Source: Synechococcus sp. RCC307 (lineage in GTDB: Bacteria > Cyanobacteriota > Cyanobacteriia > PCC-6307 > Cyanobiaceae). From it: a stretch of DNA of 64,000 nt. Below the pieces are notes generated by a model that was not told where the DNA came from, searched no databases, and saw only the letters and a list, made by a program, of their open reading frames with translations. Shown piece after piece: positions 1-64,000 of the stretch (positions are counted from its first letter, which is position 1; each line of letters opens with the position of its first letter). The stretch lies in contig CT978603.1 of NCBI GenBank assembly GCA_000063525.1, positions 1,111,105 through 1,175,104 of the forward strand, in the 5' to 3' direction. Both the position numbers and the translations under genes were made by a program.

Positions 1-997
1 GAGCAATGCTCTGGGCGCCAGGCTTGATATGAACTGTGTCAGTGAAGCGGGCCGAGTTATCCAGGGTGCTGATCACCAGGCTGCTGGTGCGAACACAGTC
101 GCTTTCGAACTTGACGCCGCCAAACAGCAGGCCGTCGGTGATGCCGCTGCCGGCGAACACCACGTTCTCGCCAGAAGCCAGCTCATTGGCTTCATAGACC
201 TTGTCGGGATCGCTGATGCCCATCTCAGCCAAACGAGCCAGGTTGCCCTCACGGGTCAGGCCTTCCCACTCCTTGGTTTGAGCCACAGCCGGGTCATAAA
301 CCAGCTGTCCTTGGAAGTGACCACCGAGGGCACGCAGAGCGGCGGCGGAGATCACACCCTCAGGGGCGGCGCCAATGCCCATCAGGCAGTGGGTGCCGGT
401 ACCAGCAAAACCACAGGCAATGGCGGCCTGCACATCACCATCGGAGATGGGCTGCACGCGGGCACCGGTGGCGCGGATTTCAGCGATCAGGTCCTTGTGG
501 CGGGCGCGGTCCATGACCACGATCACCAGGTCAGACACAGCAATGCCGAGGCACTCGCTGAGGATATTGATGTTTTCAGTGGCGCTCTTGTTGATGTCAA
601 CCTTGCCCTTGGCGGCCGGAGGAGCAGCCAGCTTCTTCATATAGAAGTCAGGGGCATTGAACAGACCGCCGGTTTCAGAAGCCGCCAGAACAGCCATCGA
701 ACCGCGCTGGCTGTTGGCGCAGAGGTTGGTGCCTTCGCAAGGGTCCACGGCGAAATCAACGCCGGGGCCGGTGCCGCTGCCCACTTCTTCACCGATGTAA
801 AGCATCGGAGCTTCGTCCCGCTCGCCTTCGCCGATCACGATGCGCCCGCGCATGTTGATCTTGCCCATGCGGTCGCGCATGGCCTCAACGGCAGCCGCAT
901 CAGCTTCGTTTTTGAGGCCACAGCCGGTGAGTTTTGCCGAGGCAATGGCGGCCTGCTCGACGACCTCGAGAATTTCCTGGATGAGCGTGCGGTCCAA
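1..997 (-). CDS. glpX: Class II fructose-1,6-/sedoheptulose-1,7-bisphosphatase (3' end outside window)
   Basis: The protein read leftward is a GlpX-family sugar bisphosphatase, which in cyanobacteria is the bifunctional FBPase/SBPase of the Calvin cycle. Recognisable blocks are the N-terminal [41 protein letters not shown] (substrate and metal site) and [19 protein letters not shown]. About 332 codons are visible and the C-terminus runs off the left edge. No ATG occurs between the upstream stop (about 1058-1060) and the conserved N-terminus, so a TTG at 997 is the best start. The gene is divergent from rpe, another pentose-cycle gene, with about 130 bases between them. The family call is firm; the start is less so. 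Confidence 0.95.
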
Positions 998-1126
998 TGT
1001 GAGGCGGCGGTAAAGAACAAGGCCCCAGCCGCTCAGACGGCTAAAGCGGGCAGGACTTTATCAGTGCTGCTGTGGCTAACGGCCGGGAAAGGGTCTCCTA
1101 CAATCACCGGCCCACCAGTTCAGGCC

Positions 1127-1810
1127 ATGTCCCAGAAATCCCTGGTTATTTCTCCCTCGATTCTTTCCGCGGACTTTTCCAAGCTTGGAGAGGACGTGCG
1201 GGCGGTTGACCAGGCCGGCGCTGACTGGATTCACGTCGATGTGATGGATGGCCGCTTTGTGCCCAACATCACCATCGGTCCAATGATTGTTAAGGCCTTG
1301 CGGCCTGTGACCAGCAAGCCGCTGGATGTGCACTTGATGATTGTTGAGCCCGAGAAATACGTCGAGGACTTCGCCAAAGCTGGCGCAGACATCATCAGCG
1401 TCCAAGTGGAGGCCTGCCCCCATCTGCACCGCAACCTGGCTCAGATCAAAGACCTGGGCAAAAAAGCTGGTGCAGTGCTGAACCCCGGCACCCCAATCGA
1501 CACCCTCGAATACTGCCTCGAGCTCTGCGATCTGGTGTTGGTGATGAGCGTCAACCCTGGTTTTGGCGGCCAGAGCTTCATCGAGAATCAGGTCGACAAG
1601 ATCCGCGACCTGCGCCGCATGTGCGACGAGCGCGGCCTCGATCCATGGATCGAAGTTGACGGCGGCATCAAAGCTGGCAATGCCTGGAAAGTGATCGAAG
1701 CCGGCGCCAATGCCATTGTTTCCGGCTCGGGCGTCTTCAATCAGCCCAGTTACGCCGAAGCCATCGAAGGAATCCGCAACAGCAAGCGCCCTGAACTGGC
1801 AGCTGCTTGA
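1127..1810 (+). CDS. rpe: Ribulose-phosphate 3-epimerase
   Basis: This 227-residue TIM-barrel enzyme interconverts ribulose-5-phosphate and xylulose-5-phosphate in the Calvin and pentose phosphate cycles. The metal ligands are visible: H36 and D38 in [10 protein letters not shown]69 in DVHLMI and D178 in EVDGGI. The phosphate-binding blocks [10 protein letters not shown] and [12 protein letters not shown] are also intact. The open frame continues far upstream across antisense glpX, but ATG 1127 matches the family N-terminus ([13 protein letters not shown]). One small oddity is [12 protein letters not shown], where most relatives have a His two residues before the Glu. A 13-bp stem hairpin follows the stop. 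Confidence 0.96.
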
Positions 1811-1835
1811 TCCGAACGGAAACCGACGGATGAAT

Positions 1836-1865
1836 TGATCAAGGGGCCGCAAGGCCCCTTGATCA
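1836..1865 (+). terminator. Strong hairpin after rpe
   Basis: A perfect 13-bp inverted repeat (TGATCAAGGGGCC, 1836-1848, pairing with 1853-1865) encloses a GCAA tetraloop. It sits 26 bases past the rpe stop. No U-tract follows on either strand, so it is either a U-less terminator or an mRNA 3'-end stabiliser. Confidence 0.6.
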
Positions 1866-1930
1866 TGCTCAATTAGCTGCCAAAAAACCAGCCAGACTTG
1901 CGCAGTTTGTAACACCAATGAGACTCGTGA

Positions 1931-1952
1931 GATGTATCAGGTGCGTATCAAG
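1931..1952 (+). repeat. Left copy of a perfect 22-bp direct repeat
   Basis: This 22-bp sequence recurs exactly at 3894-3915 in the same orientation. Each copy contains GTATCA twice, separated by GGTGC. The two copies bracket an AT-richer segment holding gene fragments, as expected of attachment-site duplications. Checked by eye. Confidence 0.7.
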
Positions 1953-2065
1953 GGTTATCGGACAGGCAGTCATAAAAGGATTCCCTGAGAGGGAAATCGG
2001 CAGATGGACCATACCGACGCCATCAAACATCTTCAAGTCGTCTCACCCATGAATGGGTCACCGGT

Positions 2066-2488
2066 GTGCCTCGCGCCCCAGGCCGGCGGCAGCAGGAATC
2101 GCTGAACGAACTCTGGGTCGGTCGCTGCAACCAGAACCTCAGTGGTGAAGAGCTGATTGGCGCCAACTTCGTGGCTCAGACCCTTGATGCTCTCCTCAAG
2201 CGCATCGCTGAAAACGCCGGTGCCAACGGCTCCGTCGTGGCTGAGAACGTGCGCCATAAGCCCTTCAGCGAGGGCTTCAACGCCGCCTCGAACGAGTACG
2301 TCGACATGCTGGCTGCCGGCATCATCGACCCCGCCAAGGTGACCCGCTCTGGCCTGCAAAATGCCGCGTCCATCGCTGGCATGGTGCTGACCACCGAGTG
2401 CATCGTGGTTGATCTTCCTGAGAAGAAGGAAGCAGCTCCTGCCGGTGGCGGCATGGGCGGCGGCATGGGCGGCCACTTCGACTATTAA
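2066..2488 (+). pseudogene. groEL: C-terminal fragment of chaperonin GroEL
   Basis: From about 2135 the frame encodes an excellent match to the last ~115 residues of cyanobacterial GroEL. Blocks include [62 protein letters not shown] and a glycine/methionine-rich tail ending HFDY. Roughly 400 residues of the apical and N-terminal domains are missing, including the ATP-binding N-terminus. The first ~20 codons after GTG 2066 look only weakly related (LNE...NLSGEEL). No fold of GroEL can form from this piece, so it is a 5'-truncated duplicate. The reading frame is still open, which suggests recent copying or selection against frameshifts. Its transcription terminator was copied with it. Confidence 0.85.
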
Positions 2489-2539
2489 TCTCGGAGGAGG
2501 GATTCATTCCTCCCCCGCCCACTTCAAACAGTATTTATC

Positions 2540-2561
2540 GGGGCATTTGCCCCCTTTTTTT
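2540..2561 (+). terminator. groEL: Rho-independent terminator after the groEL fragment
   Basis: A GGGGC/GCCCC stem (2540-2544 with 2549-2553), an ATTT loop and a run of seven T make a typical intrinsic terminator 52 bases after the stop codon. It probably came from the parent groEL locus. Confidence 0.75.
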
Positions 2562-2689
2562 GTGCCCACGAACCGACAGGCAAAATGTGTTTATCAACGG
2601 GGGTGGGGTGGAGGCTGCTTGGATCATTCTTAAGTCGGTAGTGGCATCAATGCCTGGGGATGTTGGATTTTTCATGCTGAGGTCCACTG

Positions 2690-2714
2690 CTTTCCTGCTT
2701 TCCTGCTTTCCTGC
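2690..2714 (+). repeat. Tandem repeat, three copies of CTTTCCTG
   Basis: Copies lie at 2690-2697, 2698-2705 and 2706-2713, followed by one more C. The array lies right where composition changes from GC-rich to AT-rich. Confidence 0.8.
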
Positions 2715-2766
2715 AAATCACTAATGACAAAATTTATAATTGGTATAATTTTGTATTGAGTATTGC

Positions 2767-2795
2767 TTGACATTGCGCGCATGCTCGTATTTAAT
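2767..2795 (+). promoter_or_regulatory. Sigma70-type promoter for the RHH/lipoprotein pair
   Basis: A perfect TTGACA (-35, 2767-2772), a 17-bp spacer and TTTAAT (-10-like, 2790-2795) lie 25 bases before the GTG start at 2820. No Shine-Dalgarno is evident, so translation may be nearly leaderless. Confidence 0.55.
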
Positions 2796-2819
2796 TTTGC
2801 GTAATCTTTTGCAACAACA

Positions 2820-2993
2820 GTGAAAAGAATAACACTCGAAGTCGCTGACGAGTTATATAAAGAAATTAAAAAATTTGCTTTTATCGAAGAACGGAGCATC
2901 TCTTCTGTAACCAGAGAGGCATTAGAGATGTATTGCGAAAATAGACAGAGCAGAGAGATCAAAATTCTTGACCAGAGATTGAATAAAAAATAA
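2820..2993 (+). CDS. Small ribbon-helix-helix-like DNA-binding protein
   Basis: The 57-residue product begins MKRITLEVADELYKEIKKF and continues with SISSVTREALEMY. This is the beta-strand, helix, helix layout of Arc/CopG/MetJ-type repressors and of many antitoxins. The start is GTG; an in-frame stop lies at 2802-2804 and no other start codon intervenes. Its TAA is followed after one base by the ATG of a lipoprotein gene, so the two are probably cotranscribed and coupled. Codons are AT-rich, unlike the flanking genes, which suggests acquisition. No obvious toxin partner is present, so it may instead be an autoregulator of the pair. Fold assignment is by sequence pattern only. Confidence 0.6.
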   Translation: MKRITLEVADELYKEIKKFAFIEERSISSVTREALEMYCENRQSREIKILDQRLNKK

Positions 2994-2994
2994 G

Positions 2995-3483
2995 ATGAAA
3001 CCCATTCTTTTGCTCTTAATTACCGTGCTCTCTGCATGCTCTGCAGGTAGCAGCGGTGATGCTGAGAAAATAGTGTCTTCTTCTGGCAATCAGCAGGAAT
3101 TATCAGATCTAGCTAAATTTATTCACAACGAGTCTTTTCGGGAAGCAATGCTTCAATCTTGCCGGTCAAGCGGGAAATCATTTGTGAGAAGTTCAAGTTA
3201 TGGCAATTGGTATCGGCTTAAAAACTGCAATCTAAGATTCGAAAATATTGACATCAAGGATCAGAATATTTTACTTCATGAGGACTATAACGGTGTGGTT
3301 AATGGGCTCAGATTAGTGGTGTATCCCGACTCCGAATATGGGCAGTTTATTAGCCAGAAATACGAGCCATTTCAGGTTAAAGCCGAGGATAATATATGTG
3401 TCAGGTATTACGATAGTACTCGTCCATTCTTGACAATTGCAGATAACTCTCTTTGTGAAGGCCTTATTTACAAGCAGATTTGA
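2995..3483 (+). CDS. Unrecognised lipoprotein in the accessory patch
   Basis: The 162-residue product has a lipoprotein signal: K2, a hydrophobic run and lipobox LSAC with the lipidated Cys at residue 15. The mature part contains four further Cys (56, 78, 135, 154), which could form two disulfides in the periplasm. No enzymatic motif or known family was recognised. The gene starts one base after the RHH gene, and the pair shares a strong promoter. Composition is clearly more AT-rich than the neighbouring housekeeping genes. Possible roles such as surface protection, immunity or uptake are speculation. Confidence 0.7.
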   Translation: MKPILLLLITVLSACSAGSSGDAEKIVSSSGNQQELSDLAKFIHNESFREAMLQSCRSSGKSFVRSSSYGNWYRLKNCNLRFENIDIKDQNILLHEDYNGVVNGLRLVVYPDSEYGQFISQKYEPFQVKAEDNICVRYYDSTRPFLTIADNSLCEGLIYKQI

Positions 3484-3555
3484 TAAATTGCCTTCGGCTT
3501 TAGATTCTTTGTGACTGAAGCGGTCTCGGAGAAGTCCAAGAAGTAATTAATGCTT

Positions 3556-3849
3556 TTACTCTTGTTCGTTGAATCCGACCAGCAGGGCACGAAGCGTCTC
3601 CCCTCGCTCTTCGGTAAGGGTCTTCCAATCCATCACCTCCCGCAGGTGATCAAGGACCCACTTGAGCGCCTCTGCTTTATCAGCGATGCGAAGGGACTTC
3701 TTGATGTAGTCCTGCTTCTCGTCTGAATAAACGCGGCAATACCAATTCGTCGGGCGTGGAGTCCACTTATAGACATCGATTCCAGACACCACCTGGGTCA
3801 CATCCAGGAGGCCTTTGTTGGGGTCCTTGCTGGGTGGGCGGGGCACCAT
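3556..3849 (-). CDS. Possible N-terminal remnant of a tyrosine-type integrase
   Basis: About 97 residues, beginning MVPRPPSKDPNKGLLDVTQV if ATG 3849 is used; a GTG at 3873 would add eight residues. The block NWYCRVYSDEKQDYIKKSLRIADKAEAL resembles the arm-type DNA-binding N-terminus of phage-like integrases (W-x-x-R-V-Y ... KSL-x-T-x-D-K-x-E-A). The catalytic R-H-R-Y domain is absent: the frame stops after EERGETLRALLVGFNEQE. It lies 44 bases from the right 22-bp repeat, the usual place for an integrase next to its attachment site. It could equally be a stand-alone protein of unknown role. The family call is an inference from pattern, not from a search. Confidence 0.4.
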   Translation of the reverse strand: MVPRPPSKDPNKGLLDVTQVVSGIDVYKWTPRPTNWYCRVYSDEKQDYIKKSLRIADKAEALKWVLDHLREVMDWKTLTEERGETLRALLVGFNEQE

Positions 3850-3893
3850 GAAGCAGCGTGTTTGAATCCCCACATTTTACCGCTTCCGCAAGT

Positions 3894-3915
3894 GATGTAT
3901 CAGGTGCGTATCAAG
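3894..3915 (+). repeat. Right copy of the 22-bp direct repeat
   Basis: Identical to 1931-1952. It lies 20 bases beyond the ccsA stop codon, consistent with insertion just downstream of that gene. Confidence 0.7.
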
Positions 3916-3935
3916 TAACGATATCCAGTCCCTGA

Positions 3936-4871
3936 CTAACTGTCGAAAAACCAGCCATAGCTGTGCAAACCAATGCCCAGCAGATTGACGCCGATGTAGC
4001 AAACGCTGATCACAAACAAGCCACTCACCGCGACCCAAGCGGGTCGGCGTCCCTGCCAGCCGCGGCTCAGGCGTGTGTGCAAGTAGGCGGCATACACCAG
4101 CCAGCAAATCAAAGCCCAGGTCTCTTTGGGGTCCCAGCTCCACCAGCTGCCCCAGGCTTCATTGGCCCACACGGCACCACTGATGATGCCGACGGTGAGC
4201 AGCAGAAAGCCCACAGTGATGGTCCGGTAGCTGAGGTTGTCGAGGCGTTCGCTCAGGGCAATGGGGGCAGCCTCCAACACCACCGTCCCGCCATCGGTTT
4301 GCAATCCAGCCTTTTGAAAACTGCCGCTACCAATCGAACTGCTGCGCAGCTCCATGGCTTGGCCCGGCTGCGTGAACAGCACCGCAGCCGATAACAACGA
4401 GCCCACTAGCAATGCGGCGTAACTCATCATGATCACGCTGACGTGCATCACCAGCCAGCTGGACCTGAGCGCTGGCACCAGCGGTGCAGCGTTTTGCAGC
4501 GTGTCTGGAAGGGCAAAGCTGGCAAAGGCGACGCACACCAGAGCCATGGGTGTGGTGGCTGCCGGCACCAGCGGCGAAGGCCAACTGCGTTCCACAAACA
4601 ACTGGGTGAAGGTGCAGCCCCAGGCCAAGAAGCAAAGCGATTCGTAGAGGTTGCTGATCGGGAAATGCCCCGAATCCAGCCAGCGCCAGAGCAATTGGGC
4701 CGTAAGCAGCAAGTTTGCCGCCACCACCAACAGCTGAACCACGCGGCTGGTGCTGGAGCGCGGCTCACCGCTGAGATTCCAAAAGGCCAACGGCAAGGCG
4801 AGGAGCAACGCTCCAAAAGCCATCAGCCCAAGCAGCAGAACCGGATCGTTCAAAAGCCCTGGCATCAACAC
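3936..4871 (-). CDS. ccsA: Cytochrome c biogenesis protein CcsA (system II)
   Basis: This 311-residue polytopic membrane protein belongs to the CcsA/ResC/CcmC haem-handling family, which with CcsB delivers haem to apocytochromes c on the lumenal side. The diagnostic tryptophan-rich motif [13 protein letters not shown] begins near residue 240. Flanking His residues suited to haem ligation are seen in [12 protein letters not shown] and near the C-terminus (GLHSYGWFF). Two Met codons (4871 and 4865) are possible starts. It is the last gene of a leftward cluster led by typA, 27 bases after lptF. Its C-terminal codons have a degenerate look-alike at about 1870-1910. Confidence 0.95.
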
Positions 4872-4898
4872 CTCAGTTTTAGGACATCCCAGCTGGGA

Positions 4899-6110
4899 TC
4901 AGCGGCTGGCTTGCCTGAGTAGAAGCAAACCGCCACCCAAACCGATCAGCACCGGAGTCCATGCCGAGAGGAAGGGGGTGAGGGTGCCTTTGACGCCCAA
5001 GGAGCTGAACACAAACGCCAGCAGGTAATAGACAAAGATCAGCAGCACGCTGATGCCAAAGCCCTGGCTGCGGCTGGTGCGGGTGTTGGGCCTCGAGCCC
5101 AAGCTCGCTCCGATCAAACCGAACACCAAGCAGATGGCCGGAAAGGAGAACTTCTCCTGGAGCCGCACCCGCATCTTGCGGGCAGCCTTGCGATCACCGG
5201 CTTCTTCAATGATCTCCAGAGCCTGATTGGCTTCGGCAACTGACATCACATTGACGTCCTTGGGCAGAGACGCCAAATCCAGTGGGCCTTCACCAAGTGG
5301 GTAGTAATAGGTGTTGAAGTCAGCGGTGGTGTTGCGCCCGCCGCGATCGGCCACATTGATGATGCTGCCGCGGCGGAATTCCCAGGTGCCGCGACCTTCC
5401 ATGAACACGGCCTCTTCGGCACTGAGAAGTTGTTTCTGGCCGGCACGGCTGAAATCGATCAGCGTGACGTCCATCATTTTTCCGTCTTTGAATTCCTTGG
5501 CATAGAAGAGCTGGATCAATCGCTCTTTGTTGTCCTTGGGCCCATCGGTCACACGCCCATAGCGGGGGTAGATGATGTTTCCGCCTTTTTCCGAATCGAT
5601 GCTGCGTCCCAACGACTTGTGCAGCATCACGTAGCCAGCGCGATTGGCTGGCGGCACCAGAACGTCGTTAAACACAAAGGTGAGCACACTCATCAAGCCG
5701 GCTAGCACCAGGCCTGGAATCACGAATCGATAGGTGGCCACACCAATGCTGCGCAGTGCGGTGAGCTCGCTACCGCCGGAGAGGCGGCTGTAGGCCAGCA
5801 AGGTGGCAATCAGGGTGGCCATCGGGAACGACAGCACCAAGAAGCCCGGCAACCGCAAAAACAACACCTGGACGGCCACGCCCATGGGCAGCCCGGCTTC
5901 GGCCACCTTGCGAACCAGCTCAAACAGCACCCCAACCGAGAGGGTCACCGCGGTGAAGGCCGCAATGCCAAACAGCAGCGGGCCCAGTAATTCGCCGGTG
6001 AGCCAGCGATCCATCAGGGGGAGCCGGCGCCATTGGCGAATCGCCTGGCTCTGACCGCGGCGGACCAAATTTGCGGACTCCTGCAAGAAGGACGAGGAAC
6101 TCACAGTCAC
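4899..6110 (-). CDS. lptF: LptF/LptG-family LPS export permease
   Basis: The 403-residue product is a YjgP/YjgQ permease. The N-terminal membrane block (DRWLTGELLGPLLFGIAAFTAVTLSVG), a large periplasmic beta-jellyroll region and three C-terminal membrane segments match LptF/LptG. Such proteins extract lipopolysaccharide from the inner membrane and pass it to LptC/LptA. Cyanobacteria usually encode one such permease, presumably acting as a homodimer. Its start overlaps the lptB stop by 4 nt, and lptA precedes lptB, giving an lptA-lptB-lptF order. Naming F rather than G is arbitrary. Confidence 0.9.
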   Translation of the reverse strand: MTVSSSSFLQESANLVRRGQSQAIRQWRRLPLMDRWLTGELLGPLLFGIAAFTAVTLSVGVLFELVRKVAEAGLPMGVAVQVLFLRLPGFLVLSFPMATLIATLLAYSRLSGGSELTALRSIGVATYRFVIPGLVLAGLMSVLTFVFNDVLVPPANRAGYVMLHKSLGRSIDSEKGGNIIYPRYGRVTDGPKDNKERLIQLFYAKEFKDGKMMDVTLIDFSRAGQKQLLSAEEAVFMEGRGTWEFRRGSIINVADRGGRNTTADFNTYYYPLGEGPLDLASLPKDVNVMSVAEANQALEIIEEAGDRKAARKMRVRLQEKFSFPAICLVFGLIGASLGSRPNTRTSRSQGFGISVLLIFVYYLLAFVFSSLGVKGTLTPFLSAWTPVLIGLGGGLLLLRQASR

Positions 6111-6835
6111 AGCCGGAAGTCCTCCCCGAGGTAGTACTGCTTCACCTGAGCATCGGCAGCCAGCTCATCGGCAGTGCCTGAGGCCAAGATTTGACCATCG
6201 GTGAGGATGCAGGCGTAATCGGTGATGCTCAGGGTTTCCCTGACGTTGTGGTCGGTGATCAACATGCCAACACCGCGATCGCGCAGGCTGCTGATCAGCT
6301 GCTGAAGGTCGCTCACAGCGAGCGGATCGACGCCGGCAAAGGGTTCATCCAACAACAGAAAGCGAGGGCCGTTGGGGCCAACCGCCAGAGCCCGAGCCAC
6401 TTCGGTTCGGCGCCGTTCTCCACCAGAAAGCTGAAACCCCTTGCGGTGCAGAAAACGCTCAAGCTGAAAGTCATCAACCAGTTCCTGCAAGCGTTCGCGG
6501 CGCAACTGGTCGGGGAAACCACTTTCCTGCATCGCCAGCAGCAGATTGTCGCGAACGCTGAGATTTCGGAAAACACTGGCTTCTTGCGGTAGGTAGCCAA
6601 TGCCGCGCCTGGAGCGCTCTGGCATCGAGAGCTCGCTGATCGAAGAGCCATCAAGCAACACATCGCCCCGATCGGGCTGAAGCATCCCCGTCACCAAGTT
6701 GAAGGTGGTGGTTTTGCCAGCGCCATTGGGGCCAAGCAACCCAACCACTTCACCGGGGTGGAGTTCCAACGACACGCCCTGAACAACAGGGCGTCCAGCA
6801 AAGCTCAGATGAACCGCATCCAATTTGAGGCTCAT
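6107..6835 (-). CDS. lptB: LPS export ABC transporter ATPase LptB
   Basis: This 242-residue ABC ATPase has Walker A GPNGAGKT (35-42), a Q-loop in YLPQEASVF, signature LSGGE (136-140), Walker B LLLDE (160-164) and an H-loop in LITDHNV. The sequence pattern (RRGIGYLPQEASVFRNLSV) is typical of LptB rather than of amino-acid transporters. It powers LPS extraction with the LptF-type permease encoded next to it. Both ends overlap neighbours by 4 nt (lptA upstream, lptF downstream), so translation is likely coupled. Confidence 0.94.
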   Translation of the reverse strand: MSLKLDAVHLSFAGRPVVQGVSLELHPGEVVGLLGPNGAGKTTTFNLVTGMLQPDRGDVLLDGSSISELSMPERSRRGIGYLPQEASVFRNLSVRDNLLLAMQESGFPDQLRRERLQELVDDFQLERFLHRKGFQLSGGERRRTEVARALAVGPNGPRFLLLDEPFAGVDPLAVSDLQQLISSLRDRGVGMLITDHNVRETLSITDYACILTDGQILASGTADELAADAQVKQYYLGEDFRL

Positions 6836-7341
6836 GGCGACGCCTCCAGCGGGGCCATCCGTTGAATGCGGTAGTTGCTGAAGACCTGATCACCCGGAGC
6901 CGGATCGGCAATCATGCGGTCTTCCAAGACGAGATAGGTGATGCGATCGGCCTTGAGCCTGTTGCCACCGTTTTGGATCACATCCACATCGCCAGTGAGC
7001 ACGATGCGCTCTTCTTTGGTGAAGTACTGCGCTTGCCGGGCCCAGGCTTGCACTTGCTTGGGTGGATAGGAGATTTTCACATTGCCCGTGGCAGTCACCA
7101 CACCGGTGACGTTGTCTGCCTGCTGCAGGTCTGATTCGACGGTGACCAAACCCGATGGCTCTCCTTCAGCAGCAGGCTCTGCGCGCAGGGCTGGTGCTGC
7201 CCCTGTTGGGCTGAGCTGCTCGCTGACTGGCACTGATTGCGACTCAGCAACCACTGGCGCTAGGGCGATTGCCACCGCAAGAGCAAGCCAACGGCCCATC
7301 GATACGCCCAGGGTTAGGGCTTTTGAGTTTACGGAGGTCAT
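6832..7341 (-). CDS. lptA: LptA/OstA-like periplasmic LPS transport protein
   Basis: The 169-residue protein begins with a signal peptide (hydrophobic WLALAVAIALAPVVAES) and a proline/alanine-rich linker. It then contains an OstA-type beta-jellyroll repeat: VTATGNVKISYPPKQVQAWARQAQYFTKEERIVLTGDVDVIQNGGNRLKADRITY. LptA forms the periplasmic bridge that carries LPS to the outer membrane. It shares ATGA overlaps with the DUF309 gene upstream and lptB downstream. Confidence 0.88.
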   Translation of the reverse strand: MTSVNSKALTLGVSMGRWLALAVAIALAPVVAESQSVPVSEQLSPTGAAPALRAEPAAEGEPSGLVTVESDLQQADNVTGVVTATGNVKISYPPKQVQAWARQAQYFTKEERIVLTGDVDVIQNGGNRLKADRITYLVLEDRMIADPAPGDQVFSNYRIQRMAPLEASP

Positions 7342-7706
7342 TCGCTCAGATCAAAAACCAAACGGGGGCACGGGTGATCAGAAGCGAGGGGCTCGGGGCC
7401 TTGCAATTGCTGCTGCAGCTGGCGGCAGGGGTCCAACAATGCTGACGCTTGCCAGCCCGGCGGTGAAGCTTGCGAGCGCATCAAGCGGCCGGTTCCTTCG
7501 CCCAAAAGAATTGCAGCTCCGTTGAGGTTGTCGCGTCCAAGGTGAACCATCGCCACGGCAACCTGCACAGCCCCTTGCAGCCATCGCCGTTCGGGCTCGG
7601 CCGTGTCATGCCAAAGCTCTTCAAAAACGTCATGAGCGGCGTACCACTCACCACCATTGAAGAGCTCAACACCGCTACTGAAGCGGGGATCGCGGAAAGG
7701 ATCCAA
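7338..7706 (-). CDS. DUF309 domain protein
   Basis: A 122-residue protein with the DUF309 core FNGGEWYAAHDVFEELWHD followed by RRWLQGAVQVAVAMVHLGRDNLNGA. The conserved His and Glu of the AHDVFEELW motif are present. The molecular function of DUF309 is not established. The gene lies 2 bases after typA and overlaps lptA by 4 nt, so it sits within the typA-lpt transcription unit. Confidence 0.88.
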   Translation of the reverse strand: MDPFRDPRFSSGVELFNGGEWYAAHDVFEELWHDTAEPERRWLQGAVQVAVAMVHLGRDNLNGAAILLGEGTGRLMRSQASPPGWQASALLDPCRQLQQQLQGPEPLASDHPCPRLVFDLSE

Positions 7707-7708
7707 GC

Positions 7709-9517
7709 TCAGCGCTTGGCCGTCTTCTTGGAGGGCAACTTGCGCAGGCGGATCGATTCCGGGGTCACCTCGAGCATTTCATCGGGCCCGATGTACTCGA
7801 GGGCGCGCTCCAGGGTCATCTGAACAGGGGACTGCAACGTGTCGAGCTCTTCAGCACCAGCGGAGCGCATGTTGGTGAGCTGCTTGGTCTTACAGACGTT
7901 GATCTCGAGGTCCTGGGGCCGGTTGTTTTCGCCAATGATCATGCCCTTGTAGACCTTGGTGCCTGGGCTGATGAAGAACTGGCCGCGATCTTCCGCGTTC
8001 TTGAGGGCATAGAAGGTGGCGGTGCCTTCTTCAAAGGAGATCAACACACCATTGCGGCGGGTGTCGAAGTCGCCCTGCATCTTGCGGTATTCCAAGAAGG
8101 AGTGGCTCATGATTCCTTCCCCGCGGGTGGCACGAATGAAGTCACCACGGAACCCGATCAGGCCCCTGGAGGGCACGACAAATTCCATCTGGGTGCGGCC
8201 GTCCTCGCCGTTTTCCATGTTCTGCATCTCACCTTTGCGGGTTCCCAGCCGTTCAATGCAGCTGCCCACAGCGGCCTCCGGCACATCGAGCACCAGGGTT
8301 TCAAAGGGCTCACAGGGGGTGCCATCGATGGTGCGGAAGATCACCTGCGGCTGTGACACCTGGAATTCATAGCCCTCGCGGCGCATCGTCTCGATCAAGA
8401 TGCCGAGGTGAAGTTCGCCGCGTCCGCTCACCGCAAAGCGGTCTGGGGAATCGGTGTCTTCCACCCGCAACGCCACATTGGTGAGCAATTCCTTCTGCAG
8501 GCGATCACGCACCTGGCGGCTGGTCACGAACTTGCCTTCTTTACCAGCGAATGGCGAGTCGTTGACCACAAAGGTCATCTGCAAGGTGGGCTCATCCACC
8601 TTGATCAGGGGCAGCGCCTCAGGGTTGTCCGGGCAAGCGACGGTTTCGCCGATGTTCACCTCATCAAAACCAGCAATCGCAACGAGATCGCCAGCGTGAG
8701 CTGCCTCAACTTCCACCCGTTGCAGGCCCTGGAAGCCCAGCAACTTGGAGATGCGGCCGCGCTTGATGCTGCCGTCATCTTTGATCAACGCCGCCTGCTG
8801 GCCCGCCTTGATCGAGCCGTTGTGAATCTTGCCGATCACAATGCGACCCAGGAAGTCGGAATAGTCGAGGGTGGTCACCTGCAGCTGCAGGGGCTTGTTG
8901 ACATCACCAACCGGCGGCGGAACATGGCGCAGGATCGCGTCGAACAGCGGACGCATGTTCTCGCTGTCGGTGGCCATGTCGGGTTTGGCAAAACCACCTA
9001 AGCCACTGCCAAAGAGGTAAGGGAAGTCGCACTGGTCGTCATCAGCGCCGAGCTCGATAAACAAATCGAGCACCTTGCTGACGGCCACTTCGGGGTCAGC
9101 CCGGGGACGGTCGATCTTGTTGACGAACACAATCGGCCGCAGGCCTTTTTCCAGGGCCTTCTTCAGCACAAATCGGGTTTGGGGCATGGGCCCCTCGTTG
9201 GCATCAACGATCAGCAAACAGCCATCCACCATGCCGAGCACACGCTCGACCTCACCACCGAAGTCAGCGTGACCAGGGGTATCAACGATGTTGATGCGGG
9301 TGTCTTCGTAATCAACCGCGGTGTTCTTCGACAGGATCGTGATGCCACGCTCACGCTCCAGGTCGTTGGAGTCCAACACGCAGGTGGGCACGGCCTCGCC
9401 TTCGCGGAAAATGCCCGACTGGGCCAGCAGGGCATCCACCAGGGTGGTTTTGCCATGGTCAACGTGGGCGATGATCGCAATGTTGCGAATCGCGGCGCGC
9501 GTAGTGCTGGCGCTCAT
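7709..9517 (-). CDS. typA: Ribosome-associated GTPase TypA/BipA
   Basis: The 602-residue translational GTPase carries G1 AHVDHGKT (17-24), G2 RGITI (57-61), G3 DTPGH (79-83) and G4 NKID (131-134), followed by EF-G-like domains and the BipA C-terminal domain. BipA/TypA binds the 70S ribosome and helps assembly and stress adaptation. The open frame extends upstream, but ATG 9517 ([23 protein letters not shown]) fits the family start. It heads a leftward cluster with DUF309, lpt genes and ccsA. Confidence 0.96.
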
Positions 9518-9581
9518 TGGGGTTAGATCCTGGTAACGGCCGCTCCGGCTCAGAATGAGACAAGCGGTGGAGTGTGAGACT

Positions 9582-10316
9582 TTATCGTCTCGCGGAACGT
9601 TGGAAACGTTGCACGGCCTCAAATTGCTCCAAAGCCTTGGCTGAACCTTCAAAACGCCAGTGCCAAGGCTCAAAACTGAGCCCTTGAGCATTGGCCCGCG
9701 GGAACGACAGGGTGAAGTGATAGCGGTGGGCGTTGTTCTTCAACCAGGCGAAACCAGGGGTGGATTCAAAGCTTTCTGAGAGCTCGGTTTGCGGCCTGGT
9801 GAGATCGGCGAAATCGACAGCAAAGCCTGTGCTGTGCTCCGAATAGCCCGGTGGAGCACTGACTTTGGCCCTTTCTTCGGCGCTCTGATTACGCAGCGAC
9901 TTCATATTGAAGAAAACCTCGTTCTGGATATCGACTGAACGAAAGGCACTCACCACGGTGAGACGAATGCCATCACGGCGTGCATCGGCCAGCAGACGCC
10001 GCAATTCCGCGGCGGCATCGCGCTGCAGGCGAATTCCAGGCCAGATCTCCACCAATTCCGACTCAGCAGCCTCTGGATAGGGGAAGTGCCCCAACAAGCG
10101 GCCATCGCCATCAGGCCGCGCCTCGATTCCCTCCACCAGTCCCGCAGGAGGAATCCAACGCTCCAAGAGCTGCTCCTGCAACAGGAACAACGCGGCCAAG
10201 CCACCCCCCAGAGCCAGGCTGACGCTGAGCACCACGGGGCCAATGGGGAAAGGCCTTGGCCTCCTCGTGGCTTGCTGACGCCGCGCTACAGGCAGATCCT
10301 CACGGGTGCGCAGCAT
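9582..10316 (-). CDS. VanY/LdcB-type D-Ala-D-Ala carboxypeptidase
   Basis: This 244-residue M15B zinc peptidase has one N-terminal membrane anchor (about residues 24-46: PIGPVVLSVSLALGGGLAALFLL), so the catalytic part faces the periplasm. The zinc and catalytic motifs are SEHSTGFAVDFAD and EPWHWRF. It trims the terminal D-Ala or cleaves LD-bonds in peptidoglycan stem peptides. In this chromosomal setting it is a wall-maturation enzyme; nothing suggests glycopeptide resistance. Confidence 0.9.
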   Translation of the reverse strand: MLRTREDLPVARRQQATRRPRPFPIGPVVLSVSLALGGGLAALFLLQEQLLERWIPPAGLVEGIEARPDGDGRLLGHFPYPEAAESELVEIWPGIRLQRDAAAELRRLLADARRDGIRLTVVSAFRSVDIQNEVFFNMKSLRNQSAEERAKVSAPPGYSEHSTGFAVDFADLTRPQTELSESFESTPGFAWLKNNAHRYHFTLSFPRANAQGLSFEPWHWRFEGSAKALEQFEAVQRFQRSARR

Positions 10317-10433
10317 CGAAGCTAAGAGTTTCGAATTGTCAGATCCTAGTCGCAGGAATGGATTTCACCAGCATTCAACCGGCTTGCAGTGTTAGTTTCA
10401 AAGAACTGTCTGTGCCCACCCGGGATCCCAGGA

Positions 10434-11837
10434 ATGTTGCGTGTTGCCGTTGTCGGCGGAGGGCCCAGTGGCTCCTGTGCTGCAGAAGTTTTGGCGAAAG
10501 CAGGAATTCAGACCTGGATCTTTGAGCGCAAGCTCGACAACGCCAAGCCCTGCGGTGGCGCCATTCCCCTCTGCATGGTCGAAGAGTTCGACCTTCCCGA
10601 GAACATCATCGACCGCAAGGTCCGCAATATGCGGATGATCTCCCCCTCCAACCGTGAAGTGGAGATCAATCTCGACAACGAGAACGAATACATCGGGATG
10701 TGCCGCCGGGAAGTGATGGATTCCTTCCTGCGCAACCGAGCCGCCGACCTCGGAGCCAACCTGATCAATGGCCTGGTCACCAAGATCGAGACCGGGCCCA
10801 AGCGCCAAGGGCCTTACACCCTCCAGTACACCGATTACAGCGATGGCGCAGCCACCGGTACCGCCAAGAGCCTTGAGGTGGATCTGATCATTGGCGCTGA
10901 TGGTGCCAACAGCCGCGTCGCCAAAGCCATGGATGCTGGCGACTACAACGTGGCCATCGCCTTTCAAGAGCGGATCAAGCTCCCTGCCGAAGAGATGAGC
11001 TACTACGAGAACTTGGCCGAGATGTATGTCGGCACCGATGTCTCGCCTGACTTCTACGCCTGGGTGTTCCCCAAATACGACCACGTGGCTGTCGGCACCG
11101 GCACCATGCAGGAAAACCAAGCCCTGATCAAAGACTTACAAGTCGGCATCCGTCAGCGAGCCCGCAAGCGCTTGATCAAAGGTGAAGTGATCAAGGTGGA
11201 AGCTCATCCAATTCCCGAGCACCCCCGCCCCCGCCGCGTGGTCGGCGGTATGGCGCTGGTGGGCGATGCCGCTGGGTATGTCACCAAGAGCTCAGGCGAA
11301 GGGATTTACTTCGCTGCCAAAAGCGGGCGCATGTGCGCTGAAGAAATCGTGGCCGCCAGCGGCAGCGGTCAGCGCGTTCCTACCGAGAAGGATCTCAAGG
11401 GCTACCTGCGCAAATGGGACCGCAAGTACGGCGCCACCTACAAGGTGCTGGAACTCCTGCAAAACATCTTCTACCGGAACGATGCAGCCCGCGAAGCCTT
11501 CGTTGAGATGTGCGATGACAAGGATGTTCAACGGCTCACCTTCGACAGCTACCTGTACAAGCGGGTGGTGACCATGAACCCCTGGCAGCAACTGAAACTC
11601 ACCTTCCTCACCGTTGGTGCTGTGCTGCGCGGGAACGCCCTGGCACCAGGCACTTACAAGGCAGTGCCCAGTGCTGTGCGGAGCGAAGATGAAGCCGATC
11701 GTTTGCTGGCAGAAGGTGGCATCCGCGGCGGATTGAAGGCTGGCCGCGAAGCCGCTGCGCAAGCCGAAGCTGCAGCGGAGTCGCAAGCCGACGCCAAGGC
11801 CCCAACTGAAGAGCGCGACGTGGTGCTCAGCCGCTAA
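10434..11837 (+). CDS. chlP: Geranylgeranyl diphosphate/chlorophyllide reductase
   Basis: ChlP reduces the geranylgeranyl chain to phytyl for chlorophyll and tocopherol synthesis. The 467-residue protein opens with the Rossmann motif VAVVGGGPSGSCAAE, then FERKLDNAKPCGGAIPLCMVEEF, which is diagnostic for this family. The second FAD motif GMALVGDAAGYVTKSSGEGIYFA is also present. ATG 10434 is preceded closely by AGGA; the frame stays open 15 codons upstream. The C-terminal ~45 residues are Ala/Glu-rich. The gene converges on glyS with an 11-base overlap. Confidence 0.96.
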   Translation: MLRVAVVGGGPSGSCAAEVLAKAGIQTWIFERKLDNAKPCGGAIPLCMVEEFDLPENIIDRKVRNMRMISPSNREVEINLDNENEYIGMCRREVMDSFLRNRAADLGANLINGLVTKIETGPKRQGPYTLQYTDYSDGAATGTAKSLEVDLIIGADGANSRVAKAMDAGDYNVAIAFQERIKLPAEEMSYYENLAEMYVGTDVSPDFYAWVFPKYDHVAVGTGTMQENQALIKDLQVGIRQRARKRLIKGEVIKVEAHPIPEHPRPRRVVGGMALVGDAAGYVTKSSGEGIYFAAKSGRMCAEEIVAASGSGQRVPTEKDLKGYLRKWDRKYGATYKVLELLQNIFYRNDAAREAFVEMCDDKDVQRLTFDSYLYKRVVTMNPWQQLKLTFLTVGAVLRGNALAPGTYKAVPSAVRSEDEADRLLAEGGIRGGLKAGREAAAQAEAAAESQADAKAPTEERDVVLSR

Positions 11838-13989
11838 TTGCGGCGAAATCAGCCAACACCGCCGCCTGGTTGCCCAACACGGCCAGCAGGTTCAGGCGGT
11901 TGCGGCGCACCGCCATGTCATCAGCCATCACCATCACGCTGGTGTCGCCATCAAAGAAGGCCGCGAGGGTGCTGCTACTGGCCGCTAGTGCCTCACACAG
12001 TTTCGAATAGCGATCAGCCCCCTGCTGGCCAACGATCCCGGAGAGTTGATCGACAACTTTGAGCATGGCGGCTTCGCTGGGTTGCTCGAACAGCGATGCA
12101 TCCACCACCCCAGTGCTGCTGAGAACATCAGCTGCCAAATCGCCTTTTTCAGCGAGGCGAACAGCGCGTTGCACTACCGCTTGCACCGGAGCCAGCTCCC
12201 CAGCTGAACGCAGCTGCTCCAGCAAGCGCAGACGATCGAGTGCATCGAGGGGATCGCGCAGCAGGCGCTGATTGGCGCTCTGGGGCGTCACGGCCTGCAC
12301 CAAATCCACAGCTTCGCCCTGCTCTTCCAATTGGCTAATCAAGCGCTGGCGCAGGAACTCCTGCAAATCCGCCTGCAGCTGGGAAGCATCGATTGCAAAA
12401 CCAGGCAACAGCTCCGCCCAGTGGTTGCAAGCCTGCTGCAAGAGATCCTGCAAATCGAGGCGCCACTGACGCTCCCAGAGGATCTGCAGGATGCCGTTAC
12501 CAGCGCGGCGCAGGGCATAGGGATCCGATGAACCGGTGGGTCGCTGACCCTTGGCAAAGATGCTGAGCAAGAGCTCCAGGCGCTCCGCTAGAGCCACCAC
12601 CGCTCCGGCATCCGAGCTGGGCAACACATCATCGGCGCCACGGGGCAGGTAGTGCTCTTGAACCGCCAAGGCCACCGATGCTGGCTCTCCTTCGGCCAGC
12701 AGGTATTTGCCCCCCATCAAACCCTGCAGTTCAGGGAACTCACCCACCATCTGGCTGACGAGATCGTGTTTGCAGAGGTGGGCGCCGCGGCAGGCATCGG
12801 CTTGCGCTGCAGCATCAAGAGCCAGACAGCGGCCCAAGGTTTGAGCGAGCCACTCCAGGCGCTCACATCGATCCAGCAAGCTGCCCAGCCCTTCGGCAAA
12901 GGTGACCCGGCTCAACTGAGCCCGTCGTTGCTCACTGGCCACGGCACGATCAGCATCCAAGAAAAAGGCCGCATCAGCCAGTCGCGCCTTCAGCACCCGC
13001 TCGTTGCCGCGGCGGATTGAGTCTTCAGCCCCATCGAGGCCATTGGCGATGCAGAGGAATTGGGGCAACAAGCAACCGCGTGCCTGCAGGCTGAGCGGAT
13101 CCACCTCAGCGCTACGCCGATACAGCGGCACATAACGCTGATGGCTACGCATCACGGTGCTGAGCACCTCAGCAGGAAGATCCAAGGATCCATCGTCAAT
13201 GGCCCCCTCAATCAAGCTGGGACGCTCCACCAGATCGGTGAGCTCTTCGAGCAGTTCGTCAGGCAGATCAGCGCGAGCGTCGCGCTTGCTGGCGGCTGCC
13301 GCAATGGCATCAGCAATGAGCTGGCGGCGCTGCTGGCGGTTCACCATCACACCGGCACACGCCAAGCAGTCGCCATAGGCCGACGCCGCTGGTATGGAGA
13401 CCTCAGCTGCCACCAAGCGGTGGCCAAAACTGGTGCGGCCTGATTGCACAGGCGGATCGCTGCCCTCCAAGCTCAGCTCCACCACCTGCTCATCGAGAAG
13501 GGCCACCAACCAGCGAATCGGCCGCGAAAAGCGGCGCTCGCCAGCGCCCCAGCGCATGAAGCGGCGGCCTTGCAGGGCAGCGATCCAGCCAGGGATGAGC
13601 TCAGCGAGCAGATCGGAGGCCTGGCGTCCCTTCTCCAGCACCGAAGCAAACACAAAGGGACCTTTGGGGGTCTCACGGATTTCCAACTCTTCAGGCTGGA
13701 GACCGCAGCGTTGGGCAAAGCCAAGCGCCGCCTTGGTCGGCATGCCGTCTTGGAAAGCTTGGGCAGCAGGGGGACCTTTACGCTCTTCTTGAAGGTCGCT
13801 GGCTGATGGCGCCAAACCATCGATGCAGACAGCGATCCGGCGCGGAGTACTCGTGCAGCTCAGGCCCTCACAGGCCAGGCGCTTCTCGCTGAGATCACGC
13901 CGCACCATTGGCTCCAGCTGAGCCAACACCTGAGCGGCGAAATCAGCGGGCAATTCCTCAGTGCCGATTTCGAGCAGGAAGCTGGCCAC
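11827..13989 (-). CDS. glyS: Glycyl-tRNA synthetase beta subunit
   Basis: The beta chain of the bacterial alpha2-beta2 glycyl-tRNA synthetase, responsible for tRNA recognition. Diagnostic blocks are ASFLLEIGTEELPADF at the N-terminus, SCTSTPRRIAV, FMRWG...FSRPIRWLVALL and AMLKVVDQLSG. About 720 residues are encoded if the GTG at 13989 is used; an ATG at 14040 would add 17 residues not seen in the family and would abut the sir gene. The C-terminus overlaps chlP by 11 bases. The alpha subunit gene is not in the window. Confidence 0.95.
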   Translation of the reverse strand: MASFLLEIGTEELPADFAAQVLAQLEPMVRRDLSEKRLACEGLSCTSTPRRIAVCIDGLAPSASDLQEERKGPPAAQAFQDGMPTKAALGFAQRCGLQPEELEIRETPKGPFVFASVLEKGRQASDLLAELIPGWIAALQGRRFMRWGAGERRFSRPIRWLVALLDEQVVELSLEGSDPPVQSGRTSFGHRLVAAEVSIPAASAYGDCLACAGVMVNRQQRRQLIADAIAAAASKRDARADLPDELLEELTDLVERPSLIEGAIDDGSLDLPAEVLSTVMRSHQRYVPLYRRSAEVDPLSLQARGCLLPQFLCIANGLDGAEDSIRRGNERVLKARLADAAFFLDADRAVASEQRRAQLSRVTFAEGLGSLLDRCERLEWLAQTLGRCLALDAAAQADACRGAHLCKHDLVSQMVGEFPELQGLMGGKYLLAEGEPASVALAVQEHYLPRGADDVLPSSDAGAVVALAERLELLLSIFAKGQRPTGSSDPYALRRAGNGILQILWERQWRLDLQDLLQQACNHWAELLPGFAIDASQLQADLQEFLRQRLISQLEEQGEAVDLVQAVTPQSANQRLLRDPLDALDRLRLLEQLRSAGELAPVQAVVQRAVRLAEKGDLAADVLSSTGVVDASLFEQPSEAAMLKVVDQLSGIVGQQGADRYSKLCEALAASSSTLAAFFDGDTSVMVMADDMAVRRNRLNLLAVLGNQAAVLADFAAISG

Positions 13990-14084
13990 AGAAGCTTTAC
14001 GAGCAGGTTGTGACTTTATGAATCCGCCGAACCCCTCCATTGCCTAGGGTCGAAGCATCTCTGTCCGCCGCTGCTGCATCAATC

Positions 14085-15821
14085 GTGACGATTGCGCCCG
14101 AAGGGAAGAAAACGACTGAGCGCAGCAAGTTCGAACAGCTCAAGGTCAATAGCGCCTACTTGCGCGAGCCTCTGGCCACGGAGCTGGAAAACGATCTGCC
14201 GTATTTCACCGACGATGCGGTTCAGATCCTGAAGTTTCACGGCAGCTATCAACAGGACAACCGCGACAACAGGCGCAAAGGCGAGTCCAAGGATTGGGGA
14301 ATGATGCTGCGCCTGCGCAGCCCGGGAGGACGGATCCCAGCCCAGCTCTACTTAGCGCTCGACGATCTCTCCAATCAATACGGCAACGGCAGCATCCGGG
14401 CCACGACGCGCCAAGCCTTCCAACTCCACGGCATCCCCAAAGACGATCTACGCACCGTGGTGGGCACCATCGTGCGCAACATGGGCTCCACCCTGGCGGC
14501 CTGCGGTGACATCAACCGCAACGTGATGGCACCGGCGGCGCCCTTCCAGCAGCACGGCTACCCCGTGGCCCGGCGGCTGGCTGATGACATTGCCGATCTG
14601 CTGGCACCCAAAGCCGCTGCAGGGGTCTATCTCGAGCTCTGGGTGGATGGCGAGAAGCGCTACAAAATTCGCCCCTCCGTGCTGGCGAGCCGCATCAAAA
14701 AACAACAGCAACACGGTGAGGTATTCAGCGGCGACAGCGATGAGCCGCTTTACGGCGACACGTTCATGCCACGCAAATTCAAGGTGGCTGTCACGGTCCC
14801 GGGCGATAACTCCGTCGATCTGCTCACCCAAGACGTGGGCCTGGTGGCCTTCACCGATATGGGTGGTCGGCTTCGGGGCTGCAACGTCTATGTCGGTGGC
14901 GGCATGGGGCGCACCCACAACAAAGAAGAAACCTTCGCCCGCACGGCTGATTGCCTCGGCTACATCAAAGGCACCGACGTGCTGCCGTTGGTTCAAGCCG
15001 TGGTGGCCCTGCAGCGCGACCATGGCGACCGCAAGGTGCGGCGTCATTCCCGCATGAAATATCTCTTGCACGACAAAGGAATTGAGTGGTTCAGCAAGGA
15101 GATCAGCCGTTATTTCAGCGGTGAGATCAAGCCAGCCCGCACCGAACAAAAGCCCGAGCTGCTGGATTACCTCGGCTGGCACCAGCAGGGTGATGGGCTG
15201 TGGTTTGTGGGCCTGCCCTTGCTCTGCGGGCGCCTCGAAGGCGATCTCAAAGGGCAGATGCGCCAGCTGGTTGAGACCTACAAACCCGAGATCCGCCTCA
15301 CACCCAATCAGGACCTGTTGCTCTGCAACATCGCCAAAAACCAAAAGCAAGAGATCACAGAACAGCTCGATGCCATGGGCTGGGCCGATCCATCGCATAC
15401 CTCCCTGCTCAGCCGCCACGCCATCGCTTGCCCGGCGCTGCCCACCTGCGGGTTAGCGGTGACTGAATCGGAGCGCATCTTTCCCCATGTTTTGGGGCGC
15501 CTGGAAACGCTGTTGGAAGAACTCAAGATCGACTCACCGATCCTTGTGCGTATGACCGGCTGCCCCAACGGCTGCGCCCGTCCCTACATGGCTGAACTCG
15601 CCATGGTGGGAAGTGGGGTTGAGCAATACCAGCTCTGGCTCGGCGGCAGTCCTGGATTAACCCGTTTGGCACGGCCAGTGCTGCAAAAAATGCCGCTGGC
15701 TGAGATGGAATCGACCCTGCGCCCGCTGTTGAAGCAGTGGCAGGAGCAGGCTCCCACGCAAAGCTTTGGCGACTACTGCCATTCACTCGGCGATCAACTT
15801 GAGGCGACGCTTCAAGCCTGA
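14085..15821 (+). CDS. sir: Ferredoxin-sulfite reductase
   Basis: This enzyme reduces sulfite to sulfide with six electrons from ferredoxin, using coupled sirohaem and 4Fe-4S centres. The cluster ligands are in CPALPTCGLAVTESER and TGCPNGCARPYMAELAMVG. The phrase ARPYMAEL and length of about 578 residues favour sulfite over nitrite reductase. GTG 14085 gives a sensible N-terminus shortly before RSKFEQLKVNSAYLREPL; a TTG at 14040 is also possible but would touch the glyS upstream region. The gene is divergent from glyS. Confidence 0.93.
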   Translation: MTIAPEGKKTTERSKFEQLKVNSAYLREPLATELENDLPYFTDDAVQILKFHGSYQQDNRDNRRKGESKDWGMMLRLRSPGGRIPAQLYLALDDLSNQYGNGSIRATTRQAFQLHGIPKDDLRTVVGTIVRNMGSTLAACGDINRNVMAPAAPFQQHGYPVARRLADDIADLLAPKAAAGVYLELWVDGEKRYKIRPSVLASRIKKQQQHGEVFSGDSDEPLYGDTFMPRKFKVAVTVPGDNSVDLLTQDVGLVAFTDMGGRLRGCNVYVGGGMGRTHNKEETFARTADCLGYIKGTDVLPLVQAVVALQRDHGDRKVRRHSRMKYLLHDKGIEWFSKEISRYFSGEIKPARTEQKPELLDYLGWHQQGDGLWFVGLPLLCGRLEGDLKGQMRQLVETYKPEIRLTPNQDLLLCNIAKNQKQEITEQLDAMGWADPSHTSLLSRHAIACPALPTCGLAVTESERIFPHVLGRLETLLEELKIDSPILVRMTGCPNGCARPYMAELAMVGSGVEQYQLWLGGSPGLTRLARPVLQKMPLAEMESTLRPLLKQWQEQAPTQSFGDYCHSLGDQLEATLQA

Positions 15822-16468
15822 GCACTGCGGCCGTAATGGGCGCAAGGGGCCTCGCTGCTCCAAGCCCAGAGCTGATCGCCCCAGCTGAAATGCCACCACT
15901 CCGTGGGGTGCCTAACGAATCCAGCTGATTCCATGGCGCAATGCAACAGGCAGCGCCGCTGGTGGTAGCGGCCTTCAGCAGAGGCTGGATCGGCATCGGC
16001 AAAGTGATTGGGGTGACCAATCGGGCCGACCGCATCAATATCACCGCCCATCTCCAGGGGCTCGCCTTGGGGGGTGGCCAAGGTGAGATCAACGGCCGCT
16101 CCCGTGCTGTGGGGCGGTGGTGTGGTGGGATCAGAGCTTGGCTCGGCCCAGAGCGCCAACACTTGCTCTTCGCTCACCCCGGGCTGCGCGCGGGTGTGAT
16201 CCACCATGAATTGCTGCACGGCCAGGGGCCGGAAGGCATCAAAGATCAGCAATTGCAGCGGCTCGGGTTGATCCCGCAACACCTGTTGAACTTGTAGTAG
16301 ACGCTCCACAACGCTCTGGCGCAACTGAAACGGATCAGTGCCGGCTGGATAGGGAGCACCAAGGGCTTGGTAGGGGTGGGGCTGCCAGCGCAAGAACGCT
16401 GGGGGTAACGCCAGCATCGGCTCACCGTTGTCGACGATTGGGATCGGATGCCAGGGACGGCCCATCAA
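15812..16468 (-). CDS. VanX-type D-Ala-D-Ala dipeptidase (M15D)
   Basis: The 218-residue protein has the VanX signature STGAAVDLTLATPQGEPLEMGGDIDA (zinc His/Asp) and the C-terminal PTEWWHFSWGDQLWAW (catalytic Glu and zinc His). LLIFDAFRPLAVQQFM matches the family's conserved Arg block. No signal peptide is evident, so it is probably cytoplasmic, recycling D-Ala-D-Ala. It overlaps recG by 4 nt at its start and the sir 3' end by 10 nt. It is not accompanied by VanA/VanH homologues. Confidence 0.88.
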   Translation of the reverse strand: MMGRPWHPIPIVDNGEPMLALPPAFLRWQPHPYQALGAPYPAGTDPFQLRQSVVERLLQVQQVLRDQPEPLQLLIFDAFRPLAVQQFMVDHTRAQPGVSEEQVLALWAEPSSDPTTPPPHSTGAAVDLTLATPQGEPLEMGGDIDAVGPIGHPNHFADADPASAEGRYHQRRCLLHCAMESAGFVRHPTEWWHFSWGDQLWAWSSEAPCAHYGRSAQA

Positions 16469-18975
16469 TTAAGGCGAGCGGAGGCGGTGAGGCTGCGGCG
16501 CTGGGCTTCCAAACACTGCGCCAAATGGGGATGCTGCTCCAAGGTTGGATCGGCATCGAGGATCGCTTGAGCGGTTTGCCGGGCTTCATCGAGCACCGAT
16601 CCATCATCACTGAGGCTGGCGAGGGCCAAATCAGGCAATCCCGATTGGCGGGTCCCCAGCACTTCACCGGGGCCCCGCAACCGCAAATCCATCTCAGCGA
16701 TTTCAAAGCCATCGTTGCTGCGGGCCAGCACCTCCAGGCGTTGTTTCGCCACCGCCGAACTGCTGTCGTTCACCAACAGGCAATGGGAGGCCGCAGCACC
16801 TCGGCCCACACGGCCGCGCAACTGGTGCAACTGGGCCAAACCAAAGCGCTCGGCGTGATCGATCAACATCACCGTGGCGTTGGGAACATCAACGCCAACC
16901 TCCACCACCGTTGTCGACACCAAGAGTTGGGTCTCTCCGCGGCTGAAGGCCTCAATCGCCTGTTGTTTTTCAGCGCTGCTGAGCCGGCCATGCAGCAGAC
17001 CCACCTGCAAGTCAGGAAAGACCTCCTGCTGAAGCCGGCTGTGCTCATCAACAGCCGAACGCAAATCCAACTTTTCGGACTCCTCCACCAACGGCAACAC
17101 CACATAGGCCTGACGGCCTTCGTTGATTTGCTCGCGAATCAACGCATCAGCCTTGGGCCGCTGGGCTGAACTCAACACGGCGGTCTTGATCGGTTGGCGG
17201 CCAGGCGGCAACGCATCAATTTGGCTGACATCCAAATCGCCATGGATTGAGAGCGCCAGGGTACGGGGAATCGGCGTGGCGGTCATCGTCAGCAAATGGG
17301 GCTGCAAGCCTTTACTGAGCAAGCGATTGCGCTGGCCAACACCAAATCGGTGTTGTTCATCGACCACCACCAAGCCCAAGCGGGCGAAATCAACCGGGTC
17401 CTCCAACACCGCATGGGTACCCACCAAGAGGTGCAGCTGGCCATTGGCCAAGTCCTGCAGCAGGGCGCGGCGTTGCTTGGCCGGCGTGGAGCCAGTCAAC
17501 AGCGCCACATTGACGTGCAGCTGCGGCATCCACTCGCAGAGCTTGGCGTAGTGCTGCTGGGCAAGCACCTCGGTGGGCGCCATGAACGCCCCCTGCAACC
17601 CCGCATCAATGGCGGCCAAGAGGGCAGCGATTGCCACCACCGTCTTGCCGCTACCCACATCCCCTTGCACCAGTCGGGCCATCGGCTTGGGCTGGCCCAT
17701 ATCCGCGAGCAGCTCGTTGAGCACGCGCTCTTGAGCGCCCGTGAATTGAAAAGGCAACAGGTTCCGAAAGGCCTTGAGCCGTTCACCAATGGCCCCCGCT
17801 GGCACCGCTGGGGCCTGACGCTGGCGGTACTGCAAGCGCCGCTGGGCCAGATTCAGTTGCAACAGCAGAAACTCGTCAAAGACCAAGCGGCGGCGGCAAG
17901 CATCGAGATGCTCCCGGTTGCTGGGTTGATGAATTCCGCTGCGGGCATCGGCCTTGGCCACCAATGTCAGCTGTTGGCGCCAGGGTTCTGGCAAGGGGTC
18001 AGGGCCAGGGCGAACGGCTGCTAACGCCGCCGCCACAGCTTGGCGGAGCCGTTCGGCGGTTAACCCCTCTGTAAGGGCATAGATGGGGACCAATCGGCCG
18101 ATTTCAGGGGATTGCACCTGGCTGGCCGGTCCTTCCAATACCTCCAACAGGGGGTCATGCAGGCTGATGCCAAAGCGGTTTTCTTTGACCAGGCCACTGG
18201 CAGCGATCGTGGCGCCCGGCGGGTACAAGCGCTGCTGTTGGTGCAGCCAGCCAGAGGAGGTGAAACGCTTACCCGCCATGAACTTGCTGATCCGCAGCCG
18301 GCCACTGGGGTCCTGCAATTGCAATTCCAGGATCGCCAGGTTGGGGTTTTTGGGGCTGGCGAAGGCGTGCACCCGGCGCACGGTGGCAACCACCGTGGCG
18401 GTCTCCCCAGGAACCAGGGCTTGGATCCGCACCAAACGCGAATAATCGACGTAATCGCGCGGGTAGTAGCCGATCAAATCCTCGAGACAGAACAAGCCCA
18501 GCTGCGCCAAGCGGGTGGCGAGTTTGGGGCCAATGCCCTTGAGCTCTGAGAGCGGTAGATCAGCGGTGCTGCGGCCAGCTCTTGCCGAGGCAGGGGAGTC
18601 TGTGAGCCGCAGCCGAGGCGGGGAGAGCGGTGCAGGTGGATCGAGCTGACGGCGCAATTGATGCAAGTGCTGACGCAGCTGCGTCACCAAGTAACGGCGC
18701 TGCGCTGGGCTGGCCTCTGAATATCGAGAAAATTGAGCAGCAAACGGGGCCAGCTGCTGACAGTCCTTCGCTGGCAGCTGCGGTGAGGGAGAGCGGCATT
18801 GCTGCTCCAGGAAGGCACTAAATCGCGACCGCTGGCCCTGGAGATCTTGAAACCCTGAATCAGCTTCCAGGCTGAGGCTGCGCTGCAGTTGACGCAGCCA
18901 GCGATCCAGCTCCGCATTCAGCGGAGCTGGGCTCAGATCTGGGGTTGCACGGTGGGGTTGTTGTCCTGCGACCAC
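16465..18975 (-). CDS. recG: ATP-dependent DNA helicase RecG
   Basis: An 836-residue superfamily 2 helicase that remodels stalled forks and Holliday junctions. Order: an N-terminal extension of about 150 residues, the wedge/OB domain (ETATVVATVRRV ... RLRISKFMAGKRF), then motif I VQGDVGSGKT, motif II VVDEQHRFGV, motif III TMTATPIPRT, motif IV-VI in QAYVVLPLVEES, VVEVGVDVPNA and QLRGRVGRG. Its start overlaps the preceding gene by 43 nt, so the true start may lie further in. It belongs to a leftward run from rpsB and tsf. Confidence 0.96.
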   Translation of the reverse strand: MVAGQQPHRATPDLSPAPLNAELDRWLRQLQRSLSLEADSGFQDLQGQRSRFSAFLEQQCRSPSPQLPAKDCQQLAPFAAQFSRYSEASPAQRRYLVTQLRQHLHQLRRQLDPPAPLSPPRLRLTDSPASARAGRSTADLPLSELKGIGPKLATRLAQLGLFCLEDLIGYYPRDYVDYSRLVRIQALVPGETATVVATVRRVHAFASPKNPNLAILELQLQDPSGRLRISKFMAGKRFTSSGWLHQQQRLYPPGATIAASGLVKENRFGISLHDPLLEVLEGPASQVQSPEIGRLVPIYALTEGLTAERLRQAVAAALAAVRPGPDPLPEPWRQQLTLVAKADARSGIHQPSNREHLDACRRRLVFDEFLLLQLNLAQRRLQYRQRQAPAVPAGAIGERLKAFRNLLPFQFTGAQERVLNELLADMGQPKPMARLVQGDVGSGKTVVAIAALLAAIDAGLQGAFMAPTEVLAQQHYAKLCEWMPQLHVNVALLTGSTPAKQRRALLQDLANGQLHLLVGTHAVLEDPVDFARLGLVVVDEQHRFGVGQRNRLLSKGLQPHLLTMTATPIPRTLALSIHGDLDVSQIDALPPGRQPIKTAVLSSAQRPKADALIREQINEGRQAYVVLPLVEESEKLDLRSAVDEHSRLQQEVFPDLQVGLLHGRLSSAEKQQAIEAFSRGETQLLVSTTVVEVGVDVPNATVMLIDHAERFGLAQLHQLRGRVGRGAAASHCLLVNDSSSAVAKQRLEVLARSNDGFEIAEMDLRLRGPGEVLGTRQSGLPDLALASLSDDGSVLDEARQTAQAILDADPTLEQHPHLAQCLEAQRRSLTASARLN

Positions 18976-20018
18976 AGCTGTTGCGCCTGCAGAACGGCGA
19001 GCCGTTGCTGCCAGTGCTGAATTCGACGCTCCATTTTGCGCAGATTGCCATCGAGCTTGTGCAATGCATTGCGCAGGTCGCGCAAGTGGGGCAGCGCATG
19101 CTCCAGTTCTGAAACACGGATCAACAAGCCGTTGAGCTGCAACTCACCGCTGGTCAGGCCATCGGGTATGGGCAGCCGCACCGTCAATACGTTGGGGGCC
19201 ACACCCTGTTGCTCCACCTGGCCGGCCAATGAGGCATCCAGCAGGGGCAGTGGCATCAGGCTTTGGCACAGTCCGCTGCGCAGCAGTTCGACATTGATGG
19301 CGTGGCTGAGGTTGCGAAGTCGGCGCTGCAGCGCCTGATCCCAGACCCCAAGCCAAACGCGCAACTGTTGGGGATCGCGCGGCAACGGGAATGGGCTGTT
19401 GATCGGATCGTCGGGACTCAGGGATGAACCCAACAGGCTGCCGCTGGCCATTTGCCGCAGCCAATTCAAGGCCTGCTCGTGATCCAGGGACTGGGACGAC
19501 ACCTCCTCATCCACCAATCCCGGGGTTTCAGAGGACAGGGTGGAGCAGAACTGCGCTGGGTCAAAGTTGCCCAGCAACGGGGGCATCTCGAGGCTGAATT
19601 GCAGGCCGGCGCCAGGATCAAGATCAGCAGAGACCATCAGTGGCTCAACCGAGTCATCGCCAGGGGCCTGCTCATCAGCTTCGGGGTCGGCCGTGTCATC
19701 GGCGTTCAGCAGGCGACTGCCAAGCTGCGCCAGTTGCTCAATGGTCAGCAGCGAACTGCAGCGCTGGGTGAGATGGAGCAGGCGTTCGCGCATGACATGG
19801 CGCTGGCTCTCGGCCATGGCATTGAACGCCTCCGGCTGGAGCTTGGTGCAGAGGTGGAACACCGCCTGCAGCAATTGATGGGGCAACTCATGGCGTAGTT
19901 GCTCGAGGTAGTCCTGCAGCAAGCTGTAGAGCTTGATGGCAGCCCCATCACTCAGAGCATCGAGCGCGTCAAGTTCTTGACGCGCCTGTTCGGCCGTTGC
20001 CCCCTCCGAGGAGTTCAA
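18933..20018 (-). CDS. Unrecognised protein between tsf and recG
   Basis: The 361-residue product is rich in Leu, Gln and acidic residues. The N-terminal third appears helical ([30 protein letters not shown]), the middle is acidic and proline-containing, and the C-terminus (about 310-355) looks like a short coiled coil with basic heptads. No signal peptide, membrane segment or catalytic motif was seen. It overlaps tsf by 4 nt and recG by 43 nt, so it is part of the rpsB-tsf-recG unit. I do not recognise the family; the placement in an operon with translation and repair genes suggests a cytoplasmic role. Confidence 0.75.
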
Positions 20019-20668
20019 GCAGTCATGGCGGCGACTTCTGCCGCGAAATCCTCTTGCTTCACTTCAATGCCTTCACCCAGGGTGTAACGGGTGAAGCGCC
20101 GCACTTGAATGTTTTCGCCGATCTTGCCGGCGAGCTGCTTGACCATCTCGGCCACTGACAGGGAGCTGTCTTTGATGAAAGGCTGCTCCAGCAGAGCGAG
20201 TTCCTTGAGGCGCTTGTTGACGCGGCCTTCAACGATCTTGGCCTTCATGGCCTCAGGCTTGTTGCCCAGGTCATCACGACCCATCTCGATGTTGGTTTCG
20301 CGCTCTTTGACATCGGCAGGGATGTCATCGGTGGTGACGAACTCAACGTTGGGGCAAGCAGCAATTTGCATAGCCACATTGCGCACCAGCTCTTGGAACG
20401 CGTCACCGCGGGCCACGAAGTCTGTTTCGCAGTTGACTTCCACCAGCACACCCACACGGGCGCCGGTGTGGATGTAACTGCCAACGGCACCTTCAGCCGC
20501 GGTGCGACCAGCTTTCTTTTCAGCCGAAGCAATGCCCTTCTGACGCAGCCACTCGGTGGCTTTGGTGAGATCGCCAGAGGTCTCATTAAGAGCCTTCTTG
20601 CAGTCCATCATCCCCGCACCGGTTTGGTCGCGGAGCTCCTTGACGAGCTTGGCGGAAATCTCGGCCAT
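20015..20668 (-). CDS. tsf: Elongation factor Ts
   Basis: The 217-residue nucleotide exchange factor for EF-Tu opens with [26 protein letters not shown], the classical EF-Ts signature, and contains [29 protein letters not shown]. The short single-core form is typical for cyanobacteria. ATG 20668 is chosen over further upstream options because the conserved sequence starts there. rpsB lies 55 bases upstream, the usual ribosomal pair. Confidence 0.97.
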
Positions 20669-20723
20669 GACGGGGTGCGGGGAAGTGAAAAGCGGGGGGA
20701 GTGTAAACAGCGGGGGGAGGGCC

Positions 20724-21431
20724 TTAGCCCTCATCCCCTTGGTCGTTTGAACCGTGGCGACCTTCGTTGATGGCGTCAGCCAGACGTCCAATGATCAACT
20801 GCACCGAACGCACAGCGTCGTCGTTGCAGGGGATCGGCACGTCGCAGAGGTCGGGATCGCAGTTGGTATCCAGCATCGACACCACAGGAATGTCGAGCTT
20901 CTGGCATTCCAGAACGGCGTTGTATTCGCGCTTCTGGTCGATCAACACCACCACATCAGGCAGGCGGCGCATGTTCTTCAGACCGCCCAGATATTTCTGC
21001 AGACGATCCAGCTCGCGGCGCAGAACCGAGGCTTCCTTCTTGGGACGCATCGCAATCGCACCGGAGCTCTCCATGCGCTCGAGGTCCTTGAGGCGCTCGA
21101 TGCGGGCGCGCATGGTGCTCCAGTTGGTGAGCATGCCGCCCAGCCAGCGCTGGTTCACGTAGCTGGCGCCACAACGGCTGGCCTCGAGGGCCACCACCTC
21201 AGCGGCTTGCTTTTTGGTGCCGACAAAGAGGAAGCGCTTGCCGCTACGAGCAGCACTGCGCACCCACTTGTAGGCGTTGTTCATGCAGACAGCGGTCTGC
21301 ACCAAATCGATGATGTGAACGCCGTTGCGAGCGCAGTGGATATACCGCTGCATCTTCGGATTCCAGCGGCGGGTTTGGTGCCCAAAGTGGGCACCGGCCT
21401 CCATCATTTCGGAGAGCGTGACAACTGCCAT
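20724..21431 (-). CDS. rpsB: 30S ribosomal protein S2
   Basis: A 235-residue S2 protein with the conserved [22 protein letters not shown] at the start, [10 protein letters not shown] and [12 protein letters not shown] in the middle, and the [22 protein letters not shown] block near the end. ATG 21431 fits the family; the frame stays open upstream. It heads the leftward rpsB-tsf unit. About 135 bases of leader separate it from the glycosyltransferase stop; no regulatory structure was identified there. Confidence 0.97.
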
Positions 21432-21566
21432 GTTGTTGGGGGTTTCGGGTTGGCCACCACCCGCCAGGGAGGACGGCCCAAATCGGCCAATGTCCTCACC
21501 CGAAACGTGCGGGTGTGCGGTTTTGAAGGGACGTCCCAACCTATCAGGCCGTGTCCTGGCCTGGGT

Positions 21567-22511
21567 TCAGGCGATTCCAGCGGCCTGCGCTTCACGCTGC
21601 ATCGCCACAACGCTGATGCGATTGAGGGGCAAGCGCAGCAGCTCCATGGCGACGCCAGGGTGACCGCGGCGGATCAACCAGGCCAGCAAAGGCCGCAAGC
21701 TGCGCTCGTTGAGCAAGCCACCCAAGGTGAGCAGCTCCCAGAGCAGCCGATGCCAGATGGTGAATTGAATGATGAAGCGAACCCGTCGGGTGGGGTGCTT
21801 TTTGTAAAACACCAACCCCATCTTGGCCCGCTCCCGCTCCTTGCGAACCAGCTCGGGAACCTGCTCCAAGTTGAGCGGAGGATGCCAGTGATAGCCAGCA
21901 GCAGCAGGGCAACGCACCAAACGGACCCCCATGCGGCGGAGGCGCTCACCAAGCTCCAAGTCTTCCCAGCCGTAGAGCTGGAAGGAGGGATCAAACAACC
22001 CTGATTCCTGCAGCACCGTCTTGTCGATGGCCACATTGCCGGTGGCGAAATACGCCCACGACAGATCGCTGAGTTTGTGGGGTTCGCTCTCTGGGGACTC
22101 GAAGTTGTGGGTATTGATCACCGCCCCATAGGTGAAACAGAGACGGTCGCCATCCCGCTGCCAGGCTTGGCGAAGCGAACGCAGGTGGTGCTGCAAAAAG
22201 TCCGGCACCACCACCAAATCACTGTCGATAAAAATGATCACCTCACCGCTGGCGTGATCAACGCCAAGGTTGCGGCCGATCGCAGGGCCACCATGTTCTT
22301 GGCAGATCAGGCGGACATGGGGCAGTTCAGCAGCCTCCTGTTGAATCCACTCGACCGTGCCGTCGGTGGAGCCGTCATCCACCAACACGACCTCAAAATC
22401 ATCCCCAGGATCGAGAGGCAGCTGGGCTTCTAGGGCCCTGAGGCACTGCTGCAGGATCGGCAGGCGGTTGTAGGTGGGAATAACAACGCTGACGAGCACA
22501 GCTGGATCCAA
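21567..22511 (-). CDS. Family 2 glycosyltransferase
   Basis: The 314-residue protein has the GT-A nucleotide-sugar fold: VSVVIPTYNRLPIL, VVLVDDGSTDGT (nucleotide-binding Asp), GGPAIGRNLGVDHASGEVIIFIDSDLVV (the IDSD metal motif) and a later GWEDLELGERLRRMG acceptor/catalytic block. No membrane segment is obvious, so it is cytoplasmic or peripheral. The substrate cannot be inferred; a role in cell-surface polysaccharide is likely. It reads in the same direction as the upstream ExbBD/TonB-like set, 25 bases after it. Confidence 0.9.
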   Translation of the reverse strand: MDPAVLVSVVIPTYNRLPILQQCLRALEAQLPLDPGDDFEVVLVDDGSTDGTVEWIQQEAAELPHVRLICQEHGGPAIGRNLGVDHASGEVIIFIDSDLVVVPDFLQHHLRSLRQAWQRDGDRLCFTYGAVINTHNFESPESEPHKLSDLSWAYFATGNVAIDKTVLQESGLFDPSFQLYGWEDLELGERLRRMGVRLVRCPAAAGYHWHPPLNLEQVPELVRKERERAKMGLVFYKKHPTRRVRFIIQFTIWHRLLWELLTLGGLLNERSLRPLLAWLIRRGHPGVAMELLRLPLNRISVVAMQREAQAAGIA

Positions 22512-22536
22512 GGTGCTCCCATGATCGCTGATTCCG

Positions 22537-23220
22537 TTAGGGCCTTAGCCGGAGACGGAACATCGTCCTGAACGAATCGGGCCAAATCAGGTCCTTCGGG
22601 GCCGGTCGCTGCAGCTCCAGAGAACTCAAGGGACGTTGAAACCAGCTCTTGGCGAATGCCAAACCCCTGAGCGACTTCAACCATTGGGTTCGCTCATCGA
22701 CGTCAAGGTCGTCCAAGGCGTACGAGCTGGGGGCAACAGGCGAGAACCCCAGGGGTTGGTCCACACTGGTAATGCTGTTCAAAAGCGTTTCGAGGCTCGG
22801 ACGCGATGGCTTGGAGTCCAGTGGTTGGGACTGGGGAGCCTCTGACGCTGGATCCAATGTGATCAGCTGAGCATCAGCACGATTGTCTGCTGGTTCGACG
22901 GGGTTGATCACCGGTGGCAGGGAGGGAGCCTGCAATTGCGGTAGCTCCTGGGCTGGCAAAGGAAGACTGTTGATACCTGGCAGCCGCAGCGGTTGAAGCG
23001 CAGTGGAGCCCGAGGCCGGCAGGCCCAATTGATCACTGAGATCAACCAGAGCACCTCGGGACACCGGGCCAAGGGAAGCGGCGTTGTGCAGAGGCTCAAA
23101 ACCACCAGGAGCAGCCAATAGCAGCGCATGCAGACCAAGGGCAATGGCCACCGGCGAGGTCCAGACGGGCCTGGCCTGCCAGCGACGCCTGATCAAAAGG
23201 GGGACTGAGTAGTTGCTCAT
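22537..23220 (-). CDS. TonB-like partner protein of the ExbB/ExbD set
   Basis: The 227-residue protein has a short basic N-terminus, one membrane segment (SPVAIALGLHALLLAAPG, about residues 22-39 including a His) and a long Pro/Leu-rich periplasmic region, the layout of TonB/TolA proteins. It follows two ExbD genes and overlaps the second by 4 nt, which supports the role. The C-terminal ~75 residues do not show the usual TonB domain pattern that contacts receptors. No TonB-dependent receptor is in the window. It may drive a different outer-membrane process. Confidence 0.6.
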   Translation of the reverse strand: MSNYSVPLLIRRRWQARPVWTSPVAIALGLHALLLAAPGGFEPLHNAASLGPVSRGALVDLSDQLGLPASGSTALQPLRLPGINSLPLPAQELPQLQAPSLPPVINPVEPADNRADAQLITLDPASEAPQSQPLDSKPSRPSLETLLNSITSVDQPLGFSPVAPSSYALDDLDVDERTQWLKSLRGLAFAKSWFQRPLSSLELQRPAPKDLIWPDSFRTMFRLRLRP

Positions 23221-23582
23221 CGGGTGTTGGGCAGCTTGAGCTCAATGGCCACGGGGGATCCCCTCATGGCCGTCAAAACGGTCCGCAACTCGCCCCAGCG
23301 CAAACGCTTCGATGGCTTGATCCGCAAGCGACCATCGGGTTCTTGGGCGGCATAAGCCCTGGCAACAGATGACATCCGATCCAAGGGAATGGTGCGGCCT
23401 TGGATCACGATCTGCTCGGCGCTTGGGATTTCAACCAGCAACACCGGTGCCATCGAAGGCTTGCTGAACCACTGGTGCAGCGGAATCAACAAGGTGCTGG
23501 AGGCAATCAGCACCAACAGAACATCAGCCAGCGGCAACCACTGACTGGAGGTGAGGGGAGTGTCTGAACGTTGGAGGTTCAT
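23217..23582 (-). CDS. exbD: ExbD/TolR-family protein (second copy)
   Basis: A 121-residue ExbD-like protein: a short N-terminus, one membrane segment with a conserved Asp (WLPLADVLLVLIASSTLLIPL; the Asp of LADVLLVL is the proton-path residue) and a periplasmic domain. With ExbB it forms the proton-driven motor that energises TonB-like partners. It overlaps the first exbD and the tonB-like gene by 4 nt each. Two different ExbD chains suggest a heteromeric motor. Confidence 0.85.
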   Translation of the reverse strand: MNLQRSDTPLTSSQWLPLADVLLVLIASSTLLIPLHQWFSKPSMAPVLLVEIPSAEQIVIQGRTIPLDRMSSVARAYAAQEPDGRLRIKPSKRLRWGELRTVLTAMRGSPVAIELKLPNTR

Positions 23583-24010
23583 GACTTCAGCGGCTGACTT
23601 GGCAATTGCAACTGCAAGCGATCACCAGCCAAGACCTCCAGAGAGTTGAACCGTTGGCTGACTTCAAGCAGTGTCAATTCATCACTTGGAATCAACACAA
23701 GGGTGGGGGATTCGCCTTGAAGGTTCTGCTCTTGAAGCCGGCCACGAAGCTCCTCATCACTTAAGGGGCGTCCATTCCAAGTCCAGAAACCACGCGGTTG
23801 CATTTCGATCCGCACAAGCGGCCGAGCAACCGCTGAACTCTCCTGCGGTGCAGCGCTTTTCAGGGGCATCTTGACGTGAGTGACACCAGCCCAAAGCACA
23901 AAACACAACACCACCAACAGCACATCAATGAGGGGCACCAAGACATCGTTGGTGCTGCCTGACGTTGTGTGGTCAGCCACGACAAACGAGCTGATGGGTG
24001 TTGCGCTCAA
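23579..24010 (-). CDS. exbD: ExbD/TolR-family protein (first copy)
   Basis: The 143-residue product has the ExbD pattern VPLIDVLLVVLCFVLWAGV, with the membrane Asp in the LIDVLLV motif, followed by a periplasmic domain. It overlaps exbB by 38 nt and the second exbD by 4 nt. It differs considerably in sequence from the second copy, so the pair is not a recent duplication. Confidence 0.88.
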   Translation of the reverse strand: MSATPISSFVVADHTTSGSTNDVLVPLIDVLLVVLCFVLWAGVTHVKMPLKSAAPQESSAVARPLVRIEMQPRGFWTWNGRPLSDEELRGRLQEQNLQGESPTLVLIPSDELTLLEVSQRFNSLEVLAGDRLQLQLPSQPLKS

Positions 24011-24572
24011 AGCTGAGAGCCAAGCGCTCCAGCAGAGCGAGGTAGCTACTGCGGTAAGCCATGTTGATTTTCAACACAACCATGGCGAAGAGGGCCACCA
24101 AGATCCCCGTGGCGGTGGAGACCAGAACCTCGGAAATACCCAGCGCCACACGATCCATTGAGGCCGCACCAACCTCACGGCCAAGGGCGGCAAAGGTACG
24201 GATCAATCCCGTCACCGTTCCCAACAGACCCAGCAATGGCCCCAAGGCCGCTGCAGCTTCCAAAATTCGCTCACCACGGGCCATGGCCGCAGCTTGGGAT
24301 TGAAGAATCAACTGAAGTTCCAGCTGACGCGCTGCTGGACCATCGGCAGCAGTCAACTGACGCATCAAGTGCCCCACTGGGCTGGATGTGGGAACCCCTG
24401 TTGGGGAGCTTCCCTCAAGCAGTTGGTTCTCGACGAGGCGCCATCGGCGATCCGTTGGGGACCCCAACCGCCGCCAAAAGCGAAGGCGATCAACGCCAAC
24501 AGCGGCAACGGCGATCGAAAGCAACAGCAGAGGCACCATTACAGGGCCTCCAAGCAAAAACTGCTGGAGCAC
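23973..24572 (-). CDS. exbB: ExbB/TolQ/MotA-family proton channel
   Basis: A 199-residue protein with three membrane segments: an N-terminal one (GPVMVPLLLLSIAVAAVGVDRL), then LGPLLGLLGTVTGLIRTFAAL and ISEVLVSTATGILVALFAMVVL. The motifs LGLLGTVTGLI and TATGILVAL are diagnostic for ExbB/TolQ. It heads the set exbB-exbD-exbD-tonB-like. A terminator upstream (24618-24650) separates it from the previous gene, so it should have its own promoter. Confidence 0.92.
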   Translation of the reverse strand: MLQQFLLGGPVMVPLLLLSIAVAAVGVDRLRFWRRLGSPTDRRWRLVENQLLEGSSPTGVPTSSPVGHLMRQLTAADGPAARQLELQLILQSQAAAMARGERILEAAAALGPLLGLLGTVTGLIRTFAALGREVGAASMDRVALGISEVLVSTATGILVALFAMVVLKINMAYRSSYLALLERLALSFERNTHQLVCRG

Positions 24573-24617
24573 GATTGGGAGCGAGCTCGGGCAATTTCAA
24601 ATTAGTCACAATCCATC

Positions 24618-24650
24618 AAAAAAACCTGATCGGTTAAAAACCGATCAGGT
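24618..24650 (-). terminator. Rho-independent terminator of the small basic protein gene
   Basis: A perfect 12-bp stem (24624-24635 with 24639-24650), a 3-base loop and an A-run at 24618-24624, which is a U-run on the minus strand. It ends the transcript from 24839 and precedes exbB. Confidence 0.85.
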
Positions 24651-24683
24651 CCCTCAGATCTTTGGTTCGGTCAGACGAACGAC

Positions 24684-24839
24684 TTAGTCAGCAGCGCCGC
24701 CGTTGTTGGCCGTTCCGGTCACACCATTACCAGCACCTTCTCCGCGACCATCACCACGCAGCTTGCGCTTTTTGAACTTACGGGCGTAGGCGCGGTTGCG
24801 TTCTTGCTTCTCGCGTTTCAGGTTGCGGCGCTTGGCCAT
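24684..24839 (-). CDS. Small basic protein of unknown function
   Basis: The 51-residue product MAKRRNLKREKQERNRAYAR... has an extremely Lys/Arg-rich first half (residues 3-33) and a Gly/Asn/Ala-rich tail. Such composition suggests RNA or ribosome binding; it resembles short ribosomal or nucleoid-associated proteins but I cannot name a family. It ends with TAA 34 bases from a strong terminator and starts with ATG 24839, so it is a self-contained small gene between the devA and exbB genes. Confidence 0.7.
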   Translation of the reverse strand: MAKRRNLKREKQERNRAYARKFKKRKLRGDGRGEGAGNGVTGTANNGGAAD

Positions 24840-24872
24840 AAATCGATCAAGCCTGGAAAATCTCCTCTCACC

Positions 24873-25580
24873 TTACCCGGCGGGCATCGAAGCCACCCTG
24901 TTCTCAATCAAACGGCCGTCTTCCATGGCCAAGAGGCGATCAGCCAAATCAAGGATCCGTGGGTCATGGGTCACCATCAGCACCCCGCAACCCTGTTCAC
25001 GCGCCAGCCGCTGCAAGAGCTCAACGATTTCACGGCCGGTACGGCCATCAAGGGCCGCGGTGGGCTCATCAGCCAAGAGCAAGCGGGGGTGCGCCGCCAA
25101 GGCGCGAGCGATCGCCACCCGTTGCTTTTGTCCGCCCGATAGATCGTGGGGCACTTTGCTGAGCTGATCCCCCAAGCCCACGGCCCGAAGCCATTCGCGG
25201 GCTTGACCACGCCGCTGGGCATAGCTGAGGCCGGGCAGCAGATCGGCGCCCATCTGCACGTTTTGCTCGGCGGTGAGGCAACGCAAGAGGTTGTGCCCTT
25301 GAAAAATCATGCCGATGCGTTGCCGCAGGCGACGGCGATCACCCCGGCCAGCTTGGGCCAAGGGCACTCCCAGCACCTGCAGTTCTCCGTGTTGCAAGCT
25401 CCGCAGCGCCCCCACCAGGGTGAGCAGGGTTGTTTTGCCGCACCCGGACGGCCCCGTCAGCAGCACCACCTCGCCGGGATCCACCCGGAAGTTGATGTCC
25501 TGCAAGACCTCACGGCGCATCGAACCGGTGCCGTAGCTATGGCTGACGTTGGTTGCAACGATGGGAGCTGGATCCGCCAT
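24873..25580 (-). CDS. devA: DevA-type ABC transporter ATPase
   Basis: A 235-residue ATPase with Walker A GPSGCGKTTLL, Q-loop IFQGHNLLRCLTAEQNV, signature LSGGQKQRVAIARAL, Walker B LLLADEPTAALD and the H-loop MVTHDPRI. The sequence style (IVATNVSHSYGTGSMRREVLQDINFRVDPGE) matches DevA. With DevC and DevB it forms an MacAB-like tripartite exporter. In filamentous species devBCA exports heterocyst glycolipids; here, in a unicellular genome, the substrate is unknown. Its start touches the devC stop. Confidence 0.9.
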   Translation of the reverse strand: MADPAPIVATNVSHSYGTGSMRREVLQDINFRVDPGEVVLLTGPSGCGKTTLLTLVGALRSLQHGELQVLGVPLAQAGRGDRRRLRQRIGMIFQGHNLLRCLTAEQNVQMGADLLPGLSYAQRRGQAREWLRAVGLGDQLSKVPHDLSGGQKQRVAIARALAAHPRLLLADEPTAALDGRTGREIVELLQRLAREQGCGVLMVTHDPRILDLADRLLAMEDGRLIENRVASMPAG

Positions 25581-26752
25581 CAGAAGATCTCAGCGGGATC
25601 GGCGTCCGCCAGTTTGCGCATGGCCACCAGGGCCGAACCCATGCACATCACCAAGATCAGGCTGAACACCAGCACCGCCCGTTGCGGCGACATGCCAACC
25701 GGCAACTGGGTGGAACCACGAATCAGGGCATACAAACCCTCGCCAGCGGCATAGGCCGGCACATACCCCACCAGGGCCAGCATTAAGCCTTCGCGGACCA
25801 CAACAGCAAGCAGATCCCTAAGGGGATATCCCATCGCCATCAAGGTGGCGTACTCCGGCAGATGGTCACTGACATCGCCGTAGAGGATCTGATAAACGAT
25901 CACACAACCCACCACAAAACCCATGGCAGCGCCGAGGCTGAAGATGAACCCGATGGCTGTGCTGCTGCGCCAGTAGTTCTTCTCGAACTCAATGAACGCT
26001 TTCTTGGTGAAGACGCTCACGTCATTGGGAAGCCAAGCGCGAAGTCGCTCAGCAACAGCCTCAGGATCAGCACCATCGCGCAGGCGAATCAAGCCAAGCT
26101 CAATGCTGCCGCGAGACGTGGAGGGCAGCAGCGAGCGGAAGGTTTCACGGCTGGTGATCAAGTTGCCGTCAGCACCAAACGAGGGGCCCAACTCCACCAG
26201 ACCCGAGACCCGCACGCGCTGACCAGCCACCTCACTTTCCACCACCTGGCCGGCATTGAAGCGCTCAGCCACAGGACCAAATTCAGGCCTAGAGCGCGCA
26301 TCAAACAAGACGCGGCCTTTCTGGCGCAGGCTGGCCGATTGATCAGCCAGCATCGAATCGACAAACAAGGCGTCATCCGGCTCAAACCCCAAGGCCAACA
26401 GGGAGCGGGTCGAGCGGGTCTCGGGATTGCGCCACAGCACAAAATTCCAGTGCACCGGGCTGACGCTCTCAACCGCTGGCTCCGCCATGGTCTGAATCAG
26501 CCGCCGCTCGGGGAAACCGGCCATGCTGATCGAGCTCATCGAGCGCGGACTCATCAACACCAAATCGGCATCAAACAGGCGATGAATCGTGACGCTGGCG
26601 TCGAACAGCCCATCACGAAAGCCCAGCTGCATGAACATCAAGATCCCTGCAAAGCTGATGCCGGCCAGAGCGATCAGCAGCCGCACCGGTTGACGACTCA
26701 GCAGCAACCAAGCCAAGGGAACGCCGCGCCGGCGCCAAAGCGCTTGGATCAT
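25580..26752 (-). CDS. devC: DevC-type ABC transporter permease
   Basis: The 390-residue permease has an N-terminal membrane segment (RLLIALAGISFAGILMFMQLGFRDGLFDASVTIH), a large periplasmic domain and three C-terminal segments, the FtsX/MacB topology. FRDGLFDASV and the SPRSMSSISMAGFPERRL block are typical of DevC. It lies between devB (4-nt overlap) and devA (1-nt overlap). Confidence 0.9.
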   Translation of the reverse strand: MIQALWRRRGVPLAWLLLSRQPVRLLIALAGISFAGILMFMQLGFRDGLFDASVTIHRLFDADLVLMSPRSMSSISMAGFPERRLIQTMAEPAVESVSPVHWNFVLWRNPETRSTRSLLALGFEPDDALFVDSMLADQSASLRQKGRVLFDARSRPEFGPVAERFNAGQVVESEVAGQRVRVSGLVELGPSFGADGNLITSRETFRSLLPSTSRGSIELGLIRLRDGADPEAVAERLRAWLPNDVSVFTKKAFIEFEKNYWRSSTAIGFIFSLGAAMGFVVGCVIVYQILYGDVSDHLPEYATLMAMGYPLRDLLAVVVREGLMLALVGYVPAYAAGEGLYALIRGSTQLPVGMSPQRAVLVFSLILVMCMGSALVAMRKLADADPAEIF

Positions 26753-27672
26753 GGCTGCAGCCGGCCGATCAGTTTCAAGCCAGTGAGCTGGCGAACGCGC
26801 CGAGCATCAGCTGGATCAAGGGTGACGTACACCTCCACCACCCTGGCATCGGTGTCAGCTGTTGGATCAGTGCTGAGCACATCACGCTGCTGAACCAGTG
26901 GGTTGATGCGACGCACGCGGCCTTGAAGCTCGCCATCAAAGCCACCGTTTTCGCTCAAGAGCAGCACCCGCTGACCAACGCGTACACGGCCGATATCGCT
27001 CTCATACACCTCCAACACCGCTTCCATCTGATCGCTGCGGCCGATGGACAGCACTCCATCGGAGCCGGGACGCTCACCGGGGCGAGCAAAAATTTCCAGC
27101 ACCGTGCCACTGAAGGGGGCCACCAGCTCGCCATCGGGCAACTTGATGCGCTGGCGCTGCAACTCAGCTTTGGCCTTGCGCAGCTCCTGCTGCACGGTGA
27201 GCAGCTTGATTTTGCGGACATCAAGCGTTTCCGCGGAAATCGCGCCGCTACGCAGTAGCCGTTCGTAGCGCTGCACCTCGCGCTGAAGCAGAGCTTGGCG
27301 TTGCTCCAGCGTTGCAATCGTGGCTTTGGCGACCTCGAAGTCAGCCAGCTGGTCGGGGCGGGTGTCGAATTGAGCCAGGACCTGGCCGGCCTCGACGCGA
27401 TCACCCTCCTCCACCAGCAAGGTTTCAACCCGCGGCGATGAACCCATCGCACCGGAGGGAGCATCCAGCCGGCGCACATTGCCAGCTGGATTAAGCCGGC
27501 CTAAGGCAGACACACCACGAGGTTGCGGCGACTGAGCACTGATTGGTGCCGCCATCGGCTCGGGCTGTGGACGCGAGCGCCAGCTCCACAGCGCCACAAC
27601 AGCAACGGTTCCAAGGACTGCCGAGAGAACCACCAAGCCACGACGACCACTGATGGGAGGCATCAAGGTCAC
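26749..27672 (-). CDS. devB: DevB-type HlyD-family membrane fusion protein
   Basis: The 307-residue periplasmic adaptor has one N-terminal membrane anchor (GLVVLSAVLGTVAVVALWSW), a biotinyl-lipoyl-like half (GRLNPAGNVRRLDAP and VEEGDRVEAGQVLAQFDTRP), a helical hairpin of about residues 115-170 and the second lipoyl half (LVAPFSGTVLEIFARPGERPGSDGVL). It links the inner-membrane DevAC transporter to an outer-membrane channel such as TolC/HgdD. Its start overlaps the pcyA stop by 4 nt. Confidence 0.9.
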   Translation of the reverse strand: MTLMPPISGRRGLVVLSAVLGTVAVVALWSWRSRPQPEPMAAPISAQSPQPRGVSALGRLNPAGNVRRLDAPSGAMGSSPRVETLLVEEGDRVEAGQVLAQFDTRPDQLADFEVAKATIATLEQRQALLQREVQRYERLLRSGAISAETLDVRKIKLLTVQQELRKAKAELQRQRIKLPDGELVAPFSGTVLEIFARPGERPGSDGVLSIGRSDQMEAVLEVYESDIGRVRVGQRVLLLSENGGFDGELQGRVRRINPLVQQRDVLSTDPTADTDARVVEVYVTLDPADARRVRQLTGLKLIGRLQP

Positions 27673-28442
27673 GGATCGCAGGGGGGTGGTGGATCGTCGA
27701 AGAGCAGATTCTGGATGTAGTTATCGGCCCACTGTGGATCGAAGGCCACTTCAAGAACGCGCCTGGTCTTGTCGTTGCGGCGTTGTTGAGCGCAGTAGTG
27801 CTGTTGCCTGCGCCAGCGCTGTTGCACAGCGTCACTGCCGGCTGGCTCTGGCGTTGCTGCGCTCACCGCCTGCAGAAAAATGCGGTGAAAGGCCAGCAGA
27901 TCAGCCTCAAACCAACGCTCTTCTTCGGCATTAGTGAGACGGGCAAACAAGACCTGTTTGGAAAAGATCGAGCCCCAGGCGGGCACCTCCCGGCGCTCGC
28001 TGTAGGGGCGTTGTGGCAAACCCTCCAATGCCTTAATCAGATGTGGCGGCAAGCTCTCGCCGGTGGGAGAGAGATCAACAATCGCTGCTGAAACACCAGC
28101 AGGGCCAGCCACCACATCAGCGCCAAACAGCGGCAGGTTGTAACGCGGGTCTGGAAACAACACGCAGTGGAGGATGTCCAATCGAGCCCCCACCTGGGCC
28201 GTTTCCAGGTGCATCTTGCGCAGCCCAGGGCAACACAACAGCTCGTTGTCGATGGCCATGGCATCCCCTTCGAGCTCACCACGGATCTCGGCCAAGCCGG
28301 CAGGCAATGCCAGGGGTTGCAGCTCCATCAGCTGCTGCCAGGCACCCCTGAGGCCCGAAGCGATGACCGGGATCAGGGGGTGAAAAGCGCGCAAGCAGGC
28401 GGCCAACGGAGCAGCCCAACACCCTAAATGGCGCAGACCCAA
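27669..28442 (-). CDS. pcyA: Phycocyanobilin:ferredoxin oxidoreductase
   Basis: PcyA reduces biliverdin IXalpha by four electrons to phycocyanobilin, the phycobilisome chromophore. The 257-residue protein keeps the active-site residues known from Synechocystis PcyA: Glu in RKMHLE (E80 here), His in DILH (H92) and Asp in FGAD (D109). VAGPAGVSAAIVDLSPT and the C-terminal QRRNDKTRRVLEVAFDPQWADNYI are also characteristic. Its stop overlaps devB by 4 nt, which makes a pcyA-devBCA unit. Its N-terminus is divergent from the M16 peptidase genes. Confidence 0.95.
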   Translation of the reverse strand: MGLRHLGCWAAPLAACLRAFHPLIPVIASGLRGAWQQLMELQPLALPAGLAEIRGELEGDAMAIDNELLCCPGLRKMHLETAQVGARLDILHCVLFPDPRYNLPLFGADVVAGPAGVSAAIVDLSPTGESLPPHLIKALEGLPQRPYSERREVPAWGSIFSKQVLFARLTNAEEERWFEADLLAFHRIFLQAVSAATPEPAGSDAVQQRWRRQQHYCAQQRRNDKTRRVLEVAFDPQWADNYIQNLLFDDPPPPCDP

Positions 28443-28483
28443 GGCTGGATCGCCATAGTGAGGAGATCAGCTGCCTTGATGCG

Positions 28484-29740
28484 TTGGAACAGCCCGCAGG
28501 GCTTGGCTACAGCACCCCACACACCACCGCGCTGAGCAACGGTTTGCCGTTGAGCCTGCTGCCGGTGCCCGATTCACCCGTGGCCTGTCTTCAGTTCTGG
28601 TGCAGCGCCGGCAGTGCGGTTGAGCAGGCCCAGGAGCACGGCATGGCCCATTTCCTGGAACACATGGTGTTCAAAGGCAATGAAAAACTCCCGGCTGGAG
28701 CCTTTGATTGGCAGGTGGAAGCCAGTGGCGGAATCAGCAATGCCGCCACCGGCTTTGATGACGTCCATTATCACGTGTTGATGCCCAAAGAGGCCTTGCC
28801 TTTGGCCTGTGAGTTGTTGCCGCGACTGGTGCTGCAGCCCGAAATCAGGGCTGAGGATTTTGTCCTCGAACGCCAGGTGGTGCTCGAGGAGTTGGCCCAA
28901 AGCGAAGATCAACCCGAGGAGCAAGCCTTCCAGCAGCTCCTGGCCTTGGCCTGCGGTGAGCATGCCTATGGCAGGCCAATCCTGGGAGTTCGCGAGCAAT
29001 TGCTGCAGCAAACACCTCAGCAGATGTTGGCCTTTCAACAGCGTCATTACCGCGCGCAGACCTGTGCTGTGAGCCTCAGTGGTGGTTTTGACCTGGGCCA
29101 TGTTCAGCAACTACTCGAGGCCAGCCCCTTCGCCGAGCTCCCAGGCACCACTGGGATCGATCCACAGCAGCCAGGGCTGAAGGTTCAACCGGGCGTGCAT
29201 GCGCTGGAGCTTCCACGGCTCGAGTCGGCCCGGCTGTTGATGCTGTGGTCGGCACCGCCGGCGAAGGAAATGTTGGCCTTAAGCGGCACCGATCTGCTCA
29301 CCACCGTTCTGGCCGAGGGGCGCAGCAGCCGCCTGGTGCGCTGCCTGCGTGAAGAGAAGCAAGTGGTCGAATCCATCGATATGGATGTGCATGCCTTGGA
29401 GCAGGGCAGCTTGGTGATCCTCGAAGCGATCTGCCCAAGTGACCGGCTGGGCGAGGTGCATCAAAACGTCTGCGCGATCTTGCGTCAACTGCAGCAGCAA
29501 GTCCCCAGCGCCACAGAGCTCAAGCGTGCGAAACGCCTGCTCGACCATGGGCACCGTTTTGCCATGGAGGGGATTGGCTCACTGGCCCAACACTTGGGGC
29601 AAGCCACCTTGATGAAGCGATTGGAACCCCTCGAAGAGCCCCTGTCGCGCTGGCACCAATGGCAAGCGGAGGATCTTCAGCAGCTCTCCCGCGATCTCGA
29701 TCCAGATCTGGCCTGCACCCTGCTGGTGAGGCCGAAGTGA
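28484..29740 (+). CDS. M16-family zinc peptidase (catalytic partner)
   Basis: The 418-residue protein carries the inverted zinc motif HFLEH (56-60) with a downstream Glu in LERQVVLEELAQSEDQPEEQAF, as in processing peptidases and PqqL-type enzymes. It is encoded with a second M16 subunit that lacks the motif, overlapping by 4 nt (GTGA), so they likely form a heterodimer. No signal peptide is evident. No ATG lies before the conserved region; the TTG at 28484 is the likeliest start. Confidence 0.9.
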   Translation: MEQPAGLGYSTPHTTALSNGLPLSLLPVPDSPVACLQFWCSAGSAVEQAQEHGMAHFLEHMVFKGNEKLPAGAFDWQVEASGGISNAATGFDDVHYHVLMPKEALPLACELLPRLVLQPEIRAEDFVLERQVVLEELAQSEDQPEEQAFQQLLALACGEHAYGRPILGVREQLLQQTPQQMLAFQQRHYRAQTCAVSLSGGFDLGHVQQLLEASPFAELPGTTGIDPQQPGLKVQPGVHALELPRLESARLLMLWSAPPAKEMLALSGTDLLTTVLAEGRSSRLVRCLREEKQVVESIDMDVHALEQGSLVILEAICPSDRLGEVHQNVCAILRQLQQQVPSATELKRAKRLLDHGHRFAMEGIGSLAQHLGQATLMKRLEPLEEPLSRWHQWQAEDLQQLSRDLDPDLACTLLVRPK

Positions 29741-30990
29741 GCACAAGGCTGCAATGGCTTGAGCCCAGCTTCGGCGATGTGATGGCGGCTCGCTTGGTGC
29801 TGCCGCTGGGCAGTGCTGCTGATCCACCGGGCCAAGCCGGACTGCACCAGCTCCTAGCCGGTTCGCTCACCCGTGGCTGCGGCAGCCACGATGCGCGCTC
29901 CTTTGCCGAGTGGATCGAAAACCAGGGGGCCAGCCTGCGTTGTGAAGCTGGCGATGACCATCTGCAAATCATGCTGAAAGGGGTGGGTAGCGATCGCCAT
30001 GTCCTGTTGCCGCAGTTGCTCGAAATGGTGGAGCAGCCCGCTGCCAGCGATGACCAAATCGAGCTCGAGCGGGACCTCAACCTTCAAACCCTGCAGCGCT
30101 TGGAAGAAGACCCCTTCAGCCGCGCCCAAGACCGTCTGCGGCAGCTGATGTTTGGCGATGGCCCCTACGGCCATGACCCCCTAGGGACAACCGCATCGCT
30201 GCAACGACTGAGCAGCCAAGACATCGTCAACGAACGGCCGCGGTTAGCCAATCGCCAGGCGTTTCTGGTGGTGAGCGCGGCCCACGATCAAGCCTTAGCC
30301 GATGGCCTCGAGCAACGTTTGCAGCGCTTTGCCCACGACAGCGTCAAAGCGCCTCAGCCATTGGCGCAGGGCGATTGCGGTTGGAGCGCTGATCCCCTCG
30401 ACACTGAGCAAACCGTGCTGATGTTGGGGTTTCGCAGCCTGCCCGTTCAGCATGCCGATGCCTTGGGTTTGAGGCTGCTTCAGGTGCATCTCGGCTTGGG
30501 CATGAGTTGCCGGCTGTTTCTGCGACTGCGCGAAGAGCTGGGACTCGTCTACGACGTTGGCGCCGAGCTGGCCATGCGCCGGTTTGATTCTCCATTCATC
30601 TGGCATCTCTCCACCAGTGCCGATCAAGCCAGCAGTGCCCTTGAGGCCTTACTGGATGAATGGCAACGGCTGCTCGATGAACCCCTGGCAACAAGCCAAC
30701 TTGAGTTAGCCAAAGCGAAATTGCGCGGCCAAGAAGCCATGGGCCGGCAAACCGGTGCCCAGCGGGCAGAACGGCAGGCCTTTTGCCAGGCCTATGGGCT
30801 GCCCAGCGATTTCCATGCCCAGGCCATGAAGCAACTGGACAGCATCAGCGCGATGCAGTTGCAGCAGGTGGCTCATCGTTGGCTGCAGCAACCGTGCCTC
30901 AGTGGCAGTGGTCCAGCGGCCAGCCTGCACAGGGTTGAGCAACGTTGGCAGCAGCGGCTCAGTCGCTGCCTATCTCCTGCAGGGCACTAA
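29737..30990 (+). CDS. M16-family peptidase-like protein (non-catalytic partner)
   Basis: This 417-residue M16 fold protein follows the catalytic subunit with a GTGA overlap. At the expected zinc site it reads GLHQLLAGSL, so the second His/Glu pair is lost. It keeps the substrate-chamber features of the second half (LRLREELGLVYDVGAEL). In two-subunit M16 enzymes this partner supplies the Arg/Tyr pair for substrate binding. GTG 29737 is preferred over an upstream start that would overlap by 82 nt. The tail overlaps sipA by 32 nt. Confidence 0.88.
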   Translation: MSTRLQWLEPSFGDVMAARLVLPLGSAADPPGQAGLHQLLAGSLTRGCGSHDARSFAEWIENQGASLRCEAGDDHLQIMLKGVGSDRHVLLPQLLEMVEQPAASDDQIELERDLNLQTLQRLEEDPFSRAQDRLRQLMFGDGPYGHDPLGTTASLQRLSSQDIVNERPRLANRQAFLVVSAAHDQALADGLEQRLQRFAHDSVKAPQPLAQGDCGWSADPLDTEQTVLMLGFRSLPVQHADALGLRLLQVHLGLGMSCRLFLRLREELGLVYDVGAELAMRRFDSPFIWHLSTSADQASSALEALLDEWQRLLDEPLATSQLELAKAKLRGQEAMGRQTGAQRAERQAFCQAYGLPSDFHAQAMKQLDSISAMQLQQVAHRWLQQPCLSGSGPAASLHRVEQRWQQRLSRCLSPAGH

Positions 30991-31195
30991 GCGGCACCAC
31001 AAAACTGCCGCGCCGAAAGCGCACGCCGCGCTGATCCTTGGGCAGCAGGGAAATCACTTCCCCCTCTTCTCCGGCACTCACCAGATCGCCAGGCCGCAAC
31101 ATCGGCATGGCATCGGCCGTCTTCAGATAAGGCTGTTGTTCAGACAACACCACACTGGCGCCAACAGGGCACGCGCTTGAAGCTGGCTCAGACAC
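30959..31195 (-). CDS. sipA: SipA-like regulatory protein (DUF3148)
   Basis: The 78-residue protein has the SipA core: PYLKTADAMPMLRPGDLVSAGEEGEV followed by GVRFRRGSFVVPLSALQ. In Synechococcus elongatus and Synechocystis, SipA binds the histidine kinase NblS, which controls high-light and nutrient stress genes. The fold is a small SH3-like barrel. The NblS gene is not in this window. Identification rests on the KTADxMPMLRP signature. Confidence 0.85.
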   Translation of the reverse strand: MSEPASSACPVGASVVLSEQQPYLKTADAMPMLRPGDLVSAGEEGEVISLLPKDQRGVRFRRGSFVVPLSALQEIGSD

Positions 31196-31252
31196 CGTTG
31201 TTGGACTGGGGAACGTGTTGCAGGATGACAGCCAGAGAGCACAAGAGCAGCA

Positions 31253-31831
31253 GTGCGGGCCCTGTTGAACTGGAGTGGTGCCCTGGCCGGCCTGCTGCTA
31301 CTGATCACTGGGGGACTGCTGCACCCAGCTTGGTTGCAGTGGAGTGACACCAGCGGATGGCAGAGCATCAATTTGGGCGTCACGGCCCAGCTCCCGGCTC
31401 TGTTGCTGACAGCCCTGATCTGCGGCCCGCGCCCAGCCTTGATGGCTGCCATTGCTTACCTCGCCCTCGGCCTCAGCGGCGTGTTGATGGTGTTCCACAG
31501 CGGAGGGGGCTTGAGCTACCTGCAGCTTCCGGCCTTTGGCTACATCGCTGGCTTCTTGCCAGCGGCTTGGCTCTGCGGCCGGCTGGCCCAACGAGATGAC
31601 GTCAATCAACTCGAACACTTGATGGCCATTGCCCTGTTGGGGGTATTGACCGTTCAACTCTGCGGCGGCCTCAATCTGGTGGTGGGCCATTGGGCAGGCC
31701 GCTGGGCGGAACCATTACCGCAGCTGCTGCTCAGTTATGGACTGCTTCCCCTGGGAGGCCAGATCTTGCTCTGCGCAGTCGTTGCTGTGGTGAGCCGGCT
31801 GCTGCGACCACTGCTGACGGTCAACCACTAG
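31253..31831 (+). CDS. bioY: BioY-family biotin transporter component
   Basis: A 192-residue integral membrane protein with about six hydrophobic segments. The run LICGPRPALMAAIAYLALGLSGVLMVFHSGGGLSYLQLPAFGYIAGFLPAAWLCG matches the S-component BioY. BioY binds biotin and either works alone or with an ECF energising module. The start is GTG 31253. It lies 4 bases upstream of lspA and is divergent from sipA. Confidence 0.88.
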   Translation: MRALLNWSGALAGLLLLITGGLLHPAWLQWSDTSGWQSINLGVTAQLPALLLTALICGPRPALMAAIAYLALGLSGVLMVFHSGGGLSYLQLPAFGYIAGFLPAAWLCGRLAQRDDVNQLEHLMAIALLGVLTVQLCGGLNLVVGHWAGRWAEPLPQLLLSYGLLPLGGQILLCAVVAVVSRLLRPLLTVNH

Positions 31832-31834
31832 GTC

Positions 31835-32290
31835 ATGGCTGGCAAACGTTTCTGGATCCTGCTGAGTGCTGCTGGGCTGTTGCTGCTGGATCAGCTCAGT
31901 AAGCAGTGGTGGCTGCAAAACCTGCCACCTGGCGTCAGCCAGAGCTGGATTCCTGGACTGCTCAACCTGAGGCTGGTCTGGAACGATGGCGCCGCCTTCA
32001 GCCTGTTTCGCAGTGGCTCGCAGTGGCTGGGCTGGATCAGCCTGCTAGTCAGCGTTGGCCTGTTGATCTGGATTGGGCGCCGTGGTCGGCAGTGGTCCCG
32101 CTGGCAAGCCGCAGCTGCCGCATTCCTGCTGGCAGGAAGCGTCGGCAATGGCATCGATCGCTGGCGCTATGGAGCGGTGATCGATGGCCTTGAACTGGTG
32201 CCATTCTCATTTCCCGTCTTCAATTTGGCCGACGTTGCGATCAACTTGGCCGTGTTGTGTCTGTTGATCGAAGCCATCCGCCAGCGATGA
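31835..32290 (+). CDS. lspA: Lipoprotein signal peptidase (signal peptidase II)
   Basis: The 151-residue polytopic protein cleaves signal peptides of prolipoproteins. The catalytic aspartates are visible as D108 in GNGIDRW and D133 in FNLADVAIN, with the conserved WNDGAAFSL (N50). Four membrane segments fit. Its stop overlaps the start of the PBP gene by 4 nt (ATGA). Several lipoproteins in this window (2995, 48279, 60175) would be its substrates. Confidence 0.95.
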   Translation: MAGKRFWILLSAAGLLLLDQLSKQWWLQNLPPGVSQSWIPGLLNLRLVWNDGAAFSLFRSGSQWLGWISLLVSVGLLIWIGRRGRQWSRWQAAAAAFLLAGSVGNGIDRWRYGAVIDGLELVPFSFPVFNLADVAINLAVLCLLIEAIRQR

Positions 32291-34413
32291 GCCCATTCCT
32301 ACGCCTTCACATCAACGGTGAACCCAGCAGGGAGATCCAGCTGCTGGGGGAGGTGTATCGACTGGGGCGCGATCCCGACGCCGAAATCGTGATCCAGCAC
32401 CCTGCGATCAGCAAGCGCCATGCCTTGCTGGAGCGCCGCCATGGCCACTGGCAGCTCAGGGACCAAGGCTCCACCAATGGCTTGAGCTGGAAGGGCCGAT
32501 CGGTGCAGCTCTTGGCCCTACGCGATGGGGATCGCATTCGCCTCGGACCAGAGGCTGATCCATCGCTACCGGTGCTGGAGTTCCTTGAGCCCAGCTCCCG
32601 CCGTCAATGGCTCCCCTGGAAGAAGGCACTCAGTTCAGGCCTATTGAGCCTGGCCGGGGCTGGTCTGTTGGTGCTCGGTTTCGGGGCCGTCAGCGTGCCT
32701 GTGCGCGGCAGTTTGGCTCCAGTGCGCGGGCCCTTGGTGCTCTACGACCGCAGCGGCACACCGATTAACAGTGGCTTTGATACGAACCACCGCGAAAAGG
32801 AGCGTGTTGCCGATTTCGCGCCACCGCTTCGGGCGGCTTTGCTTTCAAGCGAAGACACCCGCTTCTGGTGGCATCCAGGGGTCGATCCGATTGGCATCAC
32901 CCGTGCCTTGCTCGTCAACATTGCTGGCGGCCAAGTGCTGGAGGGCGGCAGCACCCTCACCCAACAGCTGGCCCGGAGCCTCTATCCCAACGAGGTGGGC
33001 GAGGGCGACACGCTGCAGCGCAAATGGAATGAACTGCTGGTCGCGTTGCAATTGGAAGCGCGCTTCAGCAAGCAAACGCTGCTGTTGAGCTACCTCAATC
33101 GGGTGTATCTCGGCGTCGGGTGGGGCTTTGAAGATGCCGCGCAGGCCTACTTCAACCACTCAGCCAGTGCGTTGACCTTGCCGCAGGCGGCGCTGCTAGT
33201 GGGGCTACTGCCATCGCCCAATGGCCACGACCCCTGCCGCTATCCGGAAGCTGCGCTGGCGGCACGCAATGGTGTGCTCAACAAAATGGTGCGGGAAGGT
33301 CGCCTCTCGGCTGATCAAGGACGCATCGCGCGGCGAACTCCGATTCAACTGGCGCCTGAAGCCTGCACCGGTGTCGCCCGCAGACCAGCTCCCTTCTACA
33401 GCGATCAAGTGGAGCGCGATCTGCAGAAGCTCGTTGGTGACGATGTGGCCGCTGAGGGGAACTTCATCGTGGAAACCCATCTCGACCCAACGCTGCAAGA
33501 GGTCGTTGAAGTGACACTGCAGCGATTTCTACGAGCCAACAGCACCAGCGGCATCAACCAAGGGGCCGTTGTGGTGCTCGATAGCCGCACCGGCGGAATC
33601 CTCAGCCTGGTGGGGGGGCGCGACTACAGCACCAGCCAATACAACCGAGCCAGCCAAGCCCTGAGGCAGCCCGGAAGCGTGTTCAAACTCTTCCCTTATT
33701 TAGTGGCCATAGATCGAGGCGTTAGGCCAACAACACCTGTCTCGGCATCGCCAATCGAGTGGGGAGGCCTGCGTTACAGCCAAGGTTGCCGCGGCAGCAG
33801 CAGCCTGCAGCAGGCCTTCGCATCCAGCGACAACTGTGCTGCCTTGCATCTGGCACGCCGCTACAGCCTTGACGCTGTGGTTCGCAAAGCACGCGACTTC
33901 GGCATCACGACACCGATGGCAGCGGTCCCGGGTTTGGTGCTTGGGCAATCAGAAACACTGTTGCTGGAGCTCACGGCGGCCTATGCGGCCGTGGCCAATG
34001 GGGGCATCTGGACCTCACCGAGCACGATTCGCCGACTGACTGACACCGAAACCTGTCCACTCGATCCCAGCGATTGTGCCCAGCGCTCCCTGGCCAGCCA
34101 ACGCAGCCGCCGAGTCTTGCCCACCGATCAAGCCTTGGTGATGCAAACACTGTTGCGATCGGTGATCCAATCCGGCACGGGCCGTGCTGCCTACCTGGGT
34201 GGCAACGAGGGAGGAAAAACCGGAACGACGAATGAAGGTCGCGATTTGACCTTTATTGGCTACGAACCCAAGCGCCATTGGGTCATGGGCGTTTGGCTAG
34301 GCAATGACGACAACAGCCCCACGGGCCAAACCAGCGCCGCCGCTGCTGGTCTGTGGTGGGAGATCATGCGCACTGCAGGCCAGGGCACTGCTGATGCGGA
34401 GGGCCGGCCATGA
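32287..34413 (+). CDS. Class A penicillin-binding protein with N-terminal FHA domain
   Basis: A 708-residue bifunctional peptidoglycan synthase. An FHA domain comes first (about 1-100: GR at 27-28, S42/H45 in ISKRHALLE, GSTNG 61-65), then a membrane segment (~117-137). The GT51 transglycosylase follows, with Glu189 in SSEDTRFWWHPGVD and EGGSTLTQQLAR. The transpeptidase has S464-V-F-K467, SDN (514-516) and KTG (644-646). The FHA half lies on the cytoplasmic side and would read a phosphothreonine, linking wall synthesis to a Ser/Thr kinase; that link is inference. It starts with ATGA overlap to lspA and ends with ATGA overlap to the GTPase gene. Confidence 0.92.
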   Translation: MSPFLRLHINGEPSREIQLLGEVYRLGRDPDAEIVIQHPAISKRHALLERRHGHWQLRDQGSTNGLSWKGRSVQLLALRDGDRIRLGPEADPSLPVLEFLEPSSRRQWLPWKKALSSGLLSLAGAGLLVLGFGAVSVPVRGSLAPVRGPLVLYDRSGTPINSGFDTNHREKERVADFAPPLRAALLSSEDTRFWWHPGVDPIGITRALLVNIAGGQVLEGGSTLTQQLARSLYPNEVGEGDTLQRKWNELLVALQLEARFSKQTLLLSYLNRVYLGVGWGFEDAAQAYFNHSASALTLPQAALLVGLLPSPNGHDPCRYPEAALAARNGVLNKMVREGRLSADQGRIARRTPIQLAPEACTGVARRPAPFYSDQVERDLQKLVGDDVAAEGNFIVETHLDPTLQEVVEVTLQRFLRANSTSGINQGAVVVLDSRTGGILSLVGGRDYSTSQYNRASQALRQPGSVFKLFPYLVAIDRGVRPTTPVSASPIEWGGLRYSQGCRGSSSLQQAFASSDNCAALHLARRYSLDAVVRKARDFGITTPMAAVPGLVLGQSETLLLELTAAYAAVANGGIWTSPSTIRRLTDTETCPLDPSDCAQRSLASQRSRRVLPTDQALVMQTLLRSVIQSGTGRAAYLGGNEGGKTGTTNEGRDLTFIGYEPKRHWVMGVWLGNDDNSPTGQTSAAAAGLWWEIMRTAGQGTADAEGRP

Positions 34414-36017
34414 AACGCACGCGCCTCTGGCTGATTCTTGGCGGTCTGCTGGTGGTGGTTGTGGTGCTGTCGATCGTGATGCAAGCGATCAACAGCTTGA
34501 TTTGGCAGTTGAGTTATTGGCTTCCTGGATGGCTGGTGGGCCCCATCCTGTTGCTCTTGGTTGGTGCCCTGGTGCTGGCCCTGCTGCCGCTGGTGGAACC
34601 GTTGATCCGCGGGAAACGAGGCCAAGCCAAAGCGGGCCAACCTGCACCACCCAGCAACCGTCAAGAAGCGGCCCGCCGCAATCTCGACTCCATTGATCAG
34701 CAACTGGCGCAACTCAGTGATGACGTCGCGCGTCAAGCCCTGCAACAACAGCGGCAACAGGTGCAGGAATCCTTGGAGCGGGGTGATTTCAGGGTGGTCG
34801 TCTTTGGCAGCGGCTCCAGCGGCAAGACCTCGCTGATTCGCGCCCTCCTCAATGACCAAGTGGGTTCGGTGGGCGCAGCGATGGGCTCCACCACCAGCAC
34901 CAACAGCTATCGGCTGCGCTTGGCCGGCCTGGCTCGCTCGATCCAATTGCGCGATACCCCAGGAATCCTCGAAGCCGGCGAGCAGGGCAGCAACCGTGAA
35001 CGGGATGCTCGCTCGGAAGCCGTGCTGGCCGATCTGATCTTGTTTGTTGTGGACGGCGATCTACGCAGCAGCGAATTCAGCGTGCTGCGCAGCCTGGCCG
35101 AAGTGGGCAAACGCACCCTGCTGGTGCTCAACAAATGTGACCTGCGCGGTGAGACCGAAGAGCAACGCCTGCTGCAGCTGTTGCGGCGCCGCTGCACAGG
35201 CCTGGTGGAGTCCCAAGACGTTGTCAGTGCCAGCGCTGCACCGCAAAGCGTGCCCAGGCCGGGCGAGCGGCCATGGCAACCACCAGCCGAGATTGAGCGG
35301 TTGCTGCGCCGGCTGGCCGCGGTTTTGCGCGCCGACGGTGAAGAACTTCTGGCCGACAACATCTTGTTGCAAAGCAGTCGCCTGGCCGAAACCTCCCAAA
35401 GCCTGCTGGATCGTCAACGGGGCTTGCAGGCAATGGCAGTGGTAGAGCGCTACGGCTGGATCGGCGCTGGGGTGATCGCCGTCACGCCACTGCCCGGGGT
35501 TGATCTTCTGGCCACCGCCGCCGTCAACGCGCAGATGGTGGTGGAGATTGCTCAGGTCTATGGCGTCAGCATCACCCGCGAGCAAGGGCAGCAATTGGCC
35601 CTCTCCCTGGGACGCACCTTGGCCAGCTTGGGCGTTGTCAAAGGGGGAGCCAGCCTGCTGGGGGCTGCACTCAGCAGCCAATTGCCCACGTTGATTGCGG
35701 GCAAAGCGATTCAAGCGGTCACCGCCGCCTGGCTGACACGACTGGCGGGCAAAAGCTTCATCACCTACTTCAGCCAGCAGCAGACCTGGGGTGATGGCGG
35801 TATCGGCGAAGTGGTGCGACGTCAGTACGACCTGGATCGTCGCGACCTCGATCTCAGCCGTTTTCTGGAGCAAGCTCTGGCGAAGGTGGTGGAGCCGCTG
35901 CGCCGGGGACGGCGCCTGCCGCCGCAAAGGCCTCAGGCGGTGGCGGACGCAGTGGACCTTGACGATCCAGAACCATCACCAGGGCCAAATAGGCCAAGGC
36001 CAGGAGCACCGAAATAA
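34410..36017 (+). CDS. Era-like GTPase with DUF697 domain
   Basis: The 535-residue protein has two N-terminal membrane segments (7-28 and 42-66) and a helical linker (~85-125). The GTPase domain shows G1 GSGSSGKT (133-140), G3 DTPG (182-185) and G4 NKCD (241-244). A C-terminal hydrophobic DUF697 domain follows (GWIGAGVIAVTPLPGVDLLATAAVNAQMVVEIA), and a Pro-rich tail ends the protein. This YcjF/DUF697 layout is common in cyanobacteria; the function is unknown but membrane remodelling or stress roles have been proposed for relatives. The tail overlaps an antisense small gene. Confidence 0.88.
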   Translation: MKRTRLWLILGGLLVVVVVLSIVMQAINSLIWQLSYWLPGWLVGPILLLLVGALVLALLPLVEPLIRGKRGQAKAGQPAPPSNRQEAARRNLDSIDQQLAQLSDDVARQALQQQRQQVQESLERGDFRVVVFGSGSSGKTSLIRALLNDQVGSVGAAMGSTTSTNSYRLRLAGLARSIQLRDTPGILEAGEQGSNRERDARSEAVLADLILFVVDGDLRSSEFSVLRSLAEVGKRTLLVLNKCDLRGETEEQRLLQLLRRRCTGLVESQDVVSASAAPQSVPRPGERPWQPPAEIERLLRRLAAVLRADGEELLADNILLQSSRLAETSQSLLDRQRGLQAMAVVERYGWIGAGVIAVTPLPGVDLLATAAVNAQMVVEIAQVYGVSITREQGQQLALSLGRTLASLGVVKGGASLLGAALSSQLPTLIAGKAIQAVTAAWLTRLAGKSFITYFSQQQTWGDGGIGEVVRRQYDLDRRDLDLSRFLEQALAKVVEPLRRGRRLPPQRPQAVADAVDLDDPEPSPGPNRPRPGAPK

Positions 36018-36066
36018 CCCCGGTCGCAATGGCGACCCAGCGACCACGGGGAGAGGACTCACTCAT
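35854..36066 (-). CDS. Small single-pass membrane protein, antisense to the GTPase 3' end
   Basis: The 70-residue protein MSESSPRGRWVAIATGVISVL... has one membrane helix (about residues 10-31) and a Pro/Ala-rich tail. Its ATG shares an ATGA overlap with the stop of the leftward PLP decarboxylase, which favours a real, translationally coupled gene. It overlaps the GTPase coding region on the other strand by about 164 nt, so one of the two tails is likely under weak constraint. Function unknown. Confidence 0.65.
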   Translation of the reverse strand: MSESSPRGRWVAIATGVISVLLALAYLALVMVLDRQGPLRPPPPEAFAAAGAVPGAAAPPPSPELAPENG

Positions 36067-37478
36067 GAGGCTTGGAGCACCGCAGCAATCTGCTGCAACT
36101 CGCGCTCACCTGTGAATGGATTGCCCAGCACGGCCTTGAGCAAGGGTTGGCCATTGAGGTTTGGTTTCGACAGCCAGAGGTTGTGTTCGAGCAGGGCCTG
36201 ATGGACGCGATCCCGCCAGCCCATGGCCGCCTCGCCAGCGAGCGAGGCATGGCGAAAGCTCAGCAGGTGCAGATCGCCAGGGAGCAGCGTGAGCGGCAGT
36301 GGCTCCAGCAACTGCAACAGGCACTGGCGGCGCTCCAGAGCAGCAGAAATCACCGCATCAATGCCCTCCAGGCCGAGATGCTGCAAACCCAGCCAGAGCT
36401 TTAAAACCTCAGCGCCTCGGGTGCCCTGCAAACCCAAATCACCACCTTGGGGACTCGCCGTTTCCTCCATGTAGGGCAGCGCTGTGGAGAAGGTGTCGGC
36501 GAGACTCTCGCTGCGGCGGACCAACAACACCGAGGAGGGTTTGCTGATTCCCAGGAGCTTTTGGGGATTGAGGCAAACCGAATCGGCCAGCTCCAAGCCA
36601 GCCACCCGCCAGCGGTGCTGATCACTGAGGCCGCAAACCCCGCCGATGGCCGCATCCACGTGAAACCACACGCCGAACTCACGGCAGAGCGCGCCAAGCT
36701 CCGCAAGCGGATCGATGGCCCCTTGGATGGTGGTGCCAGCTACACCCACCACGGCCAGCACAGGCCGCCCTTGCTGTTGGGCCAGCTGCAGAGCCTGCCG
36801 CAGCGTGTCAGGGCAAAGGCGCCCGGCTTGATCCAGCGGCAGCGTGCGCAGGGCCTCAGGCGGCAAGCCCATCACCGTTAGGGCCTTGTGAAACGACACA
36901 TGGACTGCAGAGCCAGCCAACACCACCGCATCCGTTCTGGTCTGCAGGCCGGCTTGCTTGCGGGCACACACCAGCGCCATCAGGTTGCTGAGGCTGCCGC
37001 CACTGGCAGGAACACCACCGGCGTCAGGGCCGAGCCCAATGCGATCAGCAAGCCAGCGGCACAATTGCCGCTCCAAGCGGGTGAGCGAAGGCGAGAGCTC
37101 TTCGGCGAGCAGATTGTTGTTGAGGCCTGAGGCCACCAAATCAGCCACCACCGAGATCGCCAACGGCGGCGGATCCAAGTGGGCCAAGGCGCCGGGATGG
37201 TTGGGCCGGAAGGCGCCCGCCATCACCGTGCGCAAATCGTCGAGCAAGGCGTCCGGAGAGCGCCCTTGCTCAAGCGGTGCAGCCCCAGGCACCAAACTCA
37301 GATGGGGGCGAGGACCATGCTGATGGGAGTCCCCATACCAACGACAAAGCAACTCAACGCTGTGCTTCAACACCGCTTGCAGCTCGGGATCCACCGCCCC
37401 AGGGCCAGGGAACAGGGGGAGACCCTCTGGAAATGGGCTGGAAAGGACCTGCAAGCAGCGCGTCCGTTGATGGGTCAT
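36063..37478 (-). CDS. PLP-dependent group II amino-acid decarboxylase
   Basis: The 471-residue enzyme belongs to the glutamate/aromatic/diaminobutyrate decarboxylase fold. Key blocks are HLDPPPLAISVVADLVASGLNNNLL (near residue 100), GGVPASGGSLSNLMAL, HVSFHKAL (His stacking on PLP), HVDAAIGG (273-280, Asp binding the pyridine N) and LNPQKLLG with the Schiff-base Lys at about 307. The substrate cannot be assigned; 2,4-diaminobutyrate, glutamate or aromatic amino acids are options. ATG 37478 (MTHQ) is preferred because longer frames run into the divergent tadA gene; only 11 bases then separate the two starts. Confidence 0.88.
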   Translation of the reverse strand: MTHQRTRCLQVLSSPFPEGLPLFPGPGAVDPELQAVLKHSVELLCRWYGDSHQHGPRPHLSLVPGAAPLEQGRSPDALLDDLRTVMAGAFRPNHPGALAHLDPPPLAISVVADLVASGLNNNLLAEELSPSLTRLERQLCRWLADRIGLGPDAGGVPASGGSLSNLMALVCARKQAGLQTRTDAVVLAGSAVHVSFHKALTVMGLPPEALRTLPLDQAGRLCPDTLRQALQLAQQQGRPVLAVVGVAGTTIQGAIDPLAELGALCREFGVWFHVDAAIGGVCGLSDQHRWRVAGLELADSVCLNPQKLLGISKPSSVLLVRRSESLADTFSTALPYMEETASPQGGDLGLQGTRGAEVLKLWLGLQHLGLEGIDAVISAALERRQCLLQLLEPLPLTLLPGDLHLLSFRHASLAGEAAMGWRDRVHQALLEHNLWLSKPNLNGQPLLKAVLGNPFTGERELQQIAAVLQAS

Positions 37479-37489
37479 TCTCACTGCTG

Positions 37490-37984
37490 ATGGAAACCCT
37501 CTATCAGTCGTGGATGGATCGCCTGCTGCGGCTGGCCGCCAAGGCGGGGCAGCGGGGCGAAGTGCCTGTGGCGGCGGTCGTGATCGATCCACTCGGGCGA
37601 GCCATTGGCTGGGGGAGCAACCGACGCGAGGCTGCACAAGATCCCCTCGGGCATGCGGAGCTTGTGGCTCTACGCCAAGCCAGCAGCTTGCGCCGTGACT
37701 GGCGATTCAATCAGCACACCCTGCTGGTCACCCTTGAGCCGTGCCCAATGTGTGCGGGCGCCTTGGTACAGGCGCGCATGGGCCGCGTGGTGTTCGGCGC
37801 ATCGGATCCCAAGCGCGGGGCTCTGGGCGGATGCCTGAATCTCAGCACCGATGCTTCAGCCCATCACCACATGGAGGTGATCGGCGGTGTGCGCGGCGAA
37901 GCCTGCCGTGAGCAGCTACAGGCCTGGTTTAGGCAGCAGCGGAACCCTGACGGAAAGCTGGCAGCTCAAGATCCAACAGGTTGA
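37490..37984 (+). CDS. tadA: tRNA-specific adenosine deaminase
   Basis: TadA converts A34 to inosine in tRNA-Arg(ACG). The 164-residue protein has the zinc motifs HAE (55-57) and PCPMC (84-88) and the family block LEPCPMCAGALVQARMGRVVFGASDPKRGALGG. The start at ATG 37490 is fixed by its close, divergent neighbour. The 3' end overlaps the aminotransferase gene by 56 nt on the opposite strand. Confidence 0.93.
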   Translation: METLYQSWMDRLLRLAAKAGQRGEVPVAAVVIDPLGRAIGWGSNRREAAQDPLGHAELVALRQASSLRRDWRFNQHTLLVTLEPCPMCAGALVQARMGRVVFGASDPKRGALGGCLNLSTDASAHHHMEVIGGVRGEACREQLQAWFRQQRNPDGKLAAQDPTG

Positions 37985-39119
37985 GCAGGCGCTCAACGTT
38001 TTCAGGCTTGGAATTGGTGCCCATCAGGCCAACACGCCAGACGCGACCAGCCAGATCACCAAGGCCATTACCGATCTCAACACCGTGCTTGTTCAGCAGA
38101 TGGGTCGCGAAGGCTTTGCCATCGACACCATCAGGGATCTTCACAGTGGTGAGGGTGGGAAGCCTGTGGGAGAGGGGCACGTGCAGCTCAAGACCCATGC
38201 GCTCCAAACCAGCCCACAGCTCCTCGCTATTGCGGCGGTGGCGGGCCCAGGAATTCTCCAAACCTTCCTCACATAGCAGACGAAGCGCTTCGCGCAATCC
38301 GTAGTTCATATTCACCGGCGCCGTGTGGTGATAAGTGCGCTGGCTGCCCCAATAGGACTTCAGACCTGACATGTCCAGGTACCAGTTGGGCACCTTGCCG
38401 CTGCGGCGATCCAGCTTTTCCTCCGCCCGGGGACCCATGGTGAAAGGACCCAGTCCTGGAGGGCAGCTCAGACCCTTTTGGCTGCAGCTGTAGGCCAGGT
38501 CAACCTTGGCCTCATCCAGCTTCAGCGGAACACCCCCTAAAGAGGTGACGGTGTCGAGCAGCAAGAGGCAGTCATGGGCGCGGCAGAGATCACCGATGCC
38601 ATCGAGGGGCTGCTGAACGCCGGTGGAGGTTTCAGCGTGGACCAAAGCCAGCACAGCAGGCTTGTGCTGCTCCACCGCTTGGGTGAGGGTGTCAAGGCTG
38701 AGAGCTTCACCCCAAGGAGCCGACACCTCAACGACCTTGGCCCCGTAGCGGCCGCACATGTCGACCAGGCGCTTGCCGAAATAACCGATCACGCCGACAA
38801 CCACCGTTTCGCCGGGTTCCACGGTGTTGGCGATGGTGGCCTCCATGGCGGCACTGCCGGTTCCGCTCACGGGAATGGTGAAGCGGTTATCGGTTTGCCA
38901 GGCGTAGCGCAGCATTTCCTGCACCTCATTCATCAGCTCGAGATAGAGCGGATCAAGGTGACTGAGCGGAGGCCTCGCGATGGCTTGCAGAACCCGCGGA
39001 TCAGCATTGGAAGGACCGGGACCAAGCAGCAACCGATCAGGCGTTGCGATGGGATCCAGGCGCAGACGATGAGCCTCGTTCACGGACAGTGCTGCGGAAG
39101 AAAGCGACGAGACAGTCAC
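37929..39119 (-). CDS. Class V aminotransferase (alanine/serine-glyoxylate type)
   Basis: The 396-residue PLP enzyme opens with DRLLLGPGPSNADPRVLQAIARPPLSHLDP, the hallmark of serine/alanine-glyoxylate aminotransferases. ALVHAETSTGVQQPLD and LLLLDTVTSLGG (PLP-binding Asp) follow, with the Schiff-base Lys215 in YSCSQKGLSCPPGLGP. It probably works in photorespiratory glyoxylate to glycine conversion. Distinguishing alanine from serine specificity is not possible here. The 3' end overlaps tadA by 56 nt. Confidence 0.92.
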   Translation of the reverse strand: MTVSSLSSAALSVNEAHRLRLDPIATPDRLLLGPGPSNADPRVLQAIARPPLSHLDPLYLELMNEVQEMLRYAWQTDNRFTIPVSGTGSAAMEATIANTVEPGETVVVGVIGYFGKRLVDMCGRYGAKVVEVSAPWGEALSLDTLTQAVEQHKPAVLALVHAETSTGVQQPLDGIGDLCRAHDCLLLLDTVTSLGGVPLKLDEAKVDLAYSCSQKGLSCPPGLGPFTMGPRAEEKLDRRSGKVPNWYLDMSGLKSYWGSQRTYHHTAPVNMNYGLREALRLLCEEGLENSWARHRRNSEELWAGLERMGLELHVPLSHRLPTLTTVKIPDGVDGKAFATHLLNKHGVEIGNGLGDLAGRVWRVGLMGTNSKPENVERLLNLLDLELPAFRQGSAAA

Positions 39120-39170
39120 GTGACGAGAAAAGGTTTGATGTGCAGAGGTTAGAAGTTCGTGGAATCGGAA

Positions 39171-39689
39171 TCAGCGACCGCTGATATTCGTTTCCGCCAA
39201 GGCCCTGGCCATGTGCTCAAAGGGAGCACGAACCACGTCGGCCGACTGCACTCCCTCAGCAGAGAGCATTTCTTGCACCACCTCAGAAAGCAGCAAGATG
39301 CCCCGTGCCGTGGGGCCTGTCGGAACACCGAGACTCTTATAGGTGTCGTTGAGTCCGTTCAAGACCCGCTCATCCAGCATTTTCCAATCAGCCGCCACCA
39401 AGGCGTAGGAGGCATAACGAAGGAAATAGTCGAGGTCGCGCAAGCAGGCCGCCAAACGGCGGGTCGTGTAGGCATTGCCGCCGGGCAACAACAGTTCCGG
39501 ATCGGCAAGCCAGAGGCGCTGACTGGCCTCGCGAACAATCTCTGCCGCTTCGCGATTGATCAACGCAACAGCCGCCAAGCGAAGGTCAGCCTCCGCGAAG
39601 TAGGCATCGATCTGCTCAATCGCCAAGCGATCGAGATAGCGACCCTGCTGGTCGTAGCGACCGATCAGACCGGTGACTGCGTCCTGCAT
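39171..39689 (-). CDS. apcF: Allophycocyanin beta-18 core subunit
   Basis: A 172-residue phycobiliprotein. MQDAVTGLIGRYDQQGRYLDR, LLPGGNAYTTRRLAACLRDLDYFLRYASYAL (bilin-binding Cys82) and VLDERVLNGL-type sequence (here MLDERVLNGLNDTYKSLGVPTGPTARG) identify the beta-18 allophycocyanin encoded by apcF rather than apcB. In the phycobilisome core it partners ApcE and helps energy transfer to photosystem II. It is divergent from glnA across a 189-base regulatory region. Confidence 0.93.
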   Translation of the reverse strand: MQDAVTGLIGRYDQQGRYLDRLAIEQIDAYFAEADLRLAAVALINREAAEIVREASQRLWLADPELLLPGGNAYTTRRLAACLRDLDYFLRYASYALVAADWKMLDERVLNGLNDTYKSLGVPTGPTARGILLLSEVVQEMLSAEGVQSADVVRAPFEHMARALAETNISGR

Positions 39690-39784
39690 GCATCCCTGGG
39701 TAGTGGGCGGAAACTAGCACTTCTGAACCAGCGCAAAGCCAGTTCCCAATTGGATTCCCACGATTTGACAGAAACCGTCACCTG

Positions 39785-39804
39785 AACGGAAGGTCCGTTT
39801 TTTT
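39785..39804 (+). terminator. Intrinsic-terminator-like hairpin upstream of glnA
   Basis: A 6-bp stem (AACGGA 39785-39790 with 39794-39799), an AGG loop and seven T (39798-39804) have the plus-strand orientation. No plus-strand gene precedes it, since apcF lies on the other strand. It may stop antisense or read-through transcripts before the NtcA promoter. Confidence 0.5.
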
Positions 39805-39846
39805 GTATCAGCTGATACACAGAGGGTCCAAAGTGCTCCGTACGTT
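39805..39846 (+). promoter_or_regulatory. glnA: NtcA-activated promoter of glnA
   Basis: GTATCAGCTGATAC (39805-39818) is a palindromic perfect GTA-N8-TAC NtcA box. It is followed after 22 bases by TACGTT (39841-39846), a match to the TAN3T -10 element. This is the canonical layout of NtcA class II promoters for nitrogen assimilation genes in cyanobacteria. The glnA ATG lies at 39879. Confidence 0.88.
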
Positions 39847-39878
39847 CAGCTTTCTGCTCTTCGTCCACTACGTCGTCC

Positions 39879-41297
39879 ATGGCCAAGACACCGCAGGACA
39901 TCCTTCGCCAGATCAAGGACGAAGGAATCGAACTCATTGATCTGAAATTTGCCGACGTCCATGGCAAGTGGCAGCACCTGACTGTGCATAAGGACCTCGT
40001 TGAAGAGGAATCCTTCACCGAAGGCCTGGCCTTTGACGGCTCCTCCATCCGCGGCTGGAAGGCCATCAACGAATCCGACATGGCGATGGTGCCCGATGCC
40101 AGCACCGCCTGGGTCGATCCGTTCTATGGCGAAAAAACCCTCAGCCTGATCTGCTCGATTCAGGAGCCCCGCAGCGGCCAGCCCTATGAGCGCTGCCCCC
40201 GTGCCTTGGCCCAGAAGGCCATCAATCACCTGGCAAGCACCGGCCTGGCTGACACCGCCTTCTTTGGCCCCGAGCCGGAATTCTTCATCTTTGATGACGT
40301 CCGCTACAACTCCGGCAACGGCAGCAGCTTCTACAGCTGCGATTCAGTTGAGGCTCCCTGGAACAGTGCCCGCCAAGAAGAAGGCGGCAACCTGGCCTAC
40401 AAGATCCAACTGAAAGAGGGCTACTTCCCCGTCGCCCCCAACGACACCATGCAGGACATGCGCAGCGAAATGCTGCTCACCATGGCCAACCTGGGAATCC
40501 CTATTGAGAAGCACCACCACGAGGTGGCCACCGCCCAACATGAGCTCGGCATGAAGTTCGCCGATCTGATCAGCGCGGCGGACAACGTGATGATTTACAA
40601 GTACGTCGTGCGCAACGTGGCCCGTAAATACGGCCGCACCGCCACGTTCATGCCAAAGCCTGTCTTTGCCGATAACGGCAGCGGCATGCACGTGCACCAG
40701 AGCCTGTGGAAAGGTGGCCAGCCCTTGTTCTTCGGTGAGGGCACCTACGCCAACCTGTCCCAAACCGCCCGCTGGTACATCGGCGGCCTGCTCAAGCACG
40801 CCCCCAGCTTCCTGGCCTTCACCAACCCCACTACCAACAGCTACAAGCGCCTGGTGCCCGGTTTTGAGGCCCCGGTGAACCTGGTGTATTCCCAGGGCAA
40901 CCGCTCCGCTGCTGTGCGGATCCCACTCACCGGCCCCAGCCCGAAAGCCAAGCGCCTGGAGTTCCGCTCCGGCGATGCCCTGGCCAACCCTTATCTGGCC
41001 TTCAGCGCCATGCTCATGGCTGGCCTCGACGGCATCAAGAATCAGATCGATCCCGGTGACGGCACCGACGTCGACCTGTTCGAACTGCCCGCCGAGCAAC
41101 TGGCCAAGATCTCCACAGTGCCCTCATCCCTCAATGGGGCCCTTCAGGCTCTCGATGCCGATAAGGACTACCTGCTGGCCGGTGGCGTCTTCACTGAAGA
41201 CTTCATCGAGAACTGGATTGATCTCAAGTACGAGGAAGTCCAGCAACTCCGTCAGCGCCCGCATCCCCACGAGTTCACCATGTACTACGACGCCTGA
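39879..41297 (+). CDS. glnA: Glutamine synthetase type I
   Basis: The 472-residue GSI enzyme makes glutamine from glutamate, ammonia and ATP, the entry step of nitrogen assimilation. Visible signatures are [31 protein letters not shown] (metal ligands), [14 protein letters not shown], the ATP-binding [18 protein letters not shown] and the adenylylation-region LFELP. Expression is likely NtcA-controlled from the box at 39805. A strong terminator follows at 41319. Confidence 0.98.
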
Positions 41298-41318
41298 TCA
41301 CTGGCGACGTTTCATCCC

Positions 41319-41345
41319 AAGGGGGCCGAAGGGCCCCCTTTTTTT
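41319..41345 (+). terminator. glnA: Rho-independent terminator of glnA
   Basis: A 9-bp stem (AAGGGGGCC 41319-41327 with 41332-41340), a GAAG loop and a T-run to 41345 lie 21 bases after the glnA stop. Confidence 0.9.
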
Positions 41346-41404
41346 GTGTCTAGGCCACGTTTTTAGTCTGGATCGGTTGAAATGGGTGATCCCCAGAAAG
41401 GGCC

Positions 41405-42454
41405 ATGAGCGACCCCGTCACCAAGCTGGCGTACCAAACCATGCAGCAGGGCAAAAGCCTGTTGGGTTTGGCCCATAAAGAGGTGAGCACTCGCCTGATG
41501 GATCTGGTTGCTCCCCAGGCCAGCGCCAGCACAGTGCCTGTGCCCCCCGAAATGCTGGGGGAGCTGCGCAGCAGCATGAACGAGCTGCTGGAGCTGGATT
41601 GGAAAGAAGCGCAGCATGGCCTCTATCCCACCTCGTTGCTGTTTGACGCTCCCTGGCTCGATTGGGCTGTTCGATACCCCCTGGTCTGGCTGGATCTGCC
41701 CTCCATCTGGCAGCGCCGCACGCGGCGGGATGTGACCGATCTACCGGTGGAGATCAACCCCAAGGATTACCCGGACTATTACCTCCAAAACTTCCACCAC
41801 CAAACCGATGGCTACCTGAGTGATCGCTCAGCAGAGCTGTATGACCTGCAGGTGGAAATTCTGTTCAATGGCACTGCTGATGCGATGCGGCGTCGCCTAA
41901 TCCGTCCATTGCTCAATCAGCTGGGTGGCCGTCGTGCCGATGCCATTCGCGTGCTGGACATTGCCACCGGCACCGGTCGCACCTTGCGCCAGCTGCGGGG
42001 AGCGTTGCCGAAAGCGCAGTTGGTGGGCCTGGATCTCTCCTCCTCCTACCTGCGTCAAGCCAGCCGTTGGCTGTCAGAGATTCCTGGCGAATTACCGCAG
42101 CTGGTCCAAGGCAATGGTGAGGAGCTTCCCTTCGCCAACGAGGTGATGCAGGCGGCGACCTGTGTGTTCCTGTTCCATGAGCTTCCTGGTGAGGCCCGCC
42201 AAAAGGTGCTGGACGAGGCTTGGCGCGTGCTGGAGCCCGGTGGTGTGCTGGTGCTAGCGGATTCGATTCAGCTGGATGACAGCCCTACATTTGGCGCCGT
42301 GATGGAGAACTTCAGGCGCGTTTTCCATGAGCCTTATTACCGCGATTACATTGCAGATAACATTCCAGAAAGACTGCAGCGCAGTGGCTTTGAGGTCATT
42401 GAAGCCAAATCTTATTTTATGACGAGAGTTTGGACAGCTCGCAAATCTGGTTGA
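41405..42454 (+). CDS. Class I SAM-dependent methyltransferase
   Basis: The 349-residue protein has an N-terminal extension of about 175 residues and then a Rossmann methyltransferase domain. Motif I is VLDIATGTGRTL, motif II GLDLSSSYLRQASRW, motif III GNGEELPFANEVM and motif V VLEPGGVLVLADSI. The UbiE/menaquinone-type pattern suggests a small lipophilic or quinone-like substrate, but no substrate can be named. The last ~15 codons become AT-rich, as does the 100 bases after the gene. Confidence 0.85.
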   Translation: MSDPVTKLAYQTMQQGKSLLGLAHKEVSTRLMDLVAPQASASTVPVPPEMLGELRSSMNELLELDWKEAQHGLYPTSLLFDAPWLDWAVRYPLVWLDLPSIWQRRTRRDVTDLPVEINPKDYPDYYLQNFHHQTDGYLSDRSAELYDLQVEILFNGTADAMRRRLIRPLLNQLGGRRADAIRVLDIATGTGRTLRQLRGALPKAQLVGLDLSSSYLRQASRWLSEIPGELPQLVQGNGEELPFANEVMQAATCVFLFHELPGEARQKVLDEAWRVLEPGGVLVLADSIQLDDSPTFGAVMENFRRVFHEPYYRDYIADNIPERLQRSGFEVIEAKSYFMTRVWTARKSG

Positions 42455-42557
42455 TATAAACCTATATGCGGTAGATATTCAGATCGCAACATAAAGTGGA
42501 AGAAAGTTGTAACTTGAACGATTCTTAGCTCCAATGGGGCTGTAACAGGGGCCGTTG

Positions 42558-42908
42558 ATGACTAACCCATTTCGGGTGCGATGGCTCGAAGGTTGGACCT
42601 TCCAGACCGTTCTGCAAGGGGGACAACCGACGATTGAGGCCTATGGCTTCGGGGTTTGCCTGCGGGCTGTGATTGTCCAGGGCGAATCCCCGACCGAAGC
42701 AGCCGATCGCTTGGTGCTTGAAGAAGACAGGCTGCGGCGGTCGCTGCGCAATGCCTGGAAGCGTGGCCCGATGCATCTGCTCAACACCGTGCTTGATGTT
42801 GAACGCGGCGAAGAGCTGACGCTGCAGGACAACTTGATCCGCAGCGCTCAGCAGCTGGAGCCCGCCATCTCACCGCGGGAGGAAGTGATGCAGGGCCTGT
42901 CCCAGTAG
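42558..42908 (+). CDS. Conserved-looking protein of unknown function
   Basis: A 116-residue soluble protein, TNPFRVRWLEGWTFQTVLQGG..., with no signal peptide or known motif. A mixed alpha/beta region (YGFGVCLRAVIVQGESPTEAADRLVLEEDRLR) precedes a charged helical C-terminus. ATG 42558 is favoured over an adjacent TTG. It converges on a small leftward gene with a 39-base overlap. No function can be inferred. Confidence 0.65.
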   Translation: MTNPFRVRWLEGWTFQTVLQGGQPTIEAYGFGVCLRAVIVQGESPTEAADRLVLEEDRLRRSLRNAWKRGPMHLLNTVLDVERGEELTLQDNLIRSAQQLEPAISPREEVMQGLSQ

Positions 42909-43094
42909 CAATCCAGCACCTCCCCAGCGCAAAGCACGCCAGAAGCGACCATCCCCACCGGTGAGGGGAAGCTCAGCCGCGCTGAGCAGCTCTAAAAGAA
43001 GCCGTTGGCGTTGCTGTTGTCGGCGCCCGGCAACCGATGGTTGGCGTTCCGCTTTGGCCAAACTGATTTGCAGCACTGGGCTGAGGTGATGCAT
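42870..43094 (-). CDS. Small protein with C-terminal hydrophobic tail
   Basis: A 74-residue product from ATG 43094 (MHHLSPVLQISLAKAE...). It is basic in the middle (GRRQQQRQRLLLELLSAAELP) and ends with a short hydrophobic, possibly membrane-inserting tail (FWRALRWGGAGLLLGQALHHFLPR). Its tail overlaps the rightward gene at 42558-42908 by 39 nt. It may be a genuine small gene or a shadow; the hydrophobic tail and lack of a better competing frame favour real. Confidence 0.45.
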   Translation of the reverse strand: MHHLSPVLQISLAKAERQPSVAGRRQQQRQRLLLELLSAAELPLTGGDGRFWRALRWGGAGLLLGQALHHFLPR

Positions 43095-43159
43095 CCAGCG
43101 CAGCGGACGGGGCACGGCGTGCTTCCAAGCAGGACAATTCCCATTGTTGCCAGTTCTCC

Positions 43160-43423
43160 ATGCAAGGGCTCAGCGAAGACCAGGTGCGGCTGGCCGAAAC
43201 CTTGCAACGCCATCTCGCCATCAAGGAACGGGATTGGCATCGCCTCAAAAGCGACCGTCACCGGCGCGCTGCTGAGCAGCTCTCAGCAGCGCTATTGCTG
43301 CTGCTGCGCAATGGCGCCCAGGCGGATGGGGATGTGGTGGCCTTGCTGGAGAGTGCGCAGCGTTGGATCCAGCGGGAGCAACGGGACCCCGGCTGCCCAG
43401 ATCACGGCAGGCGCTCGTCCTAA
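43160..43423 (+). CDS. Small helical protein, DUF6439-like
   Basis: An 87-residue protein: LSEDQVRLAETLQRHLAIKERDWHRLKSDRHRRAAEQLSAALLLLL followed by a DPGCPDH tail. It looks all-helical with a hydrophobic pair of helices. I recall similar short proteins throughout marine picocyanobacteria (DUF6439), but cannot confirm it without a search. It converges on the RsbW-like gene with a 4-base overlap at the stop codons. Confidence 0.65.
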   Translation: MQGLSEDQVRLAETLQRHLAIKERDWHRLKSDRHRRAAEQLSAALLLLLRNGAQADGDVVALLESAQRWIQREQRDPGCPDHGRRSS

Positions 43424-43821
43424 CGCCGCTTCGCCAATTGCACGCGATTACCGCGCGGACTCCAACGCACATCGTCGAAGCATTGATGCATCAAAAACAG
43501 CCCACGTCCGGAGATGGCGTCCAATTCATCCGGCAGTAAGGCCAAACGCTGCTCAGGCTGCAGCCCAGGGCCTTGATCTTGCACTTGCCAAATCAACCAC
43601 TGCGGACTGTGGATGCGGCGAATGCGCACAAGCTTGGCTGGGTCGTTGCCGTTGCCATGGCGCACAGCGTTGACCAGCGCCTCCTGCAAGCCCAGCTGAA
43701 GCAATTCCCGATGCTCATTGGCCGCTGGCTGCAGCAGCAGCTCCAGCAAGGGCTGCAAAGCCAAGGTGGATGGGGTGATGAACTCAAACCAGCGCCAACG
43801 CTTTGTCAGGTTCAAGAGCAC
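43420..43821 (-). CDS. RsbW-like anti-sigma/serine kinase ATPase
   Basis: A GHKL-type ATPase domain of about 133 residues from GTG 43821: N-box LQEALVNAVRHGN, G1 VQDQGPG and G2-like SGRGLFLMHQCFDDV. These match HATPase_c_2 proteins such as RsbW and SpoIIAB, which bind sigma or anti-anti-sigma factors. The partner is not nearby. A longer start (43902) would overlap the gun4 stop region by 50 nt and lacks family resemblance. Confidence 0.83.
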   Translation of the reverse strand: MLLNLTKRWRWFEFITPSTLALQPLLELLLQPAANEHRELLQLGLQEALVNAVRHGNGNDPAKLVRIRRIHSPQWLIWQVQDQGPGLQPEQRLALLPDELDAISGRGLFLMHQCFDDVRWSPRGNRVQLAKRR

Positions 43822-43852
43822 GTTCCTGCCGCCTGGTTCCCGAGTTCTGATC

Positions 43853-44599
43853 TTATGGAGCCTCGAGGGCTTGGTCGATAGCTGGATGGCGGAGATAGGC
43901 ATCCATCAGGCGCACCCCACGCAATTGATTGACCAGGGGCATATGCCCCTCCGGGGCGTCATGGCTCCAGGTGAAGGCACCGGGATAACGGGTCCAGGAT
44001 CCTTCGTTCTTCCAGCCGATTTGGGGCCAGAGCTGCTCCCAGCGCCAACGCAAGCGTTCAATCTTCTGGCGTTGAATGCGGAATCCATAGCGGCCACCGC
44101 TGTAGAACCACCAGAGGGAATCGAGGTGGGCGAGCTCAGCAATGGGCATGCCAGGCACTTCACTGAAGTACACGTATCCGCGCTCTTCGGCCGCTGGCCC
44201 GGCCAAGGCGCGCAACTGGGCTGTAGTGAGGCGGTCGGCCTCTTCCAGCTCACCGCACATCAAGCACCACTGCAGTTCTGCGCAGCGCTCAGCACCAATC
44301 CCAGGGGCAACAAGCCAACCGACGGGGTAGGTGGTTTGCAGCTTGGCGAGCTGATCGGGATCAGCGGCCAGCAGGCGCAGCAAACTGCCAATGGCCCAAT
44401 CGTCGGGCTGGCGGCTCTGGTTGGTCAGCAGATCCCAGATCGACTCGACCAGTTCAGGCGCCTGGGCCGGCAATGTCTTCCAGAGCCGCTGTCGCTGGCG
44501 GCTATTGCCTTTGAGGAACTCTTGCAACAGTGCGGCCGGTTCAACAACGGCCTGCTCCGAACCTCCGGAAGCAGCAGATGAGGGTGAACCAGACAACAT
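43853..44599 (-). CDS. gun4: Gun4-domain tetrapyrrole regulator
   Basis: Gun4 binds protoporphyrin IX and Mg-protoporphyrin and activates Mg-chelatase for chlorophyll synthesis. The 248-residue protein has a helical N-terminal bundle and the Gun4 core (about residues 110-245): LQWCLMCGELEEADRLT, YVYFSEVPGMPIAELAHLDSLWWFYSGGRYGFRIQ and the porphyrin-cleft block EGSWTRYPGAFTWSHDAPEGHMPLVNQLRG. ATG 44599 is chosen; longer frames invade the divergent mnmH gene. Confidence 0.94.
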   Translation of the reverse strand: MLSGSPSSAASGGSEQAVVEPAALLQEFLKGNSRQRQRLWKTLPAQAPELVESIWDLLTNQSRQPDDWAIGSLLRLLAADPDQLAKLQTTYPVGWLVAPGIGAERCAELQWCLMCGELEEADRLTTAQLRALAGPAAEERGYVYFSEVPGMPIAELAHLDSLWWFYSGGRYGFRIQRQKIERLRWRWEQLWPQIGWKNEGSWTRYPGAFTWSHDAPEGHMPLVNQLRGVRLMDAYLRHPAIDQALEAP

Positions 44600-44636
44600 G
44601 GCGGATGGGGCCAGTCGCCAGTATCGCAGTGCAGCC

Positions 44637-45656
44637 ATGACCAACCGGCTTGCCATCGACAGCTTGATGCATTCACCCGGTGCTCTGGTGGATGTGCGCA
44701 GCCCCAGTGAATTCGCCAAAGCGCACTGGCCTGGCGCTGTGAATCTGCCCCTCTTTGATGACGAGGGGCGCGCTGAGGTGGGCACCCTGTACAAGCAAAA
44801 AGGTCGTCAGCAGGCCATCCAACGGGGATTGGAACTGGTGGGTCCCCAGCTCGCTGCCATGGGCCACAAGCTGCAGCAGATCGCCCAGCAAGGTCCCGGT
44901 TCCTTGCGCATCTACTGCTGGCGCGGCGGCATGCGCAGCGCCAGCGTCGCCTGGCTGGCCTCCACCCTGGATATCGATGTCGTGGTGCTCGAGGGCGGCT
45001 ACAAGAGCTTTCGGCGCTGGGTACTCGGCCAATTCGAGAGGCCCTGGCCGGTTCAACTGCTCGGAGGCGGCACCGGCAGCGGAAAAACCGACGTTTTGTT
45101 GGCCCTAGCCCAACAGGGCGGGGCCATGGTGGATCTCGAGGGGCTGGCGCATCACCGCGGCAGCAGCTTTGGCGGGCTGGGGCAGCCCGAACAACCCAGC
45201 ACGGAGATGTTTGAAAACGAGCTCGCTCTGGCGCTGGTGGCTCTAGAGGGCCAAGCGCCTCTGTGGCTTGAGGCCGAAAGCGTTCAAATCGGCCGTTGCC
45301 GCCTACCCAACGGGCTCTGGCAGCAAATGCAGCAGGCACCTGTGGTGGTGTTGGAGCGGCCGCAGAAGGAACGGATTGATGCGCTGGTGGCCCTCTACGG
45401 CGCCGAAGCCCATGGAGGATTGCTGGAAGCCACCCAGCGATTACAACGGCGACTTGGACCGCAACGAACGAAAGACGCCACCGACAGCATCCGATCTGGA
45501 GATCTCAGCAGCGCTTGCGCGGTGATTCTTGATTACTACGACCGCTGCTACAGCTATGAGCTGAATCGGCGCTCAACTCCCATCACCAGGTTGGCGGTTG
45601 AGGGCTTAAGTGCGTCTGCCGTGGCACACCAGCTATTGCAGCTGAAATCTGCGTAA
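44637..45656 (+). CDS. mnmH: tRNA 2-selenouridine synthase
   Basis: MnmH (YbbB/SelU) replaces sulfur by selenium in the wobble 2-thiouridine of some tRNAs, through a geranylated intermediate. The 339-residue protein has a rhodanese domain with the catalytic Cys94 in RIYCWRGGMRSASVAWL and a P-loop domain with GGGTGSGKT (143-151). Both catalytic features are intact. Activity requires selenophosphate from SelD, which is not in this window. ATG 44637 lies 37 bases from the divergent gun4 start. Confidence 0.93.
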   Translation: MTNRLAIDSLMHSPGALVDVRSPSEFAKAHWPGAVNLPLFDDEGRAEVGTLYKQKGRQQAIQRGLELVGPQLAAMGHKLQQIAQQGPGSLRIYCWRGGMRSASVAWLASTLDIDVVVLEGGYKSFRRWVLGQFERPWPVQLLGGGTGSGKTDVLLALAQQGGAMVDLEGLAHHRGSSFGGLGQPEQPSTEMFENELALALVALEGQAPLWLEAESVQIGRCRLPNGLWQQMQQAPVVVLERPQKERIDALVALYGAEAHGGLLEATQRLQRRLGPQRTKDATDSIRSGDLSSACAVILDYYDRCYSYELNRRSTPITRLAVEGLSASAVAHQLLQLKSA

Positions 45657-45683
45657 GCTCTCCCTCTTTCGGGGCAGTAAGCG

Positions 45684-46022
45684 ATGGGCGCAGCCATTCA
45701 GTTTTTCCGTGGCGTTGACGAGCCCGTTATTCCCGACATCAAGTTGACCCGCTCGCGCGATGGGATGACCGGCCAGGCCAAGTTTGTGTTTGAGGAGCCT
45801 CAAGCCTTGGCCCCGGAAACCATGGGCGACATCACCGGCATGTTCATGGTCGATGAGGAAGGCGAACTGACCAGCCGCGATGTCAACGCGCGCTTTGTCA
45901 ACGGCGTCGCCTTTGCATTGGAGGCCACTTACACCTGGAAGAGCGAGGCTGACTTCCAGCGTTTCATGCGCTTTGCTGAGCGCTACGCAGCCAGCCACGA
46001 CCTTGGATTCAGCCAAAGCTGA
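45684..46022 (+). CDS. psb28: Photosystem II assembly factor Psb28
   Basis: The 112-residue protein is Psb28 (also called PsbW in older cyanobacterial annotation), which binds the cytoplasmic side of assembling PSII near the CP47/QB region. Signature stretches are [33 protein letters not shown] and [23 protein letters not shown]. The 3' end overlaps the following permease start by about 20 nt. Confidence 0.95.
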
Positions 46023-47043
46023 CGGCCAAATAGCCTTTGGTCGCTGGGTTGGATTCGCAGCGCTGATCGCTGCGGTGGTTCTGCTCTGGGATCTGCGATT
46101 TGTCCTAATAGACCTGTTTGGCTCGGTTGTTCTGGCTGTGGCCTTCTGCACCTTGGTGCGCGCTGTTCAGAGCCGCCTGGGTTGGCGGCGCTGGCCATCG
46201 CTAGCGCTCTCGCTGCTTCTGGTTGTGGTGCTGGTGATCGTTGTGGTGGTCGCCCTGGTCCCCCCCTTCAGTGCGCAATTCCGGGAGCTGATCGAGCAAT
46301 TGCCGCAGGCTGCTCAGGCACTGCAACAACTCATTGGTGGTGATCTGAGCTCAGCAATCCAGAGCAATATCTCCAATCCAGAGAAGTGGAATCTCGCCAA
46401 CAGCTTCAGCCGTGTGGTGGAGCTGGCCGGAAACTTCGGCATTGGCCTGGTGCAGCTGGTGTTTGTGGTGGCAGTCGCTCTGATGCTCAGTGTTCAGCCA
46501 GAGGATTACCGCCAAGTCGCCGTGTTGATGGCGCCTTCCTACTTGCGCCGGCGGATTGCTGGCGTGCTCGATAGCTGCGGGCAAGCACTCAGCAGTTGGA
46601 TGGTGGGTGTGCTGATCAGCTCGGTTGCTGTTGGCTTCATGGCCTTTGTTGGCCTCAGCCTGTTGGGGGTCAAGCTGACCACCGCCAATGCCCTATTGGC
46701 GGGAATGCTCAATGTGATCCCCAACGTTGGCCCCACCTTGAGTGTGGTGTTCCCCATGGCCGTGGCTCTGCTGGACACCCCCTGGATGTCGCTGGCGGTC
46801 TTGGCGCTCTATGTGGTGATCCAAAACTTCGAGAGCTATGTCATCACGCCGTCGGTGATGCATCACCAGGTCAAGTTGCTCCCGGGGTTGACCCTGGCTG
46901 CACAGGGGATCTTCACGGTGATCTTTGGTTTTAAGGGACTCCTATTGGCGCTCCCCTTAGCGGTCTGCCTGCAGGTGGTGGTGCGTGAGCTCGTCGTTCG
47001 CGATGTGCTCGACACCTGGAAGCGCCCGGGGAGGTTCTGCTGA
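46003..47043 (+). CDS. AI-2E-family permease (first of a tandem pair)
   Basis: A 346-residue polytopic protein of the PerM/YdiK/AI-2E family. Two N-terminal membrane segments are followed by a periplasmic-type helical region ([20 protein letters not shown]) and a C-terminal membrane bundle with the family motif [21 protein letters not shown]. The start is uncertain; TTG 46003 avoids a large overlap with psb28. The substrate is unknown: family names referring to AI-2 do not establish quorum signalling here. Confidence 0.85.
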
Positions 47044-48080
47044 TGGAAGGCCGCAACCTGGTCAGCTGGCCAGCGATTCTCGGCACCTTGGCCCTGGTGG
47101 TGCTTGGGCTCTTGGCGTGGGAGCTGCGCTGGGTCCTCTTGGTGCTCTTTGGCGCTGTGGTGCTCGCCGTGGCCCTCGATGTACCGGTGCAGGTCTTGAT
47201 GCGGCGCACTCCCCTGCATCGTCCGCAGGCCCTGGTGGTGGTGGTTGGCTTGCTGGTCCTGCTGGGCTGGGAATTGGGGTTTTTGTTGTTGCCGGAATTG
47301 GTGCAGCAGGTCGCCACCCTTAATGAATTACTGCCGCAGCTATTGCAGCGGGTGGGTGCTTTTCTCTCTGAGATCCGCGGCGTGGGCCCCCTCGGCAGCA
47401 GCCTCGAATCCTCTGGTGGTCTCTCAGCCCTGCAACCGTTGGGAAGTCAATTGCTGGGCCTGGCTGGCGGAGCCGCCAACAGCTCAATTCAGGTGTTGCT
47501 GATGGCACTGTTGGCGTTGCTGCTGTGCCTCGATCCGCAACACCACATCAATCTGCTGATCGCTGCCACACCACGCTTTTATCGCCCGCAAGGCCGCCGG
47601 TTGCTGCAGCAATGCCGTGATGCCCTCGGTGGCTGGCTGGCCGGCATGACCATTTCCGCCATCAGCGTGTTTCTGCTCACCTGGGCTGGACTGGCCTGGT
47701 TGCAGGTGCCTTTGGCCCTGCTGAGTGGTTTGGTCTGCGGCCTCCTCACCTTCGTTCCCACCATCGGCCCAACGGTGGCGACGCTGCTGCCCACCGCCCT
47801 GGCGTTGGTGGTGTCACCGGAGCTGAGCTTGAAGGTGATCGTGCTGCGCTTGATCCTTCAAAACGGTGAGGCGTTTTTGCTAACGCCCCTGTTGCTCTCG
47901 CGCACGGTCAACCTGCTGCCCACAGTGGCCTTGATGGCGCAGCTGAGCCTGGGCGCCTTACTCGGTCTGCCCGGTGTGCTGCTGGCCCTGCCTTTGGTGG
48001 TGGTGCTGCAAGTGCTCCTGCAGGAGGTCTTTGTCAAAGAGATCATGGACCGCTGGACCCTGAAGAGCAGCAACGGCTGA
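47043..48080 (+). CDS. AI-2E-family permease (second of a tandem pair)
   Basis: A 345-residue paralogue of the preceding protein, sharing a 1-nt stop/start overlap (TGATG). The family motif appears as GLLTFVPTIGPTVATLLPTALALV. The pair may be a hetero-oligomer or an old tandem duplication, since identity looks moderate. Substrate unknown. Confidence 0.88.
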   Translation: MEGRNLVSWPAILGTLALVVLGLLAWELRWVLLVLFGAVVLAVALDVPVQVLMRRTPLHRPQALVVVVGLLVLLGWELGFLLLPELVQQVATLNELLPQLLQRVGAFLSEIRGVGPLGSSLESSGGLSALQPLGSQLLGLAGGAANSSIQVLLMALLALLLCLDPQHHINLLIAATPRFYRPQGRRLLQQCRDALGGWLAGMTISAISVFLLTWAGLAWLQVPLALLSGLVCGLLTFVPTIGPTVATLLPTALALVVSPELSLKVIVLRLILQNGEAFLLTPLLLSRTVNLLPTVALMAQLSLGALLGLPGVLLALPLVVVLQVLLQEVFVKEIMDRWTLKSSNG

Positions 48081-48224
48081 TTAGTCGTTGCGGCGTTTCC
48101 AGCGCTCAAATCCGACCACAGCAGCGATCGCCAGAGCTGTACCAATGCTCAAGCCGATCAACACCACTCCCAGGTACATCGGCATTAGCGCCCGCCCAGC
48201 TGCTCGCTCTGCAGCGTCCATCAT
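48081..48224 (-). CDS. 47-residue single-pass membrane protein
   Basis: The product MMDAAERAAGRALMPMYLGV... contains one clear membrane helix (about residues 16-39) and a basic WKRRND tail. The stop codon directly abuts the stop of the permease gene on the other strand. ATG 48224 or 48221 starts it. The size and topology resemble small photosynthetic or NDH subunits, but I do not recognise a family. Confidence 0.6.
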   Translation of the reverse strand: MMDAAERAAGRALMPMYLGVVLIGLSIGTALAIAAVVGFERWKRRND

Positions 48225-48278
48225 CTGCGAAAGCCAAGCAAAACTTCTGGCAGGCTGGGCAGAACTTGTGGATGAACC

Positions 48279-49025
48279 GTGCGCAGCAGCCGATGGGCCG
48301 CCTTGGCATTAGCCGCTGGTTTGGCAGGCTGCAGCTGGGGCAATCCGCCATGGCAACAGGAGAAGGAGCCAGCAGAAACGCAGGCCCAGCTGCGCGCAGC
48401 ACTGGCCACCACCGCTAAAAATCGCCAGCTCTATGAAAACTGGCGCTATTGGGCACCACGGCTCTCGTTTGAGCAGCCCAACTGCCAAATCAATGGCCTC
48501 ACCGAGCAATACGCCGATGGTCTGGAGATCAAGCGGCGCGGTGATGAATTGATGAAGCTCAAACGCTCCAGCTGCATTGTTCCCAGTTCATTGCTCCCCA
48601 CCAGCACCGGTGGCTCAGTCTTTGAACTCACCGCTGGCTGGGGTGACCTCAGTGATCGCACTGATCGCCCGCCCGATCTCAAGGGCTATGCCGTCGAATA
48701 CACCCTCGCTGAAGTGGGGATCACATGCGACACCGAAGAGGAAACGCGGCGGCCGCTGTTCACCCTGATCGCCCTACCGCAGGGATCACCGCTGATCATC
48801 GATCTCGACAACAACAGCCAAGCGATTCGCATGCTGGGGGTAGAAGACGAGCTCAGTCGCCGCCAGATCAGCTTTGAACAACCGCTGTGGCTGATCAAAG
48901 GATCCGAGCAATACACGGTGGGGACCGTGCGCAATCCACGCACCATCAAGGGGATTGTCGAACCCATCTGCCGCCGCCGGCAGGAGATCATTGATGCCGA
49001 TCAGCAGCAACTACTGGGCAGCTGA
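48279..49025 (+). CDS. Lipoprotein of unknown function
   Basis: A 248-residue protein with GTG start, a signal peptide and lipobox LAGC (lipidated Cys18). The mature part has several further Cys and a mixed alpha/beta look, but no domain was recognised. It converges on the zinc peptidase gene with a 15-base overlap. Confidence 0.75.
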   Translation: MRSSRWAALALAAGLAGCSWGNPPWQQEKEPAETQAQLRAALATTAKNRQLYENWRYWAPRLSFEQPNCQINGLTEQYADGLEIKRRGDELMKLKRSSCIVPSSLLPTSTGGSVFELTAGWGDLSDRTDRPPDLKGYAVEYTLAEVGITCDTEEETRRPLFTLIALPQGSPLIIDLDNNSQAIRMLGVEDELSRRQISFEQPLWLIKGSEQYTVGTVRNPRTIKGIVEPICRRRQEIIDADQQQLLGS

Positions 49026-50027
49026 ACAGAGGCGTTGGGCAATCCGCTGAGCTTGTCCTTTTCGATCCGCTGAAATCCGCTGCCTCTTGATGCCGTCGCC
49101 AAGGATGTCGAAGACGCCGTTGTAGCAATTGAGCTGCAACTTGCGCAGCCGAAACCAACCATCGGGCTTGGCTTGACCTTGGCGTGTCAGAGCCCCGGCG
49201 CATGCTCTTGAAGAGCCGCCGAATCCGCAGTTCAACACGCCCAAAGCGGCGCTAAATAAGTTGCCAGCAATCTGACCGCCGCGCTCCACCTCAAAGCGAT
49301 AAACCTTGATCACCGCATCAACCCAGGGTTCCTGCGGGTTGAAGTCGACAACTTCAGAGAACGTCTCCGGCGTGTCCATCATCCAGCTGTCGAATTGCGT
49401 GCCAGGAGTGATTTCACCATTCACCCCATCGGTGAAGGCCCGGTAGCGCGTTAAGGGGTAGCCATGTGGCGAGAGCTGGTGATAGTCGCCAATGCGAAAC
49501 AAGATGTTGGCGGCTTCGGTGAACTGCTCAACACTCAACGCCTGATTGGCCATCAACCAGCCGAGATATCGGCCTGCGCGCCAGTCAGCGGCATCCTCTT
49601 CCCGGCCCTTGAAGGGGCCTTGATCGATCGCTTGGTTGACGTGATGGCCCCATTCATGGGCGAGCACGGTAAGCGCCGGGAGCTCAGTGCTTGGTGAGGA
49701 TTGCAGCCGCAAGCGGGACAGCAGGCCGCGGGCATCAATTCCGATCTGAGCTGATTCAGGGCAGTAGGCATTGCTGGCTGGTGCTTTACCGCAAGCCGAG
49801 AAACGCGCACCAGGCGCGAGCAGCTCCACCTCCGGCAAAGCCTGATCGCCATCACTGGCCACATCACGCCAATAGTGGCCCAGCAAGCGGTGGTGAATCG
49901 CCAACTGGGCAGAACCCTCAGGGCTCTGCTTCAGCTCCTCGAGCAAAGCGGTTGTGGAAGGCAAAGGGGGCGGCGGGGCCGGATCAGCCAGCACCATCAC
50001 CGCCGAGGCGAACCAGGCGCCAATCAT
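49011..50027 (-). CDS. YpfJ-like neutral zinc metallopeptidase
   Basis: The 338-residue secreted or membrane-anchored protein has an N-terminal hydrophobic signal (MIGAWFASAVMVLADPAPP). The zinc site is the HExxH in LTVLAHEWGHHVNQAID, followed by EEDAADWRAGRYLGWL with the third ligand region. YCPESAQIGID fits YpfJ/KPN-type neutral zinc metallopeptidases. Its start overlaps the small membrane protein gene by 4 nt. Substrate unknown. Confidence 0.88.
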   Translation of the reverse strand: MIGAWFASAVMVLADPAPPPPLPSTTALLEELKQSPEGSAQLAIHHRLLGHYWRDVASDGDQALPEVELLAPGARFSACGKAPASNAYCPESAQIGIDARGLLSRLRLQSSPSTELPALTVLAHEWGHHVNQAIDQGPFKGREEDAADWRAGRYLGWLMANQALSVEQFTEAANILFRIGDYHQLSPHGYPLTRYRAFTDGVNGEITPGTQFDSWMMDTPETFSEVVDFNPQEPWVDAVIKVYRFEVERGGQIAGNLFSAALGVLNCGFGGSSRACAGALTRQGQAKPDGWFRLRKLQLNCYNGVFDILGDGIKRQRISADRKGQAQRIAQRLCSAAQ

Positions 50028-50230
50028 GGGAATCGGCTACCGGAATAGCGAGTTGAGCTCAGCAACCACCAGGGGCTGAGCACCACAATCAAACAGGCGA
50101 GCTTGTGGTGAATAACGGCGTACAACAGGCCCGTCCAGGTGAAGTGCTGCGCCAACAACTTGACTTCGCTGCGAAGTTCCAACAGGGCGAGCACCAAGAC
50201 CACCCAGAACACCGCAGCGGGAATTCTCAT
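50024..50230 (-). CDS. Small membrane protein between secF and the zinc peptidase
   Basis: A 68-residue product from ATG 50230, MRIPAAVFWVVLVLALLELR..., with two hydrophobic stretches (about 5-18 and 45-58). It has ATGA overlaps with secF upstream and the peptidase downstream, a strong sign of a genuine coupled gene. Function unknown. Confidence 0.7.
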   Translation of the reverse strand: MRIPAAVFWVVLVLALLELRSEVKLLAQHFTWTGLLYAVIHHKLACLIVVLSPWWLLSSTRYSGSRFP

Positions 50231-51186
50231 GCAACCACGCCAGAAGTGGCTGCCCGTTGCGGCAAACGGCCGCCCATCAAGGGCAACAGCGGCGGCACCA
50301 CCGCCACACTCGACCATGCACCCACAGCAATGCCAACAAACAGTGCGACGGCAAACCACTGCAGGCTGGCGCCGCCAAACAGGATCAACGCCAGGATCGG
50401 GATCTCCGTGCTGAGCGAGGTGTAGATCGATCGGGTCAAGGTGCCATCAACGGCGCGATCCACCTGGTCTTCCACACTCAGATCAGGCAGGAGCCGTTGC
50501 TGTTCCCGAATACGGTCAAACACCACCACGGTGTCGTTGACGGAATAGCCGGCCAAGGTGAGCAACGCCACGGCAAAGAGGCTGTTGACCTCCACGCCAG
50601 CAAACAAACCCAGCCAAGCAAACAAGCCACTGGTGATCAGCACATCGTGGGCTAACGCCAACAGGGCCAAGGCGGCATAGAGGCGGGCGTAGCGAGCTGA
50701 GATGTAAAGCGCCACTGCCGCAAAGCTGACGGTCAAGGCCAACACGCTGCTGGTGAGCAGCTGTTTGCCCAACACAGGTCCGATGGTGTTGATCTGGGTG
50801 TCGGTGGCGATCAGCGGACCCGCCACCTGCTCAAGCGCGTCAACAAAGGCGCCACTGTCTGCAGGGCTCAGCGCTGAGCTGCGGATGCTGACGGCCTGGC
50901 CATCATCAAGAAGCTGCACCACCGCTGCAGCGGGCAAGGCGTCTTGCACTTGCTGGACAGTGAGTTCAGCGCAGCGATCGCCGCAATTGCGCTCCACCTG
51001 GATGGAGGTTCCACCGGTGAAATCAAGTCCTGGCTTCAGAGGAGCCTTGATCGGAGACAGCCATGAGAGCACCAAACCGAGAACACTGAGCGCCACCAAA
51101 ACCGCGGTGATGCTGAGGCAAAGCCGGCGATGGCGATTGATGCGCAACCTGGGTTCACGCAGGATGGCGCCGCTGGAGGAAGTCAT
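50227..51186 (-). CDS. secF: Protein translocase subunit SecF
   Basis: SecF pairs with SecD to pull proteins through SecYEG using the proton gradient. The 319-residue protein has a first membrane helix, FTGGTSIQVE (the SecF signature), a periplasmic loop and five C-terminal helices with YSVNDTVVVFDRIRE, a hallmark of SecF. Four-nt overlaps join it to secD and the following small gene. Confidence 0.95.
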   Translation of the reverse strand: MTSSSGAILREPRLRINRHRRLCLSITAVLVALSVLGLVLSWLSPIKAPLKPGLDFTGGTSIQVERNCGDRCAELTVQQVQDALPAAAVVQLLDDGQAVSIRSSALSPADSGAFVDALEQVAGPLIATDTQINTIGPVLGKQLLTSSVLALTVSFAAVALYISARYARLYAALALLALAHDVLITSGLFAWLGLFAGVEVNSLFAVALLTLAGYSVNDTVVVFDRIREQQRLLPDLSVEDQVDRAVDGTLTRSIYTSLSTEIPILALILFGGASLQWFAVALFVGIAVGAWSSVAVVPPLLPLMGGRLPQRAATSGVVA

Positions 51187-52655
51187 GGCTGGGAAGACGC
51201 GGCGAGGAAGAGGGAGGGTTTACGCAGGGCGGGGTAACTCAGGGCCAGACGCATCAAGGTGCGAGTGCAGGTCAAAGCGGTGAACAGGCTGAGCAGCACG
51301 CCGATGGCCAGGGTCACCGCAAAGCCCCGCACCAAGCCGCTACCCAACCAACCCAAAGCAGCACAGCTGATCAAGGTGGTGAGGTGACCATCAAAGATCG
51401 AGGAAAACGCCCTGGAGAAGCCTGTATCCACCGAGCGGAAAAGGGTGTTGCCATCGCGTAGCTCCTCTTTGCTGCGCTCAAAAATCAGGATGTTGGCATC
51501 CACAGCCATACCCACCGAGAGGATGAAACCAGCGATCCCAGGCAGGGTGAGTGTCACGGGAATCAGGGCGTAGAGCGCCAGGTTGAACAGCGAATACAGC
51601 AACAGGGCCAACAGGGCCACCGCTCCTGGAAGGCGGTAGATGATCACCATGAAGACACCCACCAGCGCCGTACCCGAGCCGGCGGCAATCAGGCTGTTGC
51701 GGATGTTCTGGGCTCCGAGCGTGGGACCAACCGAGCGGTTTTCGATGATTTCAACCGGGAGCGGCAAAGCACCGCCACGCAGTTGAACCTCTAGATCACG
51801 CGCTTCATCGGCGGAAAAGCGACCGGTGATGGTGGCGGCACCGCCGGTGATGCCAGCTGTGGCGAACTGCGGGCCAACGCTGGCTTCACTGATGGAGCGG
51901 CCATCCAACATGATTCCCAGCAGGCGGTTGGTGCCGGCAATGCTCTTGGTGAGGTCAGCAAATTTCTCGCCACCAGCCTGGCTAAAGCGCAGCGTCACCT
52001 CCCAGCTCTGGCTGCCCTGTTGTTGCTGACGGCCAGCATCCACCAGGTCTGATCCGGTGAGCTCAGGCTCACCAAACAATGGCGTGATGCGCCGTTCGGT
52101 TTCGATTAACAGCGCTTCGAGCTGCTCTTCTTCGCTGGCATTGGCTGGAGCCTCAATGCCCTGTTGCTTCAGCAGGTCGGTGAGAGGACCGCTGACATCG
52201 GGAGCTTGCTCACCATCGCTGGTTGGCGTGCGGCCAGCGATTTGCTCTTGGCGCGCCACGATTAATCGCTTCAAGCGCGTGAGGTTGGTGAGCTCTTGCT
52301 GGGTCTCGGGCTTTTGCGCGCGAAATTCAAGGCGGGCCGTGGTGCCAAGCACCTCAGCAGCGCGGCGTGGATCTTGGACCCCAGGCAGCTGCACAACGAT
52401 CCGGTCGCTGCCGGAAGTGGTGACGCTGGCTTCCGAAACACCCAGGCCATTGACGCGGCGTTCAAGAACTTCCTTAACTGCGTCAAGCTGTTTGGACTCA
52501 ATCTTGGTGATGTCACCGGCTGGTTTGACCAGCAAGGTGAGTTGGCTGCCGCCCCGCAAATCCAGTCCGAGGGATAGCGGTAAGGAGCGCAGCACCAAAA
52601 GACTGCCAATGGCCAGCGCCAGGATCAGCGCCAGCCAACCTTGGGGCCGGGTCAT
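51183..52655 (-). CDS. secD: Protein translocase subunit SecD
   Basis: The 490-residue protein has the SecD signature [14 protein letters not shown], a P1 periplasmic domain ([35 protein letters not shown]) and six membrane helices with the [20 protein letters not shown] proton-path block. It is shorter than E. coli SecD, as usual for cyanobacteria. It overlaps pdhB and secF by 4 nt each. Confidence 0.96.
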
Positions 52656-53629
52656 CGCTGCACCAATTGCTGAACGGTCTCGACGATCTGATGGGGCTGG
52701 ATGATCGTCAGGTTTTCCAACTTGCCGTTGTAAGGCGTTGGGATGTCTTGGCTGGATAGCCGGATCGGGGGGGCATCGAGTTCATCGAAACATTGCTCTG
52801 TGATCAGAGCGATGAGCTCGGCGCCGATACCACCGGTCTTCATGCATTCCTCAACGATCACCACCCGGTGGGTCTTGGCAATGGAGCGCTTAATGGCCTC
52901 CATGTCGAAGGGCTTGAGACTGATCAAATCGATCAGTTCAGGGTCATAGCCCTGCTCCACCAGTTGCTTTACGGCCGCTTGGCAGTGGTGGCGCATGCGC
53001 GAGTAGGTGAGCAGGGTGACGTCCTTGCCCTCCCGCACCATCTCAGCTTTATCGAGCGCGAAGGTGTACTCCCCTTCCGGGAGCTCTTCGCTGAGGTTGT
53101 AGAGCAGCACGTGCTCAAAAAAGAGCACGGGATTGTTGTCGCGAATCGCGGCCTTCATCAACCCCTTGGCATTGGTGGGGGTGCTGCAAGCCACGATCTT
53201 GATACCCGGCACCGCGTGGAAATAGGCCTCGAGGCGCTGGCTGTGCTCGGCACCCAGCTGACGGCCCACACCACCGGGTCCACGCACGACCGTTGGGATC
53301 GTGAAATTGCCGCCGCTGGTGTAGCGCAGCATCCCCATGTTGTTGGAGATCTGGTTGAAGGCCAGCAGCAGAAAGCCCATGTTCATGCCTTCCACGATCG
53401 GGCGCAAACCGGTCATGGCAGCACCAACCGCCATGCCTGTGAAGCTGTTTTCCGCAATCGGGGTATCGAGCACGCGCAGCTCGCCGTATTTCTCGTAGAG
53501 ATCCTTGGTGACCTTGTAGGAACCGCCGTAATGGCCGACGTCCTCCCCCATCACACAAACATGGGCATCGCGGGCCATCTCTTCATCGATGGCTTCACGC
53601 AAGGCGTTGAACAGGAGGGTTTCAGCCAC
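52652..53629 (-). CDS. pdhB: Pyruvate dehydrogenase E1 beta subunit
   Basis: The beta chain of the thiamine diphosphate-dependent pyruvate dehydrogenase. [40 protein letters not shown] starts the conserved sequence, followed by [28 protein letters not shown] and [25 protein letters not shown] 53629 matches the family N-terminus (about 325 residues); an upstream start at 53668 would add 13. It leads the coupled run pdhB-secD-secF. Confidence 0.95.
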
Positions 53630-53705
53630 AGGGTCAGGCGCAGGCGGCGTACCGAGCAAAGCCGGCAAGCGGCCAACTTATCAGCGCCAGGCGGGGAAAA
53701 GAGCC

Positions 53706-53801
53706 CTAGCCCCCGGCCGCAAAGGTGGCCAACAGCAGCACCGAGAGCAGCAGGCCCGGGGAGAGCAGCAAGGCCAGCAACCCCAAATCGTGGGGAGTCA
53801 T
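53706..53801 (-). CDS. 31-residue hydrophobic peptide gene
   Basis: MTPHDLGLLALLLSPGLLLS... is almost entirely one membrane helix with a short FAAGG tail. It sits between the DUF3082 gene and pdhB on the same strand, 23 bases after the former. Its size is like small photosystem subunits. I do not recognise it; it could be a chance ORF, but the clean helix and position favour a real gene. Confidence 0.5.
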   Translation of the reverse strand: MTPHDLGLLALLLSPGLLLSVLLLATFAAGG

Positions 53802-53824
53802 GGCAAGGATTCAGCTAACCCAGG

Positions 53825-54112
53825 CTAGGCAGCTGGTTTGGTCTCGTTCTGGAAGACAGCCTGGAAAAACAGCAACAGCAAACCTGCCGCAATCAAGCCA
53901 AAGCTGAACACCGCCACACAACCACTGCCGATGATGAGTGTTTTCAAGGCCGTGGCGATCGACTGGGCGAATTGCTGGCTGTACTGAGGTGGATGCAGGC
54001 TGTAGTAGTTGATCAACCTCAGGGTGATCCACACGGAGATGGCGCAGAACAACCCACTGGTGAGGCTGCCGCTGAGATAACTCAAGGGCCCTTTGCTAGT
54101 GGTTTCAGCCAT
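53825..54112 (-). CDS. DUF3082 membrane protein
   Basis: The 95-residue product from ATG 54112 ([20 protein letters not shown]...) has two membrane segments ([18 protein letters not shown] and [26 protein letters not shown]). The pattern [24 protein letters not shown] matches cyanobacterial DUF3082. Function unknown. It overlaps ispE by 8 nt. Confidence 0.85.
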
Positions 54113-55028
54113 GACGCTCCGCTGTGGACTGGCAGATCCAGTGCTCAAAGCCATTCTCCGCCAAAGCCGGTGCCAGGGCGCTCTGGGCTGCGGCGGCGGC
54201 CGGCTGATCGCGGTAGAGCGCAAACAGGCTCGGGCCCGATCCGCTCATCGCCACTTGCAGGGGATCGCCCGCTGAGGCAAGCAAAGCCAAGCCCTTTTGC
54301 ACACTGGCGTTCTCAGGTGCCACCACCTGCTGCAGGTCATTGCGCAACGGCGGTAACTGCTGCTGCTCAGCTTTGAGCCACGCCAGCAGCGGCGATTGGC
54401 GCAGGGCCTGACGCTGGCGCTCAAAGTCAGCTTCCGAGCTGAGGTAGCCCGAGCCCAGGCGCTCTTTGCAGAGGCCGTAGGCCCAAGGCGTGCTGACACT
54501 GACGTTTGGATTTTTAATCAGCAGCACAGCCGGCTTGGCAGCCACAGCAATCGCTTCAAGCCGCTCACCACGGCCAAAGCAGAGTTGCGTGCCTCCCTGC
54601 AGGCAAAACGCCACGTCAGAGCCAAGTTGTGCCGCCAAGTTGTGCAGCTCTGCAGCGCTGAGCTGCAGATCCCAATAGCGGTTGAGCAGCAACAACGCCG
54701 TTGCTCCATCACTGGATCCACCGGCCAAGCCAGCACCGATGGGAATGCGTTTGGTTAACGACAACTGCGCTGAGAGCTCTGGCCTGCCGCAATGGCGGCG
54801 TAGCGCCTCGGCGGCCTTGACGATCAAATTGCTGCCATCGACGGGCAATTGGGGATCGCTGCAAGACAAGCTCAACTCCCCGGCAGGGGCCGAATCCACC
54901 GCCAATTCATCAGCCAAATCCAGGGTCTGCATGACCATGGCCAGCTCATGAAACCCGTCGTCCCTGAGACCAAGCACCTCCAGGTGAAGGTTGATCTTCG
55001 CCGGGGCACGCAGGGACAGCGAACTCAC
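54105..55028 (-). CDS. ispE: 4-diphosphocytidyl-2-C-methyl-D-erythritol kinase
   Basis: IspE phosphorylates CDP-ME in the MEP isoprenoid pathway. The 307-residue GHMP kinase shows [27 protein letters not shown], the ATP loop [30 protein letters not shown] and the C-terminal [17 protein letters not shown] at 55028 shares a GTGA overlap with the rsmA stop and matches the family N-terminus; a longer ATG start would add 12 residues. Confidence 0.95.
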
Positions 55029-55849
55029 AGAGCCGGTTGCAGAGCAGCGGCCAACGCTACCCACTGCTGCGCTGCAATTTCCTGCGGGCGCTGCTGAGGC
55101 GTGAGGCCGGCATCAGCCAGCCACACCTCTAAGCCAACGGCTGGAGCAGCGCTGGCCAAGGTGTTACGCACCATCTTTCGGCGCGCTGAAAAGGCCAGGC
55201 GCAGCAGATGTTCAACCTGCTTGGCGACCGCCTGGGGCGGACGCTGATCGGCAGGCAGTGGATCGAGGCTGATCACCTCGGACTGCACCTTGGGCGGCGG
55301 CTGAAAGCAGCGGGGCGGAACAGGGCACACCGAGCGGCAGTGGGCCAACAGCTGCATGCGCACGCTCAGGGCACTGAAGCTGCTCTGCCCCGCTCTGGCA
55401 CTGATGCGCCGAGCCACCTCCTGCTGAACCAGCAGCACCAGCCGTTGATACGGGGGCTCAACCGGACGGTCCAAGCGACCCACCAAACGCTCCAACAGTG
55501 GGCCGGTGATGTTGTAAGGAATGTTAGCCACCACCTTGGTGGGACGGCGCTCCCCATCACCTAACTGGGGCAAAGCCAACACATCGCCACTTTGCAGTTG
55601 AAACCGGGGCTCAGCAGCAAAGCGTTGCTGCAAACCCGCCACCAGATCCCGATCCAACTCCACCGCTTGCACCGAGGCAGCTGGGCTGGCGAGCAGTTGC
55701 GCCGTGAGGGCTCCGCGCCCAGGCCCCACCTCCAGCACATGGTCATCGGGCTGCAGCGCTGCAGCCGCCACGATCCGCTGCAGAACGCTCTCATCCTTGA
55801 GCCAGTGCTGGCCGAAGCGTTTGCGCGCGTGATGTCCAGAAAAGGCCAT
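55025..55849 (-). CDS. rsmA: 16S rRNA (adenine1518/1519-N6) dimethyltransferase
   Basis: RsmA/KsgA dimethylates two adenines near the 3' end of 16S rRNA, late in 30S assembly. The 274-residue protein has [16 protein letters not shown] motif [23 protein letters not shown] and the adenine-binding [11 protein letters not shown]. It overlaps ispE by 4 nt. Confidence 0.95.
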
Positions 55850-55864
55850 GACTCCAACTGTGCA

Positions 55865-56209
55865 TCAGCCCAGATGCTCCAAAGGAAACCAGCGCACCTG
55901 GCCCTCCCCATCCACCAGCGCTAAGTGGGCCTCAATGCTGTGGAAGGCGTAGCTCGGATGGGCCGCAAGCCAACAGCGCAGCGCCCTGGCCAGCCGGCAG
56001 CGCTTGCGGGGTCCGCAGGCCAGTAGCCCGCCGTGATCAAGGCCCCAGCGCCGCCTGGCCTTCACTTCCACCAGCAGCAGCCGCTGGGGTTTGGCCAGCA
56101 CCAGATCCAACTCACCCCAACGGCAGCACCAGTTGCAATCCAGCAGACGCCAATGGCGGCGGCAGAGCAACACAGCCACCTGGGCCTCCGCCTCGGCGCC
56201 CCATGCCAT
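55865..56209 (-). CDS. YraN/UPF0102 endonuclease-fold protein
   Basis: A 114-residue protein with the PD-(D/E)xK-like pattern of UPF0102: [27 protein letters not shown], preceded by a helix with [18 protein letters not shown]. The acidic residues and Lys of the nuclease motif (E-x-D ... E-V-K) are retained. Biological function of the family is unclear. ATG 56209 is the favoured start. Confidence 0.85.
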
Positions 56210-56281
56210 GACGACCGCCAGCAGGAGCACTCAGGATTCCCCGACAGCGGCCCTAGGCTTTTGGCCGACCGGTTCAACGTG

Positions 56282-56749
56282 ATGCTGCGACGGCTGCTAG
56301 CCCTGCTTTGGCTCCTGCTCCTGCCTGTTCTCCCGGCCGATGCGGCCATGGACTACGCCAAGCAAGTGCTCATTGGCGCTGATTTTTCCAGTCGGGATCT
56401 CAAGGGCGTCACCTTCAACCTCACCAACCTGCGCGAAGCCGATCTATCGGGCTCTGATCTCCGCGCCGCCAGCTTGTTCGGCGCCAAGCTTCAAGACGCC
56501 AATCTCTCTGGCAGCGATCTGCGCGAAGCCACGCTGGATTCAGCAGTCTTCAACGGCACCGATCTCAGTGATGCCCGCCTTGAAGGCGCCTTTGCTTTCA
56601 ACACCCGCTTCAGTGGTGTCACGATCACCGGTGCTGATTTCAGCGATGTGCCCCTGCGAGGTGATGCCCTCAGCACCCTGTGTGCCGTGGCCGAAGGCAC
56701 CAACTCGGTGACAGGTCGCGACACCCGGGACACCCTGGGCTGCCCTTGA
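56282..56749 (+). CDS. Secreted pentapeptide-repeat protein
   Basis: The 155-residue protein has a signal peptide ([18 protein letters not shown]) and about 15 pentapeptide repeats of the A(D/N)Lxx form ([28 protein letters not shown]). Two Cys-containing C-terminal turns follow (LCAVAEGTN ... LGCP). It probably folds into a right-handed beta-helix in the thylakoid lumen or periplasm. A GTG one codon upstream (56279) is an alternative start. Confidence 0.85.
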
Positions 56750-56755
56750 GCTGCC

Positions 56756-57112
56756 ATGAGCTTTGATCCCCGCAGCTTGGAGCGTCTCCAGGAACTGGGT
56801 CGCCAACTCCCCAAGCCCCTGGAGGCACCAACGCCCCAAGCCCAGACGAAGCCTCAGCGGCAACACCGGGTTGAGATCGAAGAGGACCCGGAAGAACTCT
56901 TTCGCCAATTGATGCAGGTGAGCCCCGACGGCACGGTGCCTGAGCACCTGATGGCCAGGCTGCGGCAGCTCGAAGCTCAGCGGAAACGAGCACCCCAGGG
57001 AGCGAACGCCAAACGAACATCAGCCAACAAGGGCACGAGCAGCGATCCCAACCAAGACGATTCGCTCTACAGCGAGTTTGAACAGATGCTGCTGGAAGAG
57101 GACGACGCTTAG
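56756..57112 (+). CDS. Hydrophilic protein of unknown function
   Basis: A 118-residue acidic, charged protein (MSFDPRSLERLQELGRQLPKP...). A helical N-terminus, PEELFRQLMQVSPDGTVPEHLMARLRQLEAQ and a low-complexity linker lead to an acidic EFEQMLLEEDDA tail. Lies 6 bases after the pentapeptide-repeat gene, so probably cotranscribed. No family recognised. Confidence 0.75.
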   Translation: MSFDPRSLERLQELGRQLPKPLEAPTPQAQTKPQRQHRVEIEEDPEELFRQLMQVSPDGTVPEHLMARLRQLEAQRKRAPQGANAKRTSANKGTSSDPNQDDSLYSEFEQMLLEEDDA

Positions 57113-57216
57113 CTCAGGGGCAACAGCACCGGAGCGAAGCTCAGCGCCAAGCCGATCTGCCTGAGTGGGACCCCAAACAGGGTCGAGACCAGGTCAATGG
57201 CGACCGCCGAAACCAT
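57109..57216 (-). CDS. Possible 35-residue hydrophobic protein
   Basis: MVSAVAIDLVSTLFGVPLRQ... ends in SFAPVLLPLS. Two hydrophobic stretches flank PLRQ. The TAA overlaps the end of the rightward gene at 57110-57112. A weak AGTGG precedes the ATG. It fills the gap between that gene and dnaG. Chance cannot be excluded. Confidence 0.3.
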   Translation of the reverse strand: MVSAVAIDLVSTLFGVPLRQIGLALSFAPVLLPLS

Positions 57217-57254
57217 CCACTGTGAATTTCATGTAACGAGATTTTAAGCAATGG

Positions 57255-59276
57255 TTAGGCGCTTTGCCGACATCGCTGCTGATCGAGCTGTTGGAGGTAT
57301 TGGCGCTCGGTGTAATAGAGCTCTTGGAAACGCAAGGCATCGGCGTTGAGGCGTTGAAATAGCGCTTCGATGCGGGTTTCGGCATCCCCCTCGTCCTCTT
57401 TGCTCTCCAGCAACATCGCAATGCACTGCTCCAGGCTTTGCAGTCGCTGCGATCCCCAGGCCTCGAGCAGGTGGCGGCAACGGCGCAGCACGCGATGACG
57501 CTCCAAGCTCGCGGTCGTGCCGCGAAGCTGGTCGCTGGGGTTGACCAAGCCAAGCTGCTGCAGCTCGCCAGGTTCCAGCAGCGCCGTGAGCCGTTGCAGC
57601 AACGGGGAATCTTCGATTAAGAGCAGGTCTGACAACAGGCGGGGCAACTCCAAATCAGCCAACTGATCACCCGGCTCGCTGCCGCGGCTGATGTTCTCGA
57701 GTAACCCCACGCCGAGGTTGTCTTCTTCAAGGGCCGAAAGGTGGGCCCAAAGCTTGCGGTGATGGGGCAGGCCAAAGTCCTCGAGCTCCCGTTGCCGCAG
57801 CTCCTGGCGAATCGTGGCCCGCAAGCTGGGCACGTGCAGATACAGCCGCAGCAGTTGGGCTTCCGCCCGTTCCCGCAAGGAGGCATCGCCTGGCTGCTCA
57901 TGGCGACTGGAGCGGCCATGCCAGCGCTGACCTTTGACCTGCTGACGCAGGTCTTCCTCCAGCTGCAGCGCCATGCGGGCTTGACCACCAGAGAGCCGCT
58001 CAGCAACCCGCTGCAGGTAGTGACTGCGCAGGGCTGACTGGGGCAACTTCCCCAGCAGTTCCACCAGGCCTTGAACCGCGAGCTGAAATTGATCGGCCCG
58101 GCCGAGATCTTTGCCGCTCAGCACCTGCTCGATCTGCCAGTCCAGCCACAGCGGGGCGTTGTCCTGCAAGGCGAGGTAATCGGCCTGGCTGTGTTGCTTG
58201 AGGAACTCGTCGGGGTCCTTGCCCGCTGGCAGGTGCAACACCCGCAACTCCAGCTGGCCCTGCAACGCCTGCTGCTCCACCTCGCCAATGGTGCGCTGGG
58301 CGGCGCGCACCCCAGCGCCATCGGCATCGAAATTGAGGATGATCCGGCGGCTTTCACTGCAGCGGCAGAGCTGGGTGACCTGCTGAGCACTCATGGCGGT
58401 ACCCAAGGCCGCCACCGCATGGCGCACACCGGCGGCATGCAGGGCAATCACATCGAAATAGCCCTCCACCACCAGGGCACAGTCCGCCCGGCGGATGGGA
58501 TCGGCAGCTTTATCGAAGCCGTAGAGGTGTTTGCCCTTGTCAAACACCTCCGTTTCAGGGGAGTTGAGGTATTTCGGTTCGCTGCCATCGAGGCTGCGGC
58601 CGCCAAAGCCAATGATTCGACCCTGACGATCGTGGATGGGGACCATCAAGCGATGGCGGAAACGGTCGTAGAAACCATTGCCGCCTTTGCGCGGCACCAC
58701 CAAGCCGGCGGCTTCCATCAAGCTGGGATCAATGCCCTCCACCTGCTGGAGATGGCGCAACAGCCCATCCCAAGCCTCGGGGGCATAGCCCAGTTCAAAG
58801 GATTCGATCGTGCCGGCGCTCAGCCCCCGCTGCTTGCGCAAATACTCGAGCGCTGCGGCACCCTCTGGGGCCTGCAAGCGTGAACGAAACCAGCCGCTAG
58901 CTAGTGACAGCACGCGGTGCAGCTGATCACGGCGAGAGAGCTGCTGCCGCAGGCGCTCTTGCTGGTTGGCATCCAGCGTTTCAACCGGCAAGGAGTAGCG
59001 CCTGGCCAGCTCCATCACCACATCGCTGAAGCTTTGGCGCTTCAGCTCCATGAGGAACTTGAGGCTGTTGCCGCCAGCCCCACATGAGAAGCAGTAATAG
59101 AACTGCTTGGCCGGTGACACCGTCATCGACGGCGATTTGTCGTCGTGAAAGGGGCACAGGCCGACAAATTCGCGGCCCTTCTTTTTGAGCATCACGTGCT
59201 CACCGACCACATCAACGATGTCGGCCCGTTCTTTGACAGCCTCAATCGTGCGGGGATGAAGCCGAGGAACGCTCAC
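57255..59276 (-). CDS. dnaG: DNA primase
   Basis: The 673-residue primase has the CHC2 zinc-binding domain (C41-P-F-H44 ... C62-F-S-C65), the RNA polymerase core with RFRHRLMVPIHDRQGRIIGFGGRSL and the toprim motifs VEGYFDVIALHAAG and NFDADGAGVRAA. The C-terminal helicase-binding region is helical. It synthesises RNA primers at the replication fork. Confidence 0.96.
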   Translation of the reverse strand: MSVPRLHPRTIEAVKERADIVDVVGEHVMLKKKGREFVGLCPFHDDKSPSMTVSPAKQFYYCFSCGAGGNSLKFLMELKRQSFSDVVMELARRYSLPVETLDANQQERLRQQLSRRDQLHRVLSLASGWFRSRLQAPEGAAALEYLRKQRGLSAGTIESFELGYAPEAWDGLLRHLQQVEGIDPSLMEAAGLVVPRKGGNGFYDRFRHRLMVPIHDRQGRIIGFGGRSLDGSEPKYLNSPETEVFDKGKHLYGFDKAADPIRRADCALVVEGYFDVIALHAAGVRHAVAALGTAMSAQQVTQLCRCSESRRIILNFDADGAGVRAAQRTIGEVEQQALQGQLELRVLHLPAGKDPDEFLKQHSQADYLALQDNAPLWLDWQIEQVLSGKDLGRADQFQLAVQGLVELLGKLPQSALRSHYLQRVAERLSGGQARMALQLEEDLRQQVKGQRWHGRSSRHEQPGDASLRERAEAQLLRLYLHVPSLRATIRQELRQRELEDFGLPHHRKLWAHLSALEEDNLGVGLLENISRGSEPGDQLADLELPRLLSDLLLIEDSPLLQRLTALLEPGELQQLGLVNPSDQLRGTTASLERHRVLRRCRHLLEAWGSQRLQSLEQCIAMLLESKEDEGDAETRIEALFQRLNADALRFQELYYTERQYLQQLDQQRCRQSA

Positions 59277-59328
59277 GGACGCACCGAAGGGGCCTCATTC
59301 TCTAAGACAAATCGGCTAATGCCACTGT

Positions 59329-59688
59329 TCAGCTGGCAGAAAAACGCATGGCTCCCCCGCGGCTGAGGCGAAAGATCCAGGTGCCATCAGCGGAGGCCTG
59401 GAACGATGCAGGCCGCCTATTGACTTGAGCTTTGCCGCCACCGGGGATGGTTTCAATCACGCTGCGCTGCCCCGAGGGCCACTGCACGGTCAACAGCAAT
59501 TCGCCGGCTCCTTGCCAGCCCTCGATTCGACAGCGACCAGCCTCCACCCAGCGGCCGGATGTGCCATCACTCCAAGCGCATGGGCGCGATTGCTTCAAAT
59601 CCACCGCTGCGTTGCTGTTGGGCTGCTCGGCCTGAAGCGGCAGCGGCAGGGCTACGGCCAGCAGCGCTACCAGCAGCGGGAATTTCAT
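59329..59688 (-). CDS. Secreted protein of unknown function
   Basis: A 119-residue protein with a signal peptide (MKFPLLVALLAVALPLPLQAEQ) and a predicted small beta-rich domain: RPCAWSDGTSGRWVEAGRCRIEGWQGAGELLLTVQWPSGQRS. Two Cys could form a disulfide. Probably periplasmic or lumenal. No family recognised. Confidence 0.7.
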   Translation of the reverse strand: MKFPLLVALLAVALPLPLQAEQPNSNAAVDLKQSRPCAWSDGTSGRWVEAGRCRIEGWQGAGELLLTVQWPSGQRSVIETIPGGGKAQVNRRPASFQASADGTWIFRLSRGGAMRFSAS

Positions 59689-59713
59689 CTGTCCAGAGAG
59701 TTCTATTCACGAA

Positions 59714-60175
59714 CTAGCCAGAGGCGTCAGCAGCGTCAACAACGAGGCCCTGGCGGGTGAGTGGATAACTGCGCCAGCCAACACCCTCCTCGGCCGGGGG
59801 TCGCAGCAAACGCCAGCTCTGGCCTTTGGATCCAGGCAGCAACAGCAAATCAAAGGGGCTATCCACCCGAATCGGATCGTCGGGCAAGCTCCAATCAAAG
59901 CGTCCCTGCAAGTGCAGGGCTTGTTGACCTTCCACCGCTTCATGTCCCTGCTGCTCAAGCCGAATGCGGCGCAAACTGGGCTCGCCGCTGAGGGCCGGCA
60001 GTTGTAGTGCAGCAGCCAGGTCCTCTTGGGTGAACTGCACTTGCATCGCCAAGGCCTGCATCAAGATCTGCCGTGGGGGTTGCCCTGAGACGCTGCAAGC
60101 GGGCAACAGCACCAGCATCAACAACAGAGCCATTCCCACCACAAGGCGGCGCAGCACGGCGATCAACGGCAACAT
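59714..60175 (-). CDS. Lipoprotein of unknown function
   Basis: The 153-residue product from ATG 60175 has a lipoprotein signal with lipobox LPAC (lipidated Cys27). The mature domain contains LSGEPSLRRIRLEQQGHEAVEGQQALHLQGRFDWSLPDDPIRV and WRLLRPPAEEGVGWRSYPL, a beta-rich pattern. No family recognised. It is divergent from ruvA, 21 bases away, so longer upstream frames are unlikely. Confidence 0.8.
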   Translation of the reverse strand: MLPLIAVLRRLVVGMALLLMLVLLPACSVSGQPPRQILMQALAMQVQFTQEDLAAALQLPALSGEPSLRRIRLEQQGHEAVEGQQALHLQGRFDWSLPDDPIRVDSPFDLLLLPGSKGQSWRLLRPPAEEGVGWRSYPLTRQGLVVDAADASG

Positions 60176-60196
60176 GGCAGCACTTCTAGGCACAGC

Positions 60197-60823
60197 ATGA
60201 TCGGTTGGTTGCATGGAACGATCGGTGATCGCTGGCAAGAGGGCAACCGCTGCTGGCTTCTGTTGATCTGCGGGCCAGTTGGTTACGAGCTGCAGGTGAG
60301 CGAGAGCCTCTGGCGAGGCACCGCTTTGGAGAGCCCAACGACTGTCCATACCCATCTGCAGCAACGCGAGGACGGCCAACAGCTCTATGGCTTTGAAACC
60401 AAAGCCGATCGCAACCTGTTCCGCTTGTTGATCAGTGTCAATGGCGTGGGTCCGCAGGTCGCCCTGGGACTGATCTCAGGTTTGGGCGCGGTGAGCTTGC
60501 TGCAAGCAATGGCAGCAGAAGACGTCAAAGTGCTTTGCCAAGCGCCCGGCGTTGGCAAACGCACCGCCGAGCGGCTCAGCCTGGAATGGCGCTCACGGCT
60601 GCAAGAGCGCTGGCAACAGCAGGGGGGATCCACACCGCTGCGCCTGGTGGAGCCGGTGGCGGAAAGCCGGGAACTGCGCGCCACCCTGGAAGCCCTCGGC
60701 TATGGGCCAGAAGAAGTGAGCGCGGCGGTAGCCCAAGCGGGCAGCCAAGGCCTTGATCCGGAACAACCCATGGAGGAGTGGTTACGGCATTGCTTGGCGT
60801 GGCTGAGCCGTCAAGCGGGCTAG
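60197..60823 (+). CDS. ruvA: Holliday junction branch migration protein RuvA
   Basis: The 208-residue protein has the OB-fold N-terminus ([13 protein letters not shown]...[11 protein letters not shown]), the helix-hairpin-helix pair [19 protein letters not shown] and [23 protein letters not shown], and a C-terminal domain that binds RuvB. It forms a tetrameric platform on Holliday junctions. Confidence 0.96.
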
Positions 60824-60876
60824 AGAACCGCGAACGGTATGCTTTTGGATTACACGAGCTGGGTCTCCCCTCCCGC

Positions 60877-61146
60877 ATGCCCCTCAACACCGAGAAGAAA
60901 CAAGAACTGATCAACTCCCACCAGACCCACGCAACAGATACGGGGTCTGTGGAAGTGCAAGTGGCGATGCTGAGTGAGCGGATCACACAGTTGACCGGCC
61001 ACCTGCAGAGCAATAAGCACGACTACTCGTCGCGTCAGGGGCTGATGAAGATGCTGGGCCGCCGTAAGAGCCTGCTGGGCTATCTGAAGAGCCAGAGCAG
61101 CGAGCGCTACGACACGCTGATTCAAAAGCTCGGCATTCGCGGCTAA
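60877..61146 (+). CDS. rpsO: 30S ribosomal protein S15
   Basis: An 89-residue S15: [65 protein letters not shown] and [12 protein letters not shown] are textbook. The size equals the usual length. ATG 60877 is followed by MPLNTEKK; the longer open frame begins inside ruvA. Confidence 0.97.
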
Positions 61147-61155
61147 GCCGCCCCC

Positions 61156-61563
61156 ATGGCCAGCCCCAAAGAGACTGGCGGATTCGGAGCCAATAACGCC
61201 CCAGCGGTCAAACCAGCTCCCAAACAAGCCAAGCCCAAAACCACTCAAACCATCCCGCCGGTTGTCGCCAATCGCATGGCGCGGCGTGTGGCCATTTGTG
61301 CCGCCATACCAACGGCGTTGGGCATGGCCTCATTCCTGGTGAGCTACTGGCTGGTCTCCCGCCAAATCATCGACGTGCCACCAGCCCTGACGCTGCTCGT
61401 CTCAGGTGGCTTCTTTTTGTTGGGTTTGCTGGGCTTGAGCTACGGCCTGTTTTCAAGCAGCTGGCTAGAAGCGCCAGGCAGCTTCCTGGGGTTTGAGCAA
61501 ATCGGCGTCAACATCCAGCGGCTGCGCAATGGCGCAGTTGCACGTCGAAGCGAGCAGCCGTAA
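61156..61563 (+). CDS. PAM68-family photosystem assembly protein
   Basis: The 135-residue membrane protein has a Pro/Lys-rich N-terminus (~1-40), the motif [28 protein letters not shown], a second helix ([26 protein letters not shown]) and a short cytoplasmic tail. This is the PAM68 (DUF3464) layout; PAM68 relatives help insert chlorophyll into PSII core proteins. Its 3' end overlaps dnaE by 56 nt on the other strand. Confidence 0.9.
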
Positions 61564-64000
61564 GGCTGGCGGCAGCCGCTTGGGCATCGTTCACGCAGAA
61601 CTGATGCCCTAAACGCACAAAGCAACGTTGGTTGGCGGCTTGCACCTCAGCCACCACCGGCACTCGGCTGCCCAAGATTTCAGGATCGATGCGGTGCTGC
61701 TGCAAGCACTCACGCAACTGGTGCTGCACGGTGATGTCGGCGGCTTGCGGGCCATCGAGTCGCACCACCACCAAATCCAGTTGATCGATCAGTGAAACGT
61801 CGTCAACGATCAGTTGCACCCGATCATCGCGGCGGTCCACCTGCCCCCAGAGCAGCAATCGGGCGTCCACCATCAAATGGTCGCTGAGGCGGGCATAGGT
61901 TTTGGGGAACACCACGGCTTCAGCACTGCCGGTGAGGTCTTCGATTTGCAAGATCGCCATGCGATCGCCCTTGCGGGTGGTCACCACACGCATCTCAGGC
62001 ACCATCACCAGGGTGGACACCCGTTGCCGATCGCTCTGCTCAGACAGGCTGCCCAGACCAACGGGCATCAGCAGCCGTCGGGTGTCTTGCAGTTGCTTGA
62101 GCGGGTGATCGGAGAGATAGAAACCCACCAGCTCCTTCTCTAAACGCAATTTCTCCGTGGGCGCGTAGTCGGGCACGGAGGCTGCTTTCGGAGCCGAAGC
62201 CGGCGTTGCACTTGCGGCCTCAGCTTCGGATCCTCCACCAAGCAGATCGAGCAGATTGCCCTGGCCGCTGGCGCGATCTCGGGCCCGGGCTGTGGCCCAA
62301 TCAAGCAGCAGATCCAGATCGGCCATCAACTGCGCCCGGTTGCCATCGGGCTCCAAGGCATCGAGAGCGCCGCTATGGATCAACGATTCCAGCGAGCGCC
62401 GGTTGAGCTGGCCAATGCCCGCCATGCGATCACAAAGTTCAGCCAGCGATGTGAACGGTCCATCGCTCTGGCGTGAGGCGATCAGGGCATGGATGGCACC
62501 ATCACCAAGGTTTCGAACCGCAGAGAGGCCAAAGAGAATGCGTTGCCCCACGGGCGTGAAGTCGATACCAGAACGGTTGACATCAGGGGGCAACACCGCG
62601 ATGCCCATGGCGTTGCTGTTGGCGATGTAGCGCTGGACTTTCTCCGTCACGCCGGCGTTCACCGTCAGCAGCGCGGCCATGTAGGCCACGGGGTAGTGAG
62701 CCTTCAGGTAGGCCGTCTGATAGGTCACGGCGCCATAGGCCGTGGAATGGCTCTTGTTGAAGCAGTACTCCGCAAAGAGCACCATCTGATCAAACAGCTC
62801 ATCGGCCACCTTGGCGTCAACGCCCCGTTGACTGGCCCCCTCAACAAAAATGCCGCGATGCTTCTGCATCTCAGAGACTTTCTTTTTGCCCATGGCCCGG
62901 CGCAGCAGGTCGGCTTCACCGAGTGAGTAGCCCGCCAGATCCTGCGCAATTCGCATGATCTGCTCCTGATACACCATGATCCCGTAGGTCTCCTGCAGGA
63001 TCGGCTGCAGCTTGGCGTCGGCAAATTCAATGGCCTCGCGGCCATGCTTGCGGTTAATGAATTTGGGGATCAAGCCGGCATCCAAGGGGCCAGGCCTGTA
63101 GAGGGCCAAGATCGAAGAGATGTCCTCCAGCGACGAGGGCTTGAGGTCGCGCACGATCTGGCGCATGCCAGTGGATTCCAGCTGGAAGATTCCCTCAAGA
63201 TCGCCGCGCGCCAAGAGCTGGTAGGTCTCCGGGTCATCGGCAGGAAGCTGGTCGGGGTCGGGACGATCCCCATGCTCGGCACTGACCAGTTCGAGGGTCT
63301 TCTCGATCATGGTCAGGTTCTTGAGGCCGAGGAAATCCATCTTCAGCAGCCCCATGGATTCCACGTCTTCCATGAAGTACTGGGTGATCACCTGCCCGTC
63401 GTTGTTGCGCTGCAGGGGAACTAATTCATCGAGGGGGTCAGCGGCAATCACCACACCAGCGGCATGCACACCAAATGTCTTGTTGGTGCCCTCGATTCGG
63501 CGGGCCATGTCGACCCAGCGCTTCACCTGTGGATCGCTTTCATACTTCTGACGGAACTCGGGCTCCGGTGAATCCTCTGAAATCATCTGCGCCAATTTGG
63601 CGGGCTTGCCGCGCACCACTGGAATTAACTTCGCCAGACGGTCGGCATCGCCATAGGGAATATCCAGCACCCGCGCCACATCCTTCAGCACGGCCTTGGA
63701 GGTCATGCGGTTGAAGGTGATGATCTGCGCCACCTTGTCGTCGCCGTAGCGCTCAGTGACGTAGTCGATCACCTCACTGCGCCGAGCAATGCAGAAGTCG
63801 GTGTCGATATCAGGCATCGATTTGCGCTCTGGATTCAAGAAGCGCTCGAACAGCAATCCATTGCTGACCGGATCGATGTTGGTGATGCCGAGGGCATAGG
63901 CGACCAAGGATCCAGCGGCCGAACCACGGCCGGGCCCCACGGGGATGCCGTTGTCACGGGCAAAGCGGATGTAATCCCAAACCACCAGGAAGTAGGTGGG
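61508..64000 (-). CDS. dnaE: DNA polymerase III alpha subunit (5' end outside window)
   Basis: About 830 C-terminal residues of the replicative polymerase. Visible are [19 protein letters not shown], the catalytic [10 protein letters not shown] (two Asp), FGVHAAGVV, the thumb and finger regions, the OB-fold near the end and an internal clamp-binding-like QGNLLDLL. The sequence runs uninterrupted through [18 protein letters not shown], the insertion point of the split DnaE intein of many cyanobacteria, so this gene is intein-free. The frame stays open to the right edge ([12 protein letters not shown]). The 3' end overlaps PAM68 by 56 nt. Confidence 0.97.

Follow-up and report, generated by a model that had tools for sequence, protein, structure and literature searches.

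The closest described counterparts of the gene pair analyzed here come from separate systems. On the side of the lipoprotein, Ltp, encoded by prophage TP-J34 in Streptococcus thermophilus, mediates superinfection exclusion and blocks DNA entry (PMC3952083). On the side of the ribbon-helix-helix (RHH) protein, MetJ is a regulator that binds short tandem repeats, the AGACGTCT boxes (PMC4239095), other RHH regulators act on 7-bp heptads arranged as tandem operators (PMC9499535), and the chromatic-acclimation island CA4-A of marine Synechococcus carries an RHH gene (PMC3877281). The pair lies in a window of 64 kb, by which we mean the whole stretch of Synechococcus sp. RCC307 DNA that was analyzed (64,000 nucleotides), where it occupies a 2.1-kb insertion between rpe, which ends at about 1810, and ccsB (3936-4871, minus strand). 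CcsB was searched in six genomes of the same genus, including its own; four matched, its own among them, and in the three besides it (G024, G138, and G097) rpe and ccsB are about 85 bp apart, as against 2,125 bp here. The pair is real, conserved, and mobile; it is ordinary as an RHH gene and new as a pairing within the literature and libraries searched, the literature, mainly open access, having yielded no earlier description of an RHH-lipoprotein pair. The features of the insertion are collected in Table 1.

Table 1. Features of the insertion between rpe and ccsB, in window coordinates
Feature	Position	Strand	Remark
Att-like core AAAAACCAGCCA, left copy	1883-1894		Displaced 3' end of ccsB; two copies only in the window
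22-nt direct repeat GATGTATCAGGTGCGTATCAAG, left copy	1931-1952	+	Exact repeat; possible arm-type integrase site
groEL 3'-end fragment	2128-2493	+	357/366 bases (98%) identical to the genome's own groEL; chaperonin GroEL family match
8-bp tandem array CTGCTTTC x 3.5	2687-2714	+	Candidate RHH operator or iteron; found by TRF; array correspondingly placed in L008 and L009
Imperfect palindrome, 8-bp arms ACAAAATT/AATTTTGT	2727-2754		Second operator candidate; weak, P ~0.10 in shuffles
Sigma-70-like promoter, TTGACA-17-TTTAAT	2767-2795	+	TTGACAT of the -35 region also upstream of both G192 copies
RHH (Arc/CopG-like) protein P0001, 57 aa	2820-2993	+	GTG start; 49 and 56% identity to the G192 copies
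Lipoprotein P0002, 162 aa	2995-3483	+	ATG start; lipobox LSAC; four conserved Cys; no Pfam family
ORF P0003, 105 aa, probable tyrosine integrase N-terminal fragment	3556-3873	-	Starts beside the right-hand repeat
22-nt direct repeat GATGTATCAGGTGCGTATCAAG, right copy	3894-3915	+	Exact repeat, just inside the core
Att-like core AAAAACCAGCCA, right copy	3946-3957		12 bp, within the 3' end of intact ccsB

The initial annotation had described an RHH gene one base ahead of a disulfide-capable lipoprotein gene, in foreign-looking sequence and behind a strong promoter, and these points are borne out. At the confirmed coordinates of the two ORFs, a single base (2994) separates the RHH stop codon from the lipoprotein start, and the GC content is 0.34 in the RHH gene and 0.40 in the lipoprotein gene, as against 0.605 for the window. 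The N-terminus of the lipoprotein, MKPILLLLITVLSAC, was judged by eye to be a lipoprotein-type signal peptide with a lipobox Cys. That Cys is aligned in six of the seven family members and missing in the one from G304, whereas Cys 56, 78, 135, and 154, together with a Gly and a Trp, do not vary among the seven. Searches of Pfam matched no family to the lipoprotein, and no enzymatic or binding domain was matched in it. An EexN-family match (E 0.098) fell under the cut-off and was discarded; the structural model, built from two sequences (mean pLDDT 60), returned YjgB DUF4309 (Z 5.5), YdcD (Z 4.3), and the immunity protein Smlt3025 (Foldseek E 0.03), all below a useful level and not used. For the RHH protein, the best PHROG match is "Arc-like repressor" (E 1.4e-5, with Arc-like repressor families spanning E 1.4e-5 to 1e-3), and Pfam RHH_5 and RHH_1 match solely below their cut-offs. 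Its single-sequence AlphaFold model (mean pLDDT 79.6) has helices at residues 6-22 and 32-55 and, as a monomer, forms no strand; the top 26 Foldseek rows are, by name, RHH proteins or RHH-antitoxin complexes, all with E > 1.

The promoter stands out from its surroundings. TTGACA (2767-2772) and TTTAAT (2790-2795), separated by a 17-nt spacer, match 11 of 12 consensus positions, and the site is the sole one on either strand of the window to score at least 11/12; on this uniqueness, and because Markov shuffling of the 129 nt upstream gave P = 0.0034, we reject TTGACA as a chance occurrence. A promoter-prediction tool overlooked the site only because its rule required an A as the second base of the -10 box. 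The operator proved to be a different matter: the inverted repeat proposed around 2767-2819 is not found there, and the candidates lie upstream, in the tandem array and in the weak palindrome. The array is the window's only exact array with a period of 6-12 and at least 2.75 copies. Upstream of the two paired loci in G192, another picocyanobacterium, stand CTGCTGTG-type arrays of 8-bp units; neither locus has a second exact array with a period of 7-12 and 2.5 or more copies. TTGACAT recurs in the upstream regions of all three paired loci. The array-to-start-codon distance is 105 bp in the window, 178 bp in L008, whose upstream region contains a 65-bp internal duplication, and 104 bp in L009. 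Because the array is identical between the G192 copies while the promoter stretch is just 64% identical, either of the two could be the true operator.

We read the insertion between rpe and ccsB, on the strength of its sequence features, as a decayed tyrosine-integrase island. The end of the target gene is duplicated at both borders, as in tyrosine-integrase islands: the 12-bp core belongs to a longer match to the end of ccsB, a direct repeat of 31 nt with 77% identity. The 22-nt repeat has only these two copies in the single-contig genome (2,224,914 bases) when up to three mismatches are allowed, and a reversed control gave none; in IMG/VR, neither the exact window array nor the 22-nt repeat was found. 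Searched in 390 genomes of the taxonomic family, P0003 matches 10, including its own, at E <= 0.01, and the matches are weak (E 1e-3 to 7e-3), which speaks against the island reading. Four of its nine non-self matches lie in long open frames; the other five, in short frames that contain stops, carry no information. Three of the long-frame matches, tested with Pfam, are integrases (PF00589 above the cut-off in two and just below it in one), P0003 aligns to the N-termini of these full-length proteins, and tblastn with one integrase against the island gives E 3e-4. A tblastn search of the island with five integrases showed no catalytic part, and because only the 105-aa N-terminal piece is present, we call the island a remnant rather than a complete element. 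No tRNA was found in the 64-kb window, and Rfam gave no match in its first 8 kb. A 366-bp tail of the host groEL gene was recently captured into the island; the fragment was considered as a former att site, and inspection of the groEL locus by eye showed no integrase-like ORF.

The two genes also occur together elsewhere, in an arrangement that goes beyond chance: at both G192 loci (L008 and L009) they are adjacent, with the RHH gene overlapping the lipoprotein gene. Each of these loci is a larger element that has integrase-like and resolvase genes, and L008 additionally carries a ParB-like/methylase gene. The insertion site of L009 is the end of guaA, a gene identified by eye; this end is duplicated at 4836-4853 and 13947-13964, and the element has inner repeats, GGGTTTCACCTGCGTTTCACCC, at 4892 and 13745. 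For L008, the search for an att site was negative. The inner repeats of the window and of L009 both fit GTWTCANNTGCGTWTCA, which is present twice in each, at the element ends; a scan of ten sequences gave no further copy. The insertion, the duplicated core, the inner repeats, the weakly matching integrase remnant, and the RHH-lipoprotein order on other elements are thus established at the level of sequence. G192 as a whole holds two related small elements that differ in integrase and target site and have a common core, much of it 92-98% identical. Between them the RHH-lipoprotein block is 85% identical (dN/dS 0.37 for the lipoprotein and 0.17 for the RHH protein), whereas the array-side neighbor genes are 92-98% identical; because the opposite flank holds a gene for a 123-aa exported protein that is equally diverged (85%), diversification is not special to the pair.

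The lipoprotein family is small. As a lone query the window protein matches 4 of 400 genomes of the taxonomic family, its own included, and a five-member profile matches 7, one of these being a doubtful partial match; among 388 genomes of the class there are 6 matches, none of them credible outside the family. Seven loci were kept: the one in the window, both G192 loci, and single loci in G065, G010, G109, and G304. The G304 relative, which lies on a 3.2-kb contig, is exported and has no lipobox. Left out of this count were a partial match in G047 (E 0.005) and a match in G628 (E 0.004) that covers model positions 4-76 inside a 952-aa frame. Plasmids, phages, and IMG/VR hold no credible relative, the 50,697 phage records included, and a Klebsiella phage row (E 0.8) was discarded. 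A profile of three RHH proteins has no match in the G065, G010, G109, and G304 loci. The lipoprotein therefore does occur without an adjacent RHH gene, in four of the seven kept loci, but the concern that it might do so widely is not upheld, as the protein itself is confined to 7 of 400 genomes. A tRNA-Ser(cga) lies about 0.5 kb from the lipoprotein gene in G065 (L010) and 3.7 kb from it in G010 (L048). These two RHH-less genes have CTAGAT direct repeats with 9-bp spacing directly before the start (L010 9048-9115 and L048 9562-9675), which suggests a different regulator. Between tRNA-Ser and the lipoprotein gene, L048 (6269-8801) encodes a Z1-domain helicase, which resembles a PADLOC model and lies within 1 kb of the lipoprotein gene, and a 186-aa protein without a family match; these two are possibly a defense pair.

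The initial annotation had stated that RHH proteins usually accompany toxins and had regarded a secreted lipoprotein as an unusual partner, a view that the relatives in marine Synechococcus do not sustain. An RHH search matched 44 of 400 genomes of the taxonomic family, and in 18 further loci inspected (L014-L031) a short stand-alone RHH gene adjoins a gene of about 316 or 409 aa. Three such neighbors, when tested, turned out to be AraC-type regulators (two) and a CpeY-like bilin lyase (one), and these neighborhoods agree with that of the RHH gene of the CA4-A island (PMC3877281), so that a toxin partner is not expected for this RHH subfamily. Upstream of the CA4-type RHH genes (L014-L017), four of eight loci inspected have an inverted repeat of the TTTCTT/AAGAAA or CTTCTT/AAGAAG type, a candidate operator, and no tandem array. 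A toxin-antitoxin pair, in which the RHH protein would be the antitoxin of an unusual exported partner, would fit the gene order, with the RHH gene first and its partner directly downstream, as well as the mobile location. We nevertheless hold it to be very improbable: the partner matches no toxin family and is a predicted lipoprotein with an export signal, family members lack the RHH gene in four of seven loci, which would hardly be possible for a toxin, and the 57-aa RHH protein has almost no C-terminal extension with which to neutralize one.

If the lipoprotein is not a toxin, what it does may be sought in (i) exclusion or immunity or (ii) some other role at the cell surface, and to each of these we assign about the same, limited likelihood. 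For the former, a possible function, the pointers are the mobile location of the paired loci, a small exported protein of the disulfide type, the divergence of the operon block with its dN/dS values, and the helicase of G010; against it, the RHH gene is missing beside four of the seven family members and so is not essential to the lipoprotein, which has no sequence, profile, or fold match to exclusion proteins and no credible homologue in the phage records, and the other exported gene of the G192 elements is just as diverged. The five-member profile matched no PDB chain at E up to 10; an Ltp structure, cited in PMC3952083, may be among these chains. The latter would make the pair generic mobile-element cargo, a nutritional, stress, or adhesion lipoprotein with its own repressor and no connection to exclusion. 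An island position and a private regulator are compatible with any cargo, the best-supported RHH relatives reside in a pigment-acclimation island and not among defense genes, and the G065 copy is surrounded by genes that, read by eye, resemble those for surface sugars; yet nothing in the protein matches an enzymatic or binding domain, and a small protein of the disulfide type that has no credible homologue beyond picocyanobacteria was judged less typical of nutritional cargo. That the operon is instead a nonfunctional leftover of a decaying island we consider unlikely. The adjacent integrase and groEL pieces are truncated and the window lipoprotein is just 38-39% identical to its closest relatives, as a relic might be, but both ORFs, the start-stop spacing, the lipobox, the four Cys, and the promoter are intact, whereas the neighbors are not.

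Our preferred reading, held tentatively, is that the pair forms the cargo operon carried by a small, decayed tyrosine-integrase island, with an autoregulating RHH protein and a surface lipoprotein that has an exclusion or immunity role. We posit that a small island integrated into the 3' end of ccsB, most of its integrase being lost afterwards. The RHH protein would dimerize, bind repeats upstream of its own promoter (the 8-bp array and/or the palindrome), and keep operon expression at a fixed level. Produced by coupled translation, the lipoprotein would leave the cytoplasm, receive its lipid at Cys15, form two disulfides on folding, and be exposed on the cell envelope, where it could block the entry of phage or competing-element DNA by surface exclusion or superinfection immunity, as Ltp does. 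The proposal of a surface-modification, immunity, or defense-like module with its own repressor thus stands insofar as the two genes make up a conserved unit, lie on mobile DNA, and include a plausible regulator of their own, the function staying a best guess. A more specific version is doubtful: a domesticated immunity operon, retained after the integrase was lost, in which a lipoprotein family of marine picocyanobacteria, under a MetJ/omega-like RHH protein on an 8-bp tandem operator, would exclude phages or rival elements, its specificity diverging among elements of one chromosome. Conflict between cyanophages and their hosts shapes the ocean's most abundant photosynthetic cells, and to our knowledge few exclusion proteins are known in marine picocyanobacterial hosts. 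A two-gene unit with a readable promoter and recognizable element ends offers a testable exclusion candidate, and the ends themselves can guide searches for small integrase islands whose targets are not tRNAs but the 3' ends of protein genes.

Set beside the systems described to date, each part of the locus has a partial counterpart. With tycheposons and other marine tyrosine-recombinase islands (PMC10872708), the island has in common a tyrosine recombinase, here a probable fragment, and cargo genes; tycheposons measure 4-200 kb and target tRNAs, whereas here the island is 2 kb long and the targets are the 3' ends of protein genes (ccsB and guaA). The RHH protein resembles the CA4-A RHH proteins, which are stand-alone proteins of 55-67 aa with about 33% identity over nearly the full length and a similarly short C-terminal tail; their partners are AraC-type regulators and a bilin lyase and include no lipoprotein (PMC3877281). 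MetJ, with its 8-bp Met boxes, and omega/ParB(pSM19035), with 7-bp heptads, use short tandem operators (PMC4239095 and PMC9499535), to which the candidate 8-bp units here would correspond; unlike either, the island ORFs include no methionine gene and no ParA partner, and RHH binding is putative. From Ltp, the lipoprotein differs in lacking a sequence match and in belonging to a host that is not Gram-positive, and the available part of PMC3952083 describes no RHH partner for Ltp; exclusion is hypothetical here, and the two nevertheless share a predicted plan, that of a small lipoprotein whose gene lies close to the integrase on an integrated element and which is tethered outside the membrane.
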